DNA from: an uncultured Gemmatimonadales bacterium
GTDB lineage: Bacteria; Gemmatimonadota; Gemmatimonadetes; JACCXV01; JAHWKZ01
NCBI GenBank assembly: GCA_947259315.1
Contig: CAMYLR010000003.1
Location: forward strand, 62,001-126,000
Length of the DNA: 64,000 nt
Reading direction: 5' to 3'
Shown: positions 1 through 64,000 of the stretch, one piece after another
How the letters are laid out: each line of letters opens with the position of its first letter
Position numbering within the stretch: the stretch's first letter is position 1
Notes under the pieces: generated by a model
The model's database searches: none
What the model saw: only the letters and a program-made list of their open reading frames with translations
Told to the model about the DNA's origin: nothing
Translations under genes and position numbers: made by a program

Positions 1-8
1 ACCGAGCC

Positions 9-1721
9 TTAGAACCCGGCCGCCTCGCCCCCGCCGCGGAGGTCGCTCCGCCCATACAGGAGGCCGGTCTCGACCCCCAGCTCGATCCCCTGGGCACGCC
101 CGGAGTAGCCGCGTCTCGTCTCGACGCGATGTCCCATCGACTCGAGTTGGTACACCGTATCCTCGGAAAGCGTCCATGGCTCGGCTCGAATCGTGTCCGG
201 CAGGTGCTGATGATGAAACCGGCCACCGTCGAGCGCTTCGGCGAGCGTCATGTCGTAATCGATCGCGCCGATCAGGATCTGTGCGACCGTCGTGATGATC
301 GTCGAGCCACCGGGGGAGCCGACGACGAACCTCGGATCCTCGTTCTGTACGACGATCGTCGGTGTCATCGCGGATAGCGGTCGTTTGCCGGGCTGGATGG
401 CGTTCGATCGCCCCTGTACGAGCCCGTACGCGTTTGGCACGCCGGGCTTCACAGTCAGATCGTCCATCTCGTTGTTGAGAAAGAAGCCGGCGGCGGTCTC
501 TAGCGATCCGAACGAGCCGTTTATAGTGGTTGTGGATGCGACCGCGTTCCCCATCGGGTCGACGATCGAGAAGTGTGTCGTCTCGGTGCTCTCCGCCGTA
601 ACTCGTGCCGATGATGCGCTGAGCTCGGGACGGATATCGATGGACGATGTGGCGCGCAGCGTGTCGATCGAAGCTGCGAGATCATGGGCATACGATTCGG
701 TCAAAATCGATTGTGGGATGTCGACAAAGTCAGGATCGCCAAGCAACGCGTTGCGCTCGGCAAATGCGCGTCGCATCGCCTCGACGATGCGGTGAACCGC
801 GCGCGCGCCATGATAGGGGTACTCGCCTAGCTCGACCGTCTCGAGCTGCTCGAGGATGAGCTTGAGCGTGATCCCGCCCGAAGATGGGGGACCCATGCTG
901 TGAACGGTGTAACCACGGTAATCGAACGTGATCGGAGGTCGCTCGACGGCGCGGTACCGGCGCAGGTCTTCGTGAGTGATCAAGCCTCCGCGGCGCTCCA
1001 TCGCCCCGACGATCGAGTCGGCGATCTCGCCGCGGTAGAAGACGTCCGGCCCACGGGCCGCGATCAACCGGAGGGTGCGCGCGAGCGCGGGCTGGCGCAG
1101 GGTATCTCCAACCGCCGGCAGTTGACCGGTTGGGAGTAGCATCGCCGCGGCGCCAGGGAAACGCCGAATGTCGTCGATCTTGCCGGCGATCAACCGACGC
1201 GAGTACGGGTCGACCGGAAAGCCTCGCTCGGCCAGTTCGATCGCTGGCTCGATGAGGTCTGCCCAGGGCAGCGTCGCGTGGCGTTCGTGAACGAGCTTCA
1301 TCCCGGCGACCGATCCGGGCGTGGCTACGGCAAGCGCGCCAAACCACGAAGGACGGTCAGGCCTCACTTCGCCGAACTCGTCCAGGTACATGTCCTCGCT
1401 GGCAGCCAAGGGCGCGGTTTCCCGGTAATCGTATGTGTGGACCACACCATCCGACGTGCGAACTACGAGAAATCCGCCGCCGCCGAGATTGCCAGCCGAG
1501 GGCAGAGCGACAGCAAGCGCGAAGTGAACCGCGATCGCTGCGTCAACGGCGTTTCCACCGCGGCGTAGGACTTCTACGCCGACGCGTGTCGCCTCGCTCT
1601 TCGCGCTCACCACCATCGCGCTGTCAGCGACGACCGGTGACCACCAGCGTGGTTGCTGGGCCAGGACCTTCGAACCGGTCAGCAGAGCGATCAGCAACCC
1701 GAGTGCTATCAGATTACGCAT
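9..1721 (-). CDS. ggt: Gamma-glutamyltransferase
   Basis: Periplasmic gamma-glutamyltransferase, which cleaves or transfers the gamma-glutamyl group of glutathione and related peptides. The 570-residue protein has a signal peptide (about 1-21, ending VLAQ) and full family length. The autoprocessing site is at TTHFSIVD, with Thr 381 the expected new N-terminal nucleophile of the small subunit. The Gly-rich SPPSSGG-like loop (GPPSSGGIT, about 278-286) and the late SPGGS motif are present. It is divergent from the NfeD-type gene with only 30 bases between the starts. A TATATT hexamer sits 6 bases before the ATG and there is no Shine-Dalgarno, so the mRNA may be leaderless. Identification is secure; the substrate is inferred from the family. 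Confidence 0.95.
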   Translation of the reverse strand: MRNLIALGLLIALLTGSKVLAQQPRWWSPVVADSAMVVSAKSEATRVGVEVLRRGGNAVDAAIAVHFALAVALPSAGNLGGGGFLVVRTSDGVVHTYDYRETAPLAASEDMYLDEFGEVRPDRPSWFGALAVATPGSVAGMKLVHERHATLPWADLIEPAIELAERGFPVDPYSRRLIAGKIDDIRRFPGAAAMLLPTGQLPAVGDTLRQPALARTLRLIAARGPDVFYRGEIADSIVGAMERRGGLITHEDLRRYRAVERPPITFDYRGYTVHSMGPPSSGGITLKLILEQLETVELGEYPYHGARAVHRIVEAMRRAFAERNALLGDPDFVDIPQSILTESYAHDLAASIDTLRATSSIDIRPELSASSARVTAESTETTHFSIVDPMGNAVASTTTINGSFGSLETAAGFFLNNEMDDLTVKPGVPNAYGLVQGRSNAIQPGKRPLSAMTPTIVVQNEDPRFVVGSPGGSTIITTVAQILIGAIDYDMTLAEALDGGRFHHQHLPDTIRAEPWTLSEDTVYQLESMGHRVETRRGYSGRAQGIELGVETGLLYGRSDLRGGGEAAGF

Positions 1722-1727
1722 GGCACG

Positions 1728-1733
1728 AATATA
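1728..1733 (-). promoter_or_regulatory. Putative -10 hexamer of ggt (leaderless type)
   Basis: TATATT on the minus strand, six bases before the ggt ATG. No convincing -35 is visible. The same AT-rich patch gives TATCAT (1732-1737) on the plus strand, 14 bases before the NfeD-type ATG, so the two divergent promoters may share it. Confidence 0.4.
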
Positions 1734-1751
1734 TCATTACCTTCTGTACAC

Positions 1752-3164
1752 ATGAGGTCAGTCTGGAAACTGCTCGGTGTGGCGCTTACCGCGCTCACCC
1801 TGTTGTCGGTTGTGCACCCTGCGGCGGCTCAGGATACGGCGGTCGCAGAATCGGATACGACGGACGCAGAGCCGGATACGACAGCCGCTGAACCCGATCG
1901 CGTGTTCGTATACCGGGTCGAGATCGATGGCGCCATTCAGCCCGCGTCGGCCGAGTTTCTCGTCAACGCCATCGCCAAGGCGGGGGACGAGCGCGCCGAC
2001 GCGTTGATCATCGAGCTCGACACGCCTGGCGGTCTGGTCGATTCGACACGCGACATCATCCAAGCGATGCTATCCAGCCGCGTTCCGGTCGTCGTATACG
2101 TCGCGCCGGGTGGCGCGCGGGCCGGGTCGGCGGGGGTCTTTATCACGCTCGCCGCGCACGTGGCAGCGATGGCACCGGGTACGAACATCGGAGCGGCGAC
2201 GCCGATCAACATCGGCGGCGGGGATTTCTCACCGGGTGGACCGGCGCCGGCAGACTCCGTTGCCGAGGAACAGACCGAGGGCCAGAGCGATCTCGAGCGC
2301 AAGATTTTGAACGACACGGTGGCGTTTATTCGGACGATCGCCGAAAAACGCGGTCGCAACGCCGAGTGGGCCGAGCGCGCAGTGCGCGAGGCCGACGCGA
2401 TCACCGAGACCGAAGCGCTCGAACTGAACGTCATCGACCTGGTGGTGCCCAACCTGGCCAAACTGCTGGATGAGATCGACGGCCGCGAGATCGAGGTGCT
2501 GGATCGCACCGTCACACTGGCTACCGCCCAGGCCGAGATTCGGGACATCCCGAAGGGTCTGAGATTCCGGATCCTGGATGCGATCGCTAACCCGAACATC
2601 GCCTTTATCCTGATGTTGATCGGGATCTACGGGATCTTCTTCGAGCTCATGAACCCGGGCTCGATCCTCCCCGGTGTGGCGGGGGTGATCTCCCTGCTGC
2701 TGGCGTTTTTCGCCCTTCAGGCGCTGCCGGTGAACTACGTCGGCGTGTTGCTGCTCTTGTTCGCGCTGGTCTTGTTCATCGCTGAAGTGAAGATCGTGAG
2801 CTACGGACTGCTTACTGTCAGTGGCATCATCGCGTTTGTGCTCGGGGCCACGATGTTGTTCGACGCACCGGGGTCTTTCTTCCGGGTCAGCTGGAGCGTG
2901 ATCGTGCCGGCCGTGGTCGTGACGGCTGCGTTCTTCGTGATCGCTCTCGGGCTGGCTTACCGTACATGGCGGACGCAACCGACGACCGGTCGCGAGGGGT
3001 TGGTCGGCGAGCGCGGCGTCGTGCGCCGGGGAGTCGATCCCACGGGTCAGGTCCTCGTGCACGGCGAGCTGTGGAAGGCCCGGGCCGATGAGCCGCTCGA
3101 GTCCGGGACCGAGGTCGAAGTCACCGCCGTCGACGGGTTGACCATTCACGTCAAACGGACGTAG
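1752..3164 (+). CDS. NfeD-type membrane-bound ClpP-class serine protease
   Basis: Full-length NfeD family protein of 470 residues, combining a ClpP-class serine protease domain with a membrane block and a C-terminal OB-fold. In other bacteria these act in membrane protein quality control near stomatin partners. A signal peptide (1 to about 26) is followed by a repeated Asp/Thr/Glu linker, then the protease domain with GGLVDST and the candidate nucleophile region GARAGSAGVF, four to five membrane helices (about 280-410), and the OB-like end (GLVGERGVVRRG). I chose the ATG at 1752 because it begins the signal peptide (MRSVWKLL); an in-frame start 99 bases upstream adds a non-natural extension. 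No stomatin gene is adjacent. Confidence 0.9.
   Translation: MRSVWKLLGVALTALTLLSVVHPAAAQDTAVAESDTTDAEPDTTAAEPDRVFVYRVEIDGAIQPASAEFLVNAIAKAGDERADALIIELDTPGGLVDSTRDIIQAMLSSRVPVVVYVAPGGARAGSAGVFITLAAHVAAMAPGTNIGAATPINIGGGDFSPGGPAPADSVAEEQTEGQSDLERKILNDTVAFIRTIAEKRGRNAEWAERAVREADAITETEALELNVIDLVVPNLAKLLDEIDGREIEVLDRTVTLATAQAEIRDIPKGLRFRILDAIANPNIAFILMLIGIYGIFFELMNPGSILPGVAGVISLLLAFFALQALPVNYVGVLLLLFALVLFIAEVKIVSYGLLTVSGIIAFVLGATMLFDAPGSFFRVSWSVIVPAVVVTAAFFVIALGLAYRTWRTQPTTGREGLVGERGVVRRGVDPTGQVLVHGELWKARADEPLESGTEVEVTAVDGLTIHVKRT
1832..1894 (+). repeat. Three tandem 21-base units inside the NfeD-type gene
   Basis: Three consecutive 21-base copies, each beginning GGATACG(G/A)C, encode a heptad-like DTxxAEP linker directly after the signal peptide. 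The copies differ at several positions, so this is an older in-frame duplication. The unit length keeps the frame open whatever the copy number. Confidence 0.75.
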
Positions 3165-3177
3165 CCCGGACCAACCC

Positions 3178-3780
3178 ATGGCCGATTGCGAAGTCGTGGC
3201 GGCGGCCAAGAGTGCGCTCAGACAACGTATGCTGCGAGCCCGCTCGGAGCTCGATCCGCGCCTCCAAGCAGGGTGGGGAGAGGCGATCACCGATCGGCTG
3301 GTCGGGCTCGAGGAGTACCGCCAGGCGGGCACGCTCCATCTCTACATCGATGTCTTTCCGGGCGAGGTGCCGACCCACGATCTGGCGACACTAGCGGTGA
3401 CCCAAGGAAAACGGGTCGCAGTCCCCAGAATCGTGACCTTCAAGCCACCCGAGATGGTCGGGGTCGAGATCAGCTCGCTGGAAGAGTTGTCGCTCAGCTC
3501 GGCCGGTCTCTGGGAACCCGACCCCAGTCGGGCCGATCGCGTCCCCGAAGCCGAGATCGATCTGGTCGTCGTGCCCGGCCTCGCGTTTGACCGCTCGGGG
3601 CACCGACTCGGGCTCGGGGGTGGCTTCTACGACCGCTGGCTGCCCTCGGTCCCGGCCCCAAGGGTGGGGTTGGCACTCTCCTTGCAAGTCGTTGAGAGGG
3701 TTCCACATACCGGGCGCGACCAGAGGGTCGATTGGATCGTCACCGAGAACGACCTCATCGATTGTCGCGAGTCGCGATAA
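3178..3780 (+). CDS. ygfA: 5-formyltetrahydrofolate cyclo-ligase
   Basis: Cytosolic enzyme that converts 5-formyl-THF to 5,10-methenyl-THF with ATP, salvaging a dead-end folate. The 200-residue protein has the family hallmark GLGGGFYDRWL near residue 150 and the basic ATP-binding N-terminus (KSALRQRML). The ATG lies 13 bases after the NfeD-type stop. A downstream ABC transporter gene follows closely, so all may be co-transcribed. Length and motifs fit the family; nothing odd was seen. Confidence 0.92.
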   Translation: MADCEVVAAAKSALRQRMLRARSELDPRLQAGWGEAITDRLVGLEEYRQAGTLHLYIDVFPGEVPTHDLATLAVTQGKRVAVPRIVTFKPPEMVGVEISSLEELSLSSAGLWEPDPSRADRVPEAEIDLVVVPGLAFDRSGHRLGLGGGFYDRWLPSVPAPRVGLALSLQVVERVPHTGRDQRVDWIVTENDLIDCRESR

Positions 3781-3803
3781 CCCCTCGGCAGGACCCAGAG
3801 CCA

Positions 3804-4562
3804 TTGAGCGGCATCGTTCTCACCGATTTGACGAAATCTTACGGCGCCTTTCCCGTGTTGCGCGGAATCTCGCTCAACGTCGAGCCCGGGGAGCTGTTTG
3901 GATTCCTGGGCCCCAACGGTGCTGGCAAAACGACCACCATCAAGATCATGACGAGTCTGCTTCTGCCGTCTGGTGGTCGTGTCGAGGTCGCCGGGTACGA
4001 CGTCGTAGAGGACCCTTACGAGGTCAAACGTCGAGTCGGGTTTGTCCCGGATCGACCCTTCCTGTACGACAAGCTGACCGGATCGGAGTTCCTGGAATTT
4101 GTGGGACACCTGTACGACTTGAGTCCGGCGACGGTCCGGGAGCGCTCACACGAACTGATCGAGTTGTTCGATCTGAGTGAGTGGATCGACGAGCTGGTCG
4201 AAGCCTATAGCCATGGAATGCGACAGAAGCTGGCCATGACGTCGGCGCTGCTGCACGAGCCCGAGATCATCATCATCGATGAACCCACAGTGGGCCTCGA
4301 TCCGCGCAGCCAGAGCCGGATGAAAACGCTGCTATCTAACCTCACGGCCAAGGGTCACACGGTGTTTCTCTCGACTCATACGCTGGAGATCGCCGAAGCA
4401 CTGTGCACGCGGGTCGCGATCATCCATCGCGGAGAGATCATCGCCCGCGGAACGGTCGACGAGTTGCGCCGCGAGGCGCGTCGGGAAGACAGCTCGCTCG
4501 AGGAGATCTTCTTGGGGCTGACCGAGGGCGGTGGGCCAGTGGGCGAGCCCTCTCTGGTGTGA
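3804..4562 (+). CDS. ABC-2 type exporter, ATP-binding protein
   Basis: ATPase of a two-gene ABC exporter. Walker A is GPNGAGKTTT, the signature region reads YSHGMRQKLAM (a degenerate LSGGQ, common in this group), Walker B is IIIIDEPTVGLD, and the H-loop is STHTLE. I chose the TTG at 3804, which gives the natural N-terminus (SGIVLTDLTKSYG) just after the folate gene; an ATG at 3732 would overlap that gene by 49 bases and adds unnatural residues. The next gene overlaps by four bases (GTGA) and encodes the permease. Substrate unknown. Confidence 0.88.
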   Translation: MSGIVLTDLTKSYGAFPVLRGISLNVEPGELFGFLGPNGAGKTTTIKIMTSLLLPSGGRVEVAGYDVVEDPYEVKRRVGFVPDRPFLYDKLTGSEFLEFVGHLYDLSPATVRERSHELIELFDLSEWIDELVEAYSHGMRQKLAMTSALLHEPEIIIIDEPTVGLDPRSQSRMKTLLSNLTAKGHTVFLSTHTLEIAEALCTRVAIIHRGEIIARGTVDELRREARREDSSLEEIFLGLTEGGGPVGEPSLV

Positions 4563-6253
4563 AAACCCTGTTCTATCCACGACTCGCGGGGTTGAGGCGC
4601 GAGCAGCGACCCGGCGGAATTCACAGAATCAGCGTACCGATCGTGCTGGGGCTCGTTTTTTGGGCCGCTTTCTATCTTGTGATGGTCCGGGTGTTGAATC
4701 ACTTCACGACCGTCGACCCTGACCTGGGTCGGATTCTGGCGGCCAAGCTCCTGGCGCTCTTGTTCTTGCTGTGGCTGTCGTTTCTCGCTTTCTCGGCGTT
4801 GATCACGGCCGTGACGCAGATCTTCTTGGCGCGTGACCTCCCGATGTGGTTAGCCGCGCCGATTCCCCTGCGTCGATTGTTTCGCGTCAAGCTCGTCGAG
4901 ATCGCCACGCTGGCGTCGTGGACAGCCGTCTTTCTGGCGATCCCGGTGTGGGTGGCGTATGGAGTCGTCTTTGGCGCCGGTTGGACCTACTACGCTGCCT
5001 TGGTTGTGGCGGTCGGATGTTGCGTCACGATCGCGACATCGATCGGAATGTTGGTTGCCGTCGCGTTGGTAAACCTGTTTCCCGCCCGTCGCGCGCGAGA
5101 TCTGTTGTCGCTGGTCGCCTTGATGTTCATAGCCGCGATCGTCATTCTCCTGCGCGCTCTCCGGCCGGAGGAGTTCGTGCGGCCCGAGGACTTCGGGACA
5201 TGGGCCGAGTATCTGGTCTCGCTGTCGAACCCTACGCTCCCATGGCTGCCTTCATATTGGGCGGCGCGTCTTCTGGGTGAGGTGCTGGGCGTATACAACG
5301 CGGTGCACTGGGACGCGGTGACGTTGTATGGATCGTTGCTCGTGGTAGGCGCGACGGTCTCAACGCTCGCCGCGGCCGGCGTGTTTCGCGAAATGTTCCG
5401 AACCGGCTATTCGAAGTCTCAGGAAGCGCGACAGGTTCAGTGGACTCGCCGGCTGTGGTGGCGTCGCACGTTGCAGTCGTTGGCACGCCCGTTCCCGCGA
5501 CGCGTGCGGGCTATGATCGTGAAGGACGTTTCGACGTTCTTTCGCGACCCGGGACAATGGTCACAGCTCTTTTTGTTGCTCGCTGTGGTCGCCATCTATC
5601 TGTACAACTTCAGGGTCCTTCCCCTAGATGCTGCCGGTGGGACCGGCTACTTGTTGCGAGACCTGCTGGCGTTCTTGAACATCGGCCTGGTCGGCTTCGT
5701 CGTCACGGCATTGGCAGCCCGATTCATTCTCCCCGGGGTGAGCCTCGAGGGGCACACGCTGTGGTTGCTTCAGAGCAGCCCACTGACGATCGAGGAGATG
5801 CTTTGGGCCAAGTTCTGGAGCGGATTTCTGCCGCTGGTCGCGCTGGCGGAACTGTTGGTTGTATTTTCCAACGCGTTGCTCCAAACGACGTTGCTTCTGA
5901 GCGTGATCTCGGTCGCAACGGTTTTGTTCTTGTCGGCGGCCATCGTGGGAATGGCCGTTGGGCTTGGAGCCTCCCATCCGCGGTTCGATGCCCCCGACAG
6001 CTCACAGGTAACAGCGGGCTACGCGGGATTCTTGTTTATGGTCATGAGCGCATTGCTGGTGTTGGCGTCGGTTATTGTCCTCGCCTGGCCCGTCTACAAT
6101 TCCTTTCGGGCCTCGTGGCTGGGCTGGGGCGTAGGCGCCGGCGAATGGGGCGGCATAGCGGGTGGTCTGGTGGCGGTGGGTGGAGTTTCAGCGATCGCGT
6201 TGTTTGCGACGATGCAAGCCGGCAGTCGCCGGCTGGAAGCGAGAGAGCTGTAA
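4559..6253 (+). CDS. ABC-2 type exporter, membrane protein
   Basis: Hydrophobic 564-residue protein with roughly ten or more membrane segments in two blocks, separated by an Arg-rich cytoplasmic stretch (QWTRRLWWRRTLQ). It resembles the large putative ABC exporter permeases that pair with a CcmA/NatA-type ATPase. The start is a GTG sharing the four-base GTGA overlap with the ATPase stop; longer in-frame starts lie inside the ATPase gene. The pair forms a complete half-and-half exporter. Substrate not inferable from sequence. Confidence 0.8.
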   Translation: MKTLFYPRLAGLRREQRPGGIHRISVPIVLGLVFWAAFYLVMVRVLNHFTTVDPDLGRILAAKLLALLFLLWLSFLAFSALITAVTQIFLARDLPMWLAAPIPLRRLFRVKLVEIATLASWTAVFLAIPVWVAYGVVFGAGWTYYAALVVAVGCCVTIATSIGMLVAVALVNLFPARRARDLLSLVALMFIAAIVILLRALRPEEFVRPEDFGTWAEYLVSLSNPTLPWLPSYWAARLLGEVLGVYNAVHWDAVTLYGSLLVVGATVSTLAAAGVFREMFRTGYSKSQEARQVQWTRRLWWRRTLQSLARPFPRRVRAMIVKDVSTFFRDPGQWSQLFLLLAVVAIYLYNFRVLPLDAAGGTGYLLRDLLAFLNIGLVGFVVTALAARFILPGVSLEGHTLWLLQSSPLTIEEMLWAKFWSGFLPLVALAELLVVFSNALLQTTLLLSVISVATVLFLSAAIVGMAVGLGASHPRFDAPDSSQVTAGYAGFLFMVMSALLVLASVIVLAWPVYNSFRASWLGWGVGAGEWGGIAGGLVAVGGVSAIALFATMQAGSRRLEAREL

Positions 6254-6254
6254 C

Positions 6255-7826
6255 ATGTTGAAGTCGCCACGCCATGTCATGTCGCTGCTCGCCGTACCGG
6301 TCGTGCTTGCCACTTTCCCGATCACGGTGTCGGCGCAAGGTGCCCTGGCCGGTGATGGTGTCGTGGAGGATGGGGGTGCGGCGGCTATCGCCGAGCTTCT
6401 GGATCCGATCGTTCGCCGCCGAAGCGGGCGGATTGGCGTCGCTGTGTACGACGCCGACCTCGGCAACCCGCTCTACCTTCACAACGCTGACCTGCCACTG
6501 ACACCGGCTTCGAACATGAAGTTGTACACTAGCGCCGCCGCGCTCGACCGGCTCGGGCCAGACTTCCAGTACACTACATCGCTTTACGCCGATGGCGAGA
6601 TCCGTCCCGACGGGACACTCGATGGTGATTTGGTCCTTATCGGTCGCGGGGATCCGACGCTCTCGGGTCGCTTTTACGGGGATAGCGTGACGTTCGTTTT
6701 TGATCGGTTTGCGGCCCGCCTCAAGCAGATGGGCATCCGTCGTGTCACCGGCGCGGTCGTAGGCGATGCGACGTACTTCGATGATGCGCGGATCGCGCCG
6801 GGGTGGGACAGCAGGAACTTGCTGCGTTGGTACGGAGCCCGTTCCAGCGCGCTGTCATCAAACGACAACGTGGTCACGATCGAGATCCATCCCGGTGAGT
6901 GGGTGGGCGCGCCCCCGGCCCTCACCTTCTACCCGCACACCGATCGGCTGGAGATCTCCAATCAGGCGATCACCGTTGGGCGCCGGGGTGGTCGATCGAT
7001 CGGAATTCGGCGCGACTCGGAAACTGGTGAGTACGTGATCCGTGGTCGAATTCCGCTCAGGAGCCGCGCTCTCCGGTATATGGTCTCGGTTGAAGACCCG
7101 GCGCTATACACGACATCGGTATTTGCTGATCGCCTAAAGCGCGCCGGTATCGAGGTCGAGGGTGCCGAACGTGTCGTACACCGCTGGCAACGGGAGGGAG
7201 CGAGTTCGGCGACCTTGCTCGTGAGTCACACCAGCCCCCGCATGTCCGACATCATCAAGGTTGTGAACAAACGCAGTCAGAATTTCTTCGCTGAGCAAGT
7301 GTTGAAGACACTGGGCGCTGTTTTCAAAGCCGACGGGTCGTTCGCCAGTGGAGCCGAAGTGATCTATGACGTGCTCGATGAGCTGGGCTTGGAAACCGAT
7401 GGGGTGACGATCGAAGACGGTTCGGGTTTGAGCAGTCTCAACCGTCTTACCGCCAGGCGCACCGCGGAGCTGTTGGTGGCGATGCGTTCCCACCCGCTGT
7501 TCGATGAGTTCTACGATTCGCTCGCCATAGCCGGCGAAGATGGGGATCCGCGCAGGCTCGACTCCCCGGCTGCGCGTGGCAACGTGCATAGCAAGACCGG
7601 CACGCTGCGCGGTGTTTCTGCTTTATCGGGCTACGTGACGACTGTCGACGGGGAGCTGCTGGTGTTTTCGATCCTGATCAACAATCTGCCACGCGGGAAG
7701 TGGGCTGCCATTTCGATCGAGGACGCGATCGTCGAACGGTTGGCCGAGTTCTCGCGATGGCACCCGCCGCTTTGCGCTACCGAATCGCAAATGCCAAACG
7801 GTGGGGATTGCCTGACCGGCGGTTAG
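6255..7826 (+). CDS. dacB: D-Ala-D-Ala carboxypeptidase/endopeptidase (PBP4 type), copy 1
   Basis: Periplasmic class C penicillin-binding protein that trims or cleaves D-Ala cross-links in peptidoglycan. The protein of 523 residues has a signal peptide (about 1-27). All three active-site motifs are present: SxxK as SNMK (Ser 86, Lys 89), SxN as SSN (Ser 201, Asn 203), and KTG in HSKTGTLRG near residue 443. The ATG at 6255 begins the signal peptide one base after the permease stop. A second dacB lies 7 kb away, and the two differ at the SxN motif. Its 3' end overlaps the convergent HicB-like gene by 4 bases. Confidence 0.94.
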   Translation: MLKSPRHVMSLLAVPVVLATFPITVSAQGALAGDGVVEDGGAAAIAELLDPIVRRRSGRIGVAVYDADLGNPLYLHNADLPLTPASNMKLYTSAAALDRLGPDFQYTTSLYADGEIRPDGTLDGDLVLIGRGDPTLSGRFYGDSVTFVFDRFAARLKQMGIRRVTGAVVGDATYFDDARIAPGWDSRNLLRWYGARSSALSSNDNVVTIEIHPGEWVGAPPALTFYPHTDRLEISNQAITVGRRGGRSIGIRRDSETGEYVIRGRIPLRSRALRYMVSVEDPALYTTSVFADRLKRAGIEVEGAERVVHRWQREGASSATLLVSHTSPRMSDIIKVVNKRSQNFFAEQVLKTLGAVFKADGSFASGAEVIYDVLDELGLETDGVTIEDGSGLSSLNRLTARRTAELLVAMRSHPLFDEFYDSLAIAGEDGDPRRLDSPAARGNVHSKTGTLRGVSALSGYVTTVDGELLVFSILINNLPRGKWAAISIEDAIVERLAEFSRWHPPLCATESQMPNGGDCLTGG

Positions 7827-8176
7827 TCTCGTCGCCTGAGCTCGTATGCCAGGACAGCCAACGCAACCAACGCGGCAGACGCAAAGACGATCTTGGTGGT
7901 CGTAGTAAGCGGTGGTTGCAGGTACAGATGAGATTTGTGGCGGCTGGCTCGGCCGTTGCCGTGATCGGACACTCGGACGTGGTCTTTGGCCACGCCATCG
8001 AGGTTGCGACGTATCGCGCGTTTGAGCCGGCGTATCGCACTCGACTCCGACTGACCGTACGCGATGTAGCCGGGCAGGGCCGGAGACGTGGCCGCAAACT
8101 TGCCCTCGTCGGCCTCCTCCAGGAACACCTGGAAGCCCTCTATGGCTCCAAACCGGTCTCGGATAAACCCAAGCAT
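7823..8176 (-). CDS. HicB-like domain protein with C-terminal membrane anchor
   Basis: Small 117-residue protein of unproven function. Residues 1-65 resemble the HicB antitoxin/ribonuclease-H-like fold: a strand with an acidic EEADEGKF, then PALPGYIAYGQSESSAIRRL matching the HicB PGCxxxGxTxxEAxxNL pattern. Residues about 90-112 form one hydrophobic helix (VFASAALVALAVLAY) ending LRRRD. No HicA toxin is adjacent, so a toxin-antitoxin role is doubtful. I chose the ATG at 8176 because a -35/-10 pair lies just before it; an in-frame TTG at 8215 would put that promoter inside the gene. The family assignment is weak. Confidence 0.6.
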   Translation of the reverse strand: MLGFIRDRFGAIEGFQVFLEEADEGKFAATSPALPGYIAYGQSESSAIRRLKRAIRRNLDGVAKDHVRVSDHGNGRASRHKSHLYLQPPLTTTTKIVFASAALVALAVLAYELRRRD

Positions 8177-8182
8177 ATAGGT

Positions 8183-8211
8183 AAGATAGCGGGTTTTGGT
8201 GCGGTCGCCAA
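8183..8211 (-). promoter_or_regulatory. Putative promoter of the HicB-like gene
   Basis: On the minus strand TTGGCG (8211-8206), a 17-base spacer, then TATCTT (8188-8183), which ends 6 bases before the ATG at 8176. There is no Shine-Dalgarno, so transcription would begin at or beside the start codon. Confidence 0.5.
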
Positions 8212-8277
8212 GCAACTCACGTCGAACCCCAGTAGTAGGATGGGGTAAAATATGGCTGCCCCGGAAAGGAGGCTCAC

Positions 8278-8736
8278 GTGAGGCACCGCATCCGTTTGGT
8301 GCCGATCGTCGCCGGTTTTGTTATGGCGACCGGGTCGCACCTCACCGCGCAAGACGCTCAGCTCGACCGCGCCATCCGGTCGTTCCACTCCGACTTTCAG
8401 TTGTCATCTGATCGGGCCCGCACGGCTCGCGGTGATTTCAACGGCGACGGTCGCGTAGACGTGGCCGCAATCGTCGAAGGGCCGAATCGAGCGGCGTTCG
8501 TGATCTTCCACGCCGAGCCGGGTCGGTTCGCGCCGCATCCGCTGTTTACCAGTCTGCCTCCGGGGCCGGTCGAGCTCCGGGTGCTGGAACCCGGGCGGCA
8601 CAGGGTTATCGGGCCGCAGCGCTCGGTGGTGATAACGACGTCAGCTGTCGAGTTGGTTTTCCCGGGTCGTTCCAGTGCCATGTATGTATGGCGTGACGGT
8701 CGTTATCACGTGCTGGGTACGGAGAACTTCCGCTAG
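8278..8736 (+). CDS. Secreted protein with an FG-GAP/VCBS-like calcium motif
   Basis: Exported 152-residue protein of unknown role. A signal peptide (about 1-25, ending LTAQ) is followed by a single DFNGDGRVDVA motif, the Asp-rich calcium loop seen in FG-GAP/VCBS and dockerin-like repeats, and a small beta-rich remainder. The GTG start at 8278 is supported by a strong GGAGG ten bases upstream. The gene stands alone: the left neighbour is divergent and the right one convergent. One repeat is too few for a full propeller. Confidence 0.75.
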   Translation: MRHRIRLVPIVAGFVMATGSHLTAQDAQLDRAIRSFHSDFQLSSDRARTARGDFNGDGRVDVAAIVEGPNRAAFVIFHAEPGRFAPHPLFTSLPPGPVELRVLEPGRHRVIGPQRSVVITTSAVELVFPGRSSAMYVWRDGRYHVLGTENFR

Positions 8737-8751
8737 TTCCCCAACACCACG

Positions 8752-9834
8752 CTATTCATCGCCGTCACGAACAAGCGGGTTTCCGACACCCGCCGGATCT
8801 AGCCCGAGCTCGCTCAGAAAACGACCCTTGACCGTCTCTTGAATCGGTGCCGGGTCTTCGTCGATGTCGATCTGAGCGCCCGCCATCCGCCCGTGCCCGC
8901 CAGCCGTGCCCAGCTCGCCGACGATAGCCGTGATCAGCGCACCCGCATCTCGCGACTCGTCGCGGCTCCGCAAACTGAGGTAGAGACGACCCTTGTGGCG
9001 ACCCATGACGAGCGCGTACTCGGCTTGTTCGAGCGGGGCCAGGAAATCGGCGAGCTCCGCCAGCAGATCGGGGTTGTCGGCGTCGCCAAGATCGGCGATT
9101 ACAGCCTGCTCGTGGATCACCGACCGCTCGAGCGCGGCGTGAAAGGCCTCGAAGTGGCGTCGCGGTATGAGCGGGTTCTCGATCCGCGCCAGTAGTGACA
9201 GGTCGGCATGGGGGAAGATTTGGAGGTAGGCGTGGAGGTCGGCCTCGCTCGACTCACGCTCCAGTCCTCGGGTATCCGACTTTATGCCGATCAACAGGGC
9301 TGTGGCCAGCCGGGTCGACAGATCGATCCCGGCCGCTTCCAGGTAGTAGTACATGATCGTTGAGGTGGCGCCGTAGTCAGTGCGTACATCGGCGAACTTC
9401 ACGTCTGCTGTCTCGGGTCGCATCGGGTGGTGATCGATGGCGATCGAGAGCGGAAGATCGTTGGGTAGGGAGTGGTTCCCGGTCTCGGGTTGGGTGTCGA
9501 TCAAAGCGTGGGTCCCGTAATCGTCGAGGCGGACTTGCGCCAGCGGGTACAACCGAACACCGAGCTGGTGCACCATCGCGCGGTTGGTGGCCCGGCCGAT
9601 CGTTCCGCCAAACGCGATGATGGGATCGATCGAGAGCTTGTGGCTGAGTAGAAAGCTCAGCGCGTAGGCGCTGGCGATAGAGTCTGGATCGGGGTGATCG
9701 TGCGTGTAGATGGCGACCGGTTTTTCGATGTCGACCGCTGCCAACAGCTTATCCAGGAGCCGTTGGGCGTGACTGGTCGCATCGGCTGATGTAGCAGAAG
9801 GCTGGACCGATGGTGGGCTCGGGTTTTCCCCCAT
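8752..9834 (-). CDS. DHH family phosphoesterase (NrnA-like)
   Basis: Cytosolic metal-dependent phosphoesterase of 360 residues. Motif I is THDHPDPDS (Asp 46, His 47, Asp 49, Asp 51), the DHH signature is AIDHHPM (134-136), and the DHHA1 end carries GTAGGHGRMAGAQ near residue 315. The family includes nano-RNases/pAp phosphatases (NrnA) and bacterial cyclic dinucleotide hydrolases; sequence alone does not decide between them. No membrane or sensory domain is present, so it is not a full GdpP. The gene lies ten bases after the Mrp gene stop and is probably co-transcribed with it. Confidence 0.88.
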   Translation of the reverse strand: MGENPSPPSVQPSATSADATSHAQRLLDKLLAAVDIEKPVAIYTHDHPDPDSIASAYALSFLLSHKLSIDPIIAFGGTIGRATNRAMVHQLGVRLYPLAQVRLDDYGTHALIDTQPETGNHSLPNDLPLSIAIDHHPMRPETADVKFADVRTDYGATSTIMYYYLEAAGIDLSTRLATALLIGIKSDTRGLERESSEADLHAYLQIFPHADLSLLARIENPLIPRRHFEAFHAALERSVIHEQAVIADLGDADNPDLLAELADFLAPLEQAEYALVMGRHKGRLYLSLRSRDESRDAGALITAIVGELGTAGGHGRMAGAQIDIDEDPAPIQETVKGRFLSELGLDPAGVGNPLVRDGDE

Positions 9835-9844
9835 GCGTGCGCGC

Positions 9845-10891
9845 CTAATCGATTGCCTGGATTATGCGCTTCGCGATGTCGCGAAACCGCTCGGCGATCG
9901 GCGATTCGGGTAGCGCTCGCACGATCGGCTCGCCACTGTCGCCGGTCGGCGTGACATCCTCGTGCAACGGGATCGTACCGAGAAACGGTATGTTGAATCG
10001 CTCGGCCGTGGCCCGCCCGCCACCGCGCCCGAAGATCGAGTGTTCGGCGTTGCAGCTCGGGCAGACGAAGCTGCCCATATTTTCGACGATGCCCAACACC
10101 CGAGCGCCGACCTTGTCGAACATCTTGAGCCCCTTTTTGGCGTCAATCAGCGCGATGTCTTGTGGGGTTGTGACGATCACCGCTCCGTCCAATGGGACCG
10201 ATTGCGTCAGCGTCAGGTGCGCATCCCCGGTTCCAGGTGGCAAATCGACAACCAGATAATCGAGCTCTCCCCAAGCGACTTCGCGCAGGAACTGGGTAAC
10301 GGCAGAGTGAACCATCGGTCCCCGCCAAACCAACGGCGTGTCCTCGCCCTCGACCAAGAACCCGAGCGACATGAGCGCGATCCCGTGTCGAGTCAACGGT
10401 TGGATGCGCTTGCCGACGGTGCTCGGTTGAGCGCCCTTGAGCCCCATCATGGTGGGGATCGAGGGGCCGTAGATGTCGGCGTCAAGCAATCCCACGCGGT
10501 GTCCCTCGGCGGCGATTGCTAATGCCAGATTGACCGCTACGGTCGATTTCCCGACGCCACCCTTTCCGCTAGCCACCGCCAGAACATGACGTACACCCTC
10601 GATCGGCTGTTGCGGCGCCGGTCGCCTCGCCGGTCCAGAGGCGGTTCCTGGCTGCTCCTGGAGGCTGATCGCCACATCCTCGACACCGTCGAGATCGCCG
10701 ATCTGTCCCTTGAGCTCCTTGAGGACCGTCTCCGACAGTGGCTGGGCGGGATCTACAAGCACCTTGAATGCGACGCTGCCATCGTTGATCTTCAGTTCCT
10801 TGATCCGGCCCAGCGAGATGAGATCCTTGTCGCTGTCCGGGTCACGGATACGTCGGATCGCTCGGATTACGTCCTTTTCTTGCGCCGGCAT
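9845..10891 (-). CDS. mrp: Mrp/ApbC family iron-sulfur cluster carrier ATPase
   Basis: Cytosolic P-loop ATPase that loads Fe-S clusters onto target proteins. The 348-residue protein has an N-terminal MIP18/DUF59 domain (about 5-80), a Pro-rich linker, then the deviant Walker A SGKGGVGKST (about 108-117), the DLPPGTGD motif, and a conserved CPSC pair near residue 266 for cluster binding at the dimer interface. I chose the ATG at 10891, where the DUF59 domain begins; a longer frame to 11044 would run into the divergent gene. A free-standing NifU domain protein occurs at 38.6 kb, so Fe-S assembly functions are spread through this region. Confidence 0.92.
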   Translation of the reverse strand: MPAQEKDVIRAIRRIRDPDSDKDLISLGRIKELKINDGSVAFKVLVDPAQPLSETVLKELKGQIGDLDGVEDVAISLQEQPGTASGPARRPAPQQPIEGVRHVLAVASGKGGVGKSTVAVNLALAIAAEGHRVGLLDADIYGPSIPTMMGLKGAQPSTVGKRIQPLTRHGIALMSLGFLVEGEDTPLVWRGPMVHSAVTQFLREVAWGELDYLVVDLPPGTGDAHLTLTQSVPLDGAVIVTTPQDIALIDAKKGLKMFDKVGARVLGIVENMGSFVCPSCNAEHSIFGRGGGRATAERFNIPFLGTIPLHEDVTPTGDSGEPIVRALPESPIAERFRDIAKRIIQAID

Positions 10892-10932
10892 AGTGTACGA
10901 TGAGTTTTCTTGGGTTGAATGAGGATCCGAGA

Positions 10933-12066
10933 GTGAGAGCAGAACGCGGCGAATATAGCAGCCCCCAATATCGCCATCATGCGGCGCCCAGAATCGCCCT
11001 GCTGTGGATGTTGGCGATCGTGATGGCGGCCGTCGATGCGCCACCGGTCCGTGGCCAGTCGGGGGACCGAGTCCCAGCGGTTCGGTTTCATGTCGGTGGC
11101 GCCGAGCTTCTGCCGATGGTGTATCCCGAACGGTACAGCGGCGATCCGCAGGCGCTCACCGAAGACGTGGAGTGGGTCCGTGATAACGCCGACGAGCTCA
11201 TCGAGTGGTGGGACCGCGACGGGTTGCTGTTTCTTCAGCGCGTAACCGACTTCGCCGGGCTCAGTTGGCCCTACCAGGACATCGAGGTCTACCTGGTGCG
11301 TCACTGGCCGATCGTTTCGATCGAGCGCCCTTTGGTGATCGCACTCGAGGCGGTTCGAGCCGGTGGGCGAGCCGTACCGGTGCCTGAAGATGACGACGTC
11401 CGCATACTGTTGGTGGCTCACCAGATCACACACTACATCGTCGATCCGCCCGATTTTGAACCCTCGACCCCACGCGACTCGGCATACGAGCATCCGTTCA
11501 TGGCGCCGGGCAACTTCGATGCCGAGGCGATGGTGAACTGGCTGACGTATCGAGCGATCGAGGATCTGTGGGGTCGTGAGCGGCTCGCCGCCGCGACCTC
11601 GGATGAGATCTGGCAGGCATACAACCCCAACCACGGCTACGTCATCGATGAGCTAGAGCCTCGCCACCGCTTGTCGCGTCGGCGCCCCTTGGCCGAATGG
11701 CTCGCCGACAACCCTCCGGGGAGCGAGATCTTTCGCGTGCGTGATGCCTATGCTCGTCAAGCCGGCACGCCGTCCGCTCAACCGGTGACCGAGCGTGAGC
11801 GCGTGACCGGCACCGATTATGGCCTCGATCTCGGTGCCTCCCATGACGGTCGGATCTTCGTCGCTTACGTCGATGGTGAGTCACCGGCGGGTCGGGTGGG
11901 TGTGCAGCAGGGGGATGTCGTGCGCACGATCGAGGGTCGCGAAGTCGGGACGGACGTCGTCAGCGCGCAGCAACAGATGGACGAGTCGTGGACCGACAAC
12001 GGCGAGATCAATCTGAGTGTAGAACGGCAGGGTCGGGAGATCTTTTTCAGCATCGAGGAGCCCTGA
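10933..12066 (+). CDS. Secreted protein with degenerate zincin-like domain and C-terminal PDZ domain
   Basis: Exported protein of about 377 residues. A signal peptide (ending PPVRGQ) precedes a domain with HQITH (about 163-167) and FDAEAM some 30 residues later, the layout of a gluzincin HExxH plus distant Glu but with the catalytic Glu replaced by Gln. A PDZ domain (about 290-377, with GRVGVQQGDVV) closes the protein. It may therefore bind rather than cut peptides. The GTG at 10933 has GAGG eight bases upstream; an ATG at 10900 is the alternative. The next gene overlaps its stop. No exact family is recognised. Confidence 0.72.
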   Translation: MRAERGEYSSPQYRHHAAPRIALLWMLAIVMAAVDAPPVRGQSGDRVPAVRFHVGGAELLPMVYPERYSGDPQALTEDVEWVRDNADELIEWWDRDGLLFLQRVTDFAGLSWPYQDIEVYLVRHWPIVSIERPLVIALEAVRAGGRAVPVPEDDDVRILLVAHQITHYIVDPPDFEPSTPRDSAYEHPFMAPGNFDAEAMVNWLTYRAIEDLWGRERLAAATSDEIWQAYNPNHGYVIDELEPRHRLSRRRPLAEWLADNPPGSEIFRVRDAYARQAGTPSAQPVTERERVTGTDYGLDLGASHDGRIFVAYVDGESPAGRVGVQQGDVVRTIEGREVGTDVVSAQQQMDESWTDNGEINLSVERQGREIFFSIEEP

Positions 12067-12926
12067 ACTCCCGCCGCGGTCTCACGTTAAGCCATACGGT
12101 CGTGGTTCTCGCCGCTACCCTGGTAGTGGGCTATTGGCTGTTGGAGCTAACCGAGTGGTTGTTTCCCGGCTGGCCGGAAATCGTACGCCTGGCACTTCCG
12201 ACCGAGATCGCTTTTGCGGCCGCGATCGCTTTTGTGGTTTGGAGGGGTGATGGCGGTTGGAAAAAGTCGCTGGCCCTGAAGCCGCTGGAGCGGCGCTCCA
12301 TCCCCCCACTCATCTTGATTCTGGTCGGGTCCGTGACGGTGTTCAGCGAGCTGTACGTCGTCATTCAGCGGCTGGCTCCGGTACCGGAGGCGTACGCCGA
12401 GTTCCTCCGAGGTCTCCTCGATACTGGAAGTCCCGAGGCGATCATCCTGGCGGTTATCTTGGCACCACTGCTCGAAGAGGGGCTCTTTCGCGGCGCAGTG
12501 CTGCAAGGCCTCACCCGGACCCGTGGACCACGCTCGGCGAGCACGTGGACAGCGATCTTCTTTGCCGTGTTTCATATCTACAACCCGTGGCAGTTGTTGC
12601 CGACGTTCTTCCTCGGCTTGGTGCTCGCGTGGCTCGTGCTGACGACCGGTTCGCTGTGGGCGTCCGTGGCCGTGCACGGTCTTTTCAACGCGGTCTCACT
12701 ACTTCTGATTCGGCTCCCGACCAACGATATCTCGCCCTCTCAGTGGGCCGTCCCGTGGGTCGTATCGGCGATCGTGTTGGCGCTGCTCGCCGGGAGCTTG
12801 GCGTTGCTGGTTGGGATGGCGTGGATCGAACGCCAAACGGGGGGTGGGCCGTTTGCCGAGCCCGAATTGGACGCCGAAGACCCATCGCCGCCGGGAACGA
12901 GCTACCTGCCCGACACCTCGTCGTAA
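12063..12926 (+). CDS. CPBP family intramembrane metalloprotease
   Basis: Polytopic protein of about 287 residues with six to eight helices and the CPBP (Abi/Rce1) motifs: EEGLFRG (Glu 138, Glu 139, Arg 143), FAVFHIYN, and a later HGLFNA. These coordinate a metal within the membrane; family roles include CAAX-type processing and bacteriocin immunity. The start is uncertain. The natural N-terminus LNSRRGLTLSH begins at a CTG forming a CTGA overlap with the upstream stop, with GAGG four bases before it. GTG at 12102 is shorter, and GTG at 11988 would translate 79 bases of the PDZ gene in another frame. The 3' end overlaps the convergent Kdo kinase gene by 25 bases. Confidence 0.82.
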   Translation: MNSRRGLTLSHTVVVLAATLVVGYWLLELTEWLFPGWPEIVRLALPTEIAFAAAIAFVVWRGDGGWKKSLALKPLERRSIPPLILILVGSVTVFSELYVVIQRLAPVPEAYAEFLRGLLDTGSPEAIILAVILAPLLEEGLFRGAVLQGLTRTRGPRSASTWTAIFFAVFHIYNPWQLLPTFFLGLVLAWLVLTTGSLWASVAVHGLFNAVSLLLIRLPTNDISPSQWAVPWVVSAIVLALLAGSLALLVGMAWIERQTGGGPFAEPELDAEDPSPPGTSYLPDTSS

Positions 12927-13675
12927 GCCTGTCTGAAAGCCTCGAGGTCGACACTGCTCCAGCTGACCCGTCCAGCCCGTCGGACCTTCTCGAGCGAGCG
13001 TTGAAAGCGATCTAGGTTAGCGCTTGCACGCGCTCTATCTGGCTCGGCGATGCGCGCCCGATCGAGATCGAGCAAAGCCGCCTGCCACTGACCGTCGGCC
13101 AACGGCTGCACAAAGACATTGCCGATGTTCAGGTCGGCGTGGTCGAGCCCGCAGCGGTGCGCGCGGCCCACCAATTCACCGGCTGCGCGCATGGCCGCGA
13201 TGCGGACGTCCACCGGGTACCGATTTGGCGCCAATAACGCTTCGAGATCGTGTCCTGGCTCGAGCCACTCGGTCGCCAGATCGGCTCGATAGCCCGGGCG
13301 CGCCGGCGTGACGACAGCGCACAGTACACGGGGTGTAGAGACGCCGGCGCGGCGCAGGCGATCGCTAGCGGCGAGTTCAAGAAACGGTCGCGGGGGCGAG
13401 TCGAGGTAGCGATCTCCAAGCAGGGGCGCCATCCAACCGCCGCGTCGAAAGTGGCGCACCGCAGCATCGTGTTCTCCCAGTCGGACCCGGTACACGGAAC
13501 CACGGCCGGTGTCTATCCTGTGTCGCGATCGATCGGCGGCCCATTCGCACAGCGATCCGGATTGATCGATGGCGGCACGAACGGCATCGACCGTCGGTCG
13601 CCAAGCGACGATCGTGTGCGAGCCCTGTTGCCAGCGATCGTATTCGGGTGGAGCATGCGGTGGACGGTCTGCCAA
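12902..13675 (-). CDS. kdkA: 3-deoxy-D-manno-octulosonic acid (Kdo) kinase
   Basis: Kinase of the KdkA/WaaP family, which phosphorylates Kdo in the LPS inner core at the inner membrane. The 257-residue protein has a nucleotide loop (TGRGSVYRV), the lineage motif HFRRGGWM, the catalytic HADLNIGNV (Asp 181), and the metal-binding LLDLDRAR (201-208). It starts with a TTG three bases after the second dacB stop, so the two are almost certainly one transcript. The window also holds waaA at 38.9 kb, which makes the Kdo acceptor. It shares only the general kinase fold with the atypical kinase at 33.7 kb. Confidence 0.88.
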   Translation of the reverse strand: MADRPPHAPPEYDRWQQGSHTIVAWRPTVDAVRAAIDQSGSLCEWAADRSRHRIDTGRGSVYRVRLGEHDAAVRHFRRGGWMAPLLGDRYLDSPPRPFLELAASDRLRRAGVSTPRVLCAVVTPARPGYRADLATEWLEPGHDLEALLAPNRYPVDVRIAAMRAAGELVGRAHRCGLDHADLNIGNVFVQPLADGQWQAALLDLDRARIAEPDRARASANLDRFQRSLEKVRRAGRVSWSSVDLEAFRQAYDEVSGR

Positions 13676-13678
13676 CGG

Positions 13679-15187
13679 TTACGGCGCCCAGCCCAGGACA
13701 AACCCCTCCACCAGTCGATCGATAGCTGGATTGGCCCGTGAGCCGGCACCGTTGACGAACACGCTGAAAGCGTACTCGCGACCAGAGATCGTGGTCATAT
13801 AACCGGACAGCGCATAGACGTTGGCGATGAAACCGGTTTTGGCTCGCACTCGGCCCTGAGCAGCACTGCCCCGAAAGCGCCCCTTTAGCGAACCGCTCTG
13901 ACCAGCTACGGACAGCGTGCGCGTGAAAACGTCGCCATGGGGGCGTGAACGCATCGTCGTCAGCAGCTCGGCCAGCGCTCGTGGCGTCGTCAGGTTGGCC
14001 GGCGAGAGCCCCGAGGCGTCCCGCAACAGAAACGCTGTCGTATCCATCCCCAGTCGAGCCAGCGTTTCGCGCTCGACCTTCAGCCCGGCGTCCCAAGTCC
14101 CGGCGCCGGCGACCTCGCGTCCCAGCGTCTTGAGCACCTGCTCGGCGTGCCAGTTCTGGCTCCGGCCGTTGATCGATTCGAGTACCTTCGCCAGCGGTAC
14201 CGATCGATGGTTGGCGAGCGCAATCGCGTTGCTGGATCCCACCGACGAGTCGAGTGGGTGCGACACCGTTCGGACACGACCGCCGATTTCGATGCCGCGC
14301 TCGACGAGCACACCTCGAAAAACCGTAGCCGCGTAACTGGCTGCATCCACCACCGCTACGTACGCCGTTTCCGGTCGCTCATCGAGCGGCAACACGCCAA
14401 ACGCCGTGATCCGGTTGGTGCCCGGTTCGCGCTTCATGTCGAACGTCGATTCAATGCCTCTGGGTCCGGTCTCGGCCCGATTCTCCAGGGTGTAGAAGGA
14501 CGACCGCGGCAGAGCCTCTATCGACGGTGGCGTGCCGGTTCGGGATCCCGGCCGGATAGACACGTCGACGCTGTTGTCGTTGAATCCTAGCGCTCCCACG
14601 GGTGCCGCGTACCACCACATCTGATCGAAGCTTGACCAGTCTCGATGCTGATACTGATCGTCCCAATACGATTCGTCCGCGATCAAATCTCCGGTAACAC
14701 GTTTCAAGCCACGCGCGACCAGGGAGTCGGCGAGCCACTCGAAGATCGAGGTCATCGATGGAGCGTAGCGGCCGGACAAGTTCGGGTCGCCGCGACCGTA
14801 AAGCACGAGGTCTCCGTTCAGTGTCCCACCAGGGTCGACTGGTTGTGTGGCGTAGACGGTCGTGCGGTAGCTGAACTCGGGCCCCAAGCGTTCGAGCGCC
14901 ACTGCGCTCACCACCAGCTTGAGGTTGGATGCCGGAACAAAAAAGCGATCCGCGTTGTGAAGCGCGATCCACTCCTCGGCCTCGGTGTCGTACACGGCCA
15001 CACCCCAATGCGCTCGGGAGAGCACGCCGGTGGCTACGGTGGCCAGCCACGATGGTAGCGTATCCGAAGGGGCGAGCCGGATCGGAGGCTCCATCGCCGC
15101 GACTGGCCGGCCCACGACGACCATTGAGAGCGACAGCCCGAGTATCGCCGAGATCGAACGGATTTGTCTCGAGTGTGCGAACATCAC
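13679..15187 (-). CDS. dacB: D-Ala-D-Ala carboxypeptidase/endopeptidase (PBP4 type), copy 2, altered SxN motif
   Basis: Second PBP4-type protein, 502 residues, with signal peptide (to about 31). The SxxK motif is SNLK (Ser 87, Lys 90) and KTG is in RAKTGFIAN. The second motif reads ALGFNDN where copy 1 reads ALSSNDN, so the SxN serine appears as Gly 201, which could weaken or change catalysis. GTG at 15187 and ATG at 15184 are adjacent possible starts. A promoter with an overlapping 18-base palindrome lies just upstream, suggesting this copy is the regulated one. The Kdo kinase gene follows three bases after its stop. Confidence 0.92.
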   Translation of the reverse strand: MMFAHSRQIRSISAILGLSLSMVVVGRPVAAMEPPIRLAPSDTLPSWLATVATGVLSRAHWGVAVYDTEAEEWIALHNADRFFVPASNLKLVVSAVALERLGPEFSYRTTVYATQPVDPGGTLNGDLVLYGRGDPNLSGRYAPSMTSIFEWLADSLVARGLKRVTGDLIADESYWDDQYQHRDWSSFDQMWWYAAPVGALGFNDNSVDVSIRPGSRTGTPPSIEALPRSSFYTLENRAETGPRGIESTFDMKREPGTNRITAFGVLPLDERPETAYVAVVDAASYAATVFRGVLVERGIEIGGRVRTVSHPLDSSVGSSNAIALANHRSVPLAKVLESINGRSQNWHAEQVLKTLGREVAGAGTWDAGLKVERETLARLGMDTTAFLLRDASGLSPANLTTPRALAELLTTMRSRPHGDVFTRTLSVAGQSGSLKGRFRGSAAQGRVRAKTGFIANVYALSGYMTTISGREYAFSVFVNGAGSRANPAIDRLVEGFVLGWAP

Positions 15188-15195
15188 CTGGAGCG

Positions 15196-15225
15196 AAGCT
15201 AGGAACGCGTTTCGTGAGGCGTCAA
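15196..15225 (-). promoter_or_regulatory. Putative promoter of dacB copy 2
   Basis: On the minus strand TTGACG (15225-15220), an 18-base spacer, then TAGCTT (15201-15196), ending eight bases before the GTG. The -35 lies within a perfect palindrome. No clear Shine-Dalgarno exists, so initiation is probably leaderless or nearly so. Confidence 0.5.
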
Positions 15226-15235
15226 CGTTGACGCC
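15218..15235. promoter_or_regulatory. 18-base perfect palindrome, candidate operator
   Basis: GGCGTCAACGTTGACGCC is its own reverse complement. It covers the -35 hexamer of dacB copy 2 and lies in the short gap after the DUF3108 gene. A dimeric repressor bound here would block RNA polymerase. The regulator is not known, and no second copy of the palindrome was noticed in the window. Confidence 0.55.
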
Positions 15236-15244
15236 CGAAGTGGG

Positions 15245-16024
15245 TCAGTCGACCGAGGCGATCGTCTTTCCGATCGAGAATTCTACCAGTTCAGCGCGGA
15301 ATCTCCCGAGGCCGATCTTGCTCGACAACTTGATCGGCATGCGTCGATCGTCAGCGGTGATCCAGATCAGGTTCTCGCCGCCCTTTTTGAACATACCGTG
15401 GTTGGTCTTGAAATCGAGCTTTACGAGGTAGGTCTCGAATGTGCCGGCGGGCACCTTGACCCGCTCCTTCTTGAGAACCTGGATCGCCAGGGGGTTGTCC
15501 TCCGGATCGGCCATATTCCGAAGCGTGAACTTGGCGCCAGGCTCAAAAGGCAGAAGTCGGATGAAGTACATAATCGAGAGCTGGTCGACCGCCCGCGGAC
15601 TCGCCGGTTTTGTGTCTCCATTGGCCGTGATCCGGAGGTTCTGTTCCTGATCGAATCGGTAGTCGCGACTGCGGGGCTTGTCGTTTTCGATCGATTGACG
15701 GGTGTACTTGAGAGAGTAGAACTCGGTCGCGTCGAACCAAGCTTCCTCGGCCGAGCTGAGCTCGTAGATAACGGACACACTCTCGTTGGTCTCGACCTTG
15801 GACACGAAGTGGTATGCGGGGCGGCCCTCGAACTCGCCCAACTCTTCGACGCGTAGCGACCACGAACCAGCCGGTACGACCCCGTACGCGACCTGGTAGG
15901 TGAGCTCCTCACCCGGGCTGAAAGCCAGCGCAGTGGCGGTGTCGGCTTGGCTGGTCTGCGCGTGAGTGGTAGTCGGAACAAGCGTCAACGCGAGCACGCC
16001 GAAGTTGCTGAGGAATCGTTTCAT
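15245..16024 (-). CDS. DUF3108 periplasmic protein
   Basis: Exported protein of 259 residues with signal peptide (about 1-23, ending TTTHAQ). The body is beta-rich and matches DUF3108: an N-terminal FSPGEELTYQVAYG, a central DYRFDQEQNL, and a C-terminal WITADDRRMPIKL. Its role is unknown; relatives are thought to be lipid-binding-like periplasmic barrels. I chose the ATG at 16024 because a perfect TATAAT sits seven bases before it; an in-frame start at 16045 would place that hexamer inside the gene. The GT2 gene lies upstream on the same strand. Confidence 0.85.
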   Translation of the reverse strand: MKRFLSNFGVLALTLVPTTTHAQTSQADTATALAFSPGEELTYQVAYGVVPAGSWSLRVEELGEFEGRPAYHFVSKVETNESVSVIYELSSAEEAWFDATEFYSLKYTRQSIENDKPRSRDYRFDQEQNLRITANGDTKPASPRAVDQLSIMYFIRLLPFEPGAKFTLRNMADPEDNPLAIQVLKKERVKVPAGTFETYLVKLDFKTNHGMFKKGGENLIWITADDRRMPIKLSSKIGLGRFRAELVEFSIGKTIASVD

Positions 16025-16031
16025 AGCATCG

Positions 16032-16037
16032 ATTATA
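16032..16037 (-). promoter_or_regulatory. Consensus -10 (TATAAT) of the DUF3108 gene
   Basis: TATAAT on the minus strand, seven bases before the ATG at 16024. No standard -35 is evident. GGAACA lies about 18 bases upstream. The spacing predicts a leaderless transcript and fixes the start codon. Confidence 0.5.
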
Positions 16038-16067
16038 CGGGGCACAGAGGCCGTTTGTTCCCTGCCG

Positions 16068-16820
16068 TCAGCCCCGGGCGGCAGGAGCCCGGTCTACCCT
16101 GCCGGTCAGACCGAGCTGGCTCTTGATCGCGCTCTGCCAGCTATAGCGCGATTCCCGGTTTCGGATGTCGCAGCGGGAAGGCGCCGGCACCTCGGCGATC
16201 GACGGGTGCATTCGCCCCAGGCGCAGGAGAAGCTCGACGTTGGCGGCGTTGTCGCGGGACGAGATGAGGTTCTCCTGGTTGGCCGCAATGGCTTGCTTGA
16301 GCGTGCTGATGCGGTAGGCGCGGAACGTCGACGTGTAATCAGTGACTCCTTGGAGTGGCATGACAGCTTTGAGAATCGTCGACACGACGCGCCCCGCAGC
16401 GCGGCGGGATAGCGGCATCGACTCGACAGGTCGATCGACTCTTGCACGCGCACCGATCACGATATCGGCACCGGCCTCGATCTCACGGACCATCGCGGGT
16501 ACCGGGTCCGGGGACCAGGAGAAGTCGGCCTCAATTGTGATCGCGATATCGCGTTGCGGGTAACGCGACAGGCGGCACGATTCGCGAACCAACCGGTCGA
16601 GCGCGGGTCCGAATCCGTTGTTCTTGGCGTGTTTCAGAACTCTGACCGGCAGAAACTTGCGATACTTCTCAGCGACCTGGGCGGTGGCGTCCCGCGAGCC
16701 GTCATCGAAAACGATCGCCAGATAATCGCGGCGAACATCCTCCATCACGGAGCGGAGCTTATAGAGGAGAAGACCGATCGTCTCCTCCTCCTCGTGCGCC
16801 GGGATCAGAAAGTAAACCAT
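16068..16820 (-). CDS. Family 2 glycosyltransferase (dolichol/polyprenyl-phosphate sugar synthase type)
   Basis: GT-A fold transferase of 250 residues, probably at the inner face of the membrane, moving a sugar from a nucleotide donor to a lipid phosphate carrier. It has the N-terminal IPAHEEEETIG, FDDGSRDAT (metal/nucleotide Asp), EADFSWSPD as the DxD-like site, and the acceptor motif DYTSTFRAYR. No membrane tail is present, as in soluble DPM1-like members. A TAGCTT lies nine bases before the ATG. It is divergent from blaI with about 100 bases between. The sugar and product are unknown. Confidence 0.85.
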   Translation of the reverse strand: MVYFLIPAHEEEETIGLLLYKLRSVMEDVRRDYLAIVFDDGSRDATAQVAEKYRKFLPVRVLKHAKNNGFGPALDRLVRESCRLSRYPQRDIAITIEADFSWSPDPVPAMVREIEAGADIVIGARARVDRPVESMPLSRRAAGRVVSTILKAVMPLQGVTDYTSTFRAYRISTLKQAIAANQENLISSRDNAANVELLLRLGRMHPSIAEVPAPSRCDIRNRESRYSWQSAIKSQLGLTGRVDRAPAARG

Positions 16821-16839
16821 GATGCGCCGAAGCTAATGC

Positions 16840-16868
16840 TTGACAACTGGAAGGGGACGTGCTAAAAA
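16840..16868 (+). promoter_or_regulatory. Putative promoter of the BlaI-type repressor gene
   Basis: A consensus TTGACA (16840-16845), 17-base spacer and TAAAAA (16863-16868) precede the ATG at 16924 by a leader of about 50 bases. TGCT-N8-AGCA (16860-16875) straddles the -10 and could be a weak operator for autoregulation. No classic TACAnnTGTA BlaI box was seen. Confidence 0.6.
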
Positions 16869-16923
16869 AACAGCATCTACTGCACGATCGCTCACCCGCA
16901 AGCCTGATTTCGGGAGTCCAGCG

Positions 16924-17313
16924 ATGCTCGAAACGACCCACGGCGAGCTCAGCCGTCGTGAGCGCCAGATCATGGATATCGTCTACCAGCTCGGCTCGGC
17001 GAGCGCGGCCGACGTCCGGGCGAGATTGCCCCAGCCGCCCAGCTACAGCGCTGTTCGAGCGATGCTGCGCGTGTTGGAGGACAAGGGTCACGTTGAACAT
17101 CGCCAGGACGGGCCGCGTTATATGTACGAGGCGACCGTACCTGTTGAGGCTGCCCGTCGCTCGGCGGTTGACCGGCTCTTGAGGACGTTCTTCGACAATT
17201 CGCTTGGGGAAGCTTTTGCAACCCTTCTCGACGCCGCACCATCTAAGCTCTCGAGGGAGGAGCTGGATCGGCTAGCGGATATGATCGAACAGGCTAAGCA
17301 GGAGGGTCGTTAA
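16924..17313 (+). CDS. BlaI/MecI/CopY family transcriptional repressor
   Basis: Winged-helix repressor of 129 residues. Family features include ELSRRERQIMDIVY at the N-terminus, helix-turn-helix ASAADVRARLPQPPSYSAVR, wing VEHRQDGPRYMYEA, and a C-terminal helical dimerisation region. Family members are usually freed from DNA by cleavage by a BlaR1/MecR1 membrane protease or by copper. No M56/BlaR1 gene follows; the next gene, 19 bases away, is an outer-membrane DUF5916 protein, so that gene may be the target. I chose the ATG at 16924; the longer frame adds unrelated residues over the promoter. Confidence 0.88.
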   Translation: MLETTHGELSRRERQIMDIVYQLGSASAADVRARLPQPPSYSAVRAMLRVLEDKGHVEHRQDGPRYMYEATVPVEAARRSAVDRLLRTFFDNSLGEAFATLLDAAPSKLSREELDRLADMIEQAKQEGR

Positions 17314-17332
17314 TGGCGGAAGTGGTGGATCT

Positions 17333-19978
17333 ATGATCTTCCGCACGGCCATCGTTCTGGTCTTGTTGTGGCCAGCGGGCGCGTTTGCTCAGAGCAATCC
17401 AGGTGGGGCCGAGGATATCCCGCACGATAGCACACAGCGCAAGCGCATCGAGGTGGCCCGGGTAGCGGGCGGATCGCCGTCTATCGATGGCCACCTGGAT
17501 GAGTCTGTGTGGGATAGTGCACGCTGGGTGACCAGGTTCGTCCAGAAAGAGCCCGACCAGGGGGAGCCGGCCAGTCTCGACACGGAGGTCGCCTTTCTCT
17601 ACGATGATCAGGCGCTCTACGTCGGGGCCCGCATGCACACCGACGACCCGGCGAAGATCGGAAACTTGATGACGCGCCGCGACGATCCAGGGCAGGCCGA
17701 ACGGCTGATTGTGTCACTCGATACGTTTCTCGATCGGCGCACCGCGTACAGTTTCGCGGTCACCGCCGCCGGCGTGCGGGTCGACTACTTCCACCCTGCG
17801 GATCACGAGTTCCAGCGCGACTTCACGTTTGATCCGGTTTGGACCGCCCGCGCCCATGTGACCGACGGCGGCTGGACGGCTGAGATGCGGATCCCTTTCT
17901 CGCAGCTTCGTTTTAGCCGCAATCAGGAGCTGGTTTGGGGGGTCAACATCAATCGGTACGTGCCGGCGATCAACGAGGATTCGTTTTGGATCGTCGTGCC
18001 ACGCGACGAGACCGGTTGGGCATCGCGCTTTGGTGATCTGGTCGGTCTGAACAGCTTGCCGTCAAACAGACGCATCGAGCTGATCCCCTACGTGGCTGGG
18101 GCGACCACGATGACATCCGAGAATCTGATCGAAGACGATGACCCCTTTGGTGATACCAGTGACGGGGACGGGCGGGTGGGTCTCGACTTCCGGATGGGGC
18201 TGGGACCGAACCTCACGCTCGACGCCACGATCAACCCCGATTTTGGACAGGTCGAGGCGGATCCGGCGGAGGTCAACCTCTCGGCGTTTCAGACGTTCTT
18301 CGACGAACGCCGGCCGTTTTTCACCGCTGGACAACAAAACTTCGATGGCTTCGGGCCCGACTACTACTACTCGCGCCGGATCGGGGCGCCGCCGCATAAC
18401 GAACCGGACCACGATTTCGTCGACTCACCGAGCACAACGACGATCATCGGTGCCGCCAAGGTGACGGGTCAGCTGAAGTCCGGACTCACGATCGGCGCGC
18501 TGGCGGCAGTGACCGACGACGAGAAGGCTGAGGTTTTTGACACCGGCGTGGACGAGATCGGGGAAGTTGATGTCGAGCCAACGACGTCGTATGGGGTCCT
18601 CCGATTGCAGCAGCAGGTCGGTGAAAACGCTTCCACGGTTGGCTTTACGCTCACCGGTGTGGACCGGAGCCTGGAGGAAGGCACCGAGTTGGCAGAGCTC
18701 CTCCCCGACCGGGCGATCACTGGTGGGGTCGACTGGAACAAGCGGTTTACCGACGGCTGGTACGAGATCCTGGGTCACGCCGGATTCAGTCACGTAACGG
18801 GCTCGCCGGAGGCGATCCTCGAGCTCCAGGAAAGCAGCGTTCACTACTATCAGCGACCCGATCAGGATCATGTCGAGGTCGATCCGACCCGCGAGTCGCT
18901 CTCTGGCTGGACCGCCGCCGTGCGCGGTGGCAAGCGCACCGGCAACTGGCGCTGGAACCATGGTATGTGGATGGAATCCCCGGGGTTCGATATCAACGAC
19001 GTGGGTCGTCTTGGCCACGCCGACGAGGCCAACGCGTGGAGCAACCTTCGATACGTCGAGACCGATCCCGGCGACCACTTCCGTAACTGGGCCGTCGGTG
19101 TGTTCACGAACCACGGTTGGAACTTCGACGGTGTCAGTAGGAACCAGAACGTTGGCGTCTTCACGGAGTTCACGTACCTGAATTTTATGCGCAGCTTCTT
19201 CGAGGTGGGACGCAACTTCCGATCCCAGAGCGATACCCAGACGCGCGGCGGCCCGCTGATGGAGAACCCGAGCAACTTCTGGGTCGTCGGGGGTTTGTTC
19301 AGCAACTACAACAGCCCCAATCGGTGGGGGGTTCGGTTTCTTACCAGCCGCAACGAGATCGGGGGGTGGGAGTACCGCGTCGACCCCGAGTTCCGGTACC
19401 AGCCGTCAGAAAGGTTGGTATTGTCGGTTGAACCGCGCTACGTGCGACGGCGTGATTCGCGACAGTTCATCGACTCGTTCGATAACGGTCGCGAGGCGAC
19501 GTTCGGAAGCCGCTACGTATTTGGCTTCATCGACCGGAGCGAGATCGCGGCCGCGCTGCGCGCCAACTACTCGTTCACACCTGATCTCAATCTCGAGCTT
19601 TATGCTGAGCCATTCGCATCGAGCGGGCAATACTTCGAGATCGGGGAGTTGGCCGCCCCGCGGACAAACGACCTGCTGGTCTACGGCGAGGATGACGGGA
19701 CGATCAGCCGCGACGAAGACGGTGACTACGACGTCACCGTCGGGGGCGAATCGTTCTCGTTCGACAACCCGGACTTCGACGTGCTGTCTTTCCGTAGCAA
19801 TCTGGTTTTACGGTGGGAGTGGAGCCCCGGAAGCACGCTATTCCTCGTTTGGCAGCAGAACCGCTCTGAAGACGACACCCGCGGCGAGCTCGTCGCGCCG
19901 GGTGACTTGCTCGACGCATTCACCGCCGACGGCGATAACGTCTTCGCCGTCAAGTTCACCTACTGGGTACCGCTTTAG
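17333..19978 (+). CDS. DUF5916 outer-membrane protein with N-terminal CBM9-like domain
   Basis: Large exported protein of 881 residues with signal peptide (about 1-20, ending AFAQ). Residues 40-230 form a CBM9-like beta-sandwich (SPSIDGHLDESVWDSA is typical), and the rest matches DUF5916, predicted as a long outer-membrane beta-barrel; it includes DFGQVEADPAEVNLSAFQ and ERRPFFTAGQQ, hallmarks of the family. The protein ends with an aromatic-flanked strand (FAVKFTYWVPL) as barrels do. Function is unproven; the CBM-like domain suggests glycan binding. It lies 19 bases behind the BlaI-type repressor, so co-transcription and repression are likely. Confidence 0.88.
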   Translation: MIFRTAIVLVLLWPAGAFAQSNPGGAEDIPHDSTQRKRIEVARVAGGSPSIDGHLDESVWDSARWVTRFVQKEPDQGEPASLDTEVAFLYDDQALYVGARMHTDDPAKIGNLMTRRDDPGQAERLIVSLDTFLDRRTAYSFAVTAAGVRVDYFHPADHEFQRDFTFDPVWTARAHVTDGGWTAEMRIPFSQLRFSRNQELVWGVNINRYVPAINEDSFWIVVPRDETGWASRFGDLVGLNSLPSNRRIELIPYVAGATTMTSENLIEDDDPFGDTSDGDGRVGLDFRMGLGPNLTLDATINPDFGQVEADPAEVNLSAFQTFFDERRPFFTAGQQNFDGFGPDYYYSRRIGAPPHNEPDHDFVDSPSTTTIIGAAKVTGQLKSGLTIGALAAVTDDEKAEVFDTGVDEIGEVDVEPTTSYGVLRLQQQVGENASTVGFTLTGVDRSLEEGTELAELLPDRAITGGVDWNKRFTDGWYEILGHAGFSHVTGSPEAILELQESSVHYYQRPDQDHVEVDPTRESLSGWTAAVRGGKRTGNWRWNHGMWMESPGFDINDVGRLGHADEANAWSNLRYVETDPGDHFRNWAVGVFTNHGWNFDGVSRNQNVGVFTEFTYLNFMRSFFEVGRNFRSQSDTQTRGGPLMENPSNFWVVGGLFSNYNSPNRWGVRFLTSRNEIGGWEYRVDPEFRYQPSERLVLSVEPRYVRRRDSRQFIDSFDNGREATFGSRYVFGFIDRSEIAAALRANYSFTPDLNLELYAEPFASSGQYFEIGELAAPRTNDLLVYGEDDGTISRDEDGDYDVTVGGESFSFDNPDFDVLSFRSNLVLRWEWSPGSTLFLVWQQNRSEDDTRGELVAPGDLLDAFTADGDNVFAVKFTYWVPL

Positions 19979-20074
19979 TCTCCAAGCTTGGGTCTGACCG
20001 GACGGAGTTCTATCTTCGACCGGCTTGAGTCCAACAGCCCGCAAATCGGAACCGATCTCAACGAGGAACGACCC

Positions 20075-20671
20075 ATGTCGAAGTACCTTCTGATGGTGAG
20101 CATTTTGCTTGGCGCTTTTGGCATCACGAGCGTGGCGCATGCACAGGACGAGGAAGCACCGACGAACGGTGAGGCCGAACCGGCGGCACAGGCGGAAGTG
20201 CCCGCACACCCGGACGCCGCCCCGGCCGATGTTGAATCGATCGACGCTATTATCGCCGCACTCTACGATGTGATCTCGGGTCCGGCGGGAGAGCGGGATT
20301 GGGATCGGTTCCGGTCGCTCTTCACACCGGGCGCGGTGTTGTCGGCGATGGTGCCGAGGCCCGATGGCAGCCATCCGGCAAGAGTTTTCAGCTATGAGGA
20401 CTACGTCCGCCTCGGCGGTCAGTACTTCATGGAGAATGCGTTCTACGAGCGCGAGACAGGTCGAAAGCTCCTCAGGTTTGGCAACGTCGCCAACGCGATG
20501 AGCGCCTACGAGTCGCGCAACGCCCCCGACGAGGAACCGTTCACGAATGGCATCAACACCATCACGCTGATTACAGACGGTGATCGCTGGTATGTGGTGT
20601 CTATCGCCTGGGACGAGGTACGTGACGAGAATCCCATGCCGGATTGGATCGAGGCGCTAGCGACGAATTGA
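20075..20671 (+). CDS. Secreted NTF2/SnoaL-like protein
   Basis: Exported 198-residue protein with signal peptide (about 1-24, ending VAHAQ), an acidic low-complexity linker, and a cone-shaped NTF2-like domain (about 55-195) recognisable from [25 protein letters not shown] and [14 protein letters not shown]2-like domains act as enzymes or as binding modules, and the ligand here is unknown. I chose the ATG at 20075, with GAGGAA nine bases upstream; a longer frame from 19988 is unnatural. Its stop overlaps the macrodomain gene start (TTGA), so the two are translationally coupled. Confidence 0.8.
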
Positions 20672-21183
20672 GCGCGCCCGCCATCGAGACGCTGGTGGGT
20701 GACATCGCCCACCAGCAAATCGACGCTATCGTAAATGCCGCCAATCAGTCCCTGCTCGGTGGCGGTGGCGTTGATGGTGCCATCCATCGGGCCGCAGGGG
20801 CGCGGCTGCTGGAAGAGTGTCGCACGCTGGGTGGGTGTCGAACCGGCGAAGCGAAGATAACCGGTGGCTACGATCTGCCTGCCCGTTACGTCATCCACGC
20901 GGTCGGCCCCCGCTGGCGGGGCGGCGATCGCGGGGAGCCCGAGCTCTTGAGGAGCTGCTACAACCGTGCCCTCGATCTGGCTGACAGCCACCAGCTTGCT
21001 TCGGTCGCCTTCCCTTCGATCTCCACAGGTGCCTACGGGTACCCGATCGACCGCGCTGCCGCGGTCGCGGTGGGGGCGGTTCGGGAGTGGCTGGCGGATC
21101 CGGGCACGGTGCGGCTGGTCCGCTTCGTTCTGTTCACCGATTCCGACCTGGCCGTCTACCGATCCCTCCTCGATGGGGCCTGA
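20668..21183 (+). CDS. Macrodomain protein (O-acetyl-ADP-ribose deacetylase type)
   Basis: Cytosolic macrodomain of 171 residues that binds ADP-ribose and probably hydrolyses O-acetyl-ADP-ribose or ADP-ribosyl links. Motifs include [33 protein letters not shown] (catalytic loop with Asn and Asp in the YmdB/MacroD pattern), and [12 protein letters not shown]. The TTG at 20668 forms a four-base overlap with the upstream stop; another in-frame TTG lies at 20644. Coupling to a secreted NTF2-like protein is odd, since the macrodomain acts in the cytosol. Confidence 0.9.
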
Positions 21184-21288
21184 GAGCTCTCCGATTCCAA
21201 CCTTCTCCCCCGCTGGTCCCTCCAATAGGGTGTATGACGAACCATCGGCCGCGGAGAGACCATACTTGCGAGAGAGACATCGCCCGAA

Positions 21289-21807
21289 GTGACGGGCTCG
21301 ACGAAAGATGTTTGGCTGGCTGCCGACGGCGACGCAAGAGCGTTCGAGCGCTTGTACCACGACCACGTGCCGCGCGTTCACGGTCTGGCGCGGCGCATGG
21401 TGGGGCCGGAGGAAGCCGACGAGCTGACACAAGATGTGTTCGTGCTGGCCTGGAAAAAGCTCGACACGTTTCGCGGCGACGCAGCGTTCTCAACCTGGTT
21501 ACATAGGGTGGCTGTAAACGTGATGCTTGGATACCGAAAGACGAAGTCCCGTGAGCGCGAGAGGTACGCGGCCACGGATGAACCGGTGGAGCGGGTGCAA
21601 GTCCGTCCGGCGTCGACCGAGATCGGCGTCGACATGGAGACGGCGATCGAAACGCTGCCCGGAAAGGCCCGCGAGGTGTTCGTGCTCCACGATATCGAGG
21701 GGTACAAGCACGATGAGATCGCAGATTTGCTCCACATAGCAGTTGGAACATCAAAGTCCCAGCTCCATCGCGCGCGCATGCTGTTGCGCGAGCAGTTGAC
21801 CGCCTAG
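21289..21807 (+). CDS. ECF-type RNA polymerase sigma factor, locus 1
   Basis: Sigma-70 family factor of 172 residues. Region 2 (about 18-85) includes TQDVFVLAWKKLDTFRG and STWLHRVAVNVML; region 4 (about 115-168) includes LPGKAREVFVLHDIEGYKHDEI as the helix-turn-helix. It redirects RNA polymerase to stress promoters and is held off by the anti-sigma factor eleven bases downstream. Two DUF4097 genes complete the operon and are likely targets or co-regulators. The start is a GTG at 21289. No confident autoregulatory GGAAC-type promoter was recognised upstream. Confidence 0.93.
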   Translation: MTGSTKDVWLAADGDARAFERLYHDHVPRVHGLARRMVGPEEADELTQDVFVLAWKKLDTFRGDAAFSTWLHRVAVNVMLGYRKTKSRERERYAATDEPVERVQVRPASTEIGVDMETAIETLPGKAREVFVLHDIEGYKHDEIADLLHIAVGTSKSQLHRARMLLREQLTA

Positions 21808-21817
21808 GAGACGGATA

Positions 21818-22489
21818 ATGAGCGAGCACCCCACAGAGCGCTTGTCAGCCTATATAGATGGCGAGCTGACCGCCGATGAGCGGACGTCGGTTGAGCAACA
21901 CTTGGAAACGTGTGCCGATTGTCAGGGGGTGCTCGCCGATTTGCGGGGGATCGTCGTTCGGGCGCGGTCGCTCGAGGACCGTCCGCCGGAGAGCGACCTG
22001 TGGACCGGGATCGAGGCACGGCTCGACGAGCGACCCGAGGTCGTGCCGCTCGAGACGCACCGCGCTCGACGCCGACCGTCGTTCACGATGCCGCAAATGG
22101 CGGCCGCGGCGGTGGCGTTGATCGTGCTGTCTGTCAGCGCCACGTGGTGGGCGCGATCGGGAGCTGAGCGCGGCACCGATGGTGGTCCACCTGTAGCGGC
22201 CGTGCCGCCCGATACCGCGACCCCCACACAACTGGCGAGCCTCGACTACGACACGGCGGTGGCCGATTTCGAGGAGCTCCTGACGATGTACAGCGACCGA
22301 CTGGATCCGCAGACCGTGGCCACCGTCGAGGCCAACCTCATGGTGATCGATGAAGCGATCGACGAGATCGTGGAGGCGCTGGAAGCGGATCCGGAAAGAA
22401 GCCAGCTCTATGACTCCCTGACCAGTGCTCGACAGCGGAAGCTCGATGTCATGCGCCAAACTACAAGCATCATTCGAACATCGATATGA
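21818..22489 (+). CDS. Zinc-finger anti-sigma factor, locus 1
   Basis: Membrane anti-sigma factor of 223 residues. The N-terminal zf-HC2 motif (HLETCADC, about 31-38) binds the sigma factor in the cytoplasm, a single membrane helix spans about 92-108 (AAAAVALIVLSVSATWWA), and the periplasmic part is helical with a long acidic coiled-coil-like end (about 150-223). It follows the sigma gene by ten bases. Its stop overlaps the start region of the first DUF4097 gene. Release by regulated proteolysis is expected from the family, but the protease is not in this operon. Confidence 0.9.
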   Translation: MSEHPTERLSAYIDGELTADERTSVEQHLETCADCQGVLADLRGIVVRARSLEDRPPESDLWTGIEARLDERPEVVPLETHRARRRPSFTMPQMAAAAVALIVLSVSATWWARSGAERGTDGGPPVAAVPPDTATPTQLASLDYDTAVADFEELLTMYSDRLDPQTVATVEANLMVIDEAIDEIVEALEADPERSQLYDSLTSARQRKLDVMRQTTSIIRTSI

Positions 22490-22500
22490 GGAGAGTTCCG

Positions 22501-23367
22501 ATGCGATACCTAACGATTGCGATTGGATGCGCGTTGATCATCCTGAGCCCAGCGACCGCGAGACCGCAGGCAGCAGTAGACACGCTGCTCTCGGTGGGTG
22601 CCAACGCCACGGTCGAGGTTGATAACATGGTTGGCGACATCACGATCAGTACCTGGGACCGAAGCGCGGTGCGCGTTCAGGCCACGGGCCCGGCGGATGT
22701 GCACTTCGATCGTGAGGAGTCCGAGGTGAGCGTCGAGGCGGAGATGGTGCCCGGCCACGGTCGGGAAACGGATTTTACGCTGACGATCCCAAAGGATGCG
22801 GACATCCACGTGCACACGGTTGAGGGCCGTATCTCGATTGAGGGCACGACGGGACGCATCGATGCCCACTCCGTCAAAGGCCTCGTGCGCGTGAACGGTG
22901 GACGGAACGCGGTCGAGGTCGGATCGGTGGAGGGTGGCGTCGAGCTGAGCGGAGCGCGCGGTCGGATCGAGGCGCACTCGGTCAACGAGTTCGTGGCGCT
23001 CACCGACGTGATCGGCGATATCGAAGCGACGACCGTGAACGGACCGGTCACACTCGAACGCTGTGACACGAGGAGCCTGGAGGCGTCCTCGGTCAACGGT
23101 GCGATCGTCTTTCAGGGTCCCATCCACTCCGATGGGTGGTACAGCATGGAGACGCACAACGGGACGATCGAGTTGACGATCCCGCAAGACGCCAGCGCCA
23201 CGATCAGCGCGTTTACCTACAACGGTGATTTCGAGGCCGACTTTCCGGTAACGGTGACCGAGGCCGAGCCCGGGAAGACAACGACGTTCAGGTTCGGCTC
23301 CGGAGATGCTCGAATCGAGCTCGAGACCTTCAATGGCTCGATCGTGCTCAAGCGTTCGAATCAATAG
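22501..23367 (+). CDS. DUF4097 repetitive beta-strand protein, copy 1
   Basis: Exported 288-residue protein with signal peptide (about 1-25). It is built of short beta repeats typical of DUF4097, with recurrent H/S-V-x-G corners (HTVEGRIS, HSVKGLVR, GSVEGGVEL, TTVNGPVTL, SSVNGAIV), suggesting a beta-helix/solenoid. DUF4097 genes often sit with ECF sigma and anti-sigma genes, as here; the function is not established. I chose the ATG at 22501, which has GAGGAG at seven bases; an ATG at 22486 overlaps the anti-sigma stop and lacks such a site. Copy 2 follows after 15 bases. Confidence 0.85.
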   Translation: MRYLTIAIGCALIILSPATARPQAAVDTLLSVGANATVEVDNMVGDITISTWDRSAVRVQATGPADVHFDREESEVSVEAEMVPGHGRETDFTLTIPKDADIHVHTVEGRISIEGTTGRIDAHSVKGLVRVNGGRNAVEVGSVEGGVELSGARGRIEAHSVNEFVALTDVIGDIEATTVNGPVTLERCDTRSLEASSVNGAIVFQGPIHSDGWYSMETHNGTIELTIPQDASATISAFTYNGDFEADFPVTVTEAEPGKTTTFRFGSGDARIELETFNGSIVLKRSNQ

Positions 23368-23382
23368 GAGAAGGAGAGGCAG

Positions 23383-24186
23383 ATGAACTTCACGAGAACG
23401 TTGCTCACGGTCGCTGTGCTGACCGTCCTGCCGACGACAACGATGGCGCAGCAAATGGCGGAGTTTCGGTGGGATGGAGCGATCGAGGCCGGCAAGACAC
23501 TCGAGATTCGAGGGCTAAACGGTGAGATCGATGCTACGACAGCGAGTGGATCCAGCGCTGAAGTCATCGCCGTTCGACACGCCAAGAAGAGCGATCCCAA
23601 CGAGGTCGAGATCGTGGTCGTCGAACACAGCGGCGGCATCCGCATCTGCGCGGCGTATCCGCTCGAGGACGGCGGCGTCAGCGATGTTTGCGGCGAAGAC
23701 CGTAGTGATCGCTACGAGAAGCACATGAAGCACAAGAAGAACGACATCGTTGTCGACTTCACCGTTCGAGTGCCGGCGGGCGTCGACTTCGTGGGTAAGA
23801 CGGTCAACGGCGGGATCGAAGCCAACGGTCTGCGCGGTGACGTGCAGGTCCATACGGTGAACGGAGCCGTCAGCGCTTCCGGCACGGGCACGGTGGAAGC
23901 CCACACGGTCAATGGCGCGATTGACGTCTCGATGGGTCGGGGGACATGGAATGGCACCCTCTCGCTGCACACCGTCAACGGTTCGATCACCGTGGGGTTG
24001 CCGGCCGACGTCAACGCCAGCGTTGTCGCTCAGACCGTCAATGGCGGGCTGCAAAGCGATTTTCCCCTGGCGGTGGCCGCCGGCAAGCGATGGGGACCCC
24101 GCCGGATCGAAGGCTCGATCGGCACCGGGGGAGGCCGGCTCGAGATGCAAACCGTAAACGGCAGCATCGAGCTGGCGCGGAACTGA
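23383..24186 (+). CDS. DUF4097 repetitive beta-strand protein, copy 2
   Basis: Paralogue of the preceding gene: 267 residues with signal peptide (about 1-22, ending TMAQ). Six TVNG corners spaced about 18-25 residues apart (KTVNGGIEA, HTVNGAVSA, HTVNGAIDV, HTVNGSITV, QTVNGGLQS, QTVNGSIEL) outline a regular beta-solenoid. A central CAAYP...VCGED segment holds two cysteines that could form a disulfide; copy 1 has no equivalent. A strong AGGAG-type site precedes the ATG. It is the last gene of the ECF operon, and the next gene is convergent. Confidence 0.85.
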   Translation: MNFTRTLLTVAVLTVLPTTTMAQQMAEFRWDGAIEAGKTLEIRGLNGEIDATTASGSSAEVIAVRHAKKSDPNEVEIVVVEHSGGIRICAAYPLEDGGVSDVCGEDRSDRYEKHMKHKKNDIVVDFTVRVPAGVDFVGKTVNGGIEANGLRGDVQVHTVNGAVSASGTGTVEAHTVNGAIDVSMGRGTWNGTLSLHTVNGSITVGLPADVNASVVAQTVNGGLQSDFPLAVAAGKRWGPRRIEGSIGTGGGRLEMQTVNGSIELARN

Positions 24187-24205
24187 AGCTCGAACAGTAC
24201 GAGAT

Positions 24206-25507
24206 TCAGCGCGCGGCGGGTTCCACGGTCACATTGTGGAGCTCGCCTTCGTGTTCGTACACGAGCGGGTACGAGACCCCTGCCTCCAGGTCCGAGAGTA
24301 CTGCCGTGTAGCCGTAGACGTCGTCGATCTCGCGATCGGCGAGTTCGAGCAGCACATCACCAGCGGATACGCCGGCCGCGTCCGCCGGCCCGCCCGGACG
24401 CACCGAGGCCACCTTCAATCCCGGTCCGGGAAAGCTGTACTCGGGGATAACCCCGAGCCCGACCGAAAAAGCCGCCGCCCTGCGCTGGGTGGTGGGGGCT
24501 ACCGCGTATGGGATCTCGAGCCCGGTGCTGGCGATCGTTTCGGTGATCGTGGAGACGAGGCTCGCGACGCGGACAGCACCGGCGGCGTCGATAGTGGCCA
24601 GATCATCGCTCGGCCGATGGTACTCTTCGTGGGCACCCGTGAAGAACCATAACACCGGTATCTGGGCCCCATAGAAGGACGACTGATCGCTCGGCCCGAA
24701 GCCATCCGGCACACGAGCGATGGACAACTCCCCGGAATCCAAGTCGTCTAGAATCTCCGGCCAGACGGGCGACGTTCCCGTACCGTGTACCGTCAACTGC
24801 TCTCGCAACCGGCCCACCATGTCGAGATTCAGCATGGCGACCGTCTGCTCGAGCGGCCACAACGGGTGAGCGACGTAGAACTGCGAGCCCAGTGTTCCCA
24901 GTTCCTCCCCGCCAAAGGCGATAAAGATCAACGTTCTCCCCATCGGACGAGCCACGAAGTGCTGCGCCAACTCGAGCAGCACGGCCACGCCGGACGCATT
25001 GTCGTCGGCTCCGTTATGGATCGCGCGCTCACCCGGCGTCAACGAACCTCGCCCACCGAATCCCAAATGGTCGTAGTGGGCGCCGATCACGATGGCGTCG
25101 TCGGCCAACTCAGGGTCGATGCCGGGTACGATCCCGATGATATTGGAGGTTGACAGCATCTCGTCGCCGCCGGACGACGCTTCGGGACTCGCATGTGGAT
25201 CGCGAAGGACGGCTGGTGAAAAGGTGAATCGCTGGAGATAGTCGCCCTCGATCGGTTGCAGTCCGATCGATCGAAAACGCTCGGCGAGATACCGCGATGC
25301 ACGCTCACTACCCGGGCTACCTGCTTCCCGGCCTTCGAGCGAATCAGCCGCCAGCACCGCAATGGTCGCGCAGATCTCGGCGACAGTAATCTCCAGCTGT
25401 GCCGACGCGGCACCGCCTTCGGTTCCACACGTATCTTCCGCCGGACCCTGCGCCCAGAGAGGCGCTGCCAGCGCGATGAGAGGTAAGACGATCGTAAACG
25501 ACTTCAT
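24206..25507 (-). CDS. Secreted M28 family metallopeptidase with PDZ domain
   Basis: Exported di-zinc aminopeptidase of 433 residues. A signal peptide (about 1-21, ending PLWAQ) precedes the M28 domain with the expected ligands: GAHYDHLGF (His, Asp), GADDNASG (Asp), GGEELGTLGS (catalytic Glu pair), NLDMVGR (Asp) and HEEYHRPSDD (His). The C-terminal 95 residues form a PDZ domain (GPADAAGVSAGDVLLEL) that may restrain or guide substrate. I chose the ATG at 25507 where the signal peptide begins; a longer frame exists to 25627 but runs into the divergent lipoprotein gene. Confidence 0.92.
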   Translation of the reverse strand: MKSFTIVLPLIALAAPLWAQGPAEDTCGTEGGAASAQLEITVAEICATIAVLAADSLEGREAGSPGSERASRYLAERFRSIGLQPIEGDYLQRFTFSPAVLRDPHASPEASSGGDEMLSTSNIIGIVPGIDPELADDAIVIGAHYDHLGFGGRGSLTPGERAIHNGADDNASGVAVLLELAQHFVARPMGRTLIFIAFGGEELGTLGSQFYVAHPLWPLEQTVAMLNLDMVGRLREQLTVHGTGTSPVWPEILDDLDSGELSIARVPDGFGPSDQSSFYGAQIPVLWFFTGAHEEYHRPSDDLATIDAAGAVRVASLVSTITETIASTGLEIPYAVAPTTQRRAAAFSVGLGVIPEYSFPGPGLKVASVRPGGPADAAGVSAGDVLLELADREIDDVYGYTAVLSDLEAGVSYPLVYEHEGELHNVTVEPAAR

Positions 25508-25556
25508 GATACTCCGTCGATAGGGATTCACGTCAGCAAACGGGGAGTGAGAAAAC

Positions 25557-26645
25557 ATGGCCCACCAGATGAAGATTAGCGCCCTCTGCATGGCCGCCGC
25601 CGCGATGGCGTGCGGCGGAGCAGCCAAAAAGCTACCGCCGCCGCCCGAGCCCGCGATCGCAACGACCGCTCCCGAGCCCGGGGAGGCGAACTACCTCGAT
25701 AATCTCCAGCAACTCACGTTCGAGGGCCAGAACGCCGAAGCGTACTTCAGCCCCGACGACAAGCACCTCATCTTCCAGTCCACACCAGACTCGCTCGGCT
25801 GCGACCAGATCTTCACCATGCGGACCGACGGGTCGGAGAAGCGAATGGTGTCCACCGGGGAGGGGGTCACGACGTGCAGCTACTTCGCCTACCCACAGGG
25901 AGACTGGATCCTATTCTCCTCGACCCATCTGGCTGAAACCGCCTGCCCGCCACGGCCTGACTTCAGCCAAGGATACGTTTGGGCCGTGCATCCGGGGTTT
26001 GACGTCTTCACTGCGCAACCGGATGGAACCCAACTCGAACGATTGACCGACGTCCCTGGTTACGACGCCGAGGCGACGTTCAGCCGCGATGGATCGAAGA
26101 TCGTCTTCACGTCGGTGCGTGATGGCGATTTGGAGATCTACACCATGAATGCCGATGGGAGCGACGTCCAGCGGTTGACTCACGAAGAGGGGTACGACGG
26201 CGGCCCGTTCTTCTCTTACGACGGCCAACGCATCGTCTACCGCGCACACCACCCTGTGGAAGAGGAAGAGCTCGCCGACTATCGCGCCTTGTTGGCCGAC
26301 AACCTGGTGCGGCCGAGCGTGATGGAGCTTTGGGTCATGAACGCCGACGGCTCGGACAAGCGGCAGATCACCGACAACGGGGCCGCCAACTTTGGACCCT
26401 ACTTCTTCCCCGATGGCGAGCGGATCATCTTCGCCAGCAACATGCACGACCCGCAGGGTCGGAACTTCGATCTCTATGTCATCAACGTTGACGGTACCGG
26501 TCTCGCTCGGATCACGACCCACCCCGACTTCGATGGTTTTCCGATGTTCAATTCGGACGGCTCGAAGCTCGTCTGGGCTTCCAATCGGGATAACGCCAAG
26601 CCGGGGGACACAAACGTCTTCGTAGCCGACTGGGTGGGCCCGTGA
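25557..26645 (+). CDS. PD40/TolB-like beta-propeller lipoprotein
   Basis: Lipoprotein of 362 residues. A lipobox AMAC with Cys near residue 19 is followed by a Pro-rich linker and a six-bladed PD40/WD40-like propeller, each blade marked by variants of FSxDGxxIxFxSxRDGxxxIYxMNADGS (for example ATFSRDGSKIVFTSVRDG and YTMNADGSDVQRLTH). Similar propellers bind peptides or polysaccharides at the outer membrane, as in TolB. Not TolB itself: it lacks the N-terminal TolB domain and there are no Pal genes nearby. The ATG at 25557 has GGGGAG eight bases upstream. Confidence 0.88.
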   Translation: MAHQMKISALCMAAAAMACGGAAKKLPPPPEPAIATTAPEPGEANYLDNLQQLTFEGQNAEAYFSPDDKHLIFQSTPDSLGCDQIFTMRTDGSEKRMVSTGEGVTTCSYFAYPQGDWILFSSTHLAETACPPRPDFSQGYVWAVHPGFDVFTAQPDGTQLERLTDVPGYDAEATFSRDGSKIVFTSVRDGDLEIYTMNADGSDVQRLTHEEGYDGGPFFSYDGQRIVYRAHHPVEEEELADYRALLADNLVRPSVMELWVMNADGSDKRQITDNGAANFGPYFFPDGERIIFASNMHDPQGRNFDLYVINVDGTGLARITTHPDFDGFPMFNSDGSKLVWASNRDNAKPGDTNVFVADWVGP

Positions 26646-26669
26646 GGGCGTAATGTTTCGTTACGCTCT
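26645..26669 (+). terminator. Stem-loop directly after the PD40 gene, possible terminator
   Basis: AGGGCGTAA pairs with TTACGCTCT (nine pairs, one G-U) around a seven-base loop, starting in the stop codon. No T-tract follows, so intrinsic termination is uncertain. Two further small inverted repeats lie downstream (26721-26734 and 26744-26765). Confidence 0.4.
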
Positions 26670-26867
26670 AGCTGCAACAAAGCATCTCAAAACGATAGGA
26701 AAAAAGATTCCTCTCGGGAGGGAAAACGCTTTCCGTTGATCGGCCTAACTCTCTGTCCTGTTAGGGTTTAGCTCGGACTGGGAGGGGGAGACTCCAAGCT
26801 GGCGTGAGTGTTGCCCTTGCATTGGGTGACCCCCGAGGAACCGATCCCCCAGAGGAGCCGATTCGAA
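26646..26867 (+). other. 222-base intergenic region with several inverted repeats
   Basis: The longest gene-free stretch in the window. It is AT-richer than its surroundings in its first half and holds stem-loops at 26645-26669, 26721-26734 (GGAAA/TTTCC) and 26744-26765 (CCTAAC/GTTAGG). I recognise no riboswitch or small RNA family and no clear promoter for the next gene. Confidence 0.5.
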
Positions 26868-27413
26868 GTGAGGAAGCACGGGCAATTCCTAGGCGGAATC
26901 GTCACGGCCCTCGCCGTATTGTCGCTGACTGCCTGTGGCGATGAGACGGGCCCGACCAATCCGACGGAGACGTTCCCCAAGTTCGTCACCGTTAACGGCG
27001 TCAAGCTGCTGACCTTCAAGGACGGCATGGAGCTGCGAGTCGCCAACGATCTAGAAGCCAAGTGGATCGAGGCGGAGGTCGGCGGGACGCTGTCAACCGA
27101 CGATGCGTCGCTGACGATTCTGCCCAATTCGATCCCCGAAGATCTCTGGATCAGCATGGCCCAGGCAACCGACGGGACGGTCTCGTTCCTGTATGGCCCC
27201 GATGGGCTGCAGTTCAGCCAACCCGCGATCTTGGAGATCAACGCCGCCAGCGCTGAGCTCACCGGCGTCGATCTCTCCAAGCTGAGAATCGCGGTGGCTC
27301 GGGACGACGTCGATGATTGGGCGATCGTCGACGAAGCGGTCTACGACTCGGCGCAGGGCGTCGTTCGCGCCGAGGTGAGCCACTTCTCGCGTTATGCTCT
27401 CTGTATGGAGTAG
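26868..27413 (+). CDS. Lipoprotein with ZU5-like domain
   Basis: Probable lipoprotein of 181 residues. The lipobox LTAC gives Cys about residue 23, then a Thr/Pro-rich linker. The body resembles ZU5-type domains seen in secreted bacterial proteins: EVGGTLSTDDASLTILPNSI, a central LYGPDGLQFSQPAILEI, and the closing VSHFSRYALC. Binding or structural roles are usual. I chose the GTG at 26868, with GAGGAG ten bases upstream, because it gives the signal peptide directly; a longer frame from 26808 adds unnatural residues. Confidence 0.75.
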   Translation: MRKHGQFLGGIVTALAVLSLTACGDETGPTNPTETFPKFVTVNGVKLLTFKDGMELRVANDLEAKWIEAEVGGTLSTDDASLTILPNSIPEDLWISMAQATDGTVSFLYGPDGLQFSQPAILEINAASAELTGVDLSKLRIAVARDDVDDWAIVDEAVYDSAQGVVRAEVSHFSRYALCME

Positions 27414-27456
27414 TAGACCCTACAAGCGATGTTGCAGTTCGTTGTCAGTCATGGGT

Positions 27457-27485
27457 TTGCAAGGATAATTAGCTTACACTAAATT
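27457..27485 (+). promoter_or_regulatory. Putative promoter of the MetA-type barrel gene
   Basis: TTGCAA (27457-27462), 17-base spacer, TAAATT (27480-27485), then seven bases to the ATG at 27493. There is no Shine-Dalgarno, so this is a leaderless-type arrangement. Confidence 0.5.
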
Positions 27486-27492
27486 AAGCCCT

Positions 27493-28248
27493 ATGTGGGC
27501 TTCTCTTGGATCGTTGGCGCTTGTCGTGCTCAGCGCCGGAACGCTCTCCGCACAGGCGACATCGCCACCTTTGGTCACCGATCGACCCGACTTCACCGAG
27601 AGCGCCTCGGCGGTGGCGCCGGGCGATGTACAGCTCGAAGCTGGCTACACCTTTACGCACAGCGATGACGTGGATGAGCACACGCTGGGTGAACTGCTGT
27701 TCCGGATCGGATTGTGGGATCGGATTGAAGGCCGAATCGGGGTCAACTCAATCGCTTGGGTCGACGACGGTGACGAAGCGGGAATCGAGGACCCGTCGTT
27801 GGGTCTGAAAGCGGTGCTGGTTACGGCACAGGGGGGGCGGCCGGCGATCGCGATCCTCGCCGGCACCACGGTGCCGATTGGCGATGATGACATCGGTGAG
27901 GATGATTGGCAGCCGGGGATCACCGGCGCGTTCGCCTGGGACCTGTCGGACCAGTTGGGGCTTGGCGCAAACGTCGGCTATACGTACGCCAGCGAGGACG
28001 GCGAGCGGTTCGATCAGGGGTCGGCGAGCGTGGCTCTCGGCGTTGGCATTACCGAGCGAACCGGAGCTTACGTCGAAACGTTCACCATCTTCCCGGCGGG
28101 CGACGACACCGACGACGACGTTACGCTAAACGGTGGTATCACGTACCTCGTCAACAACTCTTTCCAACTCGACGCGCGTGTTGGCGCGGGACTCACCGAC
28201 GATGCGCCCGACGTGTTTGTCGGCTTTGGTGTCGCTCGACGCTGGTAG
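27493..28248 (+). CDS. Outer-membrane beta-barrel, MetA-pathway of phenol degradation family
   Basis: Exported 251-residue protein with signal peptide (about 1-20) and PLVTDRPDFTESASAV, the family hallmark after the signal peptide. The rest is a short amphipathic beta-barrel with many Asp/Glu turns and a C-terminal aromatic strand (GFGVARRW). Members are annotated as putative transporters; the ligand is unknown and no aromatic-degradation genes are adjacent. The gene stands alone, convergent with the ABC operon to its right. Confidence 0.82.
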   Translation: MWASLGSLALVVLSAGTLSAQATSPPLVTDRPDFTESASAVAPGDVQLEAGYTFTHSDDVDEHTLGELLFRIGLWDRIEGRIGVNSIAWVDDGDEAGIEDPSLGLKAVLVTAQGGRPAIAILAGTTVPIGDDDIGEDDWQPGITGAFAWDLSDQLGLGANVGYTYASEDGERFDQGSASVALGVGITERTGAYVETFTIFPAGDDTDDDVTLNGGITYLVNNSFQLDARVGAGLTDDAPDVFVGFGVARRW

Positions 28249-28260
28249 CACAGGTTACTG

Positions 28261-29409
28261 CTACTGGAAGCGGAACGTCCGTACGGCAGCTGATGCCAGA
28301 ACGAGCGTCCCGACGATCAATGCGAGCAGGTGTGGGACGGCGCTCGACGCGCCAGCCCCGAAGCTGACGAGCTTGTGAAGCGCGTCCATCGTCCATCCCG
28401 TCGGTAACGTCAGCGCAAAGCTCTGCATCCATTGCGGTGTGACCTCGATCGGCCACCAACAACCGCCGAGAGCGGCCAAAATATTGGATGCCAACACCCC
28501 GATCGCGATCGATTGACCTTCGGTGCGCGCCAGATTGCCGAGCACGATCCCCAGGACCGCCGCCAGCGCGCCCCAAGCCAGGAGAATCACGAACAGCATC
28601 GGGAGGTCCGGCCCCCACCGTATCTTGAACAAGAGCGTGCCGACCACCATCGCGAAGCTGATCTGGACCAGGCCGAGGAAGAGCCTGCCACCCCATTTCC
28701 CGAGCACGACCCCCCGGCGTGGCAGCGGCGACGACGCGAGCCGCCGCAGCAGTCCCTGGTTCCGTTCGATGACCAGCAGCACCGATCCGCTGGTCAACAT
28801 GACCAGCAACGTGAACATGACCATCGTCCCCGGGACCGATTGCTCGAATCCGGTGGGAAATTCCGCTCGACTCCCGGCTTGGGATACGGTTAGTTGCAAC
28901 GGTCGCGGCGCGACGGCAAGGCGCTCGATCGTACTCTGATCGAAAGCGCCCTCTGCGTCAGCCGAAACGATCACGTCGGCCAACACACCGTAGACCGCAC
29001 GCGCGACCCGGATCTGGTCGTACTGTGAGTCGACTCCGACATCGCTCTCGGTGGCGAACTCGACCTTTACCGGTTTCTGGGCCGCGATCGAATCGGTAAA
29101 GCCGGCCGGCAGAATCAGTTGACGGCGTCCCGTCGGTAACGTGTCGAGATCGCTGCGCAAGGTGACCTCGAACCCTTGCTCTTCGATGCGGCGCACGACG
29201 TGGTCGGCGAGAAACCCGGCGTTACGAGCGGTCTGGATCGTAATGTTCGGCGCCACGTCTCCGCCCCCGCCGAAACCGCTGGTGACGGACCCGATAAAGA
29301 AGAAGAACGCCGGCGGCATCAGGAACGTCCACAGCAGCGTCTCGCGCTGACGGAGCAAGTACGCGACGTCGGTGCGGGCGATGAACCAGGCCGCGCGCAG
29401 CGTCGTCAA
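28261..29409 (-). CDS. ABC-2 type transporter permease, second subunit
   Basis: Membrane protein of 382 residues with one N-terminal helix, a large periplasmic loop (about 45-175), and a cluster of five to six helices at the end, the DrrB/YhgE-like ABC-2 arrangement. Hallmarks are LLVIERNQGLLRRLASSPLP and the conserved LPTGWTMDAL near the end. The TTG start at 29409 makes a TTGA overlap with the upstream permease stop and gives the natural N-terminus (LTTLRAAWFIARTD); longer frames overlap the other permease. Together with that gene and the ATPase it makes a heterodimeric exporter. Confidence 0.82.
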   Translation of the reverse strand: MTTLRAAWFIARTDVAYLLRQRETLLWTFLMPPAFFFFIGSVTSGFGGGGDVAPNITIQTARNAGFLADHVVRRIEEQGFEVTLRSDLDTLPTGRRQLILPAGFTDSIAAQKPVKVEFATESDVGVDSQYDQIRVARAVYGVLADVIVSADAEGAFDQSTIERLAVAPRPLQLTVSQAGSRAEFPTGFEQSVPGTMVMFTLLVMLTSGSVLLVIERNQGLLRRLASSPLPRRGVVLGKWGGRLFLGLVQISFAMVVGTLLFKIRWGPDLPMLFVILLAWGALAAVLGIVLGNLARTEGQSIAIGVLASNILAALGGCWWPIEVTPQWMQSFALTLPTGWTMDALHKLVSFGAGASSAVPHLLALIVGTLVLASAAVRTFRFQ

Positions 29410-30641
29410 CTGTGGGCGAAGCGACCGCGGATGCGTCGCATGGCGAGCCAAGTGAGAGCCACAATGATCAGCGTGACGAAACCGATCGCGCGGACGAGGT
29501 CGAGCGCCGCCAAGTCGCCGGCGAAAACCCGGTTGAGCTTTGCCAGTGCCCATCCGTTGGGGGTGTACCGGCCAACGCTCGCCAACCAGTCGGGCATCAC
29601 CTCGAACGGGAAGAAGCTCCCACCGAGCATCGCCAGTGGGAAGATCGCCGCCCCCGTCAAGATGTTCCCGGCGCGCTCGCTGGAGGCAAACAGTTGTACC
29701 AGCACCATCATCGCCAGCAACATCATGCCGGCGATTGTGGCCCAGACGAGGGCGATCGGCAGGCCTTGGAGATCGATCCCGAAGACCCATCTGCCCACCA
29801 CCAAACCGAGTCCGATCACGATCAGCATGAGCATCGCGCCGGCGAGCAGCTTGCCGGCCAAGAACATCGCCACACGTTGGGGTGTGACGATGACGCGGCG
29901 GAGGGTGCCATGCGACCGCTCGCGCCAAATATCCTCGCTCAAACCCTGAGCCATGAACAACAGCGCCATGAAAAGCATGCTCGGGAAGAACAAGCGGGCG
30001 AAGTCAAGACCATCTTCGTCTTCCCCCGTCGTTTTCGTTTCCAGCTCGATCACCGGTGGGAACAAGTAGGGCTGAGCGCGATCGACGATCTGATTGAAGG
30101 CTACGCTGATCGAGGCCACAGTGGAGTCGGGCACGATATTCGCGCCGACGGGTTGCACCGCGGCGATGATGTCTAGGGGCTCATCGAACAGCCGCTGCAC
30201 GTAGAACGTGCTCTCGACGACCAACGACAAGCTCTCCTCGATGATGCCTGGGACGATGCGTTGGGCGGGATTGCGAACAAGGGAGATCTCGAACGGTTCG
30301 GAGTTCAGGACAGCGGTACCGAATCCATCGGGGATGATGAGCAGCCCGGACGCCTCGCCGCTATCGATCCGATCGCGTCCTGTTTCCAGGTCGACCGCCT
30401 CGACCTCGATGATCTCGGCCAACGGACCCTGTTGGTAAACGCCGGAAAGGAGCCCGCTGAGCACCGTGTTATCCTGATCGACGACAAGCAGTCGGCCGCT
30501 CGGTCCGGCGTCATCACCGCCAAACGCCAGGAAGATCAACCCTCCGATCGCGAGCGGGATACCGGCCCACAGGAGCAGCGCGAGCGGGTCCCGTCGTCGG
30601 CGGACCAGGTCTTTTGCCGCGGTCGCGAGGAGAAACCGCAC
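29406..30641 (-). CDS. ABC-2 type transporter permease, first subunit
   Basis: Membrane protein of 411 residues with the same topology as its partner: an N-terminal helix (LALLLWAGIPLAIGGLIFLAF), a periplasmic domain (about 50-215), then six helices. The coupling region reads DIWRERSHGTLRRVIVTP and the late NGWALAKLNRVF matches the partner's NxW motif. The gene begins three bases after the ATPase stop, so all three genes form one operon. Export of a drug, lipid or polysaccharide is possible; nothing here decides. Confidence 0.82.
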   Translation of the reverse strand: MRFLLATAAKDLVRRRRDPLALLLWAGIPLAIGGLIFLAFGGDDAGPSGRLLVVDQDNTVLSGLLSGVYQQGPLAEIIEVEAVDLETGRDRIDSGEASGLLIIPDGFGTAVLNSEPFEISLVRNPAQRIVPGIIEESLSLVVESTFYVQRLFDEPLDIIAAVQPVGANIVPDSTVASISVAFNQIVDRAQPYLFPPVIELETKTTGEDEDGLDFARLFFPSMLFMALLFMAQGLSEDIWRERSHGTLRRVIVTPQRVAMFLAGKLLAGAMLMLIVIGLGLVVGRWVFGIDLQGLPIALVWATIAGMMLLAMMVLVQLFASSERAGNILTGAAIFPLAMLGGSFFPFEVMPDWLASVGRYTPNGWALAKLNRVFAGDLAALDLVRAIGFVTLIIVALTWLAMRRIRGRFAHS

Positions 30642-30644
30642 CCG

Positions 30645-31574
30645 CTACTCGCGCAGCTCTTTTCCGGTGAGCTTAATGAACAGGCTCTCCAAGCTGGGCT
30701 GACTGACCGTGATGTCGCGGACTTCGGAGCCCGCCCCGGTAAGCGCCGCCAGCAGTGTCGGCAGCTTGCTGGAGGCTTTGCGGACCGAGAGTGTGGCCTG
30801 GGCGTCATCGACGGTGACGATCTCGACGTCCGCGTCGTGGCCGAACGCACGGTGCAGCTCGCTCTCGTCAAACGATCCGGACACCCTGACCAGGTCGCGC
30901 TCGCCCATCTGTGCCTGAAGCTCCGCGAGGGAACCCTGAGCGATGACGTGGCCGTGGTCGATAATCGCCAGTCGGTCACAGATCGACTGCGCTTCCTCCA
31001 TGTAGTGCGTGGTGTAGAGCACGCAGACGCCCTGGTTGGCTTGCTCGCGAACGAGGTCGAGCAAACGCACGCGGCTTTGAGGATCGACGCCGACGGTCGG
31101 CTCGTCGAGCAACAGAACCTGGGGTTCGTGGATGATGCCACAGGCGAAGTTGAGCCGCCGCTTCATTCCGCCGCTGAACTGGTCCACACGGTCCCCCGCA
31201 CGGTCCAACAACCCGGTAATCTCGAGCACGTCGGTGATGCGAGCTCGGAGCTTGGCTCCCCTGAGGCCGTATGCCTGGCCCCAGAAACGCACGTTCTCGC
31301 CGGCCGACAGATCCCCGTACAACGCGATTTCCTGGGGCACGACACCGAGCGACGCCTTGGCCTGCGCGCTCTCTCGAACGACGTCGTGACCGCGAACGCG
31401 GACGGTGCCGGCGGTTGGCTCGAGCAAACCAGAGATGCACCCTATGGTGGTTGTCTTGCCTGCGCCGTTCGGACCCAAGAGCCCAAAGATCGCCCCCGTT
31501 TCGGCGGTGAACGAGATGTCGTCCACGGCCACGAGATCGCCGTATTCCTTTCGCAGTTGAGCGACTTCGATCAT
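30645..31574 (-). CDS. ABC transporter ATP-binding protein of the second ABC-2 exporter
   Basis: ATPase of 309 residues with Walker A GPNGAGKTTT, Q-loop VVPQEIALYGD, signature FSGGMKRRLN, Walker B VLLLDEPTVGVDP and H-loop TTHYMEEA. The extra C-terminal domain (about 225-309) is typical of DrrA/NodI-type exporters. GGGGAG lies just upstream of the ATG. It is the first gene of a three-gene operon and is divergent from the sugar dehydrogenase gene. Confidence 0.92.
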   Translation of the reverse strand: MIEVAQLRKEYGDLVAVDDISFTAETGAIFGLLGPNGAGKTTTIGCISGLLEPTAGTVRVRGHDVVRESAQAKASLGVVPQEIALYGDLSAGENVRFWGQAYGLRGAKLRARITDVLEITGLLDRAGDRVDQFSGGMKRRLNFACGIIHEPQVLLLDEPTVGVDPQSRVRLLDLVREQANQGVCVLYTTHYMEEAQSICDRLAIIDHGHVIAQGSLAELQAQMGERDLVRVSGSFDESELHRAFGHDADVEIVTVDDAQATLSVRKASSKLPTLLAALTGAGSEVRDITVSQPSLESLFIKLTGKELRE

Positions 31575-31655
31575 AGCTCCCCACGCGTGCGTCCCAAGTA
31601 CCGGATGACCGCAGTCAGACTAGAAACAGCGTATGCTCAGGGCAAACCGCGGCGC

Positions 31656-31661
31656 TAGCTT
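31656..31661 (+). promoter_or_regulatory. Putative -10 (TAGCTT) of the sugar dehydrogenase gene
   Basis: TAGCTT followed by seven bases and the ATG at 31669, without a Shine-Dalgarno. The same hexamer sits 8-9 bases before three other genes (15187, 16820 and 43666). The -35 is weak. Confidence 0.35.
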
Positions 31662-31668
31662 GACCTAC

Positions 31669-32856
31669 ATGTTTGTGGCTCGAAATCTGGGGATTTGTCT
31701 CGTGTTGCTGGGCGGCTGGTGTCTTGTCGCTTGTGACAGTGAGGCCAGCCAAGCGGCCCCCAACGGTCCAAACGGTCCCGACCCCAACGGCGGAGGCCCG
31801 ACGCTCGAACGGATCGTGAGCGGGGTCGGGTTTCCGGTCCAAGTTGTCGCCCCGACGGGTGACCCGCGGCTCTTTATCGTCGACAAGCGGGGCACGATAC
31901 GGGTTTTCGAGGACGGTGCGCTGGTCGCGGAACCGTTTCTGGATGTTCGTGGTCTCGTTTCGGATGGCAATGAGCAGGGGTTGTTGTCAGTCGCCTTTCA
32001 CCCCGCCTACAACGCAAACGGCAGGTTCTTCGTCTACTACACGGATCGCGGCAACGACACGCAAGTAGTCGAGTATCGCGTTTCAGCCGACCCCAACCGA
32101 GCTGAGCCGGACCCCGTCGCAACGATCCTGTCGGTGGATCAACCAGCTCGAAACCACAACGGCGGGCTGATCGCTTTTGGTCCTGACGGGATGCTCTACA
32201 TCGCGTTGGGTGACGGGGGTGGTGGTGGCGATCCGCTAGAAGCCGGCCAATCCCTCGCGACGCTGCTCGGTTCGCTGCTACGGATCGACGTCGACGGCGG
32301 GAACCCATTCGCTATTCCCTCCGACAACCCGTTTGTGGGTCAGGCCGGTGCACGAGGTGAGATCTGGGCCTATGGGCTCCGCAACCCATGGCGTTACAGC
32401 TTCGATCGTCAGACTGGAGAGCTGTACATCGCCGATGTCGGCCAGAACGATCGCGAGGAGGTAAACGCGGCGCCGGGTGACGCCGCGGGGCTTAACTATG
32501 GTTGGAATACGATGGAAGGTTCGGAGTGCTTCGATCCGCCTCAGGGGTGCGATCAATCGGGGTTGACGCTGCCGGTGCTGGACTACGATCACGATGATGG
32601 ATGCTCGGTGACGGGCGGTTTTGTCTATCGCGGGGTAGCCTTACCGGAGTTGACGGGCGTATACCTGTACTCCGATTTCTGCAGTGGCTTTGTGCGCAGC
32701 TTTCGGTTGATTGGCGGCACCGCTACCGAACAGCGGGAGTGGCCCCAGCTCGAGCCGTCCGAGCGAAGCGTGACCGCGTTTGGCGAGGACGCTGATGGAG
32801 AACTTTATATCATGACAAACACCGGCAACGTGTACAAGATCGTCCCCGGCGAGTGA
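31669..32856 (+). CDS. PQQ-dependent sugar dehydrogenase (GSDH/YliI type) lipoprotein
   Basis: Lipoprotein of 395 residues that probably oxidises aldoses in the periplasm with PQQ. A lipobox LVAC (Cys about residue 21) is followed by a six-bladed propeller with the family motifs: GFPVQVVAPTGDPRLFI, NEQGLLSVAFHP (catalytic His region), NHNGGLIAFGPDGMLYIALG, and YGLRNPWRYSFD. I chose the ATG at 31669, where the signal peptide begins and a TAGCTT lies seven bases upstream; an ATG at 31633 is less natural. No PQQ biosynthesis gene is in the window. The FMN reductase gene overlaps its stop. Confidence 0.9.
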   Translation: MFVARNLGICLVLLGGWCLVACDSEASQAAPNGPNGPDPNGGGPTLERIVSGVGFPVQVVAPTGDPRLFIVDKRGTIRVFEDGALVAEPFLDVRGLVSDGNEQGLLSVAFHPAYNANGRFFVYYTDRGNDTQVVEYRVSADPNRAEPDPVATILSVDQPARNHNGGLIAFGPDGMLYIALGDGGGGGDPLEAGQSLATLLGSLLRIDVDGGNPFAIPSDNPFVGQAGARGEIWAYGLRNPWRYSFDRQTGELYIADVGQNDREEVNAAPGDAAGLNYGWNTMEGSECFDPPQGCDQSGLTLPVLDYDHDDGCSVTGGFVYRGVALPELTGVYLYSDFCSGFVRSFRLIGGTATEQREWPQLEPSERSVTAFGEDADGELYIMTNTGNVYKIVPGE

Positions 32857-33422
32857 TGGTCGCGACCAACTCCAACCTGAAGGTGCTCGGGATCGCTGGC
32901 AGTTTGCGTCAGGGTTCCTTCAATCGGGCGCTCATCGGGGCCGCCGTCGAGTTGGCGCCGGACGGGATGACGATCGAAACATTCGATTTGAACGCCTTGC
33001 CCCTCTTTAATGCCGATGTCGAGGAACAGGGTGATCCGCTTTCGGTGGTGGAGTTCAAACAGGCGATCCGGGACGCTGACGCGCTTCTGTTTGCGACGCC
33101 GGAATACAACTACGGCCTACCAGGAGTATTGAAGAACGCCCTCGATTGGGCTTCGCGGCCGCCCGAGTCGCCACTGAGCGGCAAGCCGGCAGCGATCATG
33201 GGCGCGAGTCCCGGGCGCACCGGGACAGCCCGAAGCCAACTTCAGCTGCGGCAGACCCTCCAATCGACGCGATCCCCAACGATGCCAGGTCCGGAAGTGT
33301 TGGTCGCGGGGGCACATGAGCTCGTCAACGAGGAAGGCGTTCTGGTCGATGACAAGACCCGCCAGTACGTCAGCAAGCTGCTCGACGCGCTGGCGCAATG
33401 GGTACTCCGTTTTGAGACGTAA
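32853..33422 (+). CDS. NAD(P)H-dependent FMN reductase
   Basis: Flavodoxin-fold reductase of 189 residues, cytosolic, using FMN and NAD(P)H to reduce quinones, chromate or azo compounds. The FMN phosphate loop is GIAGSLRQGSFNRAL (about 12-26) and the isoalloxazine loop is PEYNYGLPGVLKNALDW. The C-terminal half has GRTGTARSQLQLRQ. The start is GTG at 32853, overlapping the upstream stop, or ATG at 32856 directly after it. A CDGSH protein gene follows by about 18 bases, so the pair may share a redox role. Confidence 0.9.
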   Translation: MMVATNSNLKVLGIAGSLRQGSFNRALIGAAVELAPDGMTIETFDLNALPLFNADVEEQGDPLSVVEFKQAIRDADALLFATPEYNYGLPGVLKNALDWASRPPESPLSGKPAAIMGASPGRTGTARSQLQLRQTLQSTRSPTMPGPEVLVAGAHELVNEEGVLVDDKTRQYVSKLLDALAQWVLRFET

Positions 33423-33440
33423 CTCGCACGGGAGGTGGGC

Positions 33441-33647
33441 ATGGCCGAGATCACTCCGACTGAGAATGGGCCCTATTGGGTCCGCGGGGAGTTTAAGATC
33501 ACGCTGAGCGACGGCACGGAGAAGGTCACCGAAGACGAGGTTTGGCTGTGTCGCTGCGGGCATTCCGAGACAAAGCCTTTCTGCGATGGCTCGCACAACG
33601 CCGAGGGGTTTGTATCCGACAATCTGGATATGCGGGAAAGGGAGTAA
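33441..33647 (+). CDS. CDGSH-type iron-sulfur domain protein
   Basis: Small protein of 68 residues consisting of a single CDGSH domain that binds a labile 2Fe-2S cluster: WLCRCGHSETKPFCDGSH supplies three Cys and one His ligand. Domains of this sort carry electrons or clusters. The ATG at 33441 has GGAGG five bases upstream; a GTG at 33435 overlaps that site and is less likely. It follows the FMN reductase gene and may act with it. Confidence 0.9.
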   Translation: MAEITPTENGPYWVRGEFKITLSDGTEKVTEDEVWLCRCGHSETKPFCDGSHNAEGFVSDNLDMRERE

Positions 33648-33663
33648 GGAGCGGCTTAGCTCT

Positions 33664-34284
33664 TCAGCCGGTCGAAGGAAAGTAACGCAACAGCCGCGGG
33701 ACCTTGCGCGAGAAGTCGTGAAAGTCACGCAGCATGCGCAGGTCGCGACGTTTCGAGTTCCTGAGCCCCGATTTGAGCAACAGCGTCACCCACGGCGTGC
33801 GGATCCGCTCGTGCCAGGGGACGAGGTTGAAATCGAACAGTTTTGGGATCGGTTGCCCGTCCTCTTCGACGACCATGACGTTCATCGCGTGCAGGTCGAT
33901 GTCGAACAGTCCCGCGGCGTGAGCACGCTCCACGATCTTCTCGATATGACCGAACAGCCCAGTCGGTAGCGCCCCCTTCCGTTCCTGGTAATAGAAATAG
34001 TAGAGCTCGCCGTCCAGCGGCTCTTGAATCAGCGCCGAAACACCTGGTGTGTGAAAGAAACCGATCGGTCGCGCCACATAGCGCGACAACCCCGGGGCTT
34101 CGAAGAACGCTCGATTGCGTCGATACTCGAACTCGGCCAGCGGCTCGGGATGCTTCCGGCGATGCTTTTCCATCCCGTACGGCTTGTACACCTTGATCGC
34201 GACCCTCTCACCACGCCGCTCTCCCTCATAGACGATGCTCCGGCCGCCCTCGCCGAGCGTGCCCACGATTTGGAACTCGCCCAA
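33664..34284 (-). CDS. Atypical serine/threonine or LPS kinase-like protein
   Basis: Kinase-fold protein of 206 residues. It has a glycine loop (GEGGRS, 11-16), the ATP lysine in VAIKVYKP (Lys 31), a catalytic loop FDIDLHAMNVMV (Asp 130, Asn 135), and LFDFNL where DFG is expected (Asp 151). It lacks the C-lobe helices of a full Ser/Thr kinase, so it resembles RIO/WaaP-like small kinases. Being last in an operon with an MsbA-like exporter suggests a lipid or LPS substrate. The TTG start at 34284 is uncertain: natural-looking sequence continues upstream without a usual start codon. Confidence 0.72.
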   Translation of the reverse strand: MGEFQIVGTLGEGGRSIVYEGERRGERVAIKVYKPYGMEKHRRKHPEPLAEFEYRRNRAFFEAPGLSRYVARPIGFFHTPGVSALIQEPLDGELYYFYYQERKGALPTGLFGHIEKIVERAHAAGLFDIDLHAMNVMVVEEDGQPIPKLFDFNLVPWHERIRTPWVTLLLKSGLRNSKRRDLRMLRDFHDFSRKVPRLLRYFPSTG

Positions 34285-34318
34285 CGCGGTGAGATCGAAC
34301 GCGCCGCCGGGGTCGGCG

Positions 34319-35014
34319 TCAGTCGGAATCGGGAGCCTCGGCGACGACGATCCACTTGTCAGAAAAGATCCGCCCGACGGGGTGGACTCGCCTCAGAACG
34401 GCGCCGGCTTGACGCAGCTCGTCCTCGAGCTGCCGGCGTGACACCCGGACGAACTTTCGGGTAGTCAGCCCCAGCGCGCGCTCCACCTTCCAACGCGCGT
34501 AGTGGTAGCTGTAGCGGTGGCGATAGTCGACTACCAACCAACGGCTGATCCGCACCATCTCACGCAGCATTTCGACGCGCACGGCGGGATCGACGTGAAA
34601 AAGGAACCGGATCGACATGACGCAATCAAAGGCGCGGTCGCGAAACGGAAGGTTCTCCGCTTCCGCCTGTACGTATCCATGCAGCCCGGACGGGGCGCCC
34701 AGATTGTCCTGGGCCACGCGCATCATCTCGAACGAGATATCACTTCCGACGACGCTGTGCCCTTCACTCACCAGATGCCCGGTGAACCGACCTGTCCCGC
34801 ACGGTATGTCGAGGACCGATCGCACGCCGTCGGTTTCGGTCAGCGCGCGTTGGATCGCGGCCCACTTGCGGCGATTGCGGCGTTCCTTGCTCCGTCCGAC
34901 GAACCGCTCGGCGTCGTAATGGGTGGCGACATCGCGGTCACGATAGAAATGTTTCCTGTAGGCGTAGCTATCGCCCTTTGGTTTGCTGATCCGCGTGTCG
35001 GGGGGGTCGACCAT
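34319..35014 (-). CDS. Class I SAM-dependent methyltransferase
   Basis: Methyltransferase of 231 residues. The SAM motif I is VLDIPCGTGRFTGHL (about 67-81), motif II region GSDISFEMM, and motif III ENLPFRDRAFDCVMSI. A basic end (RKFVRVSRRQLEDELRQ) may hold the substrate. It sits between the MsbA-like exporter (eight bases upstream) and the atypical kinase (34 bases downstream) on one transcript. A membrane-associated or lipid substrate is a reasonable guess from context only. Confidence 0.85.
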   Translation of the reverse strand: MVDPPDTRISKPKGDSYAYRKHFYRDRDVATHYDAERFVGRSKERRNRRKWAAIQRALTETDGVRSVLDIPCGTGRFTGHLVSEGHSVVGSDISFEMMRVAQDNLGAPSGLHGYVQAEAENLPFRDRAFDCVMSIRFLFHVDPAVRVEMLREMVRISRWLVVDYRHRYSYHYARWKVERALGLTTRKFVRVSRRQLEDELRQAGAVLRRVHPVGRIFSDKWIVVAEAPDSD

Positions 35015-35022
35015 CGACAGCT

Positions 35023-36852
35023 CTAAGCCGGCAGCTCGGCGAACTGAAGCTCGTATAAACGGCTGTAGCGGCCGGCGCGGGCGAGCAGGTCGGTGTGAGA
35101 GCCGGTCTCGACGATTCGGCCGCCCTCGATGACGACGATCTGGTCGGCATGTAGCACGGTCGAGAGTCGGTGCGCGATCACGATCGCGGTGCGATTCTCC
35201 ATCAACCTCGCCACCGCTTGCTGGACGAGCATCTCACTCTCCGAGTCGAGCGCCGACGTAGCCTCATCAAAGATCAGAATCGGGGGGTTCTTGTAGATCG
35301 CACGCGCGATCGCGATCCGCTGCCGCTGTCCGCCCGAGAACCGAACGCCGCGCTCGCCGATCACGGTATCGAAGCCTTGTGGGAGTGCCTCGACGAAGTC
35401 GATCGCGTTGGCCGCGCTGGCGGCTTCTTCCAGTCGCTTTCGATCCGGTTGCTCGCCGTATGCGATGTTGTTGGCTACGGTATCGTGAAACAGGATGACC
35501 TCTTGTGTCACGATCCCCATTTGACGCCGCAGATCCTTGAGGCTGACTTCCCGCAAATCGTGATCGTCGAACTCGATCCGCCCCGACGTCGGGTCGTAGA
35601 ATCGCGGCAGCAGGTCCACCAGCGTTGATTTGCCGCCGCCCGAGGGCCCGACCAGCGCCACGACCTCGCCTCTCTGAATCGTAAACGAAACATCGTGCAG
35701 TACGGGGCCGTCGCCCTGTTCGTACGAGAAGCAGACGTTGTCGTACTGGATCTGACGCTCGAACCCTGAAATACGTGTTGGGTGCACCGCTTCGACGACG
35801 TCCGGCTCGGTGTCGAGTACCGCGAAGATGCGTTCGCAACCCGCCAAGGCTGGTTGTACGTCCTCATTGAGTTTGGAGAGGTACTTGAGCGGACTCGACA
35901 GCTTGAGCGATGCGACAAGGAACACGAAAAACGTTTCTGGCGCGAGCGAGCCATCGAGCAGGATCATCCGTCCGCCGATATAGAGGATCAAAACCACTGC
36001 GCCGGCGAGTAGGAACTCGGAGACCGGAGTGCCCAATAACGCGTACTTTCTCGATCTCACCATGTTGCGCTGATACGCTTCGTTGTCCCGGTTGAACCGC
36101 CGCTGCTCGAACCGCTCGGCGCTAAACGCTCGTACGATCCGAATACCGGCAACGTTCTCCTGAAGCGCACTGGTGATATCACCCAGCCTGCGCAGCAGCT
36201 GCCGGTTGACACGACGCAGCTTGCGCGCGATAAGAACCGTGATCCACGCGATGGGTGGCAGTATCAACATCGCAAGAAGCGTCAGCTGCCACGAGATCGC
36301 GACCAGGATGAACAGCGTCACCATTACCTCGAGCGTGTGTTGGGTGACGCGATAGACGCCGGTGGAGATAGCGCTCTTCAAGAGCTGTACGTCGTGGGTC
36401 AGGATCGACATCAGCTGGCCCGAGCGGGTTCGCTGGAAGTATCGGAACGAGAGTCGTTGGATATGCTCAAAAAACTCGTTTCGCAGATCACGCAGCGCGC
36501 GCTCCAGAACGACTTGCGGCAGGAACTGCTGGAAGTAACCCAGCACCGCTTTGACGAAGTAGATGGCGAGGATCACCAGGCACACGTTGGTCAGTGTGCC
36601 CAACGCCGTCGGCTCCTCCAGAAACGTGAACAGCTCGTACTTGAAGAAGTGCTCGACTCGCCCCATGAAGTGATCCGGAGCGATAGGAACCGTGGTCACC
36701 GACGGGCCGCCGAAAAGCACTTGCAGAAACGGGATCAGGACCACGATTGAAAACCCATCGACCAGTGCGAACAGCACCATGAGGAGAAACGACAGGCCCA
36801 GCAGCCCGGCGTGAGGTCTCAGGTAACCCAGCATGCGGAGATACGTGTTCAT
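35023..36852 (-). CDS. MsbA-like ABC exporter (fused permease-ATPase)
   Basis: Half-transporter of 609 residues: six helices in the first 310 residues, then an ATPase with Walker A GPSGGGKSTL, signature FSGGQRQRIAIARAI, Walker B PILIFDEATSALDSES and H-loop IAHRLST. Type IV exporters of this form flip lipid A-core or other lipids across the inner membrane and work as homodimers. The neighbours on the same operon (a methyltransferase and a small kinase) favour an envelope lipid. The N-terminal helices have a long periplasmic insertion near residues 60-95. It lies 18 bases after the PorX-like gene. Confidence 0.9.
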   Translation of the reverse strand: MNTYLRMLGYLRPHAGLLGLSFLLMVLFALVDGFSIVVLIPFLQVLFGGPSVTTVPIAPDHFMGRVEHFFKYELFTFLEEPTALGTLTNVCLVILAIYFVKAVLGYFQQFLPQVVLERALRDLRNEFFEHIQRLSFRYFQRTRSGQLMSILTHDVQLLKSAISTGVYRVTQHTLEVMVTLFILVAISWQLTLLAMLILPPIAWITVLIARKLRRVNRQLLRRLGDITSALQENVAGIRIVRAFSAERFEQRRFNRDNEAYQRNMVRSRKYALLGTPVSEFLLAGAVVLILYIGGRMILLDGSLAPETFFVFLVASLKLSSPLKYLSKLNEDVQPALAGCERIFAVLDTEPDVVEAVHPTRISGFERQIQYDNVCFSYEQGDGPVLHDVSFTIQRGEVVALVGPSGGGKSTLVDLLPRFYDPTSGRIEFDDHDLREVSLKDLRRQMGIVTQEVILFHDTVANNIAYGEQPDRKRLEEAASAANAIDFVEALPQGFDTVIGERGVRFSGGQRQRIAIARAIYKNPPILIFDEATSALDSESEMLVQQAVARLMENRTAIVIAHRLSTVLHADQIVVIEGGRIVETGSHTDLLARAGRYSRLYELQFAELPA

Positions 36853-36870
36853 GGGCTGGAAATTAACGGT

Positions 36871-38439
36871 CTAGCGCGGCGTCAGCGTGGCCACCGGGAG
36901 AATCAGCTCCTCGAGCGAGATCCCACCGTGAAGAAAGGCCCCGTAGTAGCGGCTTTGGTACTCGCGCAGCTTGGTCGGGTAGACGAAATAGTAATCCTCG
37001 ACCGCCATAAGGGCAGCGACGTGGAAGCCCATGTCGGGTAGGCCGATGCTGCCCGGGTCTGCGATCCGAAAGGCAGTCTCCGGTTCTTCGGAGCGAATGT
37101 TGTTTCCGAACTTGTAGCGCAGGTTCTGCGAGGCGTCGCGTCGGGCGTAAACGGTAGCCGGGCGCAGGCAGTGAACCGAGCCGTGGTCGGTGGTGAGCAC
37201 GACCCGCACACCCTGACGAGCGGACTGCGACAACAGGTCGTAGAGCGGTGAGTGCAAGAACCACGAGCGGGTCAGAGATCGAAACGCTTGTTGGTCGGGG
37301 GCGATCTCGAGCAGGATCTCGGATTCCGATCGCCCGTGCGTGAGCACATCGATGAAGTTGAAGACGAACGCGGACAGCCGGCTCTGGAAACATTGCGGCA
37401 GCTTTTTGAGCGCCGCTGTGCCTTCGGCGGCCGTGAAAACCTTGGTGTACTGTACCGGTCCGATGTCACCGACATCCTTGCGCGCCAGCTGAAGCTCCAA
37501 CAGCTCGCGCTCGTGTGGATTGAGCGAGCCCTCCACGTCCGCATCGCCGAGCCACAGGTCGGGTCGCTTCTCGGCGATCTGGCCGGGCAGCCAACCGCTG
37601 AAGATGGCGTTGCGCGAGTACGGTGTGGCCGATGGCAGGATCGAACCCGCATATGCTTCCTCGATCGTGAAATCGCTCTCCAGCGTGTCACGAATCGTCA
37701 ACCACTGATCCAGTCGCAGGCAGTCGATCAACACGAAGAAAACGGGCCCTGGATCGGCTCGCAACAGCGGGATCACGTGCGCCTCCATCAGGTCCGGCGA
37801 CAGCAGTGGTCGGTGACCGGGCTTTGACGCCACCCACTCAGGGTAGTGGGTCTGGACAAAGCGGCTGAAATCGGCGTTGGCGGCTTTGCTCAGCTCGGCT
37901 TGGCTCTGCAACAGCCCCTGCTCGCCGGCATCGAGCAACCGCAGCTCCCAACTGAGGAGCTCACGGTACAGCTCGACCCAATCGCTCCAAGACGAGCGCC
38001 CCTTCCGTAGTTCGTCGAGCTCGACGTAACGCTGGCTGAAAGCCTGTGCGATCGTTTGATGTCGGATTCGCGACCCCTCGAGCAAGCGCTTGAGGACTGA
38101 AAGCACCTGATTCGGGTTGATCGGCTTGACGAGGTAGTCGTCGACCCGGCTGCCGATCGCCTGGTCCATGAGACCTTCCTCTTCACTCTTCGTAACCATC
38201 ACCACGGGCAGCCGCGGATGGTTTTCTCGGATGCGCTGAAACACAGTCATCCCGCGCATGCCAGGCATCTGCTCATCGAGCAGCACACAGTCGTAGCCGT
38301 TCTCGGAGATGAGGGCGAGGGCGTCCTCGCCGTTGGGCGCGGTGGTGACCTCGAACCCTCGGTTCTGGAGAAACAGGATATGCGACTTGAGGCCGGCGAC
38401 TTCGTCGTCGACCCAGAGTATGCGCTTGGCTTCATTCAT
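36871..38439 (-). CDS. PorX-like response regulator with PglZ (alkaline phosphatase fold) domain
   Basis: Protein of 522 residues, the length of PorX. A receiver domain (1-120) has acidic WVDDE (Asp 11, Asp 12), phosphoacceptor Asp 55 (VLLDEQMPG), Thr 83 and Lys 105 (VKPI). A helical linker (125-200) leads to a PglZ domain with FVLIDCLRLDQW, the nucleophile-like Thr 272 in PSATPYSRNAIFSG, and LTTDHGSVHC. In Bacteroidota PorX controls the type IX secretion system, and its PglZ domain is reported to be a metal-dependent phosphodiesterase. Here it heads an operon with an MsbA-like exporter. I chose the ATG at 38439, where the receiver begins; the open frame upstream is not natural. Confidence 0.88.
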   Translation of the reverse strand: MNEAKRILWVDDEVAGLKSHILFLQNRGFEVTTAPNGEDALALISENGYDCVLLDEQMPGMRGMTVFQRIRENHPRLPVVMVTKSEEEGLMDQAIGSRVDDYLVKPINPNQVLSVLKRLLEGSRIRHQTIAQAFSQRYVELDELRKGRSSWSDWVELYRELLSWELRLLDAGEQGLLQSQAELSKAANADFSRFVQTHYPEWVASKPGHRPLLSPDLMEAHVIPLLRADPGPVFFVLIDCLRLDQWLTIRDTLESDFTIEEAYAGSILPSATPYSRNAIFSGWLPGQIAEKRPDLWLGDADVEGSLNPHERELLELQLARKDVGDIGPVQYTKVFTAAEGTAALKKLPQCFQSRLSAFVFNFIDVLTHGRSESEILLEIAPDQQAFRSLTRSWFLHSPLYDLLSQSARQGVRVVLTTDHGSVHCLRPATVYARRDASQNLRYKFGNNIRSEEPETAFRIADPGSIGLPDMGFHVAALMAVEDYYFVYPTKLREYQSRYYGAFLHGGISLEELILPVATLTPR

Positions 38440-38479
38440 AGGGGCTCGAATCCACGGATACCCCGAGGTGGCCGGTCTG

Positions 38480-38511
38480 GTGCCGTGCAACCCGCGGTTG
38501 CGGTACGGCAC
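38480..38511 (-). other. Stem-loop in the leader region of the PorX-like gene
   Basis: GCAACC pairs with GGTTGC across a CGC loop, and GTGCCGT pairs with ACGGCAC, giving 13 pairs with a three-base bulge. It lies about 40 bases before the PorX-like ATG and in the promoter region of NifU on the other strand. No T-tract follows it on either strand, so it is more likely a leader structure than a terminator. Confidence 0.55.
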
Positions 38512-38582
38512 GCAGTTGCCTGTCGGGTGTAAGAACCGGTAATTTCGTGTTTCTAGAACGTTCAACGTAGGACGATACGACA

Positions 38583-38867
38583 ATGACCGATACCAAGATC
38601 GACAACCCGACCGAGCAGGCCCCCGCCGACGTGGACGAGAGCCAGGCGCTGTGGGACCAGGTCGAGGCCGCACTGGACACGATCCGGCCAGCGATCGCCA
38701 TGGACGGCGGCAACGTCGAATTGCTCGACATCCAAGACGGGGTGGTGACGCTGCGGATGATGGGTGCATGTGGTGGATGTCCGATGAGCACGATGACGCT
38801 CAAGCAGGGGATCGAGCAGCGGCTCAGAGAGACCGTGCGCGGCATCACTCGCGTCGACGCCATCTAA
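38583..38867 (+). CDS. NifU C-terminal domain iron-sulfur scaffold
   Basis: Small 94-residue protein with the NifU-type scaffold domain (about 25-94): IRPAIAMDGGNVELLDI and the cluster-binding CGGCPMSTMTLKQGIE, in which the two Cys bridge a 4Fe-4S cluster between subunits. It delivers clusters to apoproteins, as NfuA does. The N-terminal 25 residues are acidic and disordered. AGGA lies eight bases before the ATG. An Mrp ATPase, another carrier, is encoded at 9.8 kb. Confidence 0.93.
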   Translation: MTDTKIDNPTEQAPADVDESQALWDQVEAALDTIRPAIAMDGGNVELLDIQDGVVTLRMMGACGGCPMSTMTLKQGIEQRLRETVRGITRVDAI

Positions 38868-38945
38868 CCGCCCCCCGAAGAATCCCAAAACTCCAAAGTT
38901 GGCGCCGGTTCTGCACGGTCAACGTCTATATTCTCCTGATCTCCG

Positions 38946-40226
38946 GTGAAACCACTGTGGCAGCGCCAGCTCTATAACCGGCTGATCGTCCCGGTCACTC
39001 GCGTGGCGACGCCGGTTGTGACTCGGGCCGTCCCCAAGGTCGGTCGCGGGATAGCCGCGCGCCAGGGCGTGATCGCGCGATGGCAGCGGGCCGCGGAGGC
39101 GGCCGCTGGGCGGTCACCGGTTATCTGGCTGCACGCGGCCAGCGCCGGCGAGACGCTCCAGGCGCGACCGCTGGCGATGGCGATCCGCCACGCCCGTCCC
39201 GAAGCGGCGCTCTTTTTTACCCATTTCTCACCCTCCGCCGAACGGCTCGTCCAGTCATGGGACGTGCCCGACGCGGTGGATTATCTCCCACTCGACTATC
39301 CGGCGCAGACGCGTCAGCTGGTCGGTCTGCTGGCGCCCGATGCGCTCGTGCTGGTGGGTGGCGAGACGTGGCCGAACCTCGTTTGGGCGGCGTCGGATGC
39401 AGGTGTGATGCTTGGACAAGTGTGTTGTCGTCTAGTGGGTTCGGCGCGGGTCAAATGGCCGGTGCGGAGCCTGACCCGGGATCTCTATCGCCGTTTTGAT
39501 GCCGTCGCGGCGATCGGAACCGCCGACGCTGAGCGATTGGCGAAGCTAGGGGTCGATGCGAAGAGGGTATGTGTCGCGGGAGACACTCGAGCCGACGTGA
39601 CACTGGAACGAGTGCGCGAGGCACCATCTGATGAAGTAGAGTGGCAACTGCCCGAAGGAGGGGGTCCGGTGATCGTGGCCGGCAGCACTTGGCCGGCAGA
39701 TGAGCGCGTGGTATTGGCGGCGCTGGCTCGGCTCAGGACGACGCACCCCAACGCGGTCGCGATCGTCGCACCGCACGAGCCGACCGACAAGGCGATCGCG
39801 CGGCTAAAGTCGCGGGCTCGAGGGTTTGGTTTTGCGACCTGCCGGTTCGGTCGGGAGGAGCGTAGAGCCGATTGCGCGGTTGTGATCGTCGATCGGGTCG
39901 GGCTGCTGTACCGGTTGTACGCGGTCGCCGATCTTGCCTACGTCGGCGGGAGCTTTGGCGGCGCGGTCCACAATGTGATGGAGCCCGCCGCGCACGGGGT
40001 CCCGGTCACGATCGGGGCCGACCACGGTTACCCGCATGAAGTCGATGTGCTGGAGCGCGCTGGCGGATTGGCGGTCATCGACTCGCCGGCCGAACTGGCC
40101 GCTCGCTGGCGGGCGTGGCTTCCAGGGGACGGGGCCGGCGTGGCCGCCAGGACCGCGGTTGAGCAAATGGCGGGAGCCACCGAACGCACGCTGACGTTCC
40201 TGCGCGAGGGCGGGTTCCCGGTTTAG
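38946..40226 (+). CDS. waaA: 3-deoxy-D-manno-octulosonic acid transferase
   Basis: Membrane-associated GT-B glycosyltransferase of 426 residues that adds Kdo to lipid A precursors, the first step of the LPS core. It has an N-terminal helix, HAASAGETLQARPLA (the catalytic Glu is in the HxxSxGE motif), VGGETWPNLV in the middle, GDTRADVT, and the C-terminal donor site YVGGSFGGAVHNVMEPAAHG. The start is a GTG at 38946; TATATT at 38927-38932 lies 13 bases before it and there is no clear Shine-Dalgarno. With kdkA at 12.9 kb it implies a Kdo-phosphate core. Confidence 0.93.
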   Translation: MKPLWQRQLYNRLIVPVTRVATPVVTRAVPKVGRGIAARQGVIARWQRAAEAAAGRSPVIWLHAASAGETLQARPLAMAIRHARPEAALFFTHFSPSAERLVQSWDVPDAVDYLPLDYPAQTRQLVGLLAPDALVLVGGETWPNLVWAASDAGVMLGQVCCRLVGSARVKWPVRSLTRDLYRRFDAVAAIGTADAERLAKLGVDAKRVCVAGDTRADVTLERVREAPSDEVEWQLPEGGGPVIVAGSTWPADERVVLAALARLRTTHPNAVAIVAPHEPTDKAIARLKSRARGFGFATCRFGREERRADCAVVIVDRVGLLYRLYAVADLAYVGGSFGGAVHNVMEPAAHGVPVTIGADHGYPHEVDVLERAGGLAVIDSPAELAARWRAWLPGDGAGVAARTAVEQMAGATERTLTFLREGGFPV

Positions 40227-40259
40227 TCTGCTAACGGAAAAGCGTTTCGGGTCGGTAGA

Positions 40260-40958
40260 TCAGCAACCGCCGCCGCGACGCGGCAATCGTCCCCGGGAGC
40301 TGGCACCGATGATGCCGCCCAGGATGCCGCCGCCCCGTCCGCTGGTAGCGCCGCCTATCGCACCGCCGATACCGCCCGCCACGGCGCCACCGCGTCCACC
40401 CAAAATCGCGCCGATCGAAGCGCCAACCGCGGCGCCCACGATGGCGTCCTCGGCGCGGTTCGAGCCGCCGTCTGGGAACGTGGTTGGCGTCACCGTCGGG
40501 GGTACGGTCGCGACCGGGTCCGGCGTGTTCGGGGCGTCAGCGACGTCAGGCGCGTCGGCCGGTTCGGGGTCGGGCACGACTGGCGTCGTCGCCGGCTCCA
40601 CGATCGGCTCGTCGACGATCTCGGGGACCGGCTCGCCCGATTCCTCGGGCTCGGTCGTAGCCTCGGCCGGTGCCTCGATGTACACCGTTCGGTAGATCAC
40701 CGTCGGGCCCGGCTCGGGCCGCTTGACGGTGCGCTTCTTGGCTTGGGTCTCTGGCGCCGGGTCGCCGAGCAACACGACCTCGGGTGCGGCACCATCGGGG
40801 CCCATTGGCATACCCTGATCCGCGTTCGTCAGTGCTGTTGTTTGCGAGGGCTTGAACACCACGCGCGGGGTGGTGTCGCGTGACGCGGGCTCGCCCTGGC
40901 AGGCGAGCACGCCGGCAATCAAGACCGCGGCCGGGATCAGCGTACGCGAACGGGTCAT
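40260..40958 (-). CDS. Gly-rich secreted lipoprotein of a duplicated pair, member A
   Basis: Probable lipoprotein of 232 residues; lipobox GVLAC gives Cys about residue 20. A central Pro/Glu/Asp-rich region (about 70-165) is disordered, and the C-terminus is a glycine-zipper stretch (AVGASIGAILGGRGGAVAGG) ending in a basic RGRLPRRGGGC. The MGPDGAAPEVVLLGDPAP motif recurs in the adjacent gene as LGPADAAPELVVLDDMAA, so the two are related. GGAGG sits seven bases before the ATG. No function is known; glycine zippers often associate with membranes. Confidence 0.75.
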   Translation of the reverse strand: MTRSRTLIPAAVLIAGVLACQGEPASRDTTPRVVFKPSQTTALTNADQGMPMGPDGAAPEVVLLGDPAPETQAKKRTVKRPEPGPTVIYRTVYIEAPAEATTEPEESGEPVPEIVDEPIVEPATTPVVPDPEPADAPDVADAPNTPDPVATVPPTVTPTTFPDGGSNRAEDAIVGAAVGASIGAILGGRGGAVAGGIGGAIGGATSGRGGGILGGIIGASSRGRLPRRGGGC

Positions 40959-41072
40959 CTTACAACCTCCGATGGGGACTTCGGCTGGCTACGGACACGA
41001 GTCTTGTACGCCTCGGTCCGCTGGGGGTTCCCGACTTCAAAAGGAGTCGGCTTCGACCGTAGACGGTTGCGG

Positions 41073-41654
41073 CTAGAAACGGACCCCGCGTCGCCCACCG
41101 AGGCCGACCCCGCTCAGCCCGGCACCGCGGTCGAAGACCAGCGTCGCCCCTGAGATGCCACCGGGGCGGCAATCTCCGCCACCAACCGAGATGCCGATGC
41201 GGAAGCCGCCTCGCCGTCCACCGGTGTCGGAGACGGTCGAGATCCCACCGCGCGCCGTATCGCGCCGCGGATCGACGCGAATGGAGCGCCGCGGATTGGG
41301 TTGTTCCAGCGCCAGCGATGGCGCGTCGATCGTCAACGCCTCGCTGTTGACCACGGTTGCGGTTGCTGCCACGGGTTTGACCGGGACGGCTGGTCCCTGG
41401 GGAGCTACGACTCTGCGCGGCGTCGACTTCGCTTCTTCGGCTGCCATGTCGTCGAGAACGACCAGCTCGGGTGCCGCGTCGGCCGGACCCAGAGCAAACC
41501 CGTCGATCGGTTCGTCGTTGACAACGGTTGGGGCCGCGAACGGCGCGAGGTTGGCTTCGTACACCGGGTCGTCACGATCGCCGACAAACGCCGCGACCGT
41601 GCCCACCGCGATGACCAAAGGTGGGACTCCAAAGCGAGCTAGCTTCAACGACAT
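41073..41654 (-). CDS. Gly-rich secreted protein of a duplicated pair, member B
   Basis: Protein of 193 residues with an N-terminal signal or anchor helix (about 5-25). It shares the GPADAAPELVVLDD motif with member A, then a basic linker (RRSIRVDPRRD) and a Gly/Arg-rich end (GGRRGGFRIGISVGG) with one Cys. Its start is the ATG at 41654 with GGAGG five bases before it, and the same GGAGGTTG string precedes member A. A hairpin in the leader covers part of that site. It lies 114 bases upstream of member A and probably shares its transcript. Function unknown. Confidence 0.72.
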   Translation of the reverse strand: MSLKLARFGVPPLVIAVGTVAAFVGDRDDPVYEANLAPFAAPTVVNDEPIDGFALGPADAAPELVVLDDMAAEEAKSTPRRVVAPQGPAVPVKPVAATATVVNSEALTIDAPSLALEQPNPRRSIRVDPRRDTARGGISTVSDTGGRRGGFRIGISVGGGDCRPGGISGATLVFDRGAGLSGVGLGGRRGVRF

Positions 41655-41680
41655 CTCAACCTCCAAGCGGTACGGTTGAG
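41655..41680 (-). promoter_or_regulatory. Leader hairpin that may sequester the ribosome binding site of member B
   Basis: In the minus-strand mRNA CTCAACC (41680-41674) pairs with GGTTGAG (41661-41655) over a 12-base loop. The 3' arm directly abuts the ATG and takes up the last two bases of GGAGG. The structure could limit ribosome access; this is inferred from pairing alone. Confidence 0.45.
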
Positions 41681-41770
41681 GCTGGCGAACACGATCTTAC
41701 CCCAGTTAGACGGGGCGAAAGCGGTTTTTGTTCCGCGTTGATTGTCACTACGTTGGTTGTCAACGTCCGC

Positions 41771-42220
41771 TCACGCGGTCGCCTGGGCGGGCTGGCAATC
41801 GGCGCACAGCCCGGTGAACTGGACGGTCCAATTCTCGACCTTGAAGCCATTCTCGGCGTCCACCGGCGGCAGCGCCTGGCCAAGCTCTTCATCGTGTACA
41901 TCGATGATCTTCTTGCACTGACGGCAGATCAAATGATGATGAGGCCGGACGTCGACATCGTAACGCGCTTCGTTGTACAGCGGGTTGACCTTCACCACGA
42001 TCCCCAACTCTTCGAAGATCTCGAGATTCTTGTAGATCGTATTGAATGAGATCGTTGGGTATCGCTCGCGGACGGTCTGGTAGATGATCTCGGCTGAGGG
42101 GTGGCGGTTGCAGTTCGCCAACACGGCCTCAAAAGTCGCCAGCCGCTGGTGAGTGACCGACAGCCCAGCCGTCCTGCATTGGGCGATAAAACCGTCGCGC
42201 TGTTCGCTGGATAGTCTCAT
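41771..42220 (-). CDS. fur: Fur/PerR family metalloregulator
   Basis: Winged-helix regulator of 149 residues. Motifs are HQRLATFEAVLANCNRHPSA, the DNA-recognition helix region ISFNTIYKNLEIFEELG, the metal site RPHHHLICRQC, and the second CxxC (CADC, near 142) forming a structural zinc site with CRQC. The family includes Fur, PerR and Zur. The regulatory metal cannot be settled here. I chose the ATG at 42220, which has a TATAAT promoter just upstream. It lies 52 bases after the FadL-like gene. Confidence 0.88.
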   Translation of the reverse strand: MRLSSEQRDGFIAQCRTAGLSVTHQRLATFEAVLANCNRHPSAEIIYQTVRERYPTISFNTIYKNLEIFEELGIVVKVNPLYNEARYDVDVRPHHHLICRQCKKIIDVHDEELGQALPPVDAENGFKVENWTVQFTGLCADCQPAQATA

Positions 42221-42232
42221 GAGTGACTTCGG

Positions 42233-42261
42233 ATTATAGCCGGGTGGAGTCTCCCCAGCAA
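42233..42261 (-). promoter_or_regulatory. Putative promoter of the Fur family gene
   Basis: On the minus strand TTGCTG (42261-42256), a 17-base spacer, then a perfect TATAAT (42238-42233). Twelve bases follow to the ATG and there is no Shine-Dalgarno, so the leader would be about five bases long. Confidence 0.6.
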
Positions 42262-42272
42262 ACGGCCGGACG

Positions 42273-43577
42273 TTACAAACGACGCGTAATCGCGGCGCCA
42301 AACCAGTGCTCTACCGTTTCGTAAACTCCATCGATCGTCGAGTCATTCTCGGGAAAGGCGACGCCCTCGCGGTCGTCCAGCAGCGAGAATCGATAACCAA
42401 AATCGAGATCGAATTGGGACCGACGTAAACCAAGCCCGATCGAATAACTGTTGCGCGTCGCGTCGGGGACGATGGGATTGACGGAGGTAACGTCGGCTGG
42501 GGTTTCTTCCCAGGCATAACCGACGCGGAAAGTCGTCCCCGGCAGGTACTCGACCTCAGCGCCGAATCGCGCCGACCATGCGTCATCGTAATCCAACCCG
42601 ATCGAACCATCGAGTGTCGGGTCGTCAAACTGGAACTGAATCGCGTCGACAGCGCTCCAGTTGACCCATTGCAAGTCAGCCCGAACCCACAACTCGGGGA
42701 TCGGCCGAAAGGCTACACCGCCGACCGCCGTCGACGGGAACGTGAACGGGATGCGCGCGTTCTGGGAGACAAACCGCTCATCGAGCACGTCGCCGACCGT
42801 GCCCTCCCCGAGTGGCACGGCTCGCAGCTCTGCGGGTGCGACGTCGATGAAGTCTGCCACACCGTTGAGATCGATCTCGATCTCGCTTCGCACTTGAGCG
42901 CCGAAGACGAGCTGCTCCGACGCTACGAACATGGCGGCACCATTCCAGCCGATACCGGTCCCGTCAGCGTCGATTCTCGAGCGCGCCAGATCTATCGGCG
43001 CCAGCCCACCCAGAGCGCTGATATCTGGATCTTGTTCGAAACGACGGACGTCAAACCTCGTATTCAACACATCGACACCGATCGCGAAGCTCCAACCGTT
43101 GTAGGGTCCGGCCGCAACTACGGGGTTGAAGTTGATCGAGCGCAGGTCGGCGTCAAAAGAGTGGAATCGACCTACAAAGTCGCTTGGGTTCTCCCACTCG
43201 ACGGCCAGTATCCACGGCGTGTTGACCGCGATCCCGCCGGTCAACTTTTCGGCCACGGTGTGAGAGATGTAGAGCGAGCCGCCGAAAGTCGGGCTCGACT
43301 CGCGATCGAATTCCTTGGTCCCGAATCCTCGGAACTGACTCGCGTCTGCGCCCAGCGAGCCGCCGACCTGGATGAACGTGCCGCTCAAATGAGCCATGCC
43401 GGCCGGGTTGTAGAATACAGTGCTCGGGTCGTCGGGCATGGCGGTAGCGGCTCCGCCCAGCGCCGCTGGTCGAGCGGCGAGATCCCATTGTAGAAAGGCC
43501 TGCGCGCGAGTCGTCCCCGGTGTGACGATGAGGACGATACCGAGCAGTACTACGGTGACGGTTTTTGGGACGAGCAC
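42273..43577 (-). CDS. FadL/OmpP1-type outer-membrane transporter
   Basis: Outer-membrane beta-barrel of about 434 residues for long-chain fatty acids or other hydrophobic compounds. After a signal peptide (ending TTRAQA) comes the hatch-domain pattern AARPAALGGAATAMPDDPSTVFYNPAGMAHL, recognised as FadL-like (here in two overlapping parts), followed by barrel strands and a C-terminal EHWFGAAITRRL. I chose the GTG at 43577 because a promoter lies just before it; a TTG at 43616 would run through that promoter. The thioesterase gene is divergent. Confidence 0.85.
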   Translation of the reverse strand: MLVPKTVTVVLLGIVLIVTPGTTRAQAFLQWDLAARPAALGGAATAMPDDPSTVFYNPAGMAHLSGTFIQVGGSLGADASQFRGFGTKEFDRESSPTFGGSLYISHTVAEKLTGGIAVNTPWILAVEWENPSDFVGRFHSFDADLRSINFNPVVAAGPYNGWSFAIGVDVLNTRFDVRRFEQDPDISALGGLAPIDLARSRIDADGTGIGWNGAAMFVASEQLVFGAQVRSEIEIDLNGVADFIDVAPAELRAVPLGEGTVGDVLDERFVSQNARIPFTFPSTAVGGVAFRPIPELWVRADLQWVNWSAVDAIQFQFDDPTLDGSIGLDYDDAWSARFGAEVEYLPGTTFRVGYAWEETPADVTSVNPIVPDATRNSYSIGLGLRRSQFDLDFGYRFSLLDDREGVAFPENDSTIDGVYETVEHWFGAAITRRL

Positions 43578-43587
43578 GTCGGCGCGA

Positions 43588-43616
43588 ACAGTAGCCAGCG
43601 GCGGTAATCGTCGCAA
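43588..43616 (-). promoter_or_regulatory. Putative promoter of the FadL-like gene
   Basis: On the minus strand TTGCGA (43616-43611), a 17-base spacer, then TACTGT (43593-43588), ten bases before the GTG at 43577. This argues for the shorter start. Confidence 0.4.
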
Positions 43617-43665
43617 CCAGGATCGGTCGGCGTAGAGGCGGGGGAGCGGTTAGCTTGCCGCTCCC

Positions 43666-44115
43666 ATGAGCCGCCACCCCTCGACGCGTCATTTCAATGT
43701 CAAGATCCCGGTGCGCTTCCGCGACCTCGACCCGATGGGTCATGTCAACAACTCCGTTTACTTCACCTACCTCGAGGAAGCGCGCACCGCATACTGGCAG
43801 GAGCTGCATCACGATTACTCGTATGAGGTGCTCGACTTCGTGGTGGCGAGAGCGGCGTGTGATTTCGTGTCGGCGGTGGAGCTTCGTGAGACACTGCGCG
43901 TCGAGGTGCGTCTGTCGAGAATCGGGACCAGCTCGTTCGTGCTCAATTACGAGCTGTTTGACGAACAGAGCGAGCGGTTAGTCGCGCGCGGCGAGACGGT
44001 GCAAGTCATGATCGACCACAAGACCGGAAGGCGACGCCAAATCGAGCCCGAGCTACGGGCGAGGATGAGGTCGTTCTCGGAGCATTGGGGAACGACCCCG
44101 GAGGAGCAGGCCTAA
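43666..44115 (+). CDS. ybgC: Acyl-CoA thioesterase (YbgC/4-hydroxybenzoyl-CoA type)
   Basis: Hot-dog fold thioesterase of 149 residues. The active-site segment VRFRDLDPMGHVNNSVYF holds the Asp of the YbgC family (RDLDPMGHVNN). A C-terminal region with MIDHKTGRRR follows. YbgC-type enzymes release short acyl chains from CoA and are linked to Tol-Pal and phospholipid metabolism, but no tol genes are nearby. TAGCTT (43651-43656) lies nine bases before the ATG. Its stop overlaps the convergent Spy-like gene by four bases. Confidence 0.9.
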   Translation: MSRHPSTRHFNVKIPVRFRDLDPMGHVNNSVYFTYLEEARTAYWQELHHDYSYEVLDFVVARAACDFVSAVELRETLRVEVRLSRIGTSSFVLNYELFDEQSERLVARGETVQVMIDHKTGRRRQIEPELRARMRSFSEHWGTTPEEQA

Positions 44116-44684
44116 TCCCTGGGGCGCTGCTGGCCGGGTCTTCGATCGGGCTGGTTTTGAAGCGCGTTCGAGCCGCGTGGCTGACGCACGCCGCGCTGGT
44201 CGCGACGTTGGTCCTGTTGACGATCGCTTCGTCGCTCGGCCATCAGCTGGCGCACCCGGGCGTCAAACTGTTCGTTGAAGAGCATGAACTTGGCGCGCTG
44301 TTGTGGCGTCAGGAGCTGTCCCAGCCGCTGGCGCTGTTGCTCGCGTAACAGCTCCGTCGATCGTCTCTGAGTTTCGAGCTGATCGAGCGCACGACGCACC
44401 TCGTCATCGTCGACGGGCTCCCTCCCCAGCGCCTGTCGCAGTCTTTGCATCGCCTGTCGTCGCTCCGCGCCGGCTTCACGGTTCTGACGCCGGAAATCAC
44501 GCATGACCGCTTCCAGTTCGCTGGTCTCACGGTCGTTCAGCTCGAGCAATCCCTGTAGCCGCTCGAGCCGCGCTCGCTCGAGCCGACCGATATCCGTTGG
44601 CCGGTCGCTTTCTTGAGCGATCGACGGGCCGCCCGACAACCCGAGCGCGACCACGATCAAGAATGCAAACGATGTCGGTCTCAT
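44112..44684 (-). CDS. Spy/CpxP-like periplasmic helical protein
   Basis: Exported 190-residue protein with signal peptide (about 1-24, ending SIAQ) and an all-helical, highly charged body. LTPQQRAKFMLFNEQFDARV near residue 130 resembles the LTxxQ repeat of Spy/CpxP proteins, with an upstream partner LQGLLELNDRE. The tail is Arg/Gln-rich and disordered. Spy and CpxP are envelope stress chaperones or regulators. It overlaps the anti-sigma stop (ATGA), so it is the last gene of the second ECF operon. Confidence 0.78.
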   Translation of the reverse strand: MRPTSFAFLIVVALGLSGGPSIAQESDRPTDIGRLERARLERLQGLLELNDRETSELEAVMRDFRRQNREAGAERRQAMQRLRQALGREPVDDDEVRRALDQLETQRRSTELLREQQRQRLGQLLTPQQRAKFMLFNEQFDARVRQLMAERRSDRQQDQRRDQRGVRQPRGSNALQNQPDRRPGQQRPRD

Positions 44685-45241
44685 AGGTCGAAGCTCGTGG
44701 TTGATAGTTCGCTCAAGATCGCCGTCTGATCTTCTTCGGTGAGAGATGCGAACTCGTCTTCCAGCGAAGTGATGTCGTATTCGCGGATCTCGAGCCCGCC
44801 GTCCAGCGTGGCCAGCAACGCGTCCAATTCGGTTTCGTTATCCAGCGCGTCGAGTGCGTCTTCGGCGGCGCGGTCGGCTTCGTCGATGACGGTTAACCGG
44901 CCGCCGTCAGCCGGCTCGTCGGGCGCCAACACGAAGACACCGATCACTGCCGCCGCGGCCGCGATCGGAATCCACCATCCGCCGCGTCGAAGTGACCGCA
45001 CCGTCGGTTGTTGCTCCACGGGGGCGATGGCGTCGAGGATGCGTTCACGTTGAGCGACAAACTCAGCGGCGGAGGGGTGTTCTTGTTCGCCTCGCAACGC
45101 GGCGAACACGCGCTTGAGCTCAGCCAGCCGCCGGGCGCATAGATCGCACGTGTTGAGATGCGTTGGGATCGTGTCCGGAACGTTGGGTGCTTCCGGTTCG
45201 TCCAGCCAACCGATCAGTTCTTGGTCGGTCAGGTGCCTCAT
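44681..45241 (-). CDS. Zinc-finger anti-sigma factor, locus 2
   Basis: Anti-sigma factor of 186 residues. An N-terminal zf-HC2 motif HLNTCDLC (about 28-35) is followed by a linker and one membrane helix (WWIPIAAAAAVIGVFVLAP, about 88-106), then a very acidic periplasmic region with runs of Glu/Asp (TELDALLATLDGG). It overlaps both neighbours by four bases, so sigma, anti-sigma and the Spy-like protein are translationally coupled. The periplasmic end differs completely from that of the locus 1 anti-sigma. Confidence 0.88.
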   Translation of the reverse strand: MRHLTDQELIGWLDEPEAPNVPDTIPTHLNTCDLCARRLAELKRVFAALRGEQEHPSAAEFVAQRERILDAIAPVEQQPTVRSLRRGGWWIPIAAAAAVIGVFVLAPDEPADGGRLTVIDEADRAAEDALDALDNETELDALLATLDGGLEIREYDITSLEDEFASLTEEDQTAILSELSTTSFDL

Positions 45242-45777
45242 GATGGTGGTGCCTCCTTCATGTATCCGTCGCGCAGTCGGGTCACAGCGTGATGAAACGA
45301 AACCCGAGCGCTGTTCTCCGTAGTCTTGAGAATGTCGGCGATCTCCCTATATGGCAGGTCGTCGTACACCCTCAAGATCACGATCGCTCGCTGCATCTCG
45401 GGCAACGTTTCGATCCGCTGCCTCAGGTCCTCGCTCAGCGCCGCGACCTCGGCCCGTCGATCGGGCCCCGGATCAGGGTCGGCGATGCGGTCGTCGATCT
45501 CGCGATGGTCGCGCCGCCGGCGACTCCGCATCGCATCGTACGCCAGCCGGACGGCGATTCGGTACAACCAGGTCGAGAACGCCGATCGGCGCTCAAACGT
45601 TCCAAGCTGCTCCCAGGCGCGAATAAACGCGTCCTGGGTTAGATCCATCGCCAGATCCCGGTCGCCGGTCATCTTGGCCAGCGTCCCGAAGATCCGTGGC
45701 TGATGACGGTCGACGAGCTGGCCAAACGCCTGCGCGTCGCCGGCCTGCGCCTGCTTGACCAGCTGGTCGTCGCCCAT
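45238..45777 (-). CDS. ECF-type RNA polymerase sigma factor, locus 2
   Basis: Sigma factor of 179 residues. Region 2 includes LTQDAFIRAWEQLGTFERR and STWLYRIAVRLAYDAMRSRRRR; region 4 includes LPEMQRAIVILRVYDDLPYREIADIL as the helix-turn-helix. Its partner is the anti-sigma gene overlapping its stop. I chose the ATG at 45777, where the typical N-terminus (MGDDQLVKQAQAGD) begins; a longer frame reaches 45996 but overlaps the end of the peptide-permease gene. The circuit probably senses envelope stress, given the Spy-like protein. Confidence 0.92.
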   Translation of the reverse strand: MGDDQLVKQAQAGDAQAFGQLVDRHQPRIFGTLAKMTGDRDLAMDLTQDAFIRAWEQLGTFERRSAFSTWLYRIAVRLAYDAMRSRRRRDHREIDDRIADPDPGPDRRAEVAALSEDLRQRIETLPEMQRAIVILRVYDDLPYREIADILKTTENSARVSFHHAVTRLRDGYMKEAPPS

Positions 45778-45860
45778 GGGGTCGTCCCGTTCCGGGTTTC
45801 CCTTCCACGATTTGGACGCCGTCGAACGCTCAATATTAAGCCTGGCAAGCACTTCCTGCG

Positions 45861-46736
45861 CTACTCGGTGCGTGGTAGCGGGGCTCGAGCGCCGCCCTGG
45901 AGGCGTGGGTCCATAGCGTCGCGCAGACCGTCCCCAAAGAGATTGAACCCGAGCACGACGGCGCCGATCGCGAGACCCGGGAAAATCGAGATCCACGGCG
46001 CGGTGCGCAGGAAGTCCCGGCCATCAGCGATCATCGACCCCCACGATGGGGTCGGGGGCTGCGCGCCGAGCCCGATAAACGACAACGCCGCCTCGAGCAT
46101 GATCGCGCTCGCCATCCCGAGCGTCACCGCGATGATCGCCGGGGCGATACAGTTGGGAAGCACGTGGCGCGTGATCAAGCGTGCGTCACTCATGCCGAGC
46201 GCGCGTGCCGCCTGTACGAAGTCGAGCTCGCGCACGACCAACGCCTGCGACCGGACGAGTCGCGCCAGCCCGGCCCAGCCGACGACGCCGATCGCCACGA
46301 AGACGACGCCGAGCCCGGGTTGGAACGCGGCCGTGATCGCGATCAGGAGGAGCAGCGTCGGAAAGGCGAGCGTGACATCGGCCAGCCGCATGATCAAACC
46401 TTCGATTCGACCGCCGTAGTAACCCGAGATGACGCCTAGAAAAACACCCAGCGTGAAGGCGATCGTCTGCGATGCGACGCCGACCAGGAGCGAGATGCGC
46501 GCCCCATAGAGGACTCGAGACAGGATGTCGCGCCCAAACGAATCGGTGCCGAACCAGTGATCACGCGACGGGCCCTCCAGACCCCGGGCGAGGTTTTGCG
46601 CGAGCGGATCGTAGGGCGCCAGCCAAGGGCCGGTGAGCCCGACTACGACCAACATCAGCATGATCGCCGCTCCAGCTATCGCCAGTCGGTTCTGGCTCAG
46701 CGCGCTGACCAGTCGACTATCTCGCGCCACGCTCAT
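45861..46736 (-). CDS. dppC: Peptide ABC transporter permease (DppC/OppC type)
   Basis: Inner-membrane permease of 291 residues with about six helices and the EAA-like coupling loop RALGMSDARLITRHVLPNC. The N-terminal WLAPYDPLAQNLARGLEGPS and FGTDSFGRDILSRVLYGAR are classic for DppC. It takes the second position in the pair, overlapping dppB by 20 bases. The matching solute-binding protein is 4-5 kb away at 50.9 kb, and no ATPase (DppD/F) is found in the window. Confidence 0.92.
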   Translation of the reverse strand: MSVARDSRLVSALSQNRLAIAGAAIMLMLVVVGLTGPWLAPYDPLAQNLARGLEGPSRDHWFGTDSFGRDILSRVLYGARISLLVGVASQTIAFTLGVFLGVISGYYGGRIEGLIMRLADVTLAFPTLLLLIAITAAFQPGLGVVFVAIGVVGWAGLARLVRSQALVVRELDFVQAARALGMSDARLITRHVLPNCIAPAIIAVTLGMASAIMLEAALSFIGLGAQPPTPSWGSMIADGRDFLRTAPWISIFPGLAIGAVVLGFNLFGDGLRDAMDPRLQGGARAPLPRTE

Positions 46737-47655
46737 ACCTCACTCTCGGGTCTAGGTATCCGTACAGCAGGTCGACGGCGAGGTTGACGAGCACGAACAC
46801 GATCGCCAGGAAGAGCACGGTGCCCTGGATTACCGGCAGGTCACGCTTGAGGATCGCGTTGAGCGCAAACCGGCCGATACCGGGCCAGGCGAAGATCGAT
46901 TCGGTGAGCACCGACCCCGACAGGTAGGCGCCAAAATCGAGCCCGATCGCCGTGACTACGGGGATCAAAGCCGCTTTAAGCGCGTGCTTTCCGATCACCC
47001 GCGTCTCGCCGAGACCCTTCGCGCGGGCGGTGCGTATGTAGTCGAGGCGGATCACCTCGAGCATCGACGAGCGCGTCAGCCGGGCGATGTAGGCGGTGGA
47101 TCGCATCCCCAGCGTGAGCGCCGGGAGAATGAGATAGGGCAGCGCGCCGCCGCCGAAACCGGATGGCGGCAACAAGCGCCACGATACGCTGACCACCAGG
47201 ATGAGGATCAGCCCCACCCAGTAGACCGGGAACGAAATCCCGACCAGCGCGACGGTCATCCCCAAACCGTCGAGCCACGTCGACTGTTTGACCGCCGACA
47301 CGACGCCGATCAGCACCCCGCTCAGGATGGCGAACGCCATCGCAACCGACGCCAGGTATAGCGTCTTTGGGAAGTGATCCATGATACCGTCGAGCACCGG
47401 CTGGCCAGTGATGTACGATGTGCCCCAATCGCCACGGATCAGACCGGCGACATAATGGTAGAACTGACTCCAGACCGGCTCATCGAGATGGAGCTCGGCC
47501 CGGAGCCGATCGATCGTGGCCTGATCGAACCGCTCGCCGACCATCGCCAGCACAGGATCTCCGGGCGCGATGTACAGCAGCATGAAGGTGACGATGAGAA
47601 CGCCGAGCAGGACTGGGATCGTGTGGACGACGCGGCGGAGAGTGTATTGAAGCAT
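46717..47655 (-). CDS. dppB: Peptide ABC transporter permease (DppB/OppB type)
   Basis: Inner-membrane permease of 312 residues with six helices. The N-terminal FMLLYIAPGDP and the coupling loop TARAKGLGETRVIGKHAL are family signatures. I chose the ATG at 47655 (MLQYTLRRVV), as a TTG four codons upstream is the only alternative. It is the first gene of the pair with dppC and is divergent from the M1 peptidase gene. It probably imports di- or oligopeptides, perhaps the products of the peptidases encoded nearby. Confidence 0.92.
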   Translation of the reverse strand: MLQYTLRRVVHTIPVLLGVLIVTFMLLYIAPGDPVLAMVGERFDQATIDRLRAELHLDEPVWSQFYHYVAGLIRGDWGTSYITGQPVLDGIMDHFPKTLYLASVAMAFAILSGVLIGVVSAVKQSTWLDGLGMTVALVGISFPVYWVGLILILVVSVSWRLLPPSGFGGGALPYLILPALTLGMRSTAYIARLTRSSMLEVIRLDYIRTARAKGLGETRVIGKHALKAALIPVVTAIGLDFGAYLSGSVLTESIFAWPGIGRFALNAILKRDLPVIQGTVLFLAIVFVLVNLAVDLLYGYLDPRVRYERGAR

Positions 47656-47764
47656 CGTGAACGTCAAACGTAGGGATGGTGGGCCGGCCGGAGCAATTCG
47701 TCCGTGACGTCGATGGCCCCAGACATGAGATTGTATATCTCGCTTTGAACGTTAAGGAGGACAC

Positions 47765-49651
47765 GTGATACCAAGAACGACTCTCGGCGCGCTGGTCTTT
47801 ATCGTCGCGCTCACGTCTCAGGGGTTCGCACAGAACGGCGACGATCCGCGGTTTCAGACGCCGCCGCTTCCAACCCCGAACAGCTACCGGACGGGGGCGG
47901 GTCTACCCGGTGCGGACTACTGGCAGCAGCGTGTCGATTATCAGATCCGGGCAACGCTGGATCCGGCTGCCACTCGGGTGTCGGGATCGGAGACGATCAC
48001 ATACACCAACAACTCACCCGACTCGCTGTCGTACCTCTGGATACAGCTCGATCAAAATTTGTTCGCGCTCGGTAGTCGCGGCGCGCAAGCGTTCCCGGAA
48101 GAAGGCCGGTTTGGTGGTGCAGGCCCGGGTGGTGGTTATGAGATCTCGGCGGTGACATCCGGCGGGGCTCCACTAGACCATCGCATCAACGACACGCTCA
48201 TGCGGGTCGACTTGGCGAGCCCGGTTGCGCCCGGTGGCACGACGACGCTGTCGATCGACTGGAGCTTTCAGGTTCCCGTGAGCGGCGCCGATCGGATGGG
48301 GCGCGATGGCAATCTGTACCTCTTGGCACAGTGGTATCCCCGGCTGGCGGTGTACGACGATGTGAACGGGTGGAATACCATGCCCTACCTGGGCCAAGGC
48401 GAGTTCTATCTCGAATACGGCGACTTCGATGTGGAGTTGACGGTTCCGGCGACGTATTTCGTGGGCGCCACCGGGTCGCTCTTGAATCCCGAGGAGGTGT
48501 TGACCGCGACCCAACGCGAGAGGTTGGTCCTGGCACGTGAAGGTGGAGAGGTCGTAAACGTGGTCACCGAGTCGGAGTTCACCGACATAACAGCGATCCG
48601 ACCGCGTACCGACGGCTCACTGACGTGGCGCTTTCGGGCCGAGAACGTGCGCGATTTCGCTTGGGGAGCGAGTCCCCGGTTCGCTTGGGACGCCACCAGC
48701 CACGGCAACACGCTGATCCACTCCCTCTATCGGCCCAGCGCGCGAGCGTGGCGCGAGGTCGCTCAGATGAGCCGACACTCGATCGCGTTTTACTCCGAGT
48801 ACCTGGGCGAGTATCCGTACCCGACGGCGACCGCGATCGAGGGACCGGTGTTTGGCATGGAGTACCCGATGGTCATCTTTGTGGCGCCCGAGGCCGACCG
48901 CGAAACGTTGTTCGACATCATCGATCACGAGTGGGGCCACATGTGGTTTCCGATGATCGTCGGCACGGACGAGCGACGCTATGCGTGGATGGACGAAGGG
49001 TTCGACACGTTTATCAACCAGTTGAGCAAGCAGGAGTATTTCCCGGAGAGTGAGCCCGAGCTCCTGAACGTGGCGCAGTACGCGACCGCGATCCGGACCT
49101 ACGAGGAGCAGCCGATGGGGATCGCGCCTGACGCCTACGATCCGCGCACGCCGGCGCTCGGGATCGCGGCCTACACCAAACCGGCGGTCATGCTGAATGC
49201 GCTACGGGGTTTGGTCGGCGCCGACCCGTTTGACGCGGCGTTGAAGCGTTACTTCGAGGTATGGTCGTACAAGCACCCACAACCGGCTGACTTTTTCCGA
49301 TTGATCGAAGATGAGGTCGGGATGGAGTTGGGTTGGTTCTGGCACAATTGGATCTACACGACCGGCACCAGTGACGTGGCGATCCTGGGAGTCGACCAAA
49401 ACCGCAACAGCGAGAGTTGGACGGTGGTCGTGTCGGTCGACCAGCGCGGGGATCTTCTGATGCCGGCGGTGGTCGTGGCGACCACGGTGGATGGGGCGAG
49501 TGACACCGTCACGATTCCCGTTGATGCGTTCTATGGCACCGATCGCGCGGCGGCCACGCTCACTCTTCCGGACCGCGCGGAACGAATCACCGTCAATGGT
49601 GGTCCTGACTGGGGCGACATCAACCCGCAGAACAACACCTGGGAGCGCTAG
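47765..49651 (+). CDS. Secreted M1 family metallopeptidase
   Basis: Exported zinc aminopeptidase of 628 residues with signal peptide (about 1-22, ending GFAQ). The N-terminal beta-saddle (about 50-290) leads to the catalytic domain with GMEYP (364-368, the GxMEN-like substrate loop), HEWGH (388-392) and Glu 411 in WMDEGFDTF as the third zinc ligand. The GTG at 47765 has a strong AAGGAGG four bases upstream. It is divergent from the peptide permease operon. M1 members of this type are common in predatory and proteolytic bacteria. Confidence 0.92.
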   Translation: MIPRTTLGALVFIVALTSQGFAQNGDDPRFQTPPLPTPNSYRTGAGLPGADYWQQRVDYQIRATLDPAATRVSGSETITYTNNSPDSLSYLWIQLDQNLFALGSRGAQAFPEEGRFGGAGPGGGYEISAVTSGGAPLDHRINDTLMRVDLASPVAPGGTTTLSIDWSFQVPVSGADRMGRDGNLYLLAQWYPRLAVYDDVNGWNTMPYLGQGEFYLEYGDFDVELTVPATYFVGATGSLLNPEEVLTATQRERLVLAREGGEVVNVVTESEFTDITAIRPRTDGSLTWRFRAENVRDFAWGASPRFAWDATSHGNTLIHSLYRPSARAWREVAQMSRHSIAFYSEYLGEYPYPTATAIEGPVFGMEYPMVIFVAPEADRETLFDIIDHEWGHMWFPMIVGTDERRYAWMDEGFDTFINQLSKQEYFPESEPELLNVAQYATAIRTYEEQPMGIAPDAYDPRTPALGIAAYTKPAVMLNALRGLVGADPFDAALKRYFEVWSYKHPQPADFFRLIEDEVGMELGWFWHNWIYTTGTSDVAILGVDQNRNSESWTVVVSVDQRGDLLMPAVVVATTVDGASDTVTIPVDAFYGTDRAAATLTLPDRAERITVNGGPDWGDINPQNNTWER

Positions 49652-49732
49652 CGGCTAGGAGACTTCGGCCCCGCGTGAGGTCGTTCTGGTGACGCGTGAT
49701 TCTGAGCGCGGGGTGTTCATGGTGGTGGGCCG

Positions 49733-50326
49733 GTGACGATTCTGGAGTTGGCGCTGATCGAGAACTGGTGGCTCGGACCGTTGGCCACGGTAGCGGTCCA
49801 CGTTTCGGACTACTACCTCACCATTCATTCCGCGCGTCTGTATCACGCCGGCGGCAAAGACCACATGGAAGTCGAAGGCAGCTATGAGCTCAATCCGACC
49901 TTCGAGGCGGACATCGACTCCTTGCGGCTGCTGAGTCCAAGACTGTTTCTGATCATGGCTCTCACGATCGCGTTCCTCGTCCTGGTCTGGCTCCTCAGCG
50001 TGGGCTGGGAGTCAGTACTCCCGGTCGAATTCTACTTCTTTGTGCTGGGGTCCTTCGTGTGCCTGCAGGGTCCTATCCACGTCCGGCACATCCACAACCT
50101 GGTGCTATTTCGTCACGCAGTCGGCGGCCAAGGTGTATCGGGCAGTGTCAGGTTCGATCGTTGGCTGAGCCTCGAGATCTCGGCGGCTGGGATGTTGATG
50201 GCTTCGGCGTTCTTTCTCATCTGGTTTCTGCTCACGGGCAGCTGGTTTCTTCTCGGCGGAACGATGAGTTGCGCTGTCGTGGCTATCAGACAGCGACGGC
50301 TCGGCAGGCAAGCACGGCAGAGCTAA
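49733..50326 (+). CDS. Integral membrane protein of unknown family
   Basis: Protein of 197 residues with about four helices (around 10-30, 70-90, 100-118, 145-185) and a periplasmic or cytoplasmic insert (about 30-65) bearing SYELNP. The segment GPIHVRHIHNLVLFRH is rich in His and could bind a metal or heme. I do not recognise the family. The GTG start at 49733 follows the M1 gene by about 80 bases. The neighbour to its right is convergent. Confidence 0.6.
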   Translation: MTILELALIENWWLGPLATVAVHVSDYYLTIHSARLYHAGGKDHMEVEGSYELNPTFEADIDSLRLLSPRLFLIMALTIAFLVLVWLLSVGWESVLPVEFYFFVLGSFVCLQGPIHVRHIHNLVLFRHAVGGQGVSGSVRFDRWLSLEISAAGMLMASAFFLIWFLLTGSWFLLGGTMSCAVVAIRQRRLGRQARQS

Positions 50327-50344
50327 TCAGCGACGTAGTCTTAT

Positions 50345-50908
50345 TCACGCCAAGTCGGTGACTTCCGGCTTTAGGAATCGGTGTGTGTAGCCCCACGGTC
50401 GCCCAGCACCGTAGTCGAACACGAACCGCTCGCGGCGGGTCAGCTCGTGGAGAATCGGCGGCGAGATGTAGTCAGGGTCGATGCGCATCTCACCGACCAC
50501 GAGTGGGCTGCCGGCTTTCAGGACGCGCCAGATCTCGCGCAGACAAAAGGCCCGATTCTCGACTTCGCCCAGCACGGTGAAGAGCAGCGCACCATCGAAC
50601 GAACGATCCCCGTACGGCAGCGCCATCGCGTTGGCCTGGACGTAGTCGGCGTTCCAGAGAAACTGGGTGCGCAACTTATGGCGCGCCCTGACCAGCATTT
50701 CGCGCTGGACGTCGACTGTCTGAAGCCGGCTGTTCCCGGTCCGTTTAGCGATCTCGGCGCTGAAGAACCCTGGCCCGGGACCGACTTCGAGCACTCGCGA
50801 GTCCGGCGATGGGCTCAACAGCCCGACCACCTTGGCAGGGTCGGAGAAGACGCGGCGCAGCGGGTTGTCGAGAACCCACCAGAGCCGGGCTGGGCATGGG
50901 CCACTCAT
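50345..50908 (-). CDS. Class I SAM-dependent methyltransferase
   Basis: Methyltransferase of 187 residues with motif I VLEVGPGPGFFSAEI (about 38-52), motif II (DVQREMLVRAR), and motif III ALLFTVLGEVENR. It is small and ubiE/UbiG-like; the substrate is unknown. The ATG lies one base after the peptide-binding protein gene stop, so both are on one transcript. It is unlike the methyltransferase at 34.3 kb in its C-terminal region. Confidence 0.82.
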   Translation of the reverse strand: MSGPCPARLWWVLDNPLRRVFSDPAKVVGLLSPSPDSRVLEVGPGPGFFSAEIAKRTGNSRLQTVDVQREMLVRARHKLRTQFLWNADYVQANAMALPYGDRSFDGALLFTVLGEVENRAFCLREIWRVLKAGSPLVVGEMRIDPDYISPPILHELTRRERFVFDYGAGRPWGYTHRFLKPEVTDLA

Positions 50909-50909
50909 G

Positions 50910-52496
50910 TCATTCGCTTCTCAACCCCACGTCGATCCATTTGATGCCGTAGAATACTTGTGGAATCCGGTACCCGTCGACCCATGGCTGAACGATGTCG
51001 GCGTCCACCGGATGCACGGTGAAGATCCACGGCGCTTCGGATTGGATCACCGAGTCGGCTTGGGCGTACATCGCAACTCTCTGGGTCTCGTCCAAGGTGG
51101 CTCGAGCGGTCAGGATCAGCGAATCGACGGTGGCGTTCGAGAAGAACGCCGCGTTGCCGCCGGCGCCGGCCATCTGGCTGTAGAAGAGTGGGTAGAGGAA
51201 GTTCTCGGCGTCGGGGTAGTCGGCATACCAGTTCGCGAGGTACGCGTCGAGCTCTCCCTGCTCCATCGCTTGACGAACAGCGGTCCAATCGCGTTGACGG
51301 AGGTTCATCGAGACCCCGACCTCGGCTAGGTTCGCTTGCACGGCCTCGAGAAATCGCTGGTTCAGGGCGAGCGTTCTAAAGAAAACATCGAATGAAAGAT
51401 CGGTCGCGCCGGCTTCGGCCAGCATATCCCTAGCCCTGTCGGGGTCGTAACGGTACGGCTCGCCACCATCCCGGAAACCCGGCAAGCCAGGTGGGATCGG
51501 GCCGTGCGATCGTACCATCTCCGAGGGGTAGATCGCGTCGGCGATCCCGGTAACGTCGATGGCGTGGTTGAGCGCTTGTCGCACTCTGGGGTCGCTGAAC
51601 TTTTCCTTGTCGTTGTTGAGCGCCAAGTAATAGGTGATCAACGCGGGTCGCGTGTGGACGTAAGCTTCCCAGCCCGGGTTGGTGGCGAACCGGTCGTACT
51701 CGGGCTTGGGAAACTCGTTCAGATCGGCCCAGTCGAGGTTGCCACGTTCAAACTCAGCGATGACGGTGGTCGTCTCGGGGATGATGCGGATCTCCATCCC
51801 ATCGGCCTTTGGTCGGCCGCCGTGGTAGCGCGTGTTCGCGGTCAATCGAATGACGTCGTCGTGGGCCCACGACTCGAAGACCCAGGGGCCAGTCCCGACC
51901 GGGGCTTCCGAGAAGCCATCGCCCTTGCTATCGACCTCCTCGCGAGGCACGACGTGGGCCGCCGGCATCGCGAGCAACGAGAGAAACGGAGCGAATGGCT
52001 GTGTCAACCGGATCTCGACCCGGTCACTACCGATCGCGCGGACACCGGTCAGCGTTGTGGCTTCGCCGTCGAGCATCTCTTTGGCGCCGACGATGAACTC
52101 GAACACCCAGGTCAACGGGCTGGTGTTCTCCGGTCTTAGCGCTCGCTCGAACGAGTACTTGACATCCGCAGCGGTGAGCCGACGGCCGTTGTGGAAGACG
52201 ACGTCGTCGCGAAGCGTGAACCGGTAGCGAGTCCCGTCGTCCGAGATCTCCCACTCCGACGCCAGGTTGGGTTGAATCTCGTCGTTCGCGTATTGCACCA
52301 AGCCGTCGTACAGGTAAACGACCATCCGGCCGCGGTACACGTCAACCGCCTGGATGGGGTCCAGGCTCGCTGGATCGGATTCGAGGTAGAGCCTCAGGAC
52401 GTTGCGGTCGACGACACTGGACTGCGGCCCGCCGGCGCCACAGGCGGCCATGATTAGCGCGCTCATGACAAATGCGATACTACTCGTCCTGCCCAT
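50910..52496 (-). CDS. Peptide ABC transporter substrate-binding lipoprotein
   Basis: Extracytoplasmic binding protein of 528 residues, family 5 (DppA/OppA type). A lipobox IMAAC places the acylated Cys at about residue 19. Family signatures include YDGLVQYANDEIQPNLASEWEI (two parts) near 55-75, FHNGRRLTAADVKYSFERAL, and the C-terminal WYADYPDAENFLYPLF. The permeases dppBC at 45.9-47.7 kb are likely partners. It overlaps the upstream DedA gene by 17 bases. Confidence 0.9.
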   Translation of the reverse strand: MGRTSSIAFVMSALIMAACGAGGPQSSVVDRNVLRLYLESDPASLDPIQAVDVYRGRMVVYLYDGLVQYANDEIQPNLASEWEISDDGTRYRFTLRDDVVFHNGRRLTAADVKYSFERALRPENTSPLTWVFEFIVGAKEMLDGEATTLTGVRAIGSDRVEIRLTQPFAPFLSLLAMPAAHVVPREEVDSKGDGFSEAPVGTGPWVFESWAHDDVIRLTANTRYHGGRPKADGMEIRIIPETTTVIAEFERGNLDWADLNEFPKPEYDRFATNPGWEAYVHTRPALITYYLALNNDKEKFSDPRVRQALNHAIDVTGIADAIYPSEMVRSHGPIPPGLPGFRDGGEPYRYDPDRARDMLAEAGATDLSFDVFFRTLALNQRFLEAVQANLAEVGVSMNLRQRDWTAVRQAMEQGELDAYLANWYADYPDAENFLYPLFYSQMAGAGGNAAFFSNATVDSLILTARATLDETQRVAMYAQADSVIQSEAPWIFTVHPVDADIVQPWVDGYRIPQVFYGIKWIDVGLRSE

Positions 52497-53115
52497 ATTC
52501 CTCTTCCAGCTGATGCTCGCGCTTACGGTGGAGGAGCCAGATCACGAGCACAACGCCAACCACGAACGCGACGGTGCCACCCCAACCGAGATAGCGTTCG
52601 ATAACGTTCCACGAGGCGCCAAAGAAGTAGCCGACCAACGTAAACGTCGTGCCCCAAACGATACACGACAGCACGCTCCACGGCAGGAATCTCCAGTACG
52701 ACATGTGGCTGATGCCGGCGACTACCGGTCCGAATGATCGAAGGATCGACATAAAGCGCCCGATAAAGACCGTCTTGCCACCGTGATGATTGTAATAGTG
52801 CTCGGTGGCGCGTAACCGTTTTGCGTCGAAGAAGAAATACCGACCGAAACGGCTGATTACTTGGTGACCGTAAGTGCGACCAAGCAAATAGCCGACCTGG
52901 TCGCCAGCGAACGCGCCGACGATGGCGATCAATCCCACCGCCCAGGGATCGAGCACTCCTCGAAAAGCGTAGAAACCGGACAACACGATCACCGTCTCGC
53001 CCGGAGCGATTAGACCGAGAAAGGCACTCGTCTCGAGGAACGTCACGAGAAACAGCGTCAGGTATCCGTATTGGTCGAGAAACGGGACGACGAGCTCTAG
53101 GATGCGCTCTTGCAT
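52480..53115 (-). CDS. DedA family membrane protein
   Basis: Membrane protein of 211 residues with about five helices. The DedA/SNARE-associated signatures are present: ETSAFLGLIAPGETVIVLSG, FAGDQVGYLLGRTYG, and FIGRFMSILRSFGPVVAG, the last resembling the conserved GRxxPxxRxxxPxxAG pattern. DedA proteins flip or scramble phospholipids and undecaprenyl phosphate and keep proton motive force. The DXD/E and R residues of the family are visible. It is the first gene of a transcript that continues to the peptide-binding protein. Confidence 0.9.
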   Translation of the reverse strand: MQERILELVVPFLDQYGYLTLFLVTFLETSAFLGLIAPGETVIVLSGFYAFRGVLDPWAVGLIAIVGAFAGDQVGYLLGRTYGHQVISRFGRYFFFDAKRLRATEHYYNHHGGKTVFIGRFMSILRSFGPVVAGISHMSYWRFLPWSVLSCIVWGTTFTLVGYFFGASWNVIERYLGWGGTVAFVVGVVLVIWLLHRKREHQLEEEYGQDE

Positions 53116-53257
53116 GGCCTCTCATAAGTCAGCACTGGTCACGGCCGCGTGATGGTCGCGGCGCCAAGGTATTCTCCGTGCCCTGTGTTCGGTACTCGGG
53201 CGGCGCTAAACTACCACTACAATCGTATTCTCATGGGTTCGGCCGAGGGGGGGTCTC

Positions 53258-54505
53258 GTGAAGCGCTTGCCGGTGTTCGCCGTTTTGACCATCGCATTCG
53301 TCTCCATTCCAACTCTCATCCATGCACAGTCCTCGATCTGTCGCGACTGCCACGCACAGAACACGCCTGGGATTGTGACCGATTGGGAGGCCAGTAAGCA
53401 TGGCGCCCGTGGCGTCGATTGCGCTGTCTGCCATGGTGGCGACCATACGTCGGCCGCCACGGTGGAGCTGGCCAAGATCCCCACACCGGAAACCTGTGCC
53501 ACTTGTCACGCCGATCGGGTCGAGCAGTTCAAGAGCGGTAAGCACGCCGCCGCATGGGCCGCCTTGAACGCGATGCCCACCACCCACTGGATGCCCATGG
53601 CGCTGAGCCAAGGCATGAAGGGTTGCGGCGGATGCCACAAGATTGGGATCAAGACGGAAGAAGAAATCGCGGCCCTCAAGCAGGAGGGCGGAGGGTTCGG
53701 CGTGGCCTCCTGCGACGCCTGCCACACCCGGCACCTGTTCTCGGTGGAGGAAGCCAGACAGCCCCAGGCCTGCCAGACCTGCCACATGGGCTTCGACCAT
53801 CCGCAGTGGGAGATGTACTCCGGGTCGAAGCACGGGGTGCGCTATCTCCTGAAACAGAATGGCATTCTGCCCGAGACCGCCGCGGCCCCCACCTGCCAGA
53901 CCTGCCACATGCAGGAGGGCAACCACGAGGTGAGGACCGCGTGGGGGTTCCTGGCCGTCCGGCTGCCCATGCCGGACGACGAAGAATGGGCCGCCGACCG
54001 CGCGACTGTCCTCCAGGCGCTTGGCGTGCTCGACCCGGACGGGAACCCCACCGACCGGCTCGACGTGGTAAGAGCCGCTGACGTGGCCCGGCTCACCGAG
54101 GAAGATTGGCAGCGGGAACGCGACAAGATGCTCGCCACCTGTGGCCAGTGTCACTCGGCCAACTTCGCCAAGGGCGAACTGGAGAAGGGCGACGACATGA
54201 TCCGCCAGGCTGACCGGCTCATGGCCGAGGCGATCCGGATCGTGGCCGCTCTTTATAAGGACGGCCTGCTCGAAAAGCCGGAGGCGTACGCCTACCCGTT
54301 CCCGGATCTTCTGACCTTCCACGACGCCCCTACGGCAATCGAGCAGAAACTGTTCGTCATGTTCCTCGAGCACCGCATGCGAACGTTCCAGGGCACGTTC
54401 CACGCGAGCCCGGACTACGCCCTCTGGTACGGGTGGAGCGAGATGGTGCGCGACCTGACGGAGATCAAGGAGTTGGCTAAGGAGATGAGGGCCGTTGAAG
54501 ACTGA
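53258..54505 (+). CDS. Octaheme c-type cytochrome of the hydroxylamine oxidoreductase (HAO) family
   Basis: Exported multiheme cytochrome of 415 residues with signal peptide (about 1-24, ending IHAQ). Eight CXXCH sites are at 28, 55, 80, 123, 152, 172, 213 and 295. The block CDACHTRHLFSVEEARQP together with CHMGFDHPQWEMYSGSKHG is diagnostic of HAO-like proteins. Heme 4 (CGGCH) is expected to be the catalytic site. Members oxidise hydroxylamine or hydrazine, or reduce nitrite or hydroxylamine, depending on a Tyr cross-link; Tyr 387 or Tyr 391 (SPDYALWYGW) are candidates. GTG start after GAGGGGGGG, with TACAAT at 53218-53223. Codon use leans to NCC, unlike its neighbours, which prefer NCG. Confidence 0.9.
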   Translation: MKRLPVFAVLTIAFVSIPTLIHAQSSICRDCHAQNTPGIVTDWEASKHGARGVDCAVCHGGDHTSAATVELAKIPTPETCATCHADRVEQFKSGKHAAAWAALNAMPTTHWMPMALSQGMKGCGGCHKIGIKTEEEIAALKQEGGGFGVASCDACHTRHLFSVEEARQPQACQTCHMGFDHPQWEMYSGSKHGVRYLLKQNGILPETAAAPTCQTCHMQEGNHEVRTAWGFLAVRLPMPDDEEWAADRATVLQALGVLDPDGNPTDRLDVVRAADVARLTEEDWQRERDKMLATCGQCHSANFAKGELEKGDDMIRQADRLMAEAIRIVAALYKDGLLEKPEAYAYPFPDLLTFHDAPTAIEQKLFVMFLEHRMRTFQGTFHASPDYALWYGWSEMVRDLTEIKELAKEMRAVED

Positions 54506-56243
54506 GCACGTTCCACCCCGAGGCTCACATCGCATCTGGCTGCTGGCTTGGGCATTGACGCTTTGCGTCGTGATGGTGACGGTGACGACCGCCGGGGCTC
54601 AAGAGACGGCCGATCAGATCATCACCAACGGTGTCATCTACACGATGGACGAAGAGATCCCCAGCGCTGAGGCGATGGCGATCTCGGGTGGACGAGTTAT
54701 CGCGGTTGGAGCGGCCGACGAGATAGAGACGCACCGCGGTCCCAACACCCGGGTCGAGGATCTCGGCGGTCGCACGATGATCCCGGGACTGATCGATGCG
54801 CACGCGCACGCGATCGGCTTGGGGTTTGCGCTGCGGGCGCTCGATCTGCTGGGCACGTCGAGTGCCGAAGAGATCGCTGAGATGGTAGGCGCCGTCTCGG
54901 AGACACGCGCCGCCGGCGAGTGGATCACCGGCAGAGGATGGGATCAGAACGATTGGTCGGTGCAGGAGTTCCCGACACGCGAGCTGCTCGACGAGGTCGC
55001 TTGGGATCGACCCGTCTATCTGACGCGTGTCGATGGCCACGCGGCGTGGGTCAACACGCGGGCGCTCGAGCTTGCAGGTGTGACGGCCGAGACACCCGAG
55101 CCGGACGGCGGCAAGATCTTGCGCGACGATGACGGCGAGCCGACGGGCGTGCTCGTCGATAACGCGATGGCGTTGGTTTTTGACGAGATCCCCGCACCCG
55201 ACGAGGCTGAGTACGCGGCGCGCCTCGAGGCGGCGCAGAACCACTTGCTCTCGCTCGGTGTCACCGGCGTGCACACGATGGGCGACGGTCGCGAGAGCGT
55301 CGAGGCATACCACGCGTGGGCTCGAGCCGGGAAGCTCAAACCACGCATCGTGGTGTACGTGGATGGGTGGGACAAGGAGATCCTCGACTGGCTGAGCGAG
55401 CACGGCGGCCCGGCAGCGTTCGAGGATCCTCACTTTCGGGTCGCGGGTGTGAAGCTCTACGCGGATGGCGCGCTCGGCAGTCGGGGCGCAGCCCTGCTCG
55501 AGCCTTACAGCGATGATCCCGCCAACGAAGGTTTGTTGCGCACCCGGCCCGACACGTTGGCAGCCGACCTGACGCGGGTGGTTGGTCTTGGGCTCCAGCC
55601 GGCCATTCATGCGATCGGCGATCGTGGCAACCGCGTGGCGCTGGCTGCGATCGCAGCCGCATACGACGTCTATCCGCCCGATCACGACGACGTCGATCTG
55701 GCGTGGAAGCGTCCTCGCATCGAACATGCCCAGGTGATAGCCCTCGATGACATCGATCGATTCATTGATCTCGGCGTGATCGCTTCGATGCAGCCGACCC
55801 ACGCGACCAGCGACATGTACTGGGCCGAGGATCGGGTGGGGCCGGACCGGATCGGTGGCGCTTACGCGTGGCGAAAGCTACGACGCGCCGAAGTTCACAT
55901 CGCGTGTGGGAGCGATTTTCCGGTCGAGAGCGCGAACCCGTTCTACGGACTCTACGCCGCGGTGACCCGGCAGGATCGAGAGGGTTGGCCGGAAGGCGGA
56001 TGGTATCCGGAAGAGCGTATGACCCGCGAAGAAGCGTTGGCCTGTTTTACACGCGACGCCGCGTACGCAGCGGGGATGGAGACCGAGGTCGGAACTCTCT
56101 CGCCGGGCAAGTGGGCCGATTACTTGGTGCTCGACCGCGACTTCATGCTCATACCCGACGGTGATGTGTGGCGGGTGGAGGTTTTGCGTACGGTGATTGG
56201 CGGTGAGGTGGTGTACGAGGCGCCGTCGAGCGAAGGCGAGTGA
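54495..56243 (+). CDS. Amidohydrolase family protein (YtcJ/NfdA type)
   Basis: Metal-dependent amidohydrolase of 582 residues with signal peptide (about 1-35, ending TAGAQ). It has the amidohydrolase 3 features: IDAHAHAIGLG (metal-binding HxH), the conserved Lys region GVKLYADGALGSRGA, HAIGDRGNRV, and SDFPVESANPFYG. Members remove N-formyl or other acyl groups; the substrate here is unknown. The TTG start at 54495 overlaps the octaheme cytochrome stop by eleven bases, so the two are probably co-translated, although codon use returns to the NCG style. Confidence 0.88.
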   Translation: MKTEHVPPRGSHRIWLLAWALTLCVVMVTVTTAGAQETADQIITNGVIYTMDEEIPSAEAMAISGGRVIAVGAADEIETHRGPNTRVEDLGGRTMIPGLIDAHAHAIGLGFALRALDLLGTSSAEEIAEMVGAVSETRAAGEWITGRGWDQNDWSVQEFPTRELLDEVAWDRPVYLTRVDGHAAWVNTRALELAGVTAETPEPDGGKILRDDDGEPTGVLVDNAMALVFDEIPAPDEAEYAARLEAAQNHLLSLGVTGVHTMGDGRESVEAYHAWARAGKLKPRIVVYVDGWDKEILDWLSEHGGPAAFEDPHFRVAGVKLYADGALGSRGAALLEPYSDDPANEGLLRTRPDTLAADLTRVVGLGLQPAIHAIGDRGNRVALAAIAAAYDVYPPDHDDVDLAWKRPRIEHAQVIALDDIDRFIDLGVIASMQPTHATSDMYWAEDRVGPDRIGGAYAWRKLRRAEVHIACGSDFPVESANPFYGLYAAVTRQDREGWPEGGWYPEERMTREEALACFTRDAAYAAGMETEVGTLSPGKWADYLVLDRDFMLIPDGDVWRVEVLRTVIGGEVVYEAPSSEGE

Positions 56244-56474
56244 CTACTTGTTGGGGTTGGCCAGCCGTTCCAACGTTACAGTGTCCCACAGCGCACGAAT
56301 GTGACTGTTGATTCGCTGCTCTGCGCGAGCCTGATAGAACGGCGTCACTATACCTTCCCAGACACCCTGGTCGAGCAGCTTGAGAGCACGGCGCTGACGC
56401 AAGCCGGCCTCCTGCAAATCGTCAGCGGCGAAGACAGCAGCGATCGCGCGTTCGATCTCGATCTGGTCAGGCAT
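56244..56474 (-). CDS. Small conserved-looking hypothetical protein
   Basis: Protein of 76 residues, entirely helical by pattern: MPDQIEIERAIAAVFAADD, then LRQRRALKLLDQGVWEG and RAEQRINSHIRALWD. I do not recognise a family, but the codon pattern and length look real. Its stop abuts the amidohydrolase stop from the other strand. I chose the ATG at 56474; a longer frame to 56582 overlaps the bicupin gene. It is divergent from that gene with 17 bases between. Confidence 0.55.
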   Translation of the reverse strand: MPDQIEIERAIAAVFAADDLQEAGLRQRRALKLLDQGVWEGIVTPFYQARAEQRINSHIRALWDTVTLERLANPNK

Positions 56475-56491
56475 GGGGGGCAAGGTATTCG

Positions 56492-57505
56492 ATGGCGGTA
56501 GGCGTAGCCAATCTGGCGGAGCTCTCGCTACGAGAATTCGGAACCGGCGTCCGGTTCGGAGCCGAGTGGGGAGATGTGTCACGACCGCTTGGCGGGAAGA
56601 AGCTCGGCTGTGGGATGTGGGTCGTACCGCCGGGCAGGGCGAACGTGCCGTACCACTATCATCTGGTCATCGAAGAGCTGGTGGTGGTGCTAGGGGGCGA
56701 ACCATCGATCCGGCTCGATGACGTTGAATATCAGCTCGAAGCTAGCGACGTCGTCGCGCTACCTCCCGGTGCCAGTAGCGCCCACCAGGTTCTCAACCGC
56801 GCCGATCGGCCCGTAAATCTGTTGATGGCATCGACAATGCCGGCCCGAGACATCGCGATCTACCCGGATTCGGGGAAGCAGATGTACTGGATCGAAGACT
56901 TGGCTGGTGAAGATTCGAACGCCAAGCTGTTGATTCGTGACGGTGAGGTGGCCGAGTATTTCGACGGTGAGCCGGTTGATGAACCGCTCCCTGAGGCGGC
57001 TCCGGTGCAGATGCAGCACCCGCACATCGTGTCGATCGACGAGATGGCCTGGGAGTCGTACGAGACGGGCCCGTTTCGCGGTGAGCGAAAACGTCTTGGC
57101 CGAGCAGCGGGCGCGGAAATGCTGGGTTACAGTCTTTACCGCCTGGCCCCCGGTGACCGGATGTGGCCGTTTCACCTCCACCACGTAAACGAGGAGCTCT
57201 TCTGGGTGAGATCGGGTTACGGTGAGCTTCGCACGGTGGCCGGTGCCCGCGACATCAAGCCTGGCGACGTCATCTTGTGCCCGACCGGGGCTGATGGGGC
57301 GCACGCGATCAAGAACAACGGGGACGCGCCGCTCGAGATCTTTACGCTGTCGACGATGGAGGAGCCCGAGGTCGCTGAGTATCCGGATTCAAAAAAGGTG
57401 TACATCATGAGTGGGTCGGCGCCTGGAGGTGATGAAGAAGCGCGTACCTTGAACCACGTATTCCGGCTGAGCGATGCAGTGGAGTACGATGTTGGAGAGA
57501 GATGA
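56492..57505 (+). CDS. Bicupin domain protein
   Basis: Protein of 337 residues with two cupin barrels from a duplication. The first has GRANVPYHYHLVIEELVVVL (two His and Glu metal ligands) and the second GDRMWPFHLHHVNEELFWV, each followed by the second cupin motif (PPGASSAHQVLNR; CPTGADGAHAIKN). Bicupins are usually metal enzymes or sugar isomerase-like binding proteins. Nothing suggests export, so it is cytosolic. AAGG lies eight bases before the ATG. The DUF1579 gene follows after 34 bases. Confidence 0.85.
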   Translation: MAVGVANLAELSLREFGTGVRFGAEWGDVSRPLGGKKLGCGMWVVPPGRANVPYHYHLVIEELVVVLGGEPSIRLDDVEYQLEASDVVALPPGASSAHQVLNRADRPVNLLMASTMPARDIAIYPDSGKQMYWIEDLAGEDSNAKLLIRDGEVAEYFDGEPVDEPLPEAAPVQMQHPHIVSIDEMAWESYETGPFRGERKRLGRAAGAEMLGYSLYRLAPGDRMWPFHLHHVNEELFWVRSGYGELRTVAGARDIKPGDVILCPTGADGAHAIKNNGDAPLEIFTLSTMEEPEVAEYPDSKKVYIMSGSAPGGDEEARTLNHVFRLSDAVEYDVGER

Positions 57506-57539
57506 CGAAGGGAACAAACGAGCGGAAAGGAGACGGACC

Positions 57540-58148
57540 GTGAAACGCAGAGCATGGTTTGGTGTCGCGGGTTGGCTAGCGATGGCGATCTTCTCAGGTA
57601 CCGCGACCGCGCAAGAGATGAGCGCTGAAGAAATCGCGATGTTCGACAAGTACGCGATGCCGGGTGAAAACCACAAGCTGATGGAGCCGATGATCGGTGA
57701 GTGGGAAGAGACGATCGTGATGTGGTTCGCGCCCGGGGCGCCTCCGATGACGATGGAGGCGACGATGACCGCTGAGTGGATCTTGGACGGTCGCTGGGTG
57801 CGGTCGGAACACCGGGGCACGATGATGGGTCGACCGTTCCACGGCATCGGGCTCGACGGGTACGACAGTTATCGAGAAGAGTATGTCTCGATCTGGATGG
57901 ACAACATGTCCACCGCAACGATGGTCTCGCGCGGAAAGCACGATCCGGCGACCAATTCGGTAGCGATGATGGCCACCGCTGACGACTTCATGTCCGGCCG
58001 CGAGGACGTCCCCGTGCGGTCCGTCACCCATTGGACCGATCCCGACACGTTCGTCTTCGAGATGTACACCGAGAGCGAAGATGGTACGGAGTACCAGGTG
58101 ATGGAGCTGACGGGGCGGAGGGTTACACCGGCCGCCGCGACCGAGTAG
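57540..58148 (+). CDS. DUF1579 secreted protein
   Basis: Exported protein of 202 residues with signal peptide (about 1-22, ending ATAQ). It matches DUF1579: HKLMEPMIGEWEETIVMWF, GRWVRSEHRGTMMGRPFHGIG, and EYVSIWMDNMSTATMV, a small beta-barrel fold without catalytic residues. Function unknown. The GTG at 57540 has AAGGAG seven bases upstream, and a longer frame from 57474 overlaps the bicupin gene. Its last 26 bases overlap the glcF gene on the other strand. Confidence 0.85.
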   Translation: MKRRAWFGVAGWLAMAIFSGTATAQEMSAEEIAMFDKYAMPGENHKLMEPMIGEWEETIVMWFAPGAPPMTMEATMTAEWILDGRWVRSEHRGTMMGRPFHGIGLDGYDSYREEYVSIWMDNMSTATMVSRGKHDPATNSVAMMATADDFMSGREDVPVRSVTHWTDPDTFVFEMYTESEDGTEYQVMELTGRRVTPAAATE

Positions 58149-59502
58149 AGCGCCAGCGCCGCCTCGGCAACAGCGGCGGTAGCTCGTAGGCGATCCGCAA
58201 TACGGTGGCCGGGTGAACCACGCGGACTGGCGAACCGGCAGAGCGCAGCCCGGAGGCGATCTGCATCGTACAGCCAGGGTTGCCCGTGACGACTAACTCG
58301 GCACCGGTAGTCAGGATGTGGCCGACTTTCCGCTGCTGCAGCTTGGCTGCCGCCTCGGGGTGGGTCACGTTGTACAGGCCGGCCGATCCACAGCACCACG
58401 TCGATTCGGGGAGCGGGGCCAGATCGAGCCCTGGGATCGAGCCCAGAAGCAGGCGCGGGGCTTCGACTACCCGTTGGCCGTGGATCAGATGGCATGCGTC
58501 GTGATAGGTCGCCTTCAGGCCGATTGGGCGACGCGGTCGGCGCACCCCCCGATCGACCAAGTACTCGGTGACATCTACGACTGCGGCCGCGAGTCTCTCC
58601 GCGCGGTCCGCCCAGCCCTGATCAGCAGCTAAGAGGTGTCCGTAAGCCTTCATGTGGGCGCCGCACCCGGCGGCGTTGGAGATCAATCGTGGGGCGTTCG
58701 ACGCTTCGAATGCCAAGATGTTCTTGCGCGCCAACGAACGAGCGACGTGCGGCTGGCCATAGTGAGCGTGAAGTGCGCCGCAGCACCGAAACCCTGCGGG
58801 GACCACGACCTGCCACGCGTTGTAAGCCAAGACCTGAGCGGTGTCGGCGTTGACGTCAGGCAAGAACACTGACTGCACACAACCGGGGTGAAGCGCCACG
58901 GTCCCACGCACCGACGGCGCATCACCGTTTATCACCACATCAGAAGGCCCGAGCGTGGCTGGCATTCGCCACCGGCGGCCTTGACGCGGGACCTCGGGTG
59001 TCAGCGACTCGAGTGGGTCGAGGTCTGGGAATCGGTTTGCAGCCCACCGCCGCCACCGACCGCGCTTTGCGAGCACGCGCTGGTGGAACCGTACCGATCG
59101 TGCGGTCCACCGCAGTCGCACGGGGTAGCCGACGATGCGATCCAGAAGCCATTTCTGGGCCGGCTCCGGTTGCCACGGTTCGCGCCCGTTGCTGCTGTCG
59201 ATCGCTGCCCGAGCCGCCTCGAGCAACCGCCCGAACTCGACCCCAGCTGGACACGCGGTTTCGCAGGCCCGGCATCCGAGGCAGTAGTACATCGCCTCGG
59301 CGAACGGGGGACCGCTGACCTCGATCTCACCGCTCGCGGCGGCGCGCATGAGCGTGATTCGGCCACGGGGACCGGCTCGCTCGCGTGGCGTCATCGCGAA
59401 CGTTGGACAAGAGGGCAAGCAGAAACCGCACTGAATGCAAGCCGCCAGCAGATCGCTGTCGGGATGAAAAGCGTGCTCCAGCTGCGTGTTGTCGGCCTTC
59501 AG
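58123..59502 (-). CDS. glcF: Glycolate oxidase iron-sulfur subunit
   Basis: Electron-transfer subunit of glycolate (or lactate) oxidase, 459 residues in the chosen reading. Two 4Fe-4S motifs occur: CIQCGFCLPSCP near residue 22 and CLGCRACETACP near residue 73, then two CCG-type domains (HPGCVQSVF...RCCGALHAHYG and DACHLIHGQ...TWCCGSAGLYN). The first cluster motif lies upstream of any ATG, GTG or TTG in the frame, so translation must begin at about the CTG at 59502, which overlaps the glcD stop (CTGA) and has GGAGG seven bases upstream. Confidence 0.88.
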   Translation of the reverse strand: MKADNTQLEHAFHPDSDLLAACIQCGFCLPSCPTFAMTPRERAGPRGRITLMRAAASGEIEVSGPPFAEAMYYCLGCRACETACPAGVEFGRLLEAARAAIDSSNGREPWQPEPAQKWLLDRIVGYPVRLRWTARSVRFHQRVLAKRGRWRRWAANRFPDLDPLESLTPEVPRQGRRWRMPATLGPSDVVINGDAPSVRGTVALHPGCVQSVFLPDVNADTAQVLAYNAWQVVVPAGFRCCGALHAHYGQPHVARSLARKNILAFEASNAPRLISNAAGCGAHMKAYGHLLAADQGWADRAERLAAAVVDVTEYLVDRGVRRPRRPIGLKATYHDACHLIHGQRVVEAPRLLLGSIPGLDLAPLPESTWCCGSAGLYNVTHPEAAAKLQQRKVGHILTTGAELVVTGNPGCTMQIASGLRSAGSPVRVVHPATVLRIAYELPPLLPRRRWRSTRSRRPV

Positions 59503-60938
59503 GCGAGCGCCTCCTCGTAGGCCGGATGACCGAGTGGCGGATGTTCACAGCGCGCCGAGCGGCCCAACACTTTGCCCGGATTCAACACTTGGCTGGGGTC
59601 GAGCACGGCTTTTATCTGACGCATGAAACGCAGTGCCGGGTCACCGGTGTGACGCTCCAGGAACTTCCGCTTTGCAAGCCCGACTCCGTGCTCGCCGGTA
59701 ATCGTTCCGCCCAATGCCACCGCGGCGTCGAAGATCTCTTCCAATGCGGCCTCGGCGCGGACGACCGCTTCAGCGTCGCGGGCATCGGTGATGCAAGTGG
59801 GGTGCAGATTGCCGTCACCCGCATGCCCGAACACGCCGATCTGGAGCTGATGCTCGGCCGCGATGTCCTCGATGCGGACGAGCATTGATGCCACCGCGCT
59901 GCGCGGAACGGCGACGTCCTCGAGGATCGTGGTCGGGCCGATCCGCGCCAGGGCGGTAAAAGACGTTCGCCTCGCAGCGCGCAAGTCTTCCGCTTCGTCT
60001 GCATTGGAAGCGGTGCGGACTTCACGGGCGCCCTGCTGCCGGCAGATCCGGTCTACCGCGTCGGCGTCTTCAGCCACGGCGTGGGCTCGTCCGTCGACCT
60101 CGATCAACAGTAGCGCCGCCAGGTCGGCAGGCAGTCCGAGCCCGGCGAACGATTCCACGGCCCGAATCGTGACCTGGTCGAGGAACTCGAGTGTCGATGG
60201 CACGATCCCAGCCGCGAGAATCGCGGTCACCGTTTGACCCGCGGCACCCACCGAGTCGAACGACGCGAGGATCGTGCGCGTCGACTGCGGCTTCGGCACC
60301 AACCGCACGAGGATCTTGGTGAAGATCGCCAGCGTGCCCTCGCTGCCGACCAATAGATCCAGCAGGTTGTATCCGGAAACATCCTTGATCGACTTGCCAC
60401 CAAGCGAGAGGAACTCGCCGGTCGGCAAGACCGCTTCGAGGCCCATCACGTAATCCTTTGTGACCCCGTACTTGAGGCCGCGAAGCCCACCGGCATTCTC
60501 GGCCACGTTCCCACCGAGCGTGCAGATTCGCATCGAACCCGGGTCGGGAGGGTAGAACAAGCCGTACGGTTCGACGGCGGCGTGTAGATCGGCGGTAATC
60601 ACCCCCGGCTCGACCCACGCCGTGTGGTTGACTGCGTCGACCTCGATAATCCGGTTCCACGAAGGGAACAGCATGACGACGCTATCGGTGGTCGGCACCG
60701 CTCCGGCTGACAGCCCGGTTCCGGCCCCGCGAGGGATGAGCGCAAACCCCTCCTCGTTGGCCAGCTTGACGATGCGGGCCACTTGTTCCGTGTCGCGGGG
60801 GATAACGACCGCTTCGGGTACACACCGATGGAGAGGGGTGGCGTCGGAGGCGTACGTGAGGAGGTCTTCGCGCGCGGTCAACACGCGAGCCGGCGACGTC
60901 GTCTCCGCGAGGCCCGCGAGCACGCGATCGGTGAGCAT
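59499..60938 (-). CDS. glcD: Glycolate oxidase FAD-binding subunit
   Basis: FAD-dependent oxidase of 479 residues that oxidises glycolate to glyoxylate, passing electrons to GlcF. It has the FAD-binding PCMH fold: IPRGAGTGLSAGA, DPGSMRICTLGGNVAENAGG, and GSEGTLAIFTKILVRL. The C-terminal part carries GHAGDGNLHP, conserved in the GlcD/D-lactate dehydrogenase group, and GEHGVGLAKRKFLE. I chose the ATG at 60938, with TATATA six bases upstream; a longer frame to 60998 crosses a divergent gene. GlcE is not present, so the enzyme may be of the two-subunit type. Confidence 0.92.
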   Translation of the reverse strand: MLTDRVLAGLAETTSPARVLTAREDLLTYASDATPLHRCVPEAVVIPRDTEQVARIVKLANEEGFALIPRGAGTGLSAGAVPTTDSVVMLFPSWNRIIEVDAVNHTAWVEPGVITADLHAAVEPYGLFYPPDPGSMRICTLGGNVAENAGGLRGLKYGVTKDYVMGLEAVLPTGEFLSLGGKSIKDVSGYNLLDLLVGSEGTLAIFTKILVRLVPKPQSTRTILASFDSVGAAGQTVTAILAAGIVPSTLEFLDQVTIRAVESFAGLGLPADLAALLLIEVDGRAHAVAEDADAVDRICRQQGAREVRTASNADEAEDLRAARRTSFTALARIGPTTILEDVAVPRSAVASMLVRIEDIAAEHQLQIGVFGHAGDGNLHPTCITDARDAEAVVRAEAALEEIFDAAVALGGTITGEHGVGLAKRKFLERHTGDPALRFMRQIKAVLDPSQVLNPGKVLGRSARCEHPPLGHPAYEEALA

Positions 60939-60944
60939 GCGATT

Positions 60945-60965
60945 TATATAGCGAAATCGTAGACT
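60945..60965. promoter_or_regulatory. Divergent -10 elements of glcD and the CcmH-like gene
   Basis: TATATA (60945-60950) ends six bases before the glcD ATG on the minus strand; TAGACT (60960-60965) ends seven bases before the ATG at 60973 on the plus strand. Neither gene has a Shine-Dalgarno. The two promoters lie within 34 bases. Confidence 0.45.
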
Positions 60966-60972
60966 ATCGGCC

Positions 60973-61491
60973 ATGCGATTGGCGCTCAAAACATTCATGG
61001 TCGTCGGGCTCTCGATTATCGCGTGCAGTCAGCGCGTCACACCCGAGGAGGAGTTCGCTCAAGAAGCGCGCGACCGGCCGCTCGTTTCCGAAAGCGGATT
61101 GCCACCTGCGCTCAGCGCAACCGGAGCGCAGACGCCACCGGCGAGCGCGGCCGGTGACGAGTTGCGAGGTGAAATCGTCTTGCCGCCGGACGCGGGCGAC
61201 ACTGGCGACGGGGTGCTTTTCCTCTTTATTCGTCGAGTCGAGGGCGAGGGCGGACCACCGTTGGCGGTCCAACGCTACGAACGAGTTCGCTTCCCGTTCG
61301 CATTCGCGATCGGTCGACAAGATGCGATGATCGCCGGGGTCGAGTTTCCTGACCAAGTGAGAGTCGTTGCGCGCCTCGACAGCGACGGCAACGCGATGAC
61401 GGAGGGACCGGGCGATTGGCGTGCGGCGAGTGAACCCATCACGCTCGGATCCGAGGGGCTGGAGCTCGTCCTGGAACCCGCCAACCCCTGA
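60973..61491 (+). CDS. Lipoprotein with CcmI/CycH-like C-terminal domain
   Basis: Probable lipoprotein of 172 residues with lipobox SIIAC (Cys about 18). Residues 65-170 resemble the C-terminal domain of the CcmI/CycH cytochrome c maturation protein: GEIVLPPD, LFLFIRRVEGEGGPPLAVQRY, FPFAFAIGRQDAMIAG and DSDGNAMTEGPGDW follow that pattern. TPR repeats are missing, so it is not a complete maturation factor. It could serve heme proteins such as the octaheme cytochrome, but no ccm operon is near. The ygfZ gene follows by five bases. Confidence 0.68.
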   Translation: MRLALKTFMVVGLSIIACSQRVTPEEEFAQEARDRPLVSESGLPPALSATGAQTPPASAAGDELRGEIVLPPDAGDTGDGVLFLFIRRVEGEGGPPLAVQRYERVRFPFAFAIGRQDAMIAGVEFPDQVRVVARLDSDGNAMTEGPGDWRAASEPITLGSEGLELVLEPANP

Positions 61492-61496
61492 TCGAC

Positions 61497-62489
61497 ATGT
61501 ACGACGACGTTCCGCAGTGGCACACACCGTACCGCGCCGTGCGCGAGAGCGCAGCGCTTTTTCCGCGTCGTGATAACGAGCTGATCGAGGTCGCTGGATC
61601 GGAGCGCGAAGAGTACCTCGACAATCTCTGTACCAATCGCGTCGCCGGGTTGATGCCGGGCGAAGCCACCCGCGCTTTCATGCTGAACCCGACCAAAGGC
61701 CGCGTCCTGGCCGACTTTCTCGTCGTAGCTACCGACGACGCGCTGTGGTTGGATTGCGAAAGCGGCTGCGCTTCGACGGTTGAAGCGCTACTGCAACGCT
61801 ATTACTTCGGTCAGGACGTCGAGTTTCGCAATCAAGGCGATGAGTGGTCGATCGCGTCGCTTCAAGGGCCTCTGGGCGGCGAGATCCTGACTCGTTCCGG
61901 GGCGACCCTCCCGACCGATCCTGTCGGTTCACACATCGAAACCGTGATCGGATCGACCGCGGTACGCGTCGTTCGATGGACGGATACCGGAGAGGTCGGC
62001 TTCCGTGTGTGGACGCCGAGGTCCGGAGAAGAGACGGTAAAGAAGACGCTGGTCGATGCTGGGGCGATCGAAGGCGACGATGACGCGTGGACGGTGCTCC
62101 AAATCGAAGCTGGCATCGCCGCCTTCGGTCGCGAGTTGACCGAGGAGACGATTCCGCTCGAAGCGCCAACCGAAAACGCCGTCAGTCACGACAAAGGGTG
62201 CTACCCGGGCCAAGAGGTCGTCGCCCGATTGTGGGCTCGTGGTCGACCGGCCAAGCAGTTGCGCGGGCTGCGCCTGGAGACCGATCAGCCGCCACCTCCG
62301 GGCACGCTGCTCGACGGTGACGACAAGTCGGGCGTGGCGCGTATTACAGCCGCCGGGGTCAGCCCCGAGCTGGGCTCGGTTGCACTCGCGTTCGTCCATC
62401 GGGACTACTGTGAGGCCGGCACGCGGCTCGGCGGCGCCGAGCTGGTGGCAGAGGTCGTCGATCTTCCGATGACGACGGTCAAGGCATGA
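61497..62489 (+). CDS. ygfZ: YgfZ/GcvT-family folate-dependent Fe-S protein
   Basis: Cytosolic folate-binding protein of 330 residues that helps repair or complete Fe-S enzymes. The signature KGCYPGQEVVAR (about 234-245) and N-terminal LFPRRDNELIEVAGSERE identify YgfZ and separate it from the glycine cleavage GcvT protein. A C-terminal oligonucleotide-like barrel follows. Its stop overlaps the next gene by four bases (ATGA). Its partner pathway (Fe-S assembly) is represented by NifU and Mrp elsewhere in this window. Confidence 0.92.
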   Translation: MYDDVPQWHTPYRAVRESAALFPRRDNELIEVAGSEREEYLDNLCTNRVAGLMPGEATRAFMLNPTKGRVLADFLVVATDDALWLDCESGCASTVEALLQRYYFGQDVEFRNQGDEWSIASLQGPLGGEILTRSGATLPTDPVGSHIETVIGSTAVRVVRWTDTGEVGFRVWTPRSGEETVKKTLVDAGAIEGDDDAWTVLQIEAGIAAFGRELTEETIPLEAPTENAVSHDKGCYPGQEVVARLWARGRPAKQLRGLRLETDQPPPPGTLLDGDDKSGVARITAAGVSPELGSVALAFVHRDYCEAGTRLGGAELVAEVVDLPMTTVKA

Positions 62490-63022
62490 AGATCTATACG
62501 AAAACTGGAGATGACGGTGGCACCGCGCTGTTCGGGGGTGGCCGAGTGACGAAGAGTGATGCGCGCGTCGCGGCGTACGGCGACGTGGATGAGCTCAACG
62601 CATGGCTCGGTGTGGTCCGCTCTCATGGCATCGACGAGGGCGTGTCTGCGGCCCTCGAGCGGGTGCAGCAGGACCTGTTCGTAGTGGGGGCGATCCTGGC
62701 TACGCCCAACCCCGACCGTCGCAAGCGATCGAAGTTCGATCTCGCCACCGATAAGATCGAGTCGTTGGAGCAACAGATCGACGCGTGGCAGGACGAGCTG
62801 TCGCCGCTCGAAGCGTTCGTGTTGCCGGGTGGTTGTCCACCCGCAGCCTTCCTCCACGTCGCGCGTACCGTCTGTCGGCGCGCGGAGCGAGCGATCGTAG
62901 CGCTCCAGGTCGATGATTTGCCGGAGACGATTCTGCCCTACATCAATCGGTTGAGCGATTACTTGTTCGTGTGTGCCCGCTATGTGAACCACCAAGCCGG
63001 AGTTGTTGAGCCGACCTGGTAG
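62486..63022 (+). CDS. Cob(I)yrinic acid a,c-diamide adenosyltransferase (PduO type)
   Basis: Enzyme of 178 residues that adds adenosine from ATP to cobalamin. Family marks are IYTKTGDDGGTALFGGGRVTKSD (in two parts), AYGDVDELNAWLG, and FVLPGGCPPAAFLHVARTVCRRAER, where the final Arg residues bind ATP. It overlaps ygfZ by four bases, a pairing found in several bacteria. No other cobalamin genes or cobalamin riboswitch are visible in this window. Confidence 0.92.
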   Translation: MKIYTKTGDDGGTALFGGGRVTKSDARVAAYGDVDELNAWLGVVRSHGIDEGVSAALERVQQDLFVVGAILATPNPDRRKRSKFDLATDKIESLEQQIDAWQDELSPLEAFVLPGGCPPAAFLHVARTVCRRAERAIVALQVDDLPETILPYINRLSDYLFVCARYVNHQAGVVEPTW

Positions 63023-63030
63023 CGAGCGCG

Positions 63031-63276
63031 TCAGTCGGTAGGCTCTTCGGTCGCGTAAATCACCGGCGCTAACCACGGAACGAGCGAAAGTTCACGGTCG
63101 TCGAGTCGGACAGTGATGCCACGCTCGGGATCGTGGGCCACGACCTCGAAGGCGACACCCCTCTCAAAACCCATCTCGGCCAGTCGGTCGGCCACGTCCT
63201 GTTCGCGCCAGCGGATCCCGACCACGCGGCCCTTTTCGCCCTGGAGCATGAAATGGAGTGGGAACTCGACGGTCAT
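63031..63276 (-). CDS. feoA: FeoA family protein
   Basis: Small SH3-like protein of 81 residues consisting of one FeoA domain: GRVVGIRW, ADRLAEMGFERGVAFEVV, and a closing beta strand. FeoA normally assists the FeoB ferrous iron channel or serves as a regulator's C-terminal domain. FeoB is not in the window. It overlaps the DtxR stop by four bases, and the upstream regulator itself contains a FeoA domain, so the two may work together. Confidence 0.88.
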   Translation of the reverse strand: MTVEFPLHFMLQGEKGRVVGIRWREQDVADRLAEMGFERGVAFEVVAHDPERGITVRLDDRELSLVPWLAPVIYATEEPTD

Positions 63277-63953
63277 GCCGGTTCGACGAACACCTTGCTG
63301 GCCAGCCGTTCGTCGATGGCTACGGTTTCGCCGTTGCGCTCGAGCGTGATGCTGCCGCCATAGCCAGCGCGTTCGACGATCGTGATGCGAGCACCAGGCA
63401 CCAGGTTGAGCGATGACAGTGAGCGCAGCAACTCGCCATCACGATCGGAAACCCGACGCACGATCACACGGTCTCCGGTCGCGACCTCGTTCAACGGACG
63501 GTGCACGTCTTCGGGCGGCCGGCCCTCCTTGGGTGGTATCGGGTGGCCATGCGGGTCGATGGTTGGATGGCCGAGCATCGCATCGATGCGATCCTCAAAC
63601 TCCTCGCTGATGACGTGCTCCAGTCGCTCGGCTTCGTCGTGCACGGTGTCCCACGAGTATCCGAGCGCTTCGGCCAGATAGAGCTCGATCAGCCGATGAT
63701 GCCGAACGACTTCGAGGGCGATCTTCTCGCCCGCGACCGTGAGCTGAACACCCTTGTAAGGTGTGTATTCCACGAGCCGCATCTCAGCCAGCTTCTGCAT
63801 CATGTTCGTTGCCGAGGCGGCGGAGACCTGCATCCGCGCAGCGATCGCCGAGGTCGAGGCACGCGGCTCGCCCCGCTCGCGACCAATGGTGTAGATCGCC
63901 TTGAGGTAGTCCTCGATTGGTGGCGTGATCTGAGGGATCGGGTCATCGACCAT
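63273..63953 (-). CDS. DtxR/MntR family metal-dependent regulator
   Basis: Metalloregulator of about 226 residues. The winged helix (about 8-68) has ASTSAIAARMQVSAASATNMMQK as the recognition helix region, a dimerisation domain with EVVRHHRLIELYLAEALG (metal ligands) and HDEAERLEHVISEE, and a C-terminal FeoA/SH3 domain (about 150-226). It controls iron or manganese uptake. The start is uncertain: ATG at 63953 is used here, and a TTG at 63992 is the alternative. The feoA gene overlaps its stop. Confidence 0.88.
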   Translation of the reverse strand: MVDDPIPQITPPIEDYLKAIYTIGRERGEPRASTSAIAARMQVSAASATNMMQKLAEMRLVEYTPYKGVQLTVAGEKIALEVVRHHRLIELYLAEALGYSWDTVHDEAERLEHVISEEFEDRIDAMLGHPTIDPHGHPIPPKEGRPPEDVHRPLNEVATGDRVIVRRVSDRDGELLRSLSSLNLVPGARITIVERAGYGGSITLERNGETVAIDERLASKVFVEPA

Positions 63954-64000
63954 CGCCTCATCAATGTGACCTTTGGCCGTCGGAACCGTCAAACCAGCTG

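Follow-up and report, generated by a model that had tools for sequence, protein, structure and literature searches.

Two tandem genes on the minus strand, here called A and B, lie side by side within the 64,000-nucleotide stretch of an uncultured Gemmatimonadales genome that was analysed (contig CAMYLR010000003.1, positions 62,001 to 126,000; hereafter the window), and their coordinates are collected in Table 1. B is the upstream member of the pair and A the downstream one, such that the order along the minus strand runs from a FadL-type protein through a Fur-family regulator to B and then to A, with waaA converging on the pair from the opposite side. The neighbours tested with Pfam comprised the KDO transferase, Fur, the FadL-type protein, a thioesterase and others. 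A string common to both upstream regions, already remarked upon in the preliminary description of this DNA, is indeed present, with GGAGGTTG ending 4 nt before the ATG of A and 2 nt before the ATG of B; a third copy, which brings the total in the window to three, lies on the other strand at 25145. The string is read as an ordinary Shine-Dalgarno site. A promoter scan returned no sigma-70 promoters between 40000 and 42500.

Table 1. Genes A and B and adjoining features, in window coordinates
Feature	Position	Strand	Description
Gene A	40260..40958	-	232 aa; predicted lipoprotein, lipobox Cys20; motif linker ~49-69; Pro/Glu-rich linker; glycine zipper ~168-220
Putative Shine-Dalgarno site of A	40963..40970	-	GGAGGTTG
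Gene B	41073..41654	-	193 aa; N-terminal hydrophobic signal/anchor without lipobox Cys; motif ~52-69; basic Gly-rich tail
Putative Shine-Dalgarno site of B	41657..41664	-	GGAGGTTG
Fur-family regulator	41771..42220	-	upstream of B; ATG start at 42220
waaA (KDO transferase)	38946..40226	+	convergent neighbour

Two further features of the window are recorded here in their own right. A tandem array occupies positions 1832-1898, consisting of 3.2 copies of a 21-base unit, and a minus-strand gene at 36874-38532 encodes a response-regulator receiver domain (Pfam E 3.8e-26) fused to PglZ (Pfam E 6.1e-17). The receiver-PglZ architecture is that of PorX, a protein of the type IX secretion system.

Both reading frames are real genes. 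When the genome (G000) is compared with that of its sole congener in the search (G001), A differs at 17 first, 4 second and 66 third codon positions and B at 20, 6 and 73, and the dN/dS (NG86) is 0.093 for A and 0.104 for B, as compared to 0.123 for waaA and 0.100 for Fur; the first 25 residues of B show no amino-acid change at all. A and B are under purifying selection, and the codon-position differences together with the dN/dS values thus mark them as genuine, constrained genes.

The motif shared by A and B, which can be written GPxxAAPExVxLxD, is likewise real, and its strings are as quoted in the preliminary description, whose account of a tandem pair of diverged proteins is supported. Alignment of the first 100 residues of A and B scores 70, a value reached by none of 2000 residue shuffles (shuffle maximum 69), and the full-length alignment was equalled by 1 shuffle in 2000. 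Three further features noted earlier are also present: in A the lipobox and the glycine zipper, in B a basic Gly-rich tail. The Gly-rich tails of the two proteins show no likeness beyond composition (613/2000 shuffles as good). The motif is also found in a third protein, a lipoprotein of 300-302 aa encoded directly behind Fur in the sister genus, with which the N-terminal 100 residues of B align at scores of 76 (genome G002; 0/2000 shuffles as good) and 70 (genome G004; 1/2000); the corresponding full-length comparisons of B were matched by 4/2000 and 12/2000 shuffles. Among 295 genomes of the class, a profile of the motif module gave strong matches in four, namely the own genome, its congener, G002 and G004, and the other four of the eight matched genomes gave weak matches (E 4e-4 to 0.01) that were not counted as members. 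A scan of named genomes returned three loci, all on Gemmatimonadota/Gemmatimonadetes MAG contigs and apparently those of G001, G002 and G004. Of the places with weak matches in these and the following searches, one in genome G003 and L100-L103 were inspected; among the latter four, an APE-type string falls within an open reading frame at L101 only, in a long frame for which no relationship is visible. The motif is the linker of a TrbI-like/zipper lipoprotein rather than the signature of a new system.

Searches with the whole proteins gave strong matches to the pair in a single genus. Co-occurrence across genomes, proposed as a check in the preliminary description, was found in 2/2 genomes of the genus searched, with A and B adjacent and in the same order, a count that carries almost no statistical weight because it comes from two genomes of one genus; outside the genus there was no strong match to the pair. 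Strong matches to whole-length B were obtained in 2/101 genomes and to its tail in 2/198, in both cases the own genome and the congener only. The other matches were weak and not counted: 7 of the 11 genomes matched by A (E 3e-4 to 0.0095), six of them outside the motif region and one over residues 33-89, 6 of the 8 matched by B (E 3e-4 to 0.007), and 8 of the 10 matched by the B tail (E 0.002 to 0.01). A weak match of B and its tail in genome G003 was rejected, as it sits at the end of a contig, on the strand opposite a more convincing candidate gene. No relative of B was found among viral contigs and plasmids. Against Pfam, NCBIfam, PHROGs, PADLOC and PDB sequences, neither protein gave anything above a curated cut-off, and B gave no Pfam match at E <= 1. 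The weak matches that did appear were uninformative, including Bacteriocin_IIc (E 0.041), YiaD_Gzip_OmpA (E 0.18) and a PDB head-to-tail joining protein (E 0.58) for A, and the PDB aminopeptidase 1b65 (E 0.022) for B.

In the sister genus, a single lipoprotein of 302 aa (G002) or 300 aa (G004) follows Fur after a gap of 115 nt and carries both a lipobox and the motif, GIELGPSAEAAPEIVILPDP in G002 and GIEVGPAEGAPEIVILPDP in G004. In Pfam they match PF03743, the TrbI-like domain, at E 5.9e-6 (G002) and 1.5e-6 (G004), and PF13441, the YMGG-like zipper, at E 9.8e-5 (G002) and 1.7e-5 (G004), all four matches lying below the gathering scores. A aligns with them at scores of 226 and 221, and its zipper alone aligns with the G002 zipper at a score of 102, none of which was reached in 2000 shuffles. 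Cys20 of A, within the lipobox VLAC, lines up with a cysteine in each of the sister proteins. A aligns with the sister lipoprotein at the N-terminus and over the zipper, and does so in the same Fur/waaA neighbourhood, waaA of the sister genus lying 2.7-3.1 kb from the A-type gene with other genes between. The upstream leaders lend no clear support to orthology, as comparison of the leader of A with that of the sister gene gave no clear match (23 and 205 of 1000 shuffles; 159 and 886 for the congener). Between the two conserved ends, the TrbI-like stretch of the sister proteins pairs only with the Pro/Glu-rich linker of A, and with gaps, and no Pfam match to TrbI was found in A at E <= 1. Over 29 residues without a gap, A is similar to the beginning of the TrbI-like domain (11/2000 shuffles as good, or 26/2000 with a longer target), and this stretch may be a remnant of it. 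A is best read as the counterpart of the sister-genus lipoprotein, with lipobox, motif linker and zipper kept and no recognisable TrbI-like domain.

The sister-genus proteins are themselves related to a widespread group of lipoproteins that combine a TrbI-like domain with a glycine zipper. Relatives of the G004 protein were found in 26/101 genomes, the own genome included, at E <= 0.001, a count in which not every match is a full lipoprotein (no lipobox is seen in L072 or L091, for instance). The relative in the own genome, G000:C9:67144-67827, has YMGG-like (E 1.8e-6) and TrbI-like (E 2.9e-4) matches, both below the Pfam cut-off. The same contig contributes a separate observation, a reading frame (L112:7237-9315) that matches Peptidase_S13, a D-Ala-D-Ala carboxypeptidase family, over residues 242-689, and whose first 90 residues consist of Lys/Arg-rich repeats (KKATRKRK...). 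A profile was built from 17 of 28 relative loci, excluding the Fur-linked genes of G002 and G004 and leaving out 11 by choice because they were truncated, without linker or near copies of others. This profile matches the G002 and G004 proteins at 122 and 127 bits, gives weak pieces only on A (7.9 bits at the N-terminus and 3.7 bits at the zipper), and does not match B (-2.6 bits). Because A has no TrbI match and only these weak profile pieces, it is regarded as a domain-losing derivative of the group and not as a member with the complete set of domains. Like the group (e.g. G002:C112:17685-18590), A has a lipobox, a motif-bearing or proline-rich linker, a zipper and the Fur/waaA neighbourhood of the G002/G004 type; unlike the group, it lacks a recognisable TrbI-like domain, and B is without lipobox, zipper or TrbI-like domain. 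The earlier statement that no family could be recognised is only half correct: it holds for A and B at curated cut-offs, but the sister-genus counterpart of A is related to this lipoprotein group. Of the 41 genomes in the Fur search, seven that lie outside the family combine a Fur match with a match to the lipoprotein, and a loose, old link between the lipoprotein and a Fur gene is possible. As a further observation, three of these seven genomes (G007:C12, G014:C22 and G038:C1) have the lipoprotein relative and a Fur-family gene on one contig and one strand, within 7 kb of each other; the G038 pair is separated by a CcdA-like gene and an ABC exporter, both named by eye.

Protein B has only the N-terminal module in common with the sister lipoprotein. 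Its N-terminal region contains no cysteine and hence no lipobox Cys, its tail is not recognisable as a zipper (in the comparison with the G002 zipper, 163/2000 shuffles did as well), and the basic Gly-rich sequence of that tail has no convincing match. Structure prediction, suggested in the preliminary description for the Gly-rich ends, gave models of low confidence for both proteins. That of A (mean pLDDT 44.2) places helices at 168-206 and 210-220 in the zipper, with block pLDDT of 44-63, and a short helix at 11-18, the remainder being without assigned structure; the model of B (mean pLDDT 30.8) is uninformative.

Taken at a probability of roughly 0.68, the most likely explanation is that A is a derivative of a Gemmatimonadota lipoprotein without its beta domain, and that B, next to it, carries this N-terminal linker module too and probably arose by partial tandem duplication. 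A would derive from a group of lipoproteins composed of a lipobox, a proline-rich motif linker, a TrbI/VirB10-like beta domain and a glycine zipper, from which the beta domain would have been lost, and B would be a diverged partial copy in which the lipobox and zipper have disappeared or given way to other sequence. No trace of the duplication is visible in the DNA, where a repeat search gave only weak direct matches of 15-22 nt; the upstream leaders of A and B match marginally here (15/1000 shuffles) and not in the congener (349/1000). Judging from its sequence, A would be lipidated at Cys20 and then sent to the outer membrane, with its linker crossing the periplasm. B would stay in the periplasm or inner membrane, where it might use the linker common to both proteins to bind the partner that A binds; it may act with A in one of these compartments or be no more than a diverged duplicate. 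The Fur gene upstream may point to metal- or stress-linked expression.

How A might work can be framed by analogy with known proteins. Like the YMGG-like and Rick_17kDa glycine-zipper proteins and SlyB, A is predicted to be a lipoprotein and has a long hydrophobic segment of GxxxG type, but it gives no match to these Pfam models at E <= 1 and has a long Pro/Glu linker and the motif. SlyB has a glycine zipper. Under stress, this lipoprotein surrounds outer-membrane proteins with oligomeric, ring-shaped transmembrane complexes (PMC13067283), and by the same working the zipper of A could pack helices into oligomers. VirB10/TrbI of type IV secretion is matched weakly, at the level of a domain, by the sister-genus protein and the own-genome relative, but not by A or B.

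Other explanations have been weighed against this one. The preliminary description suggested that A and B might be two surface components of an undescribed system, for which no specific support was found. In a fuller form, a dedicated two-component surface system such as a mixed glycine-rich outer-membrane assembly, its members held together by function and with the motif as docking segment, would account for the adjacency of the genes in both genomes of the genus and for the purifying selection on them, including the unchanged start of B; it is nevertheless rather unlikely, as the sister genus has a motif protein with no B detected and no accessory genes were identified. Somewhat more doubtful is the proposal that A and B have no common ancestry and owe the motif to convergence or to the copying of a short segment. 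The absence of a convincing match outside the N-terminal module, of a lipobox and of a zipper speaks for it, but the genes are adjacent on the same strand, the motif is equally placed behind an N-terminal hydrophobic segment in both, and the alignment of A and B runs on past the motif on both sides. It is also conceivable, at still lower odds, that the one lipoprotein of the sister lineage has split into two co-acting proteins, A providing anchor and zipper and B a new basic Gly-rich part, both docking by the linker motif to one partner in a genus-specific envelope or surface assembly.

The weak Bacteriocin_IIc match of A, at 14.3 bits against a cut-off of 27.1, raised a further alternative, a contact-dependent bacteriocin made of two proteins on the model of Caulobacter CdzC/CdzD, which are small glycine-zipper proteins that leave the cell by type I export and are retained on its surface. 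A and B likewise form a tandem Gly-rich pair of which one member has a zipper, and an ABC exporter gene lies 3.4 kb away (35023-36852). CdzC and CdzD, however, are 86 and 84 aa long and are made with the type I exporter CdzAB and the three-TM immunity protein CdzI (PMC5380434), as against 232 and 193 aa for A and B. The signal of A is of lipobox type, the zipper is a single one with none recognisable in B, and the nearby ABC protein is MsbA-like, its best NCBIfam match being MsbA at 557.8 bits (just under the cut-off of 602) and its score for the type I exporter HlyB only 354.9 (cut-off 725.55). Peptidase_C39 is absent from the own genome (0/1), but the term C39 is also absent from the main text of the Cdz paper (PMC5380434). 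A Cdz-like role is accordingly very improbable.

If A is a lipoprotein derivative and B its partly duplicated neighbour, the locus suggests that a common envelope lipoprotein can lose a folded domain and gain a diverged neighbour, with both genes still under selection. Should the shared linker motif be a docking site, it could serve to seek the partner to which these proteins bind. The papers searched contained nothing on the TrbI-like/glycine-zipper lipoproteins of Gemmatimonadota, and the case of A and B offers a lead on this group.
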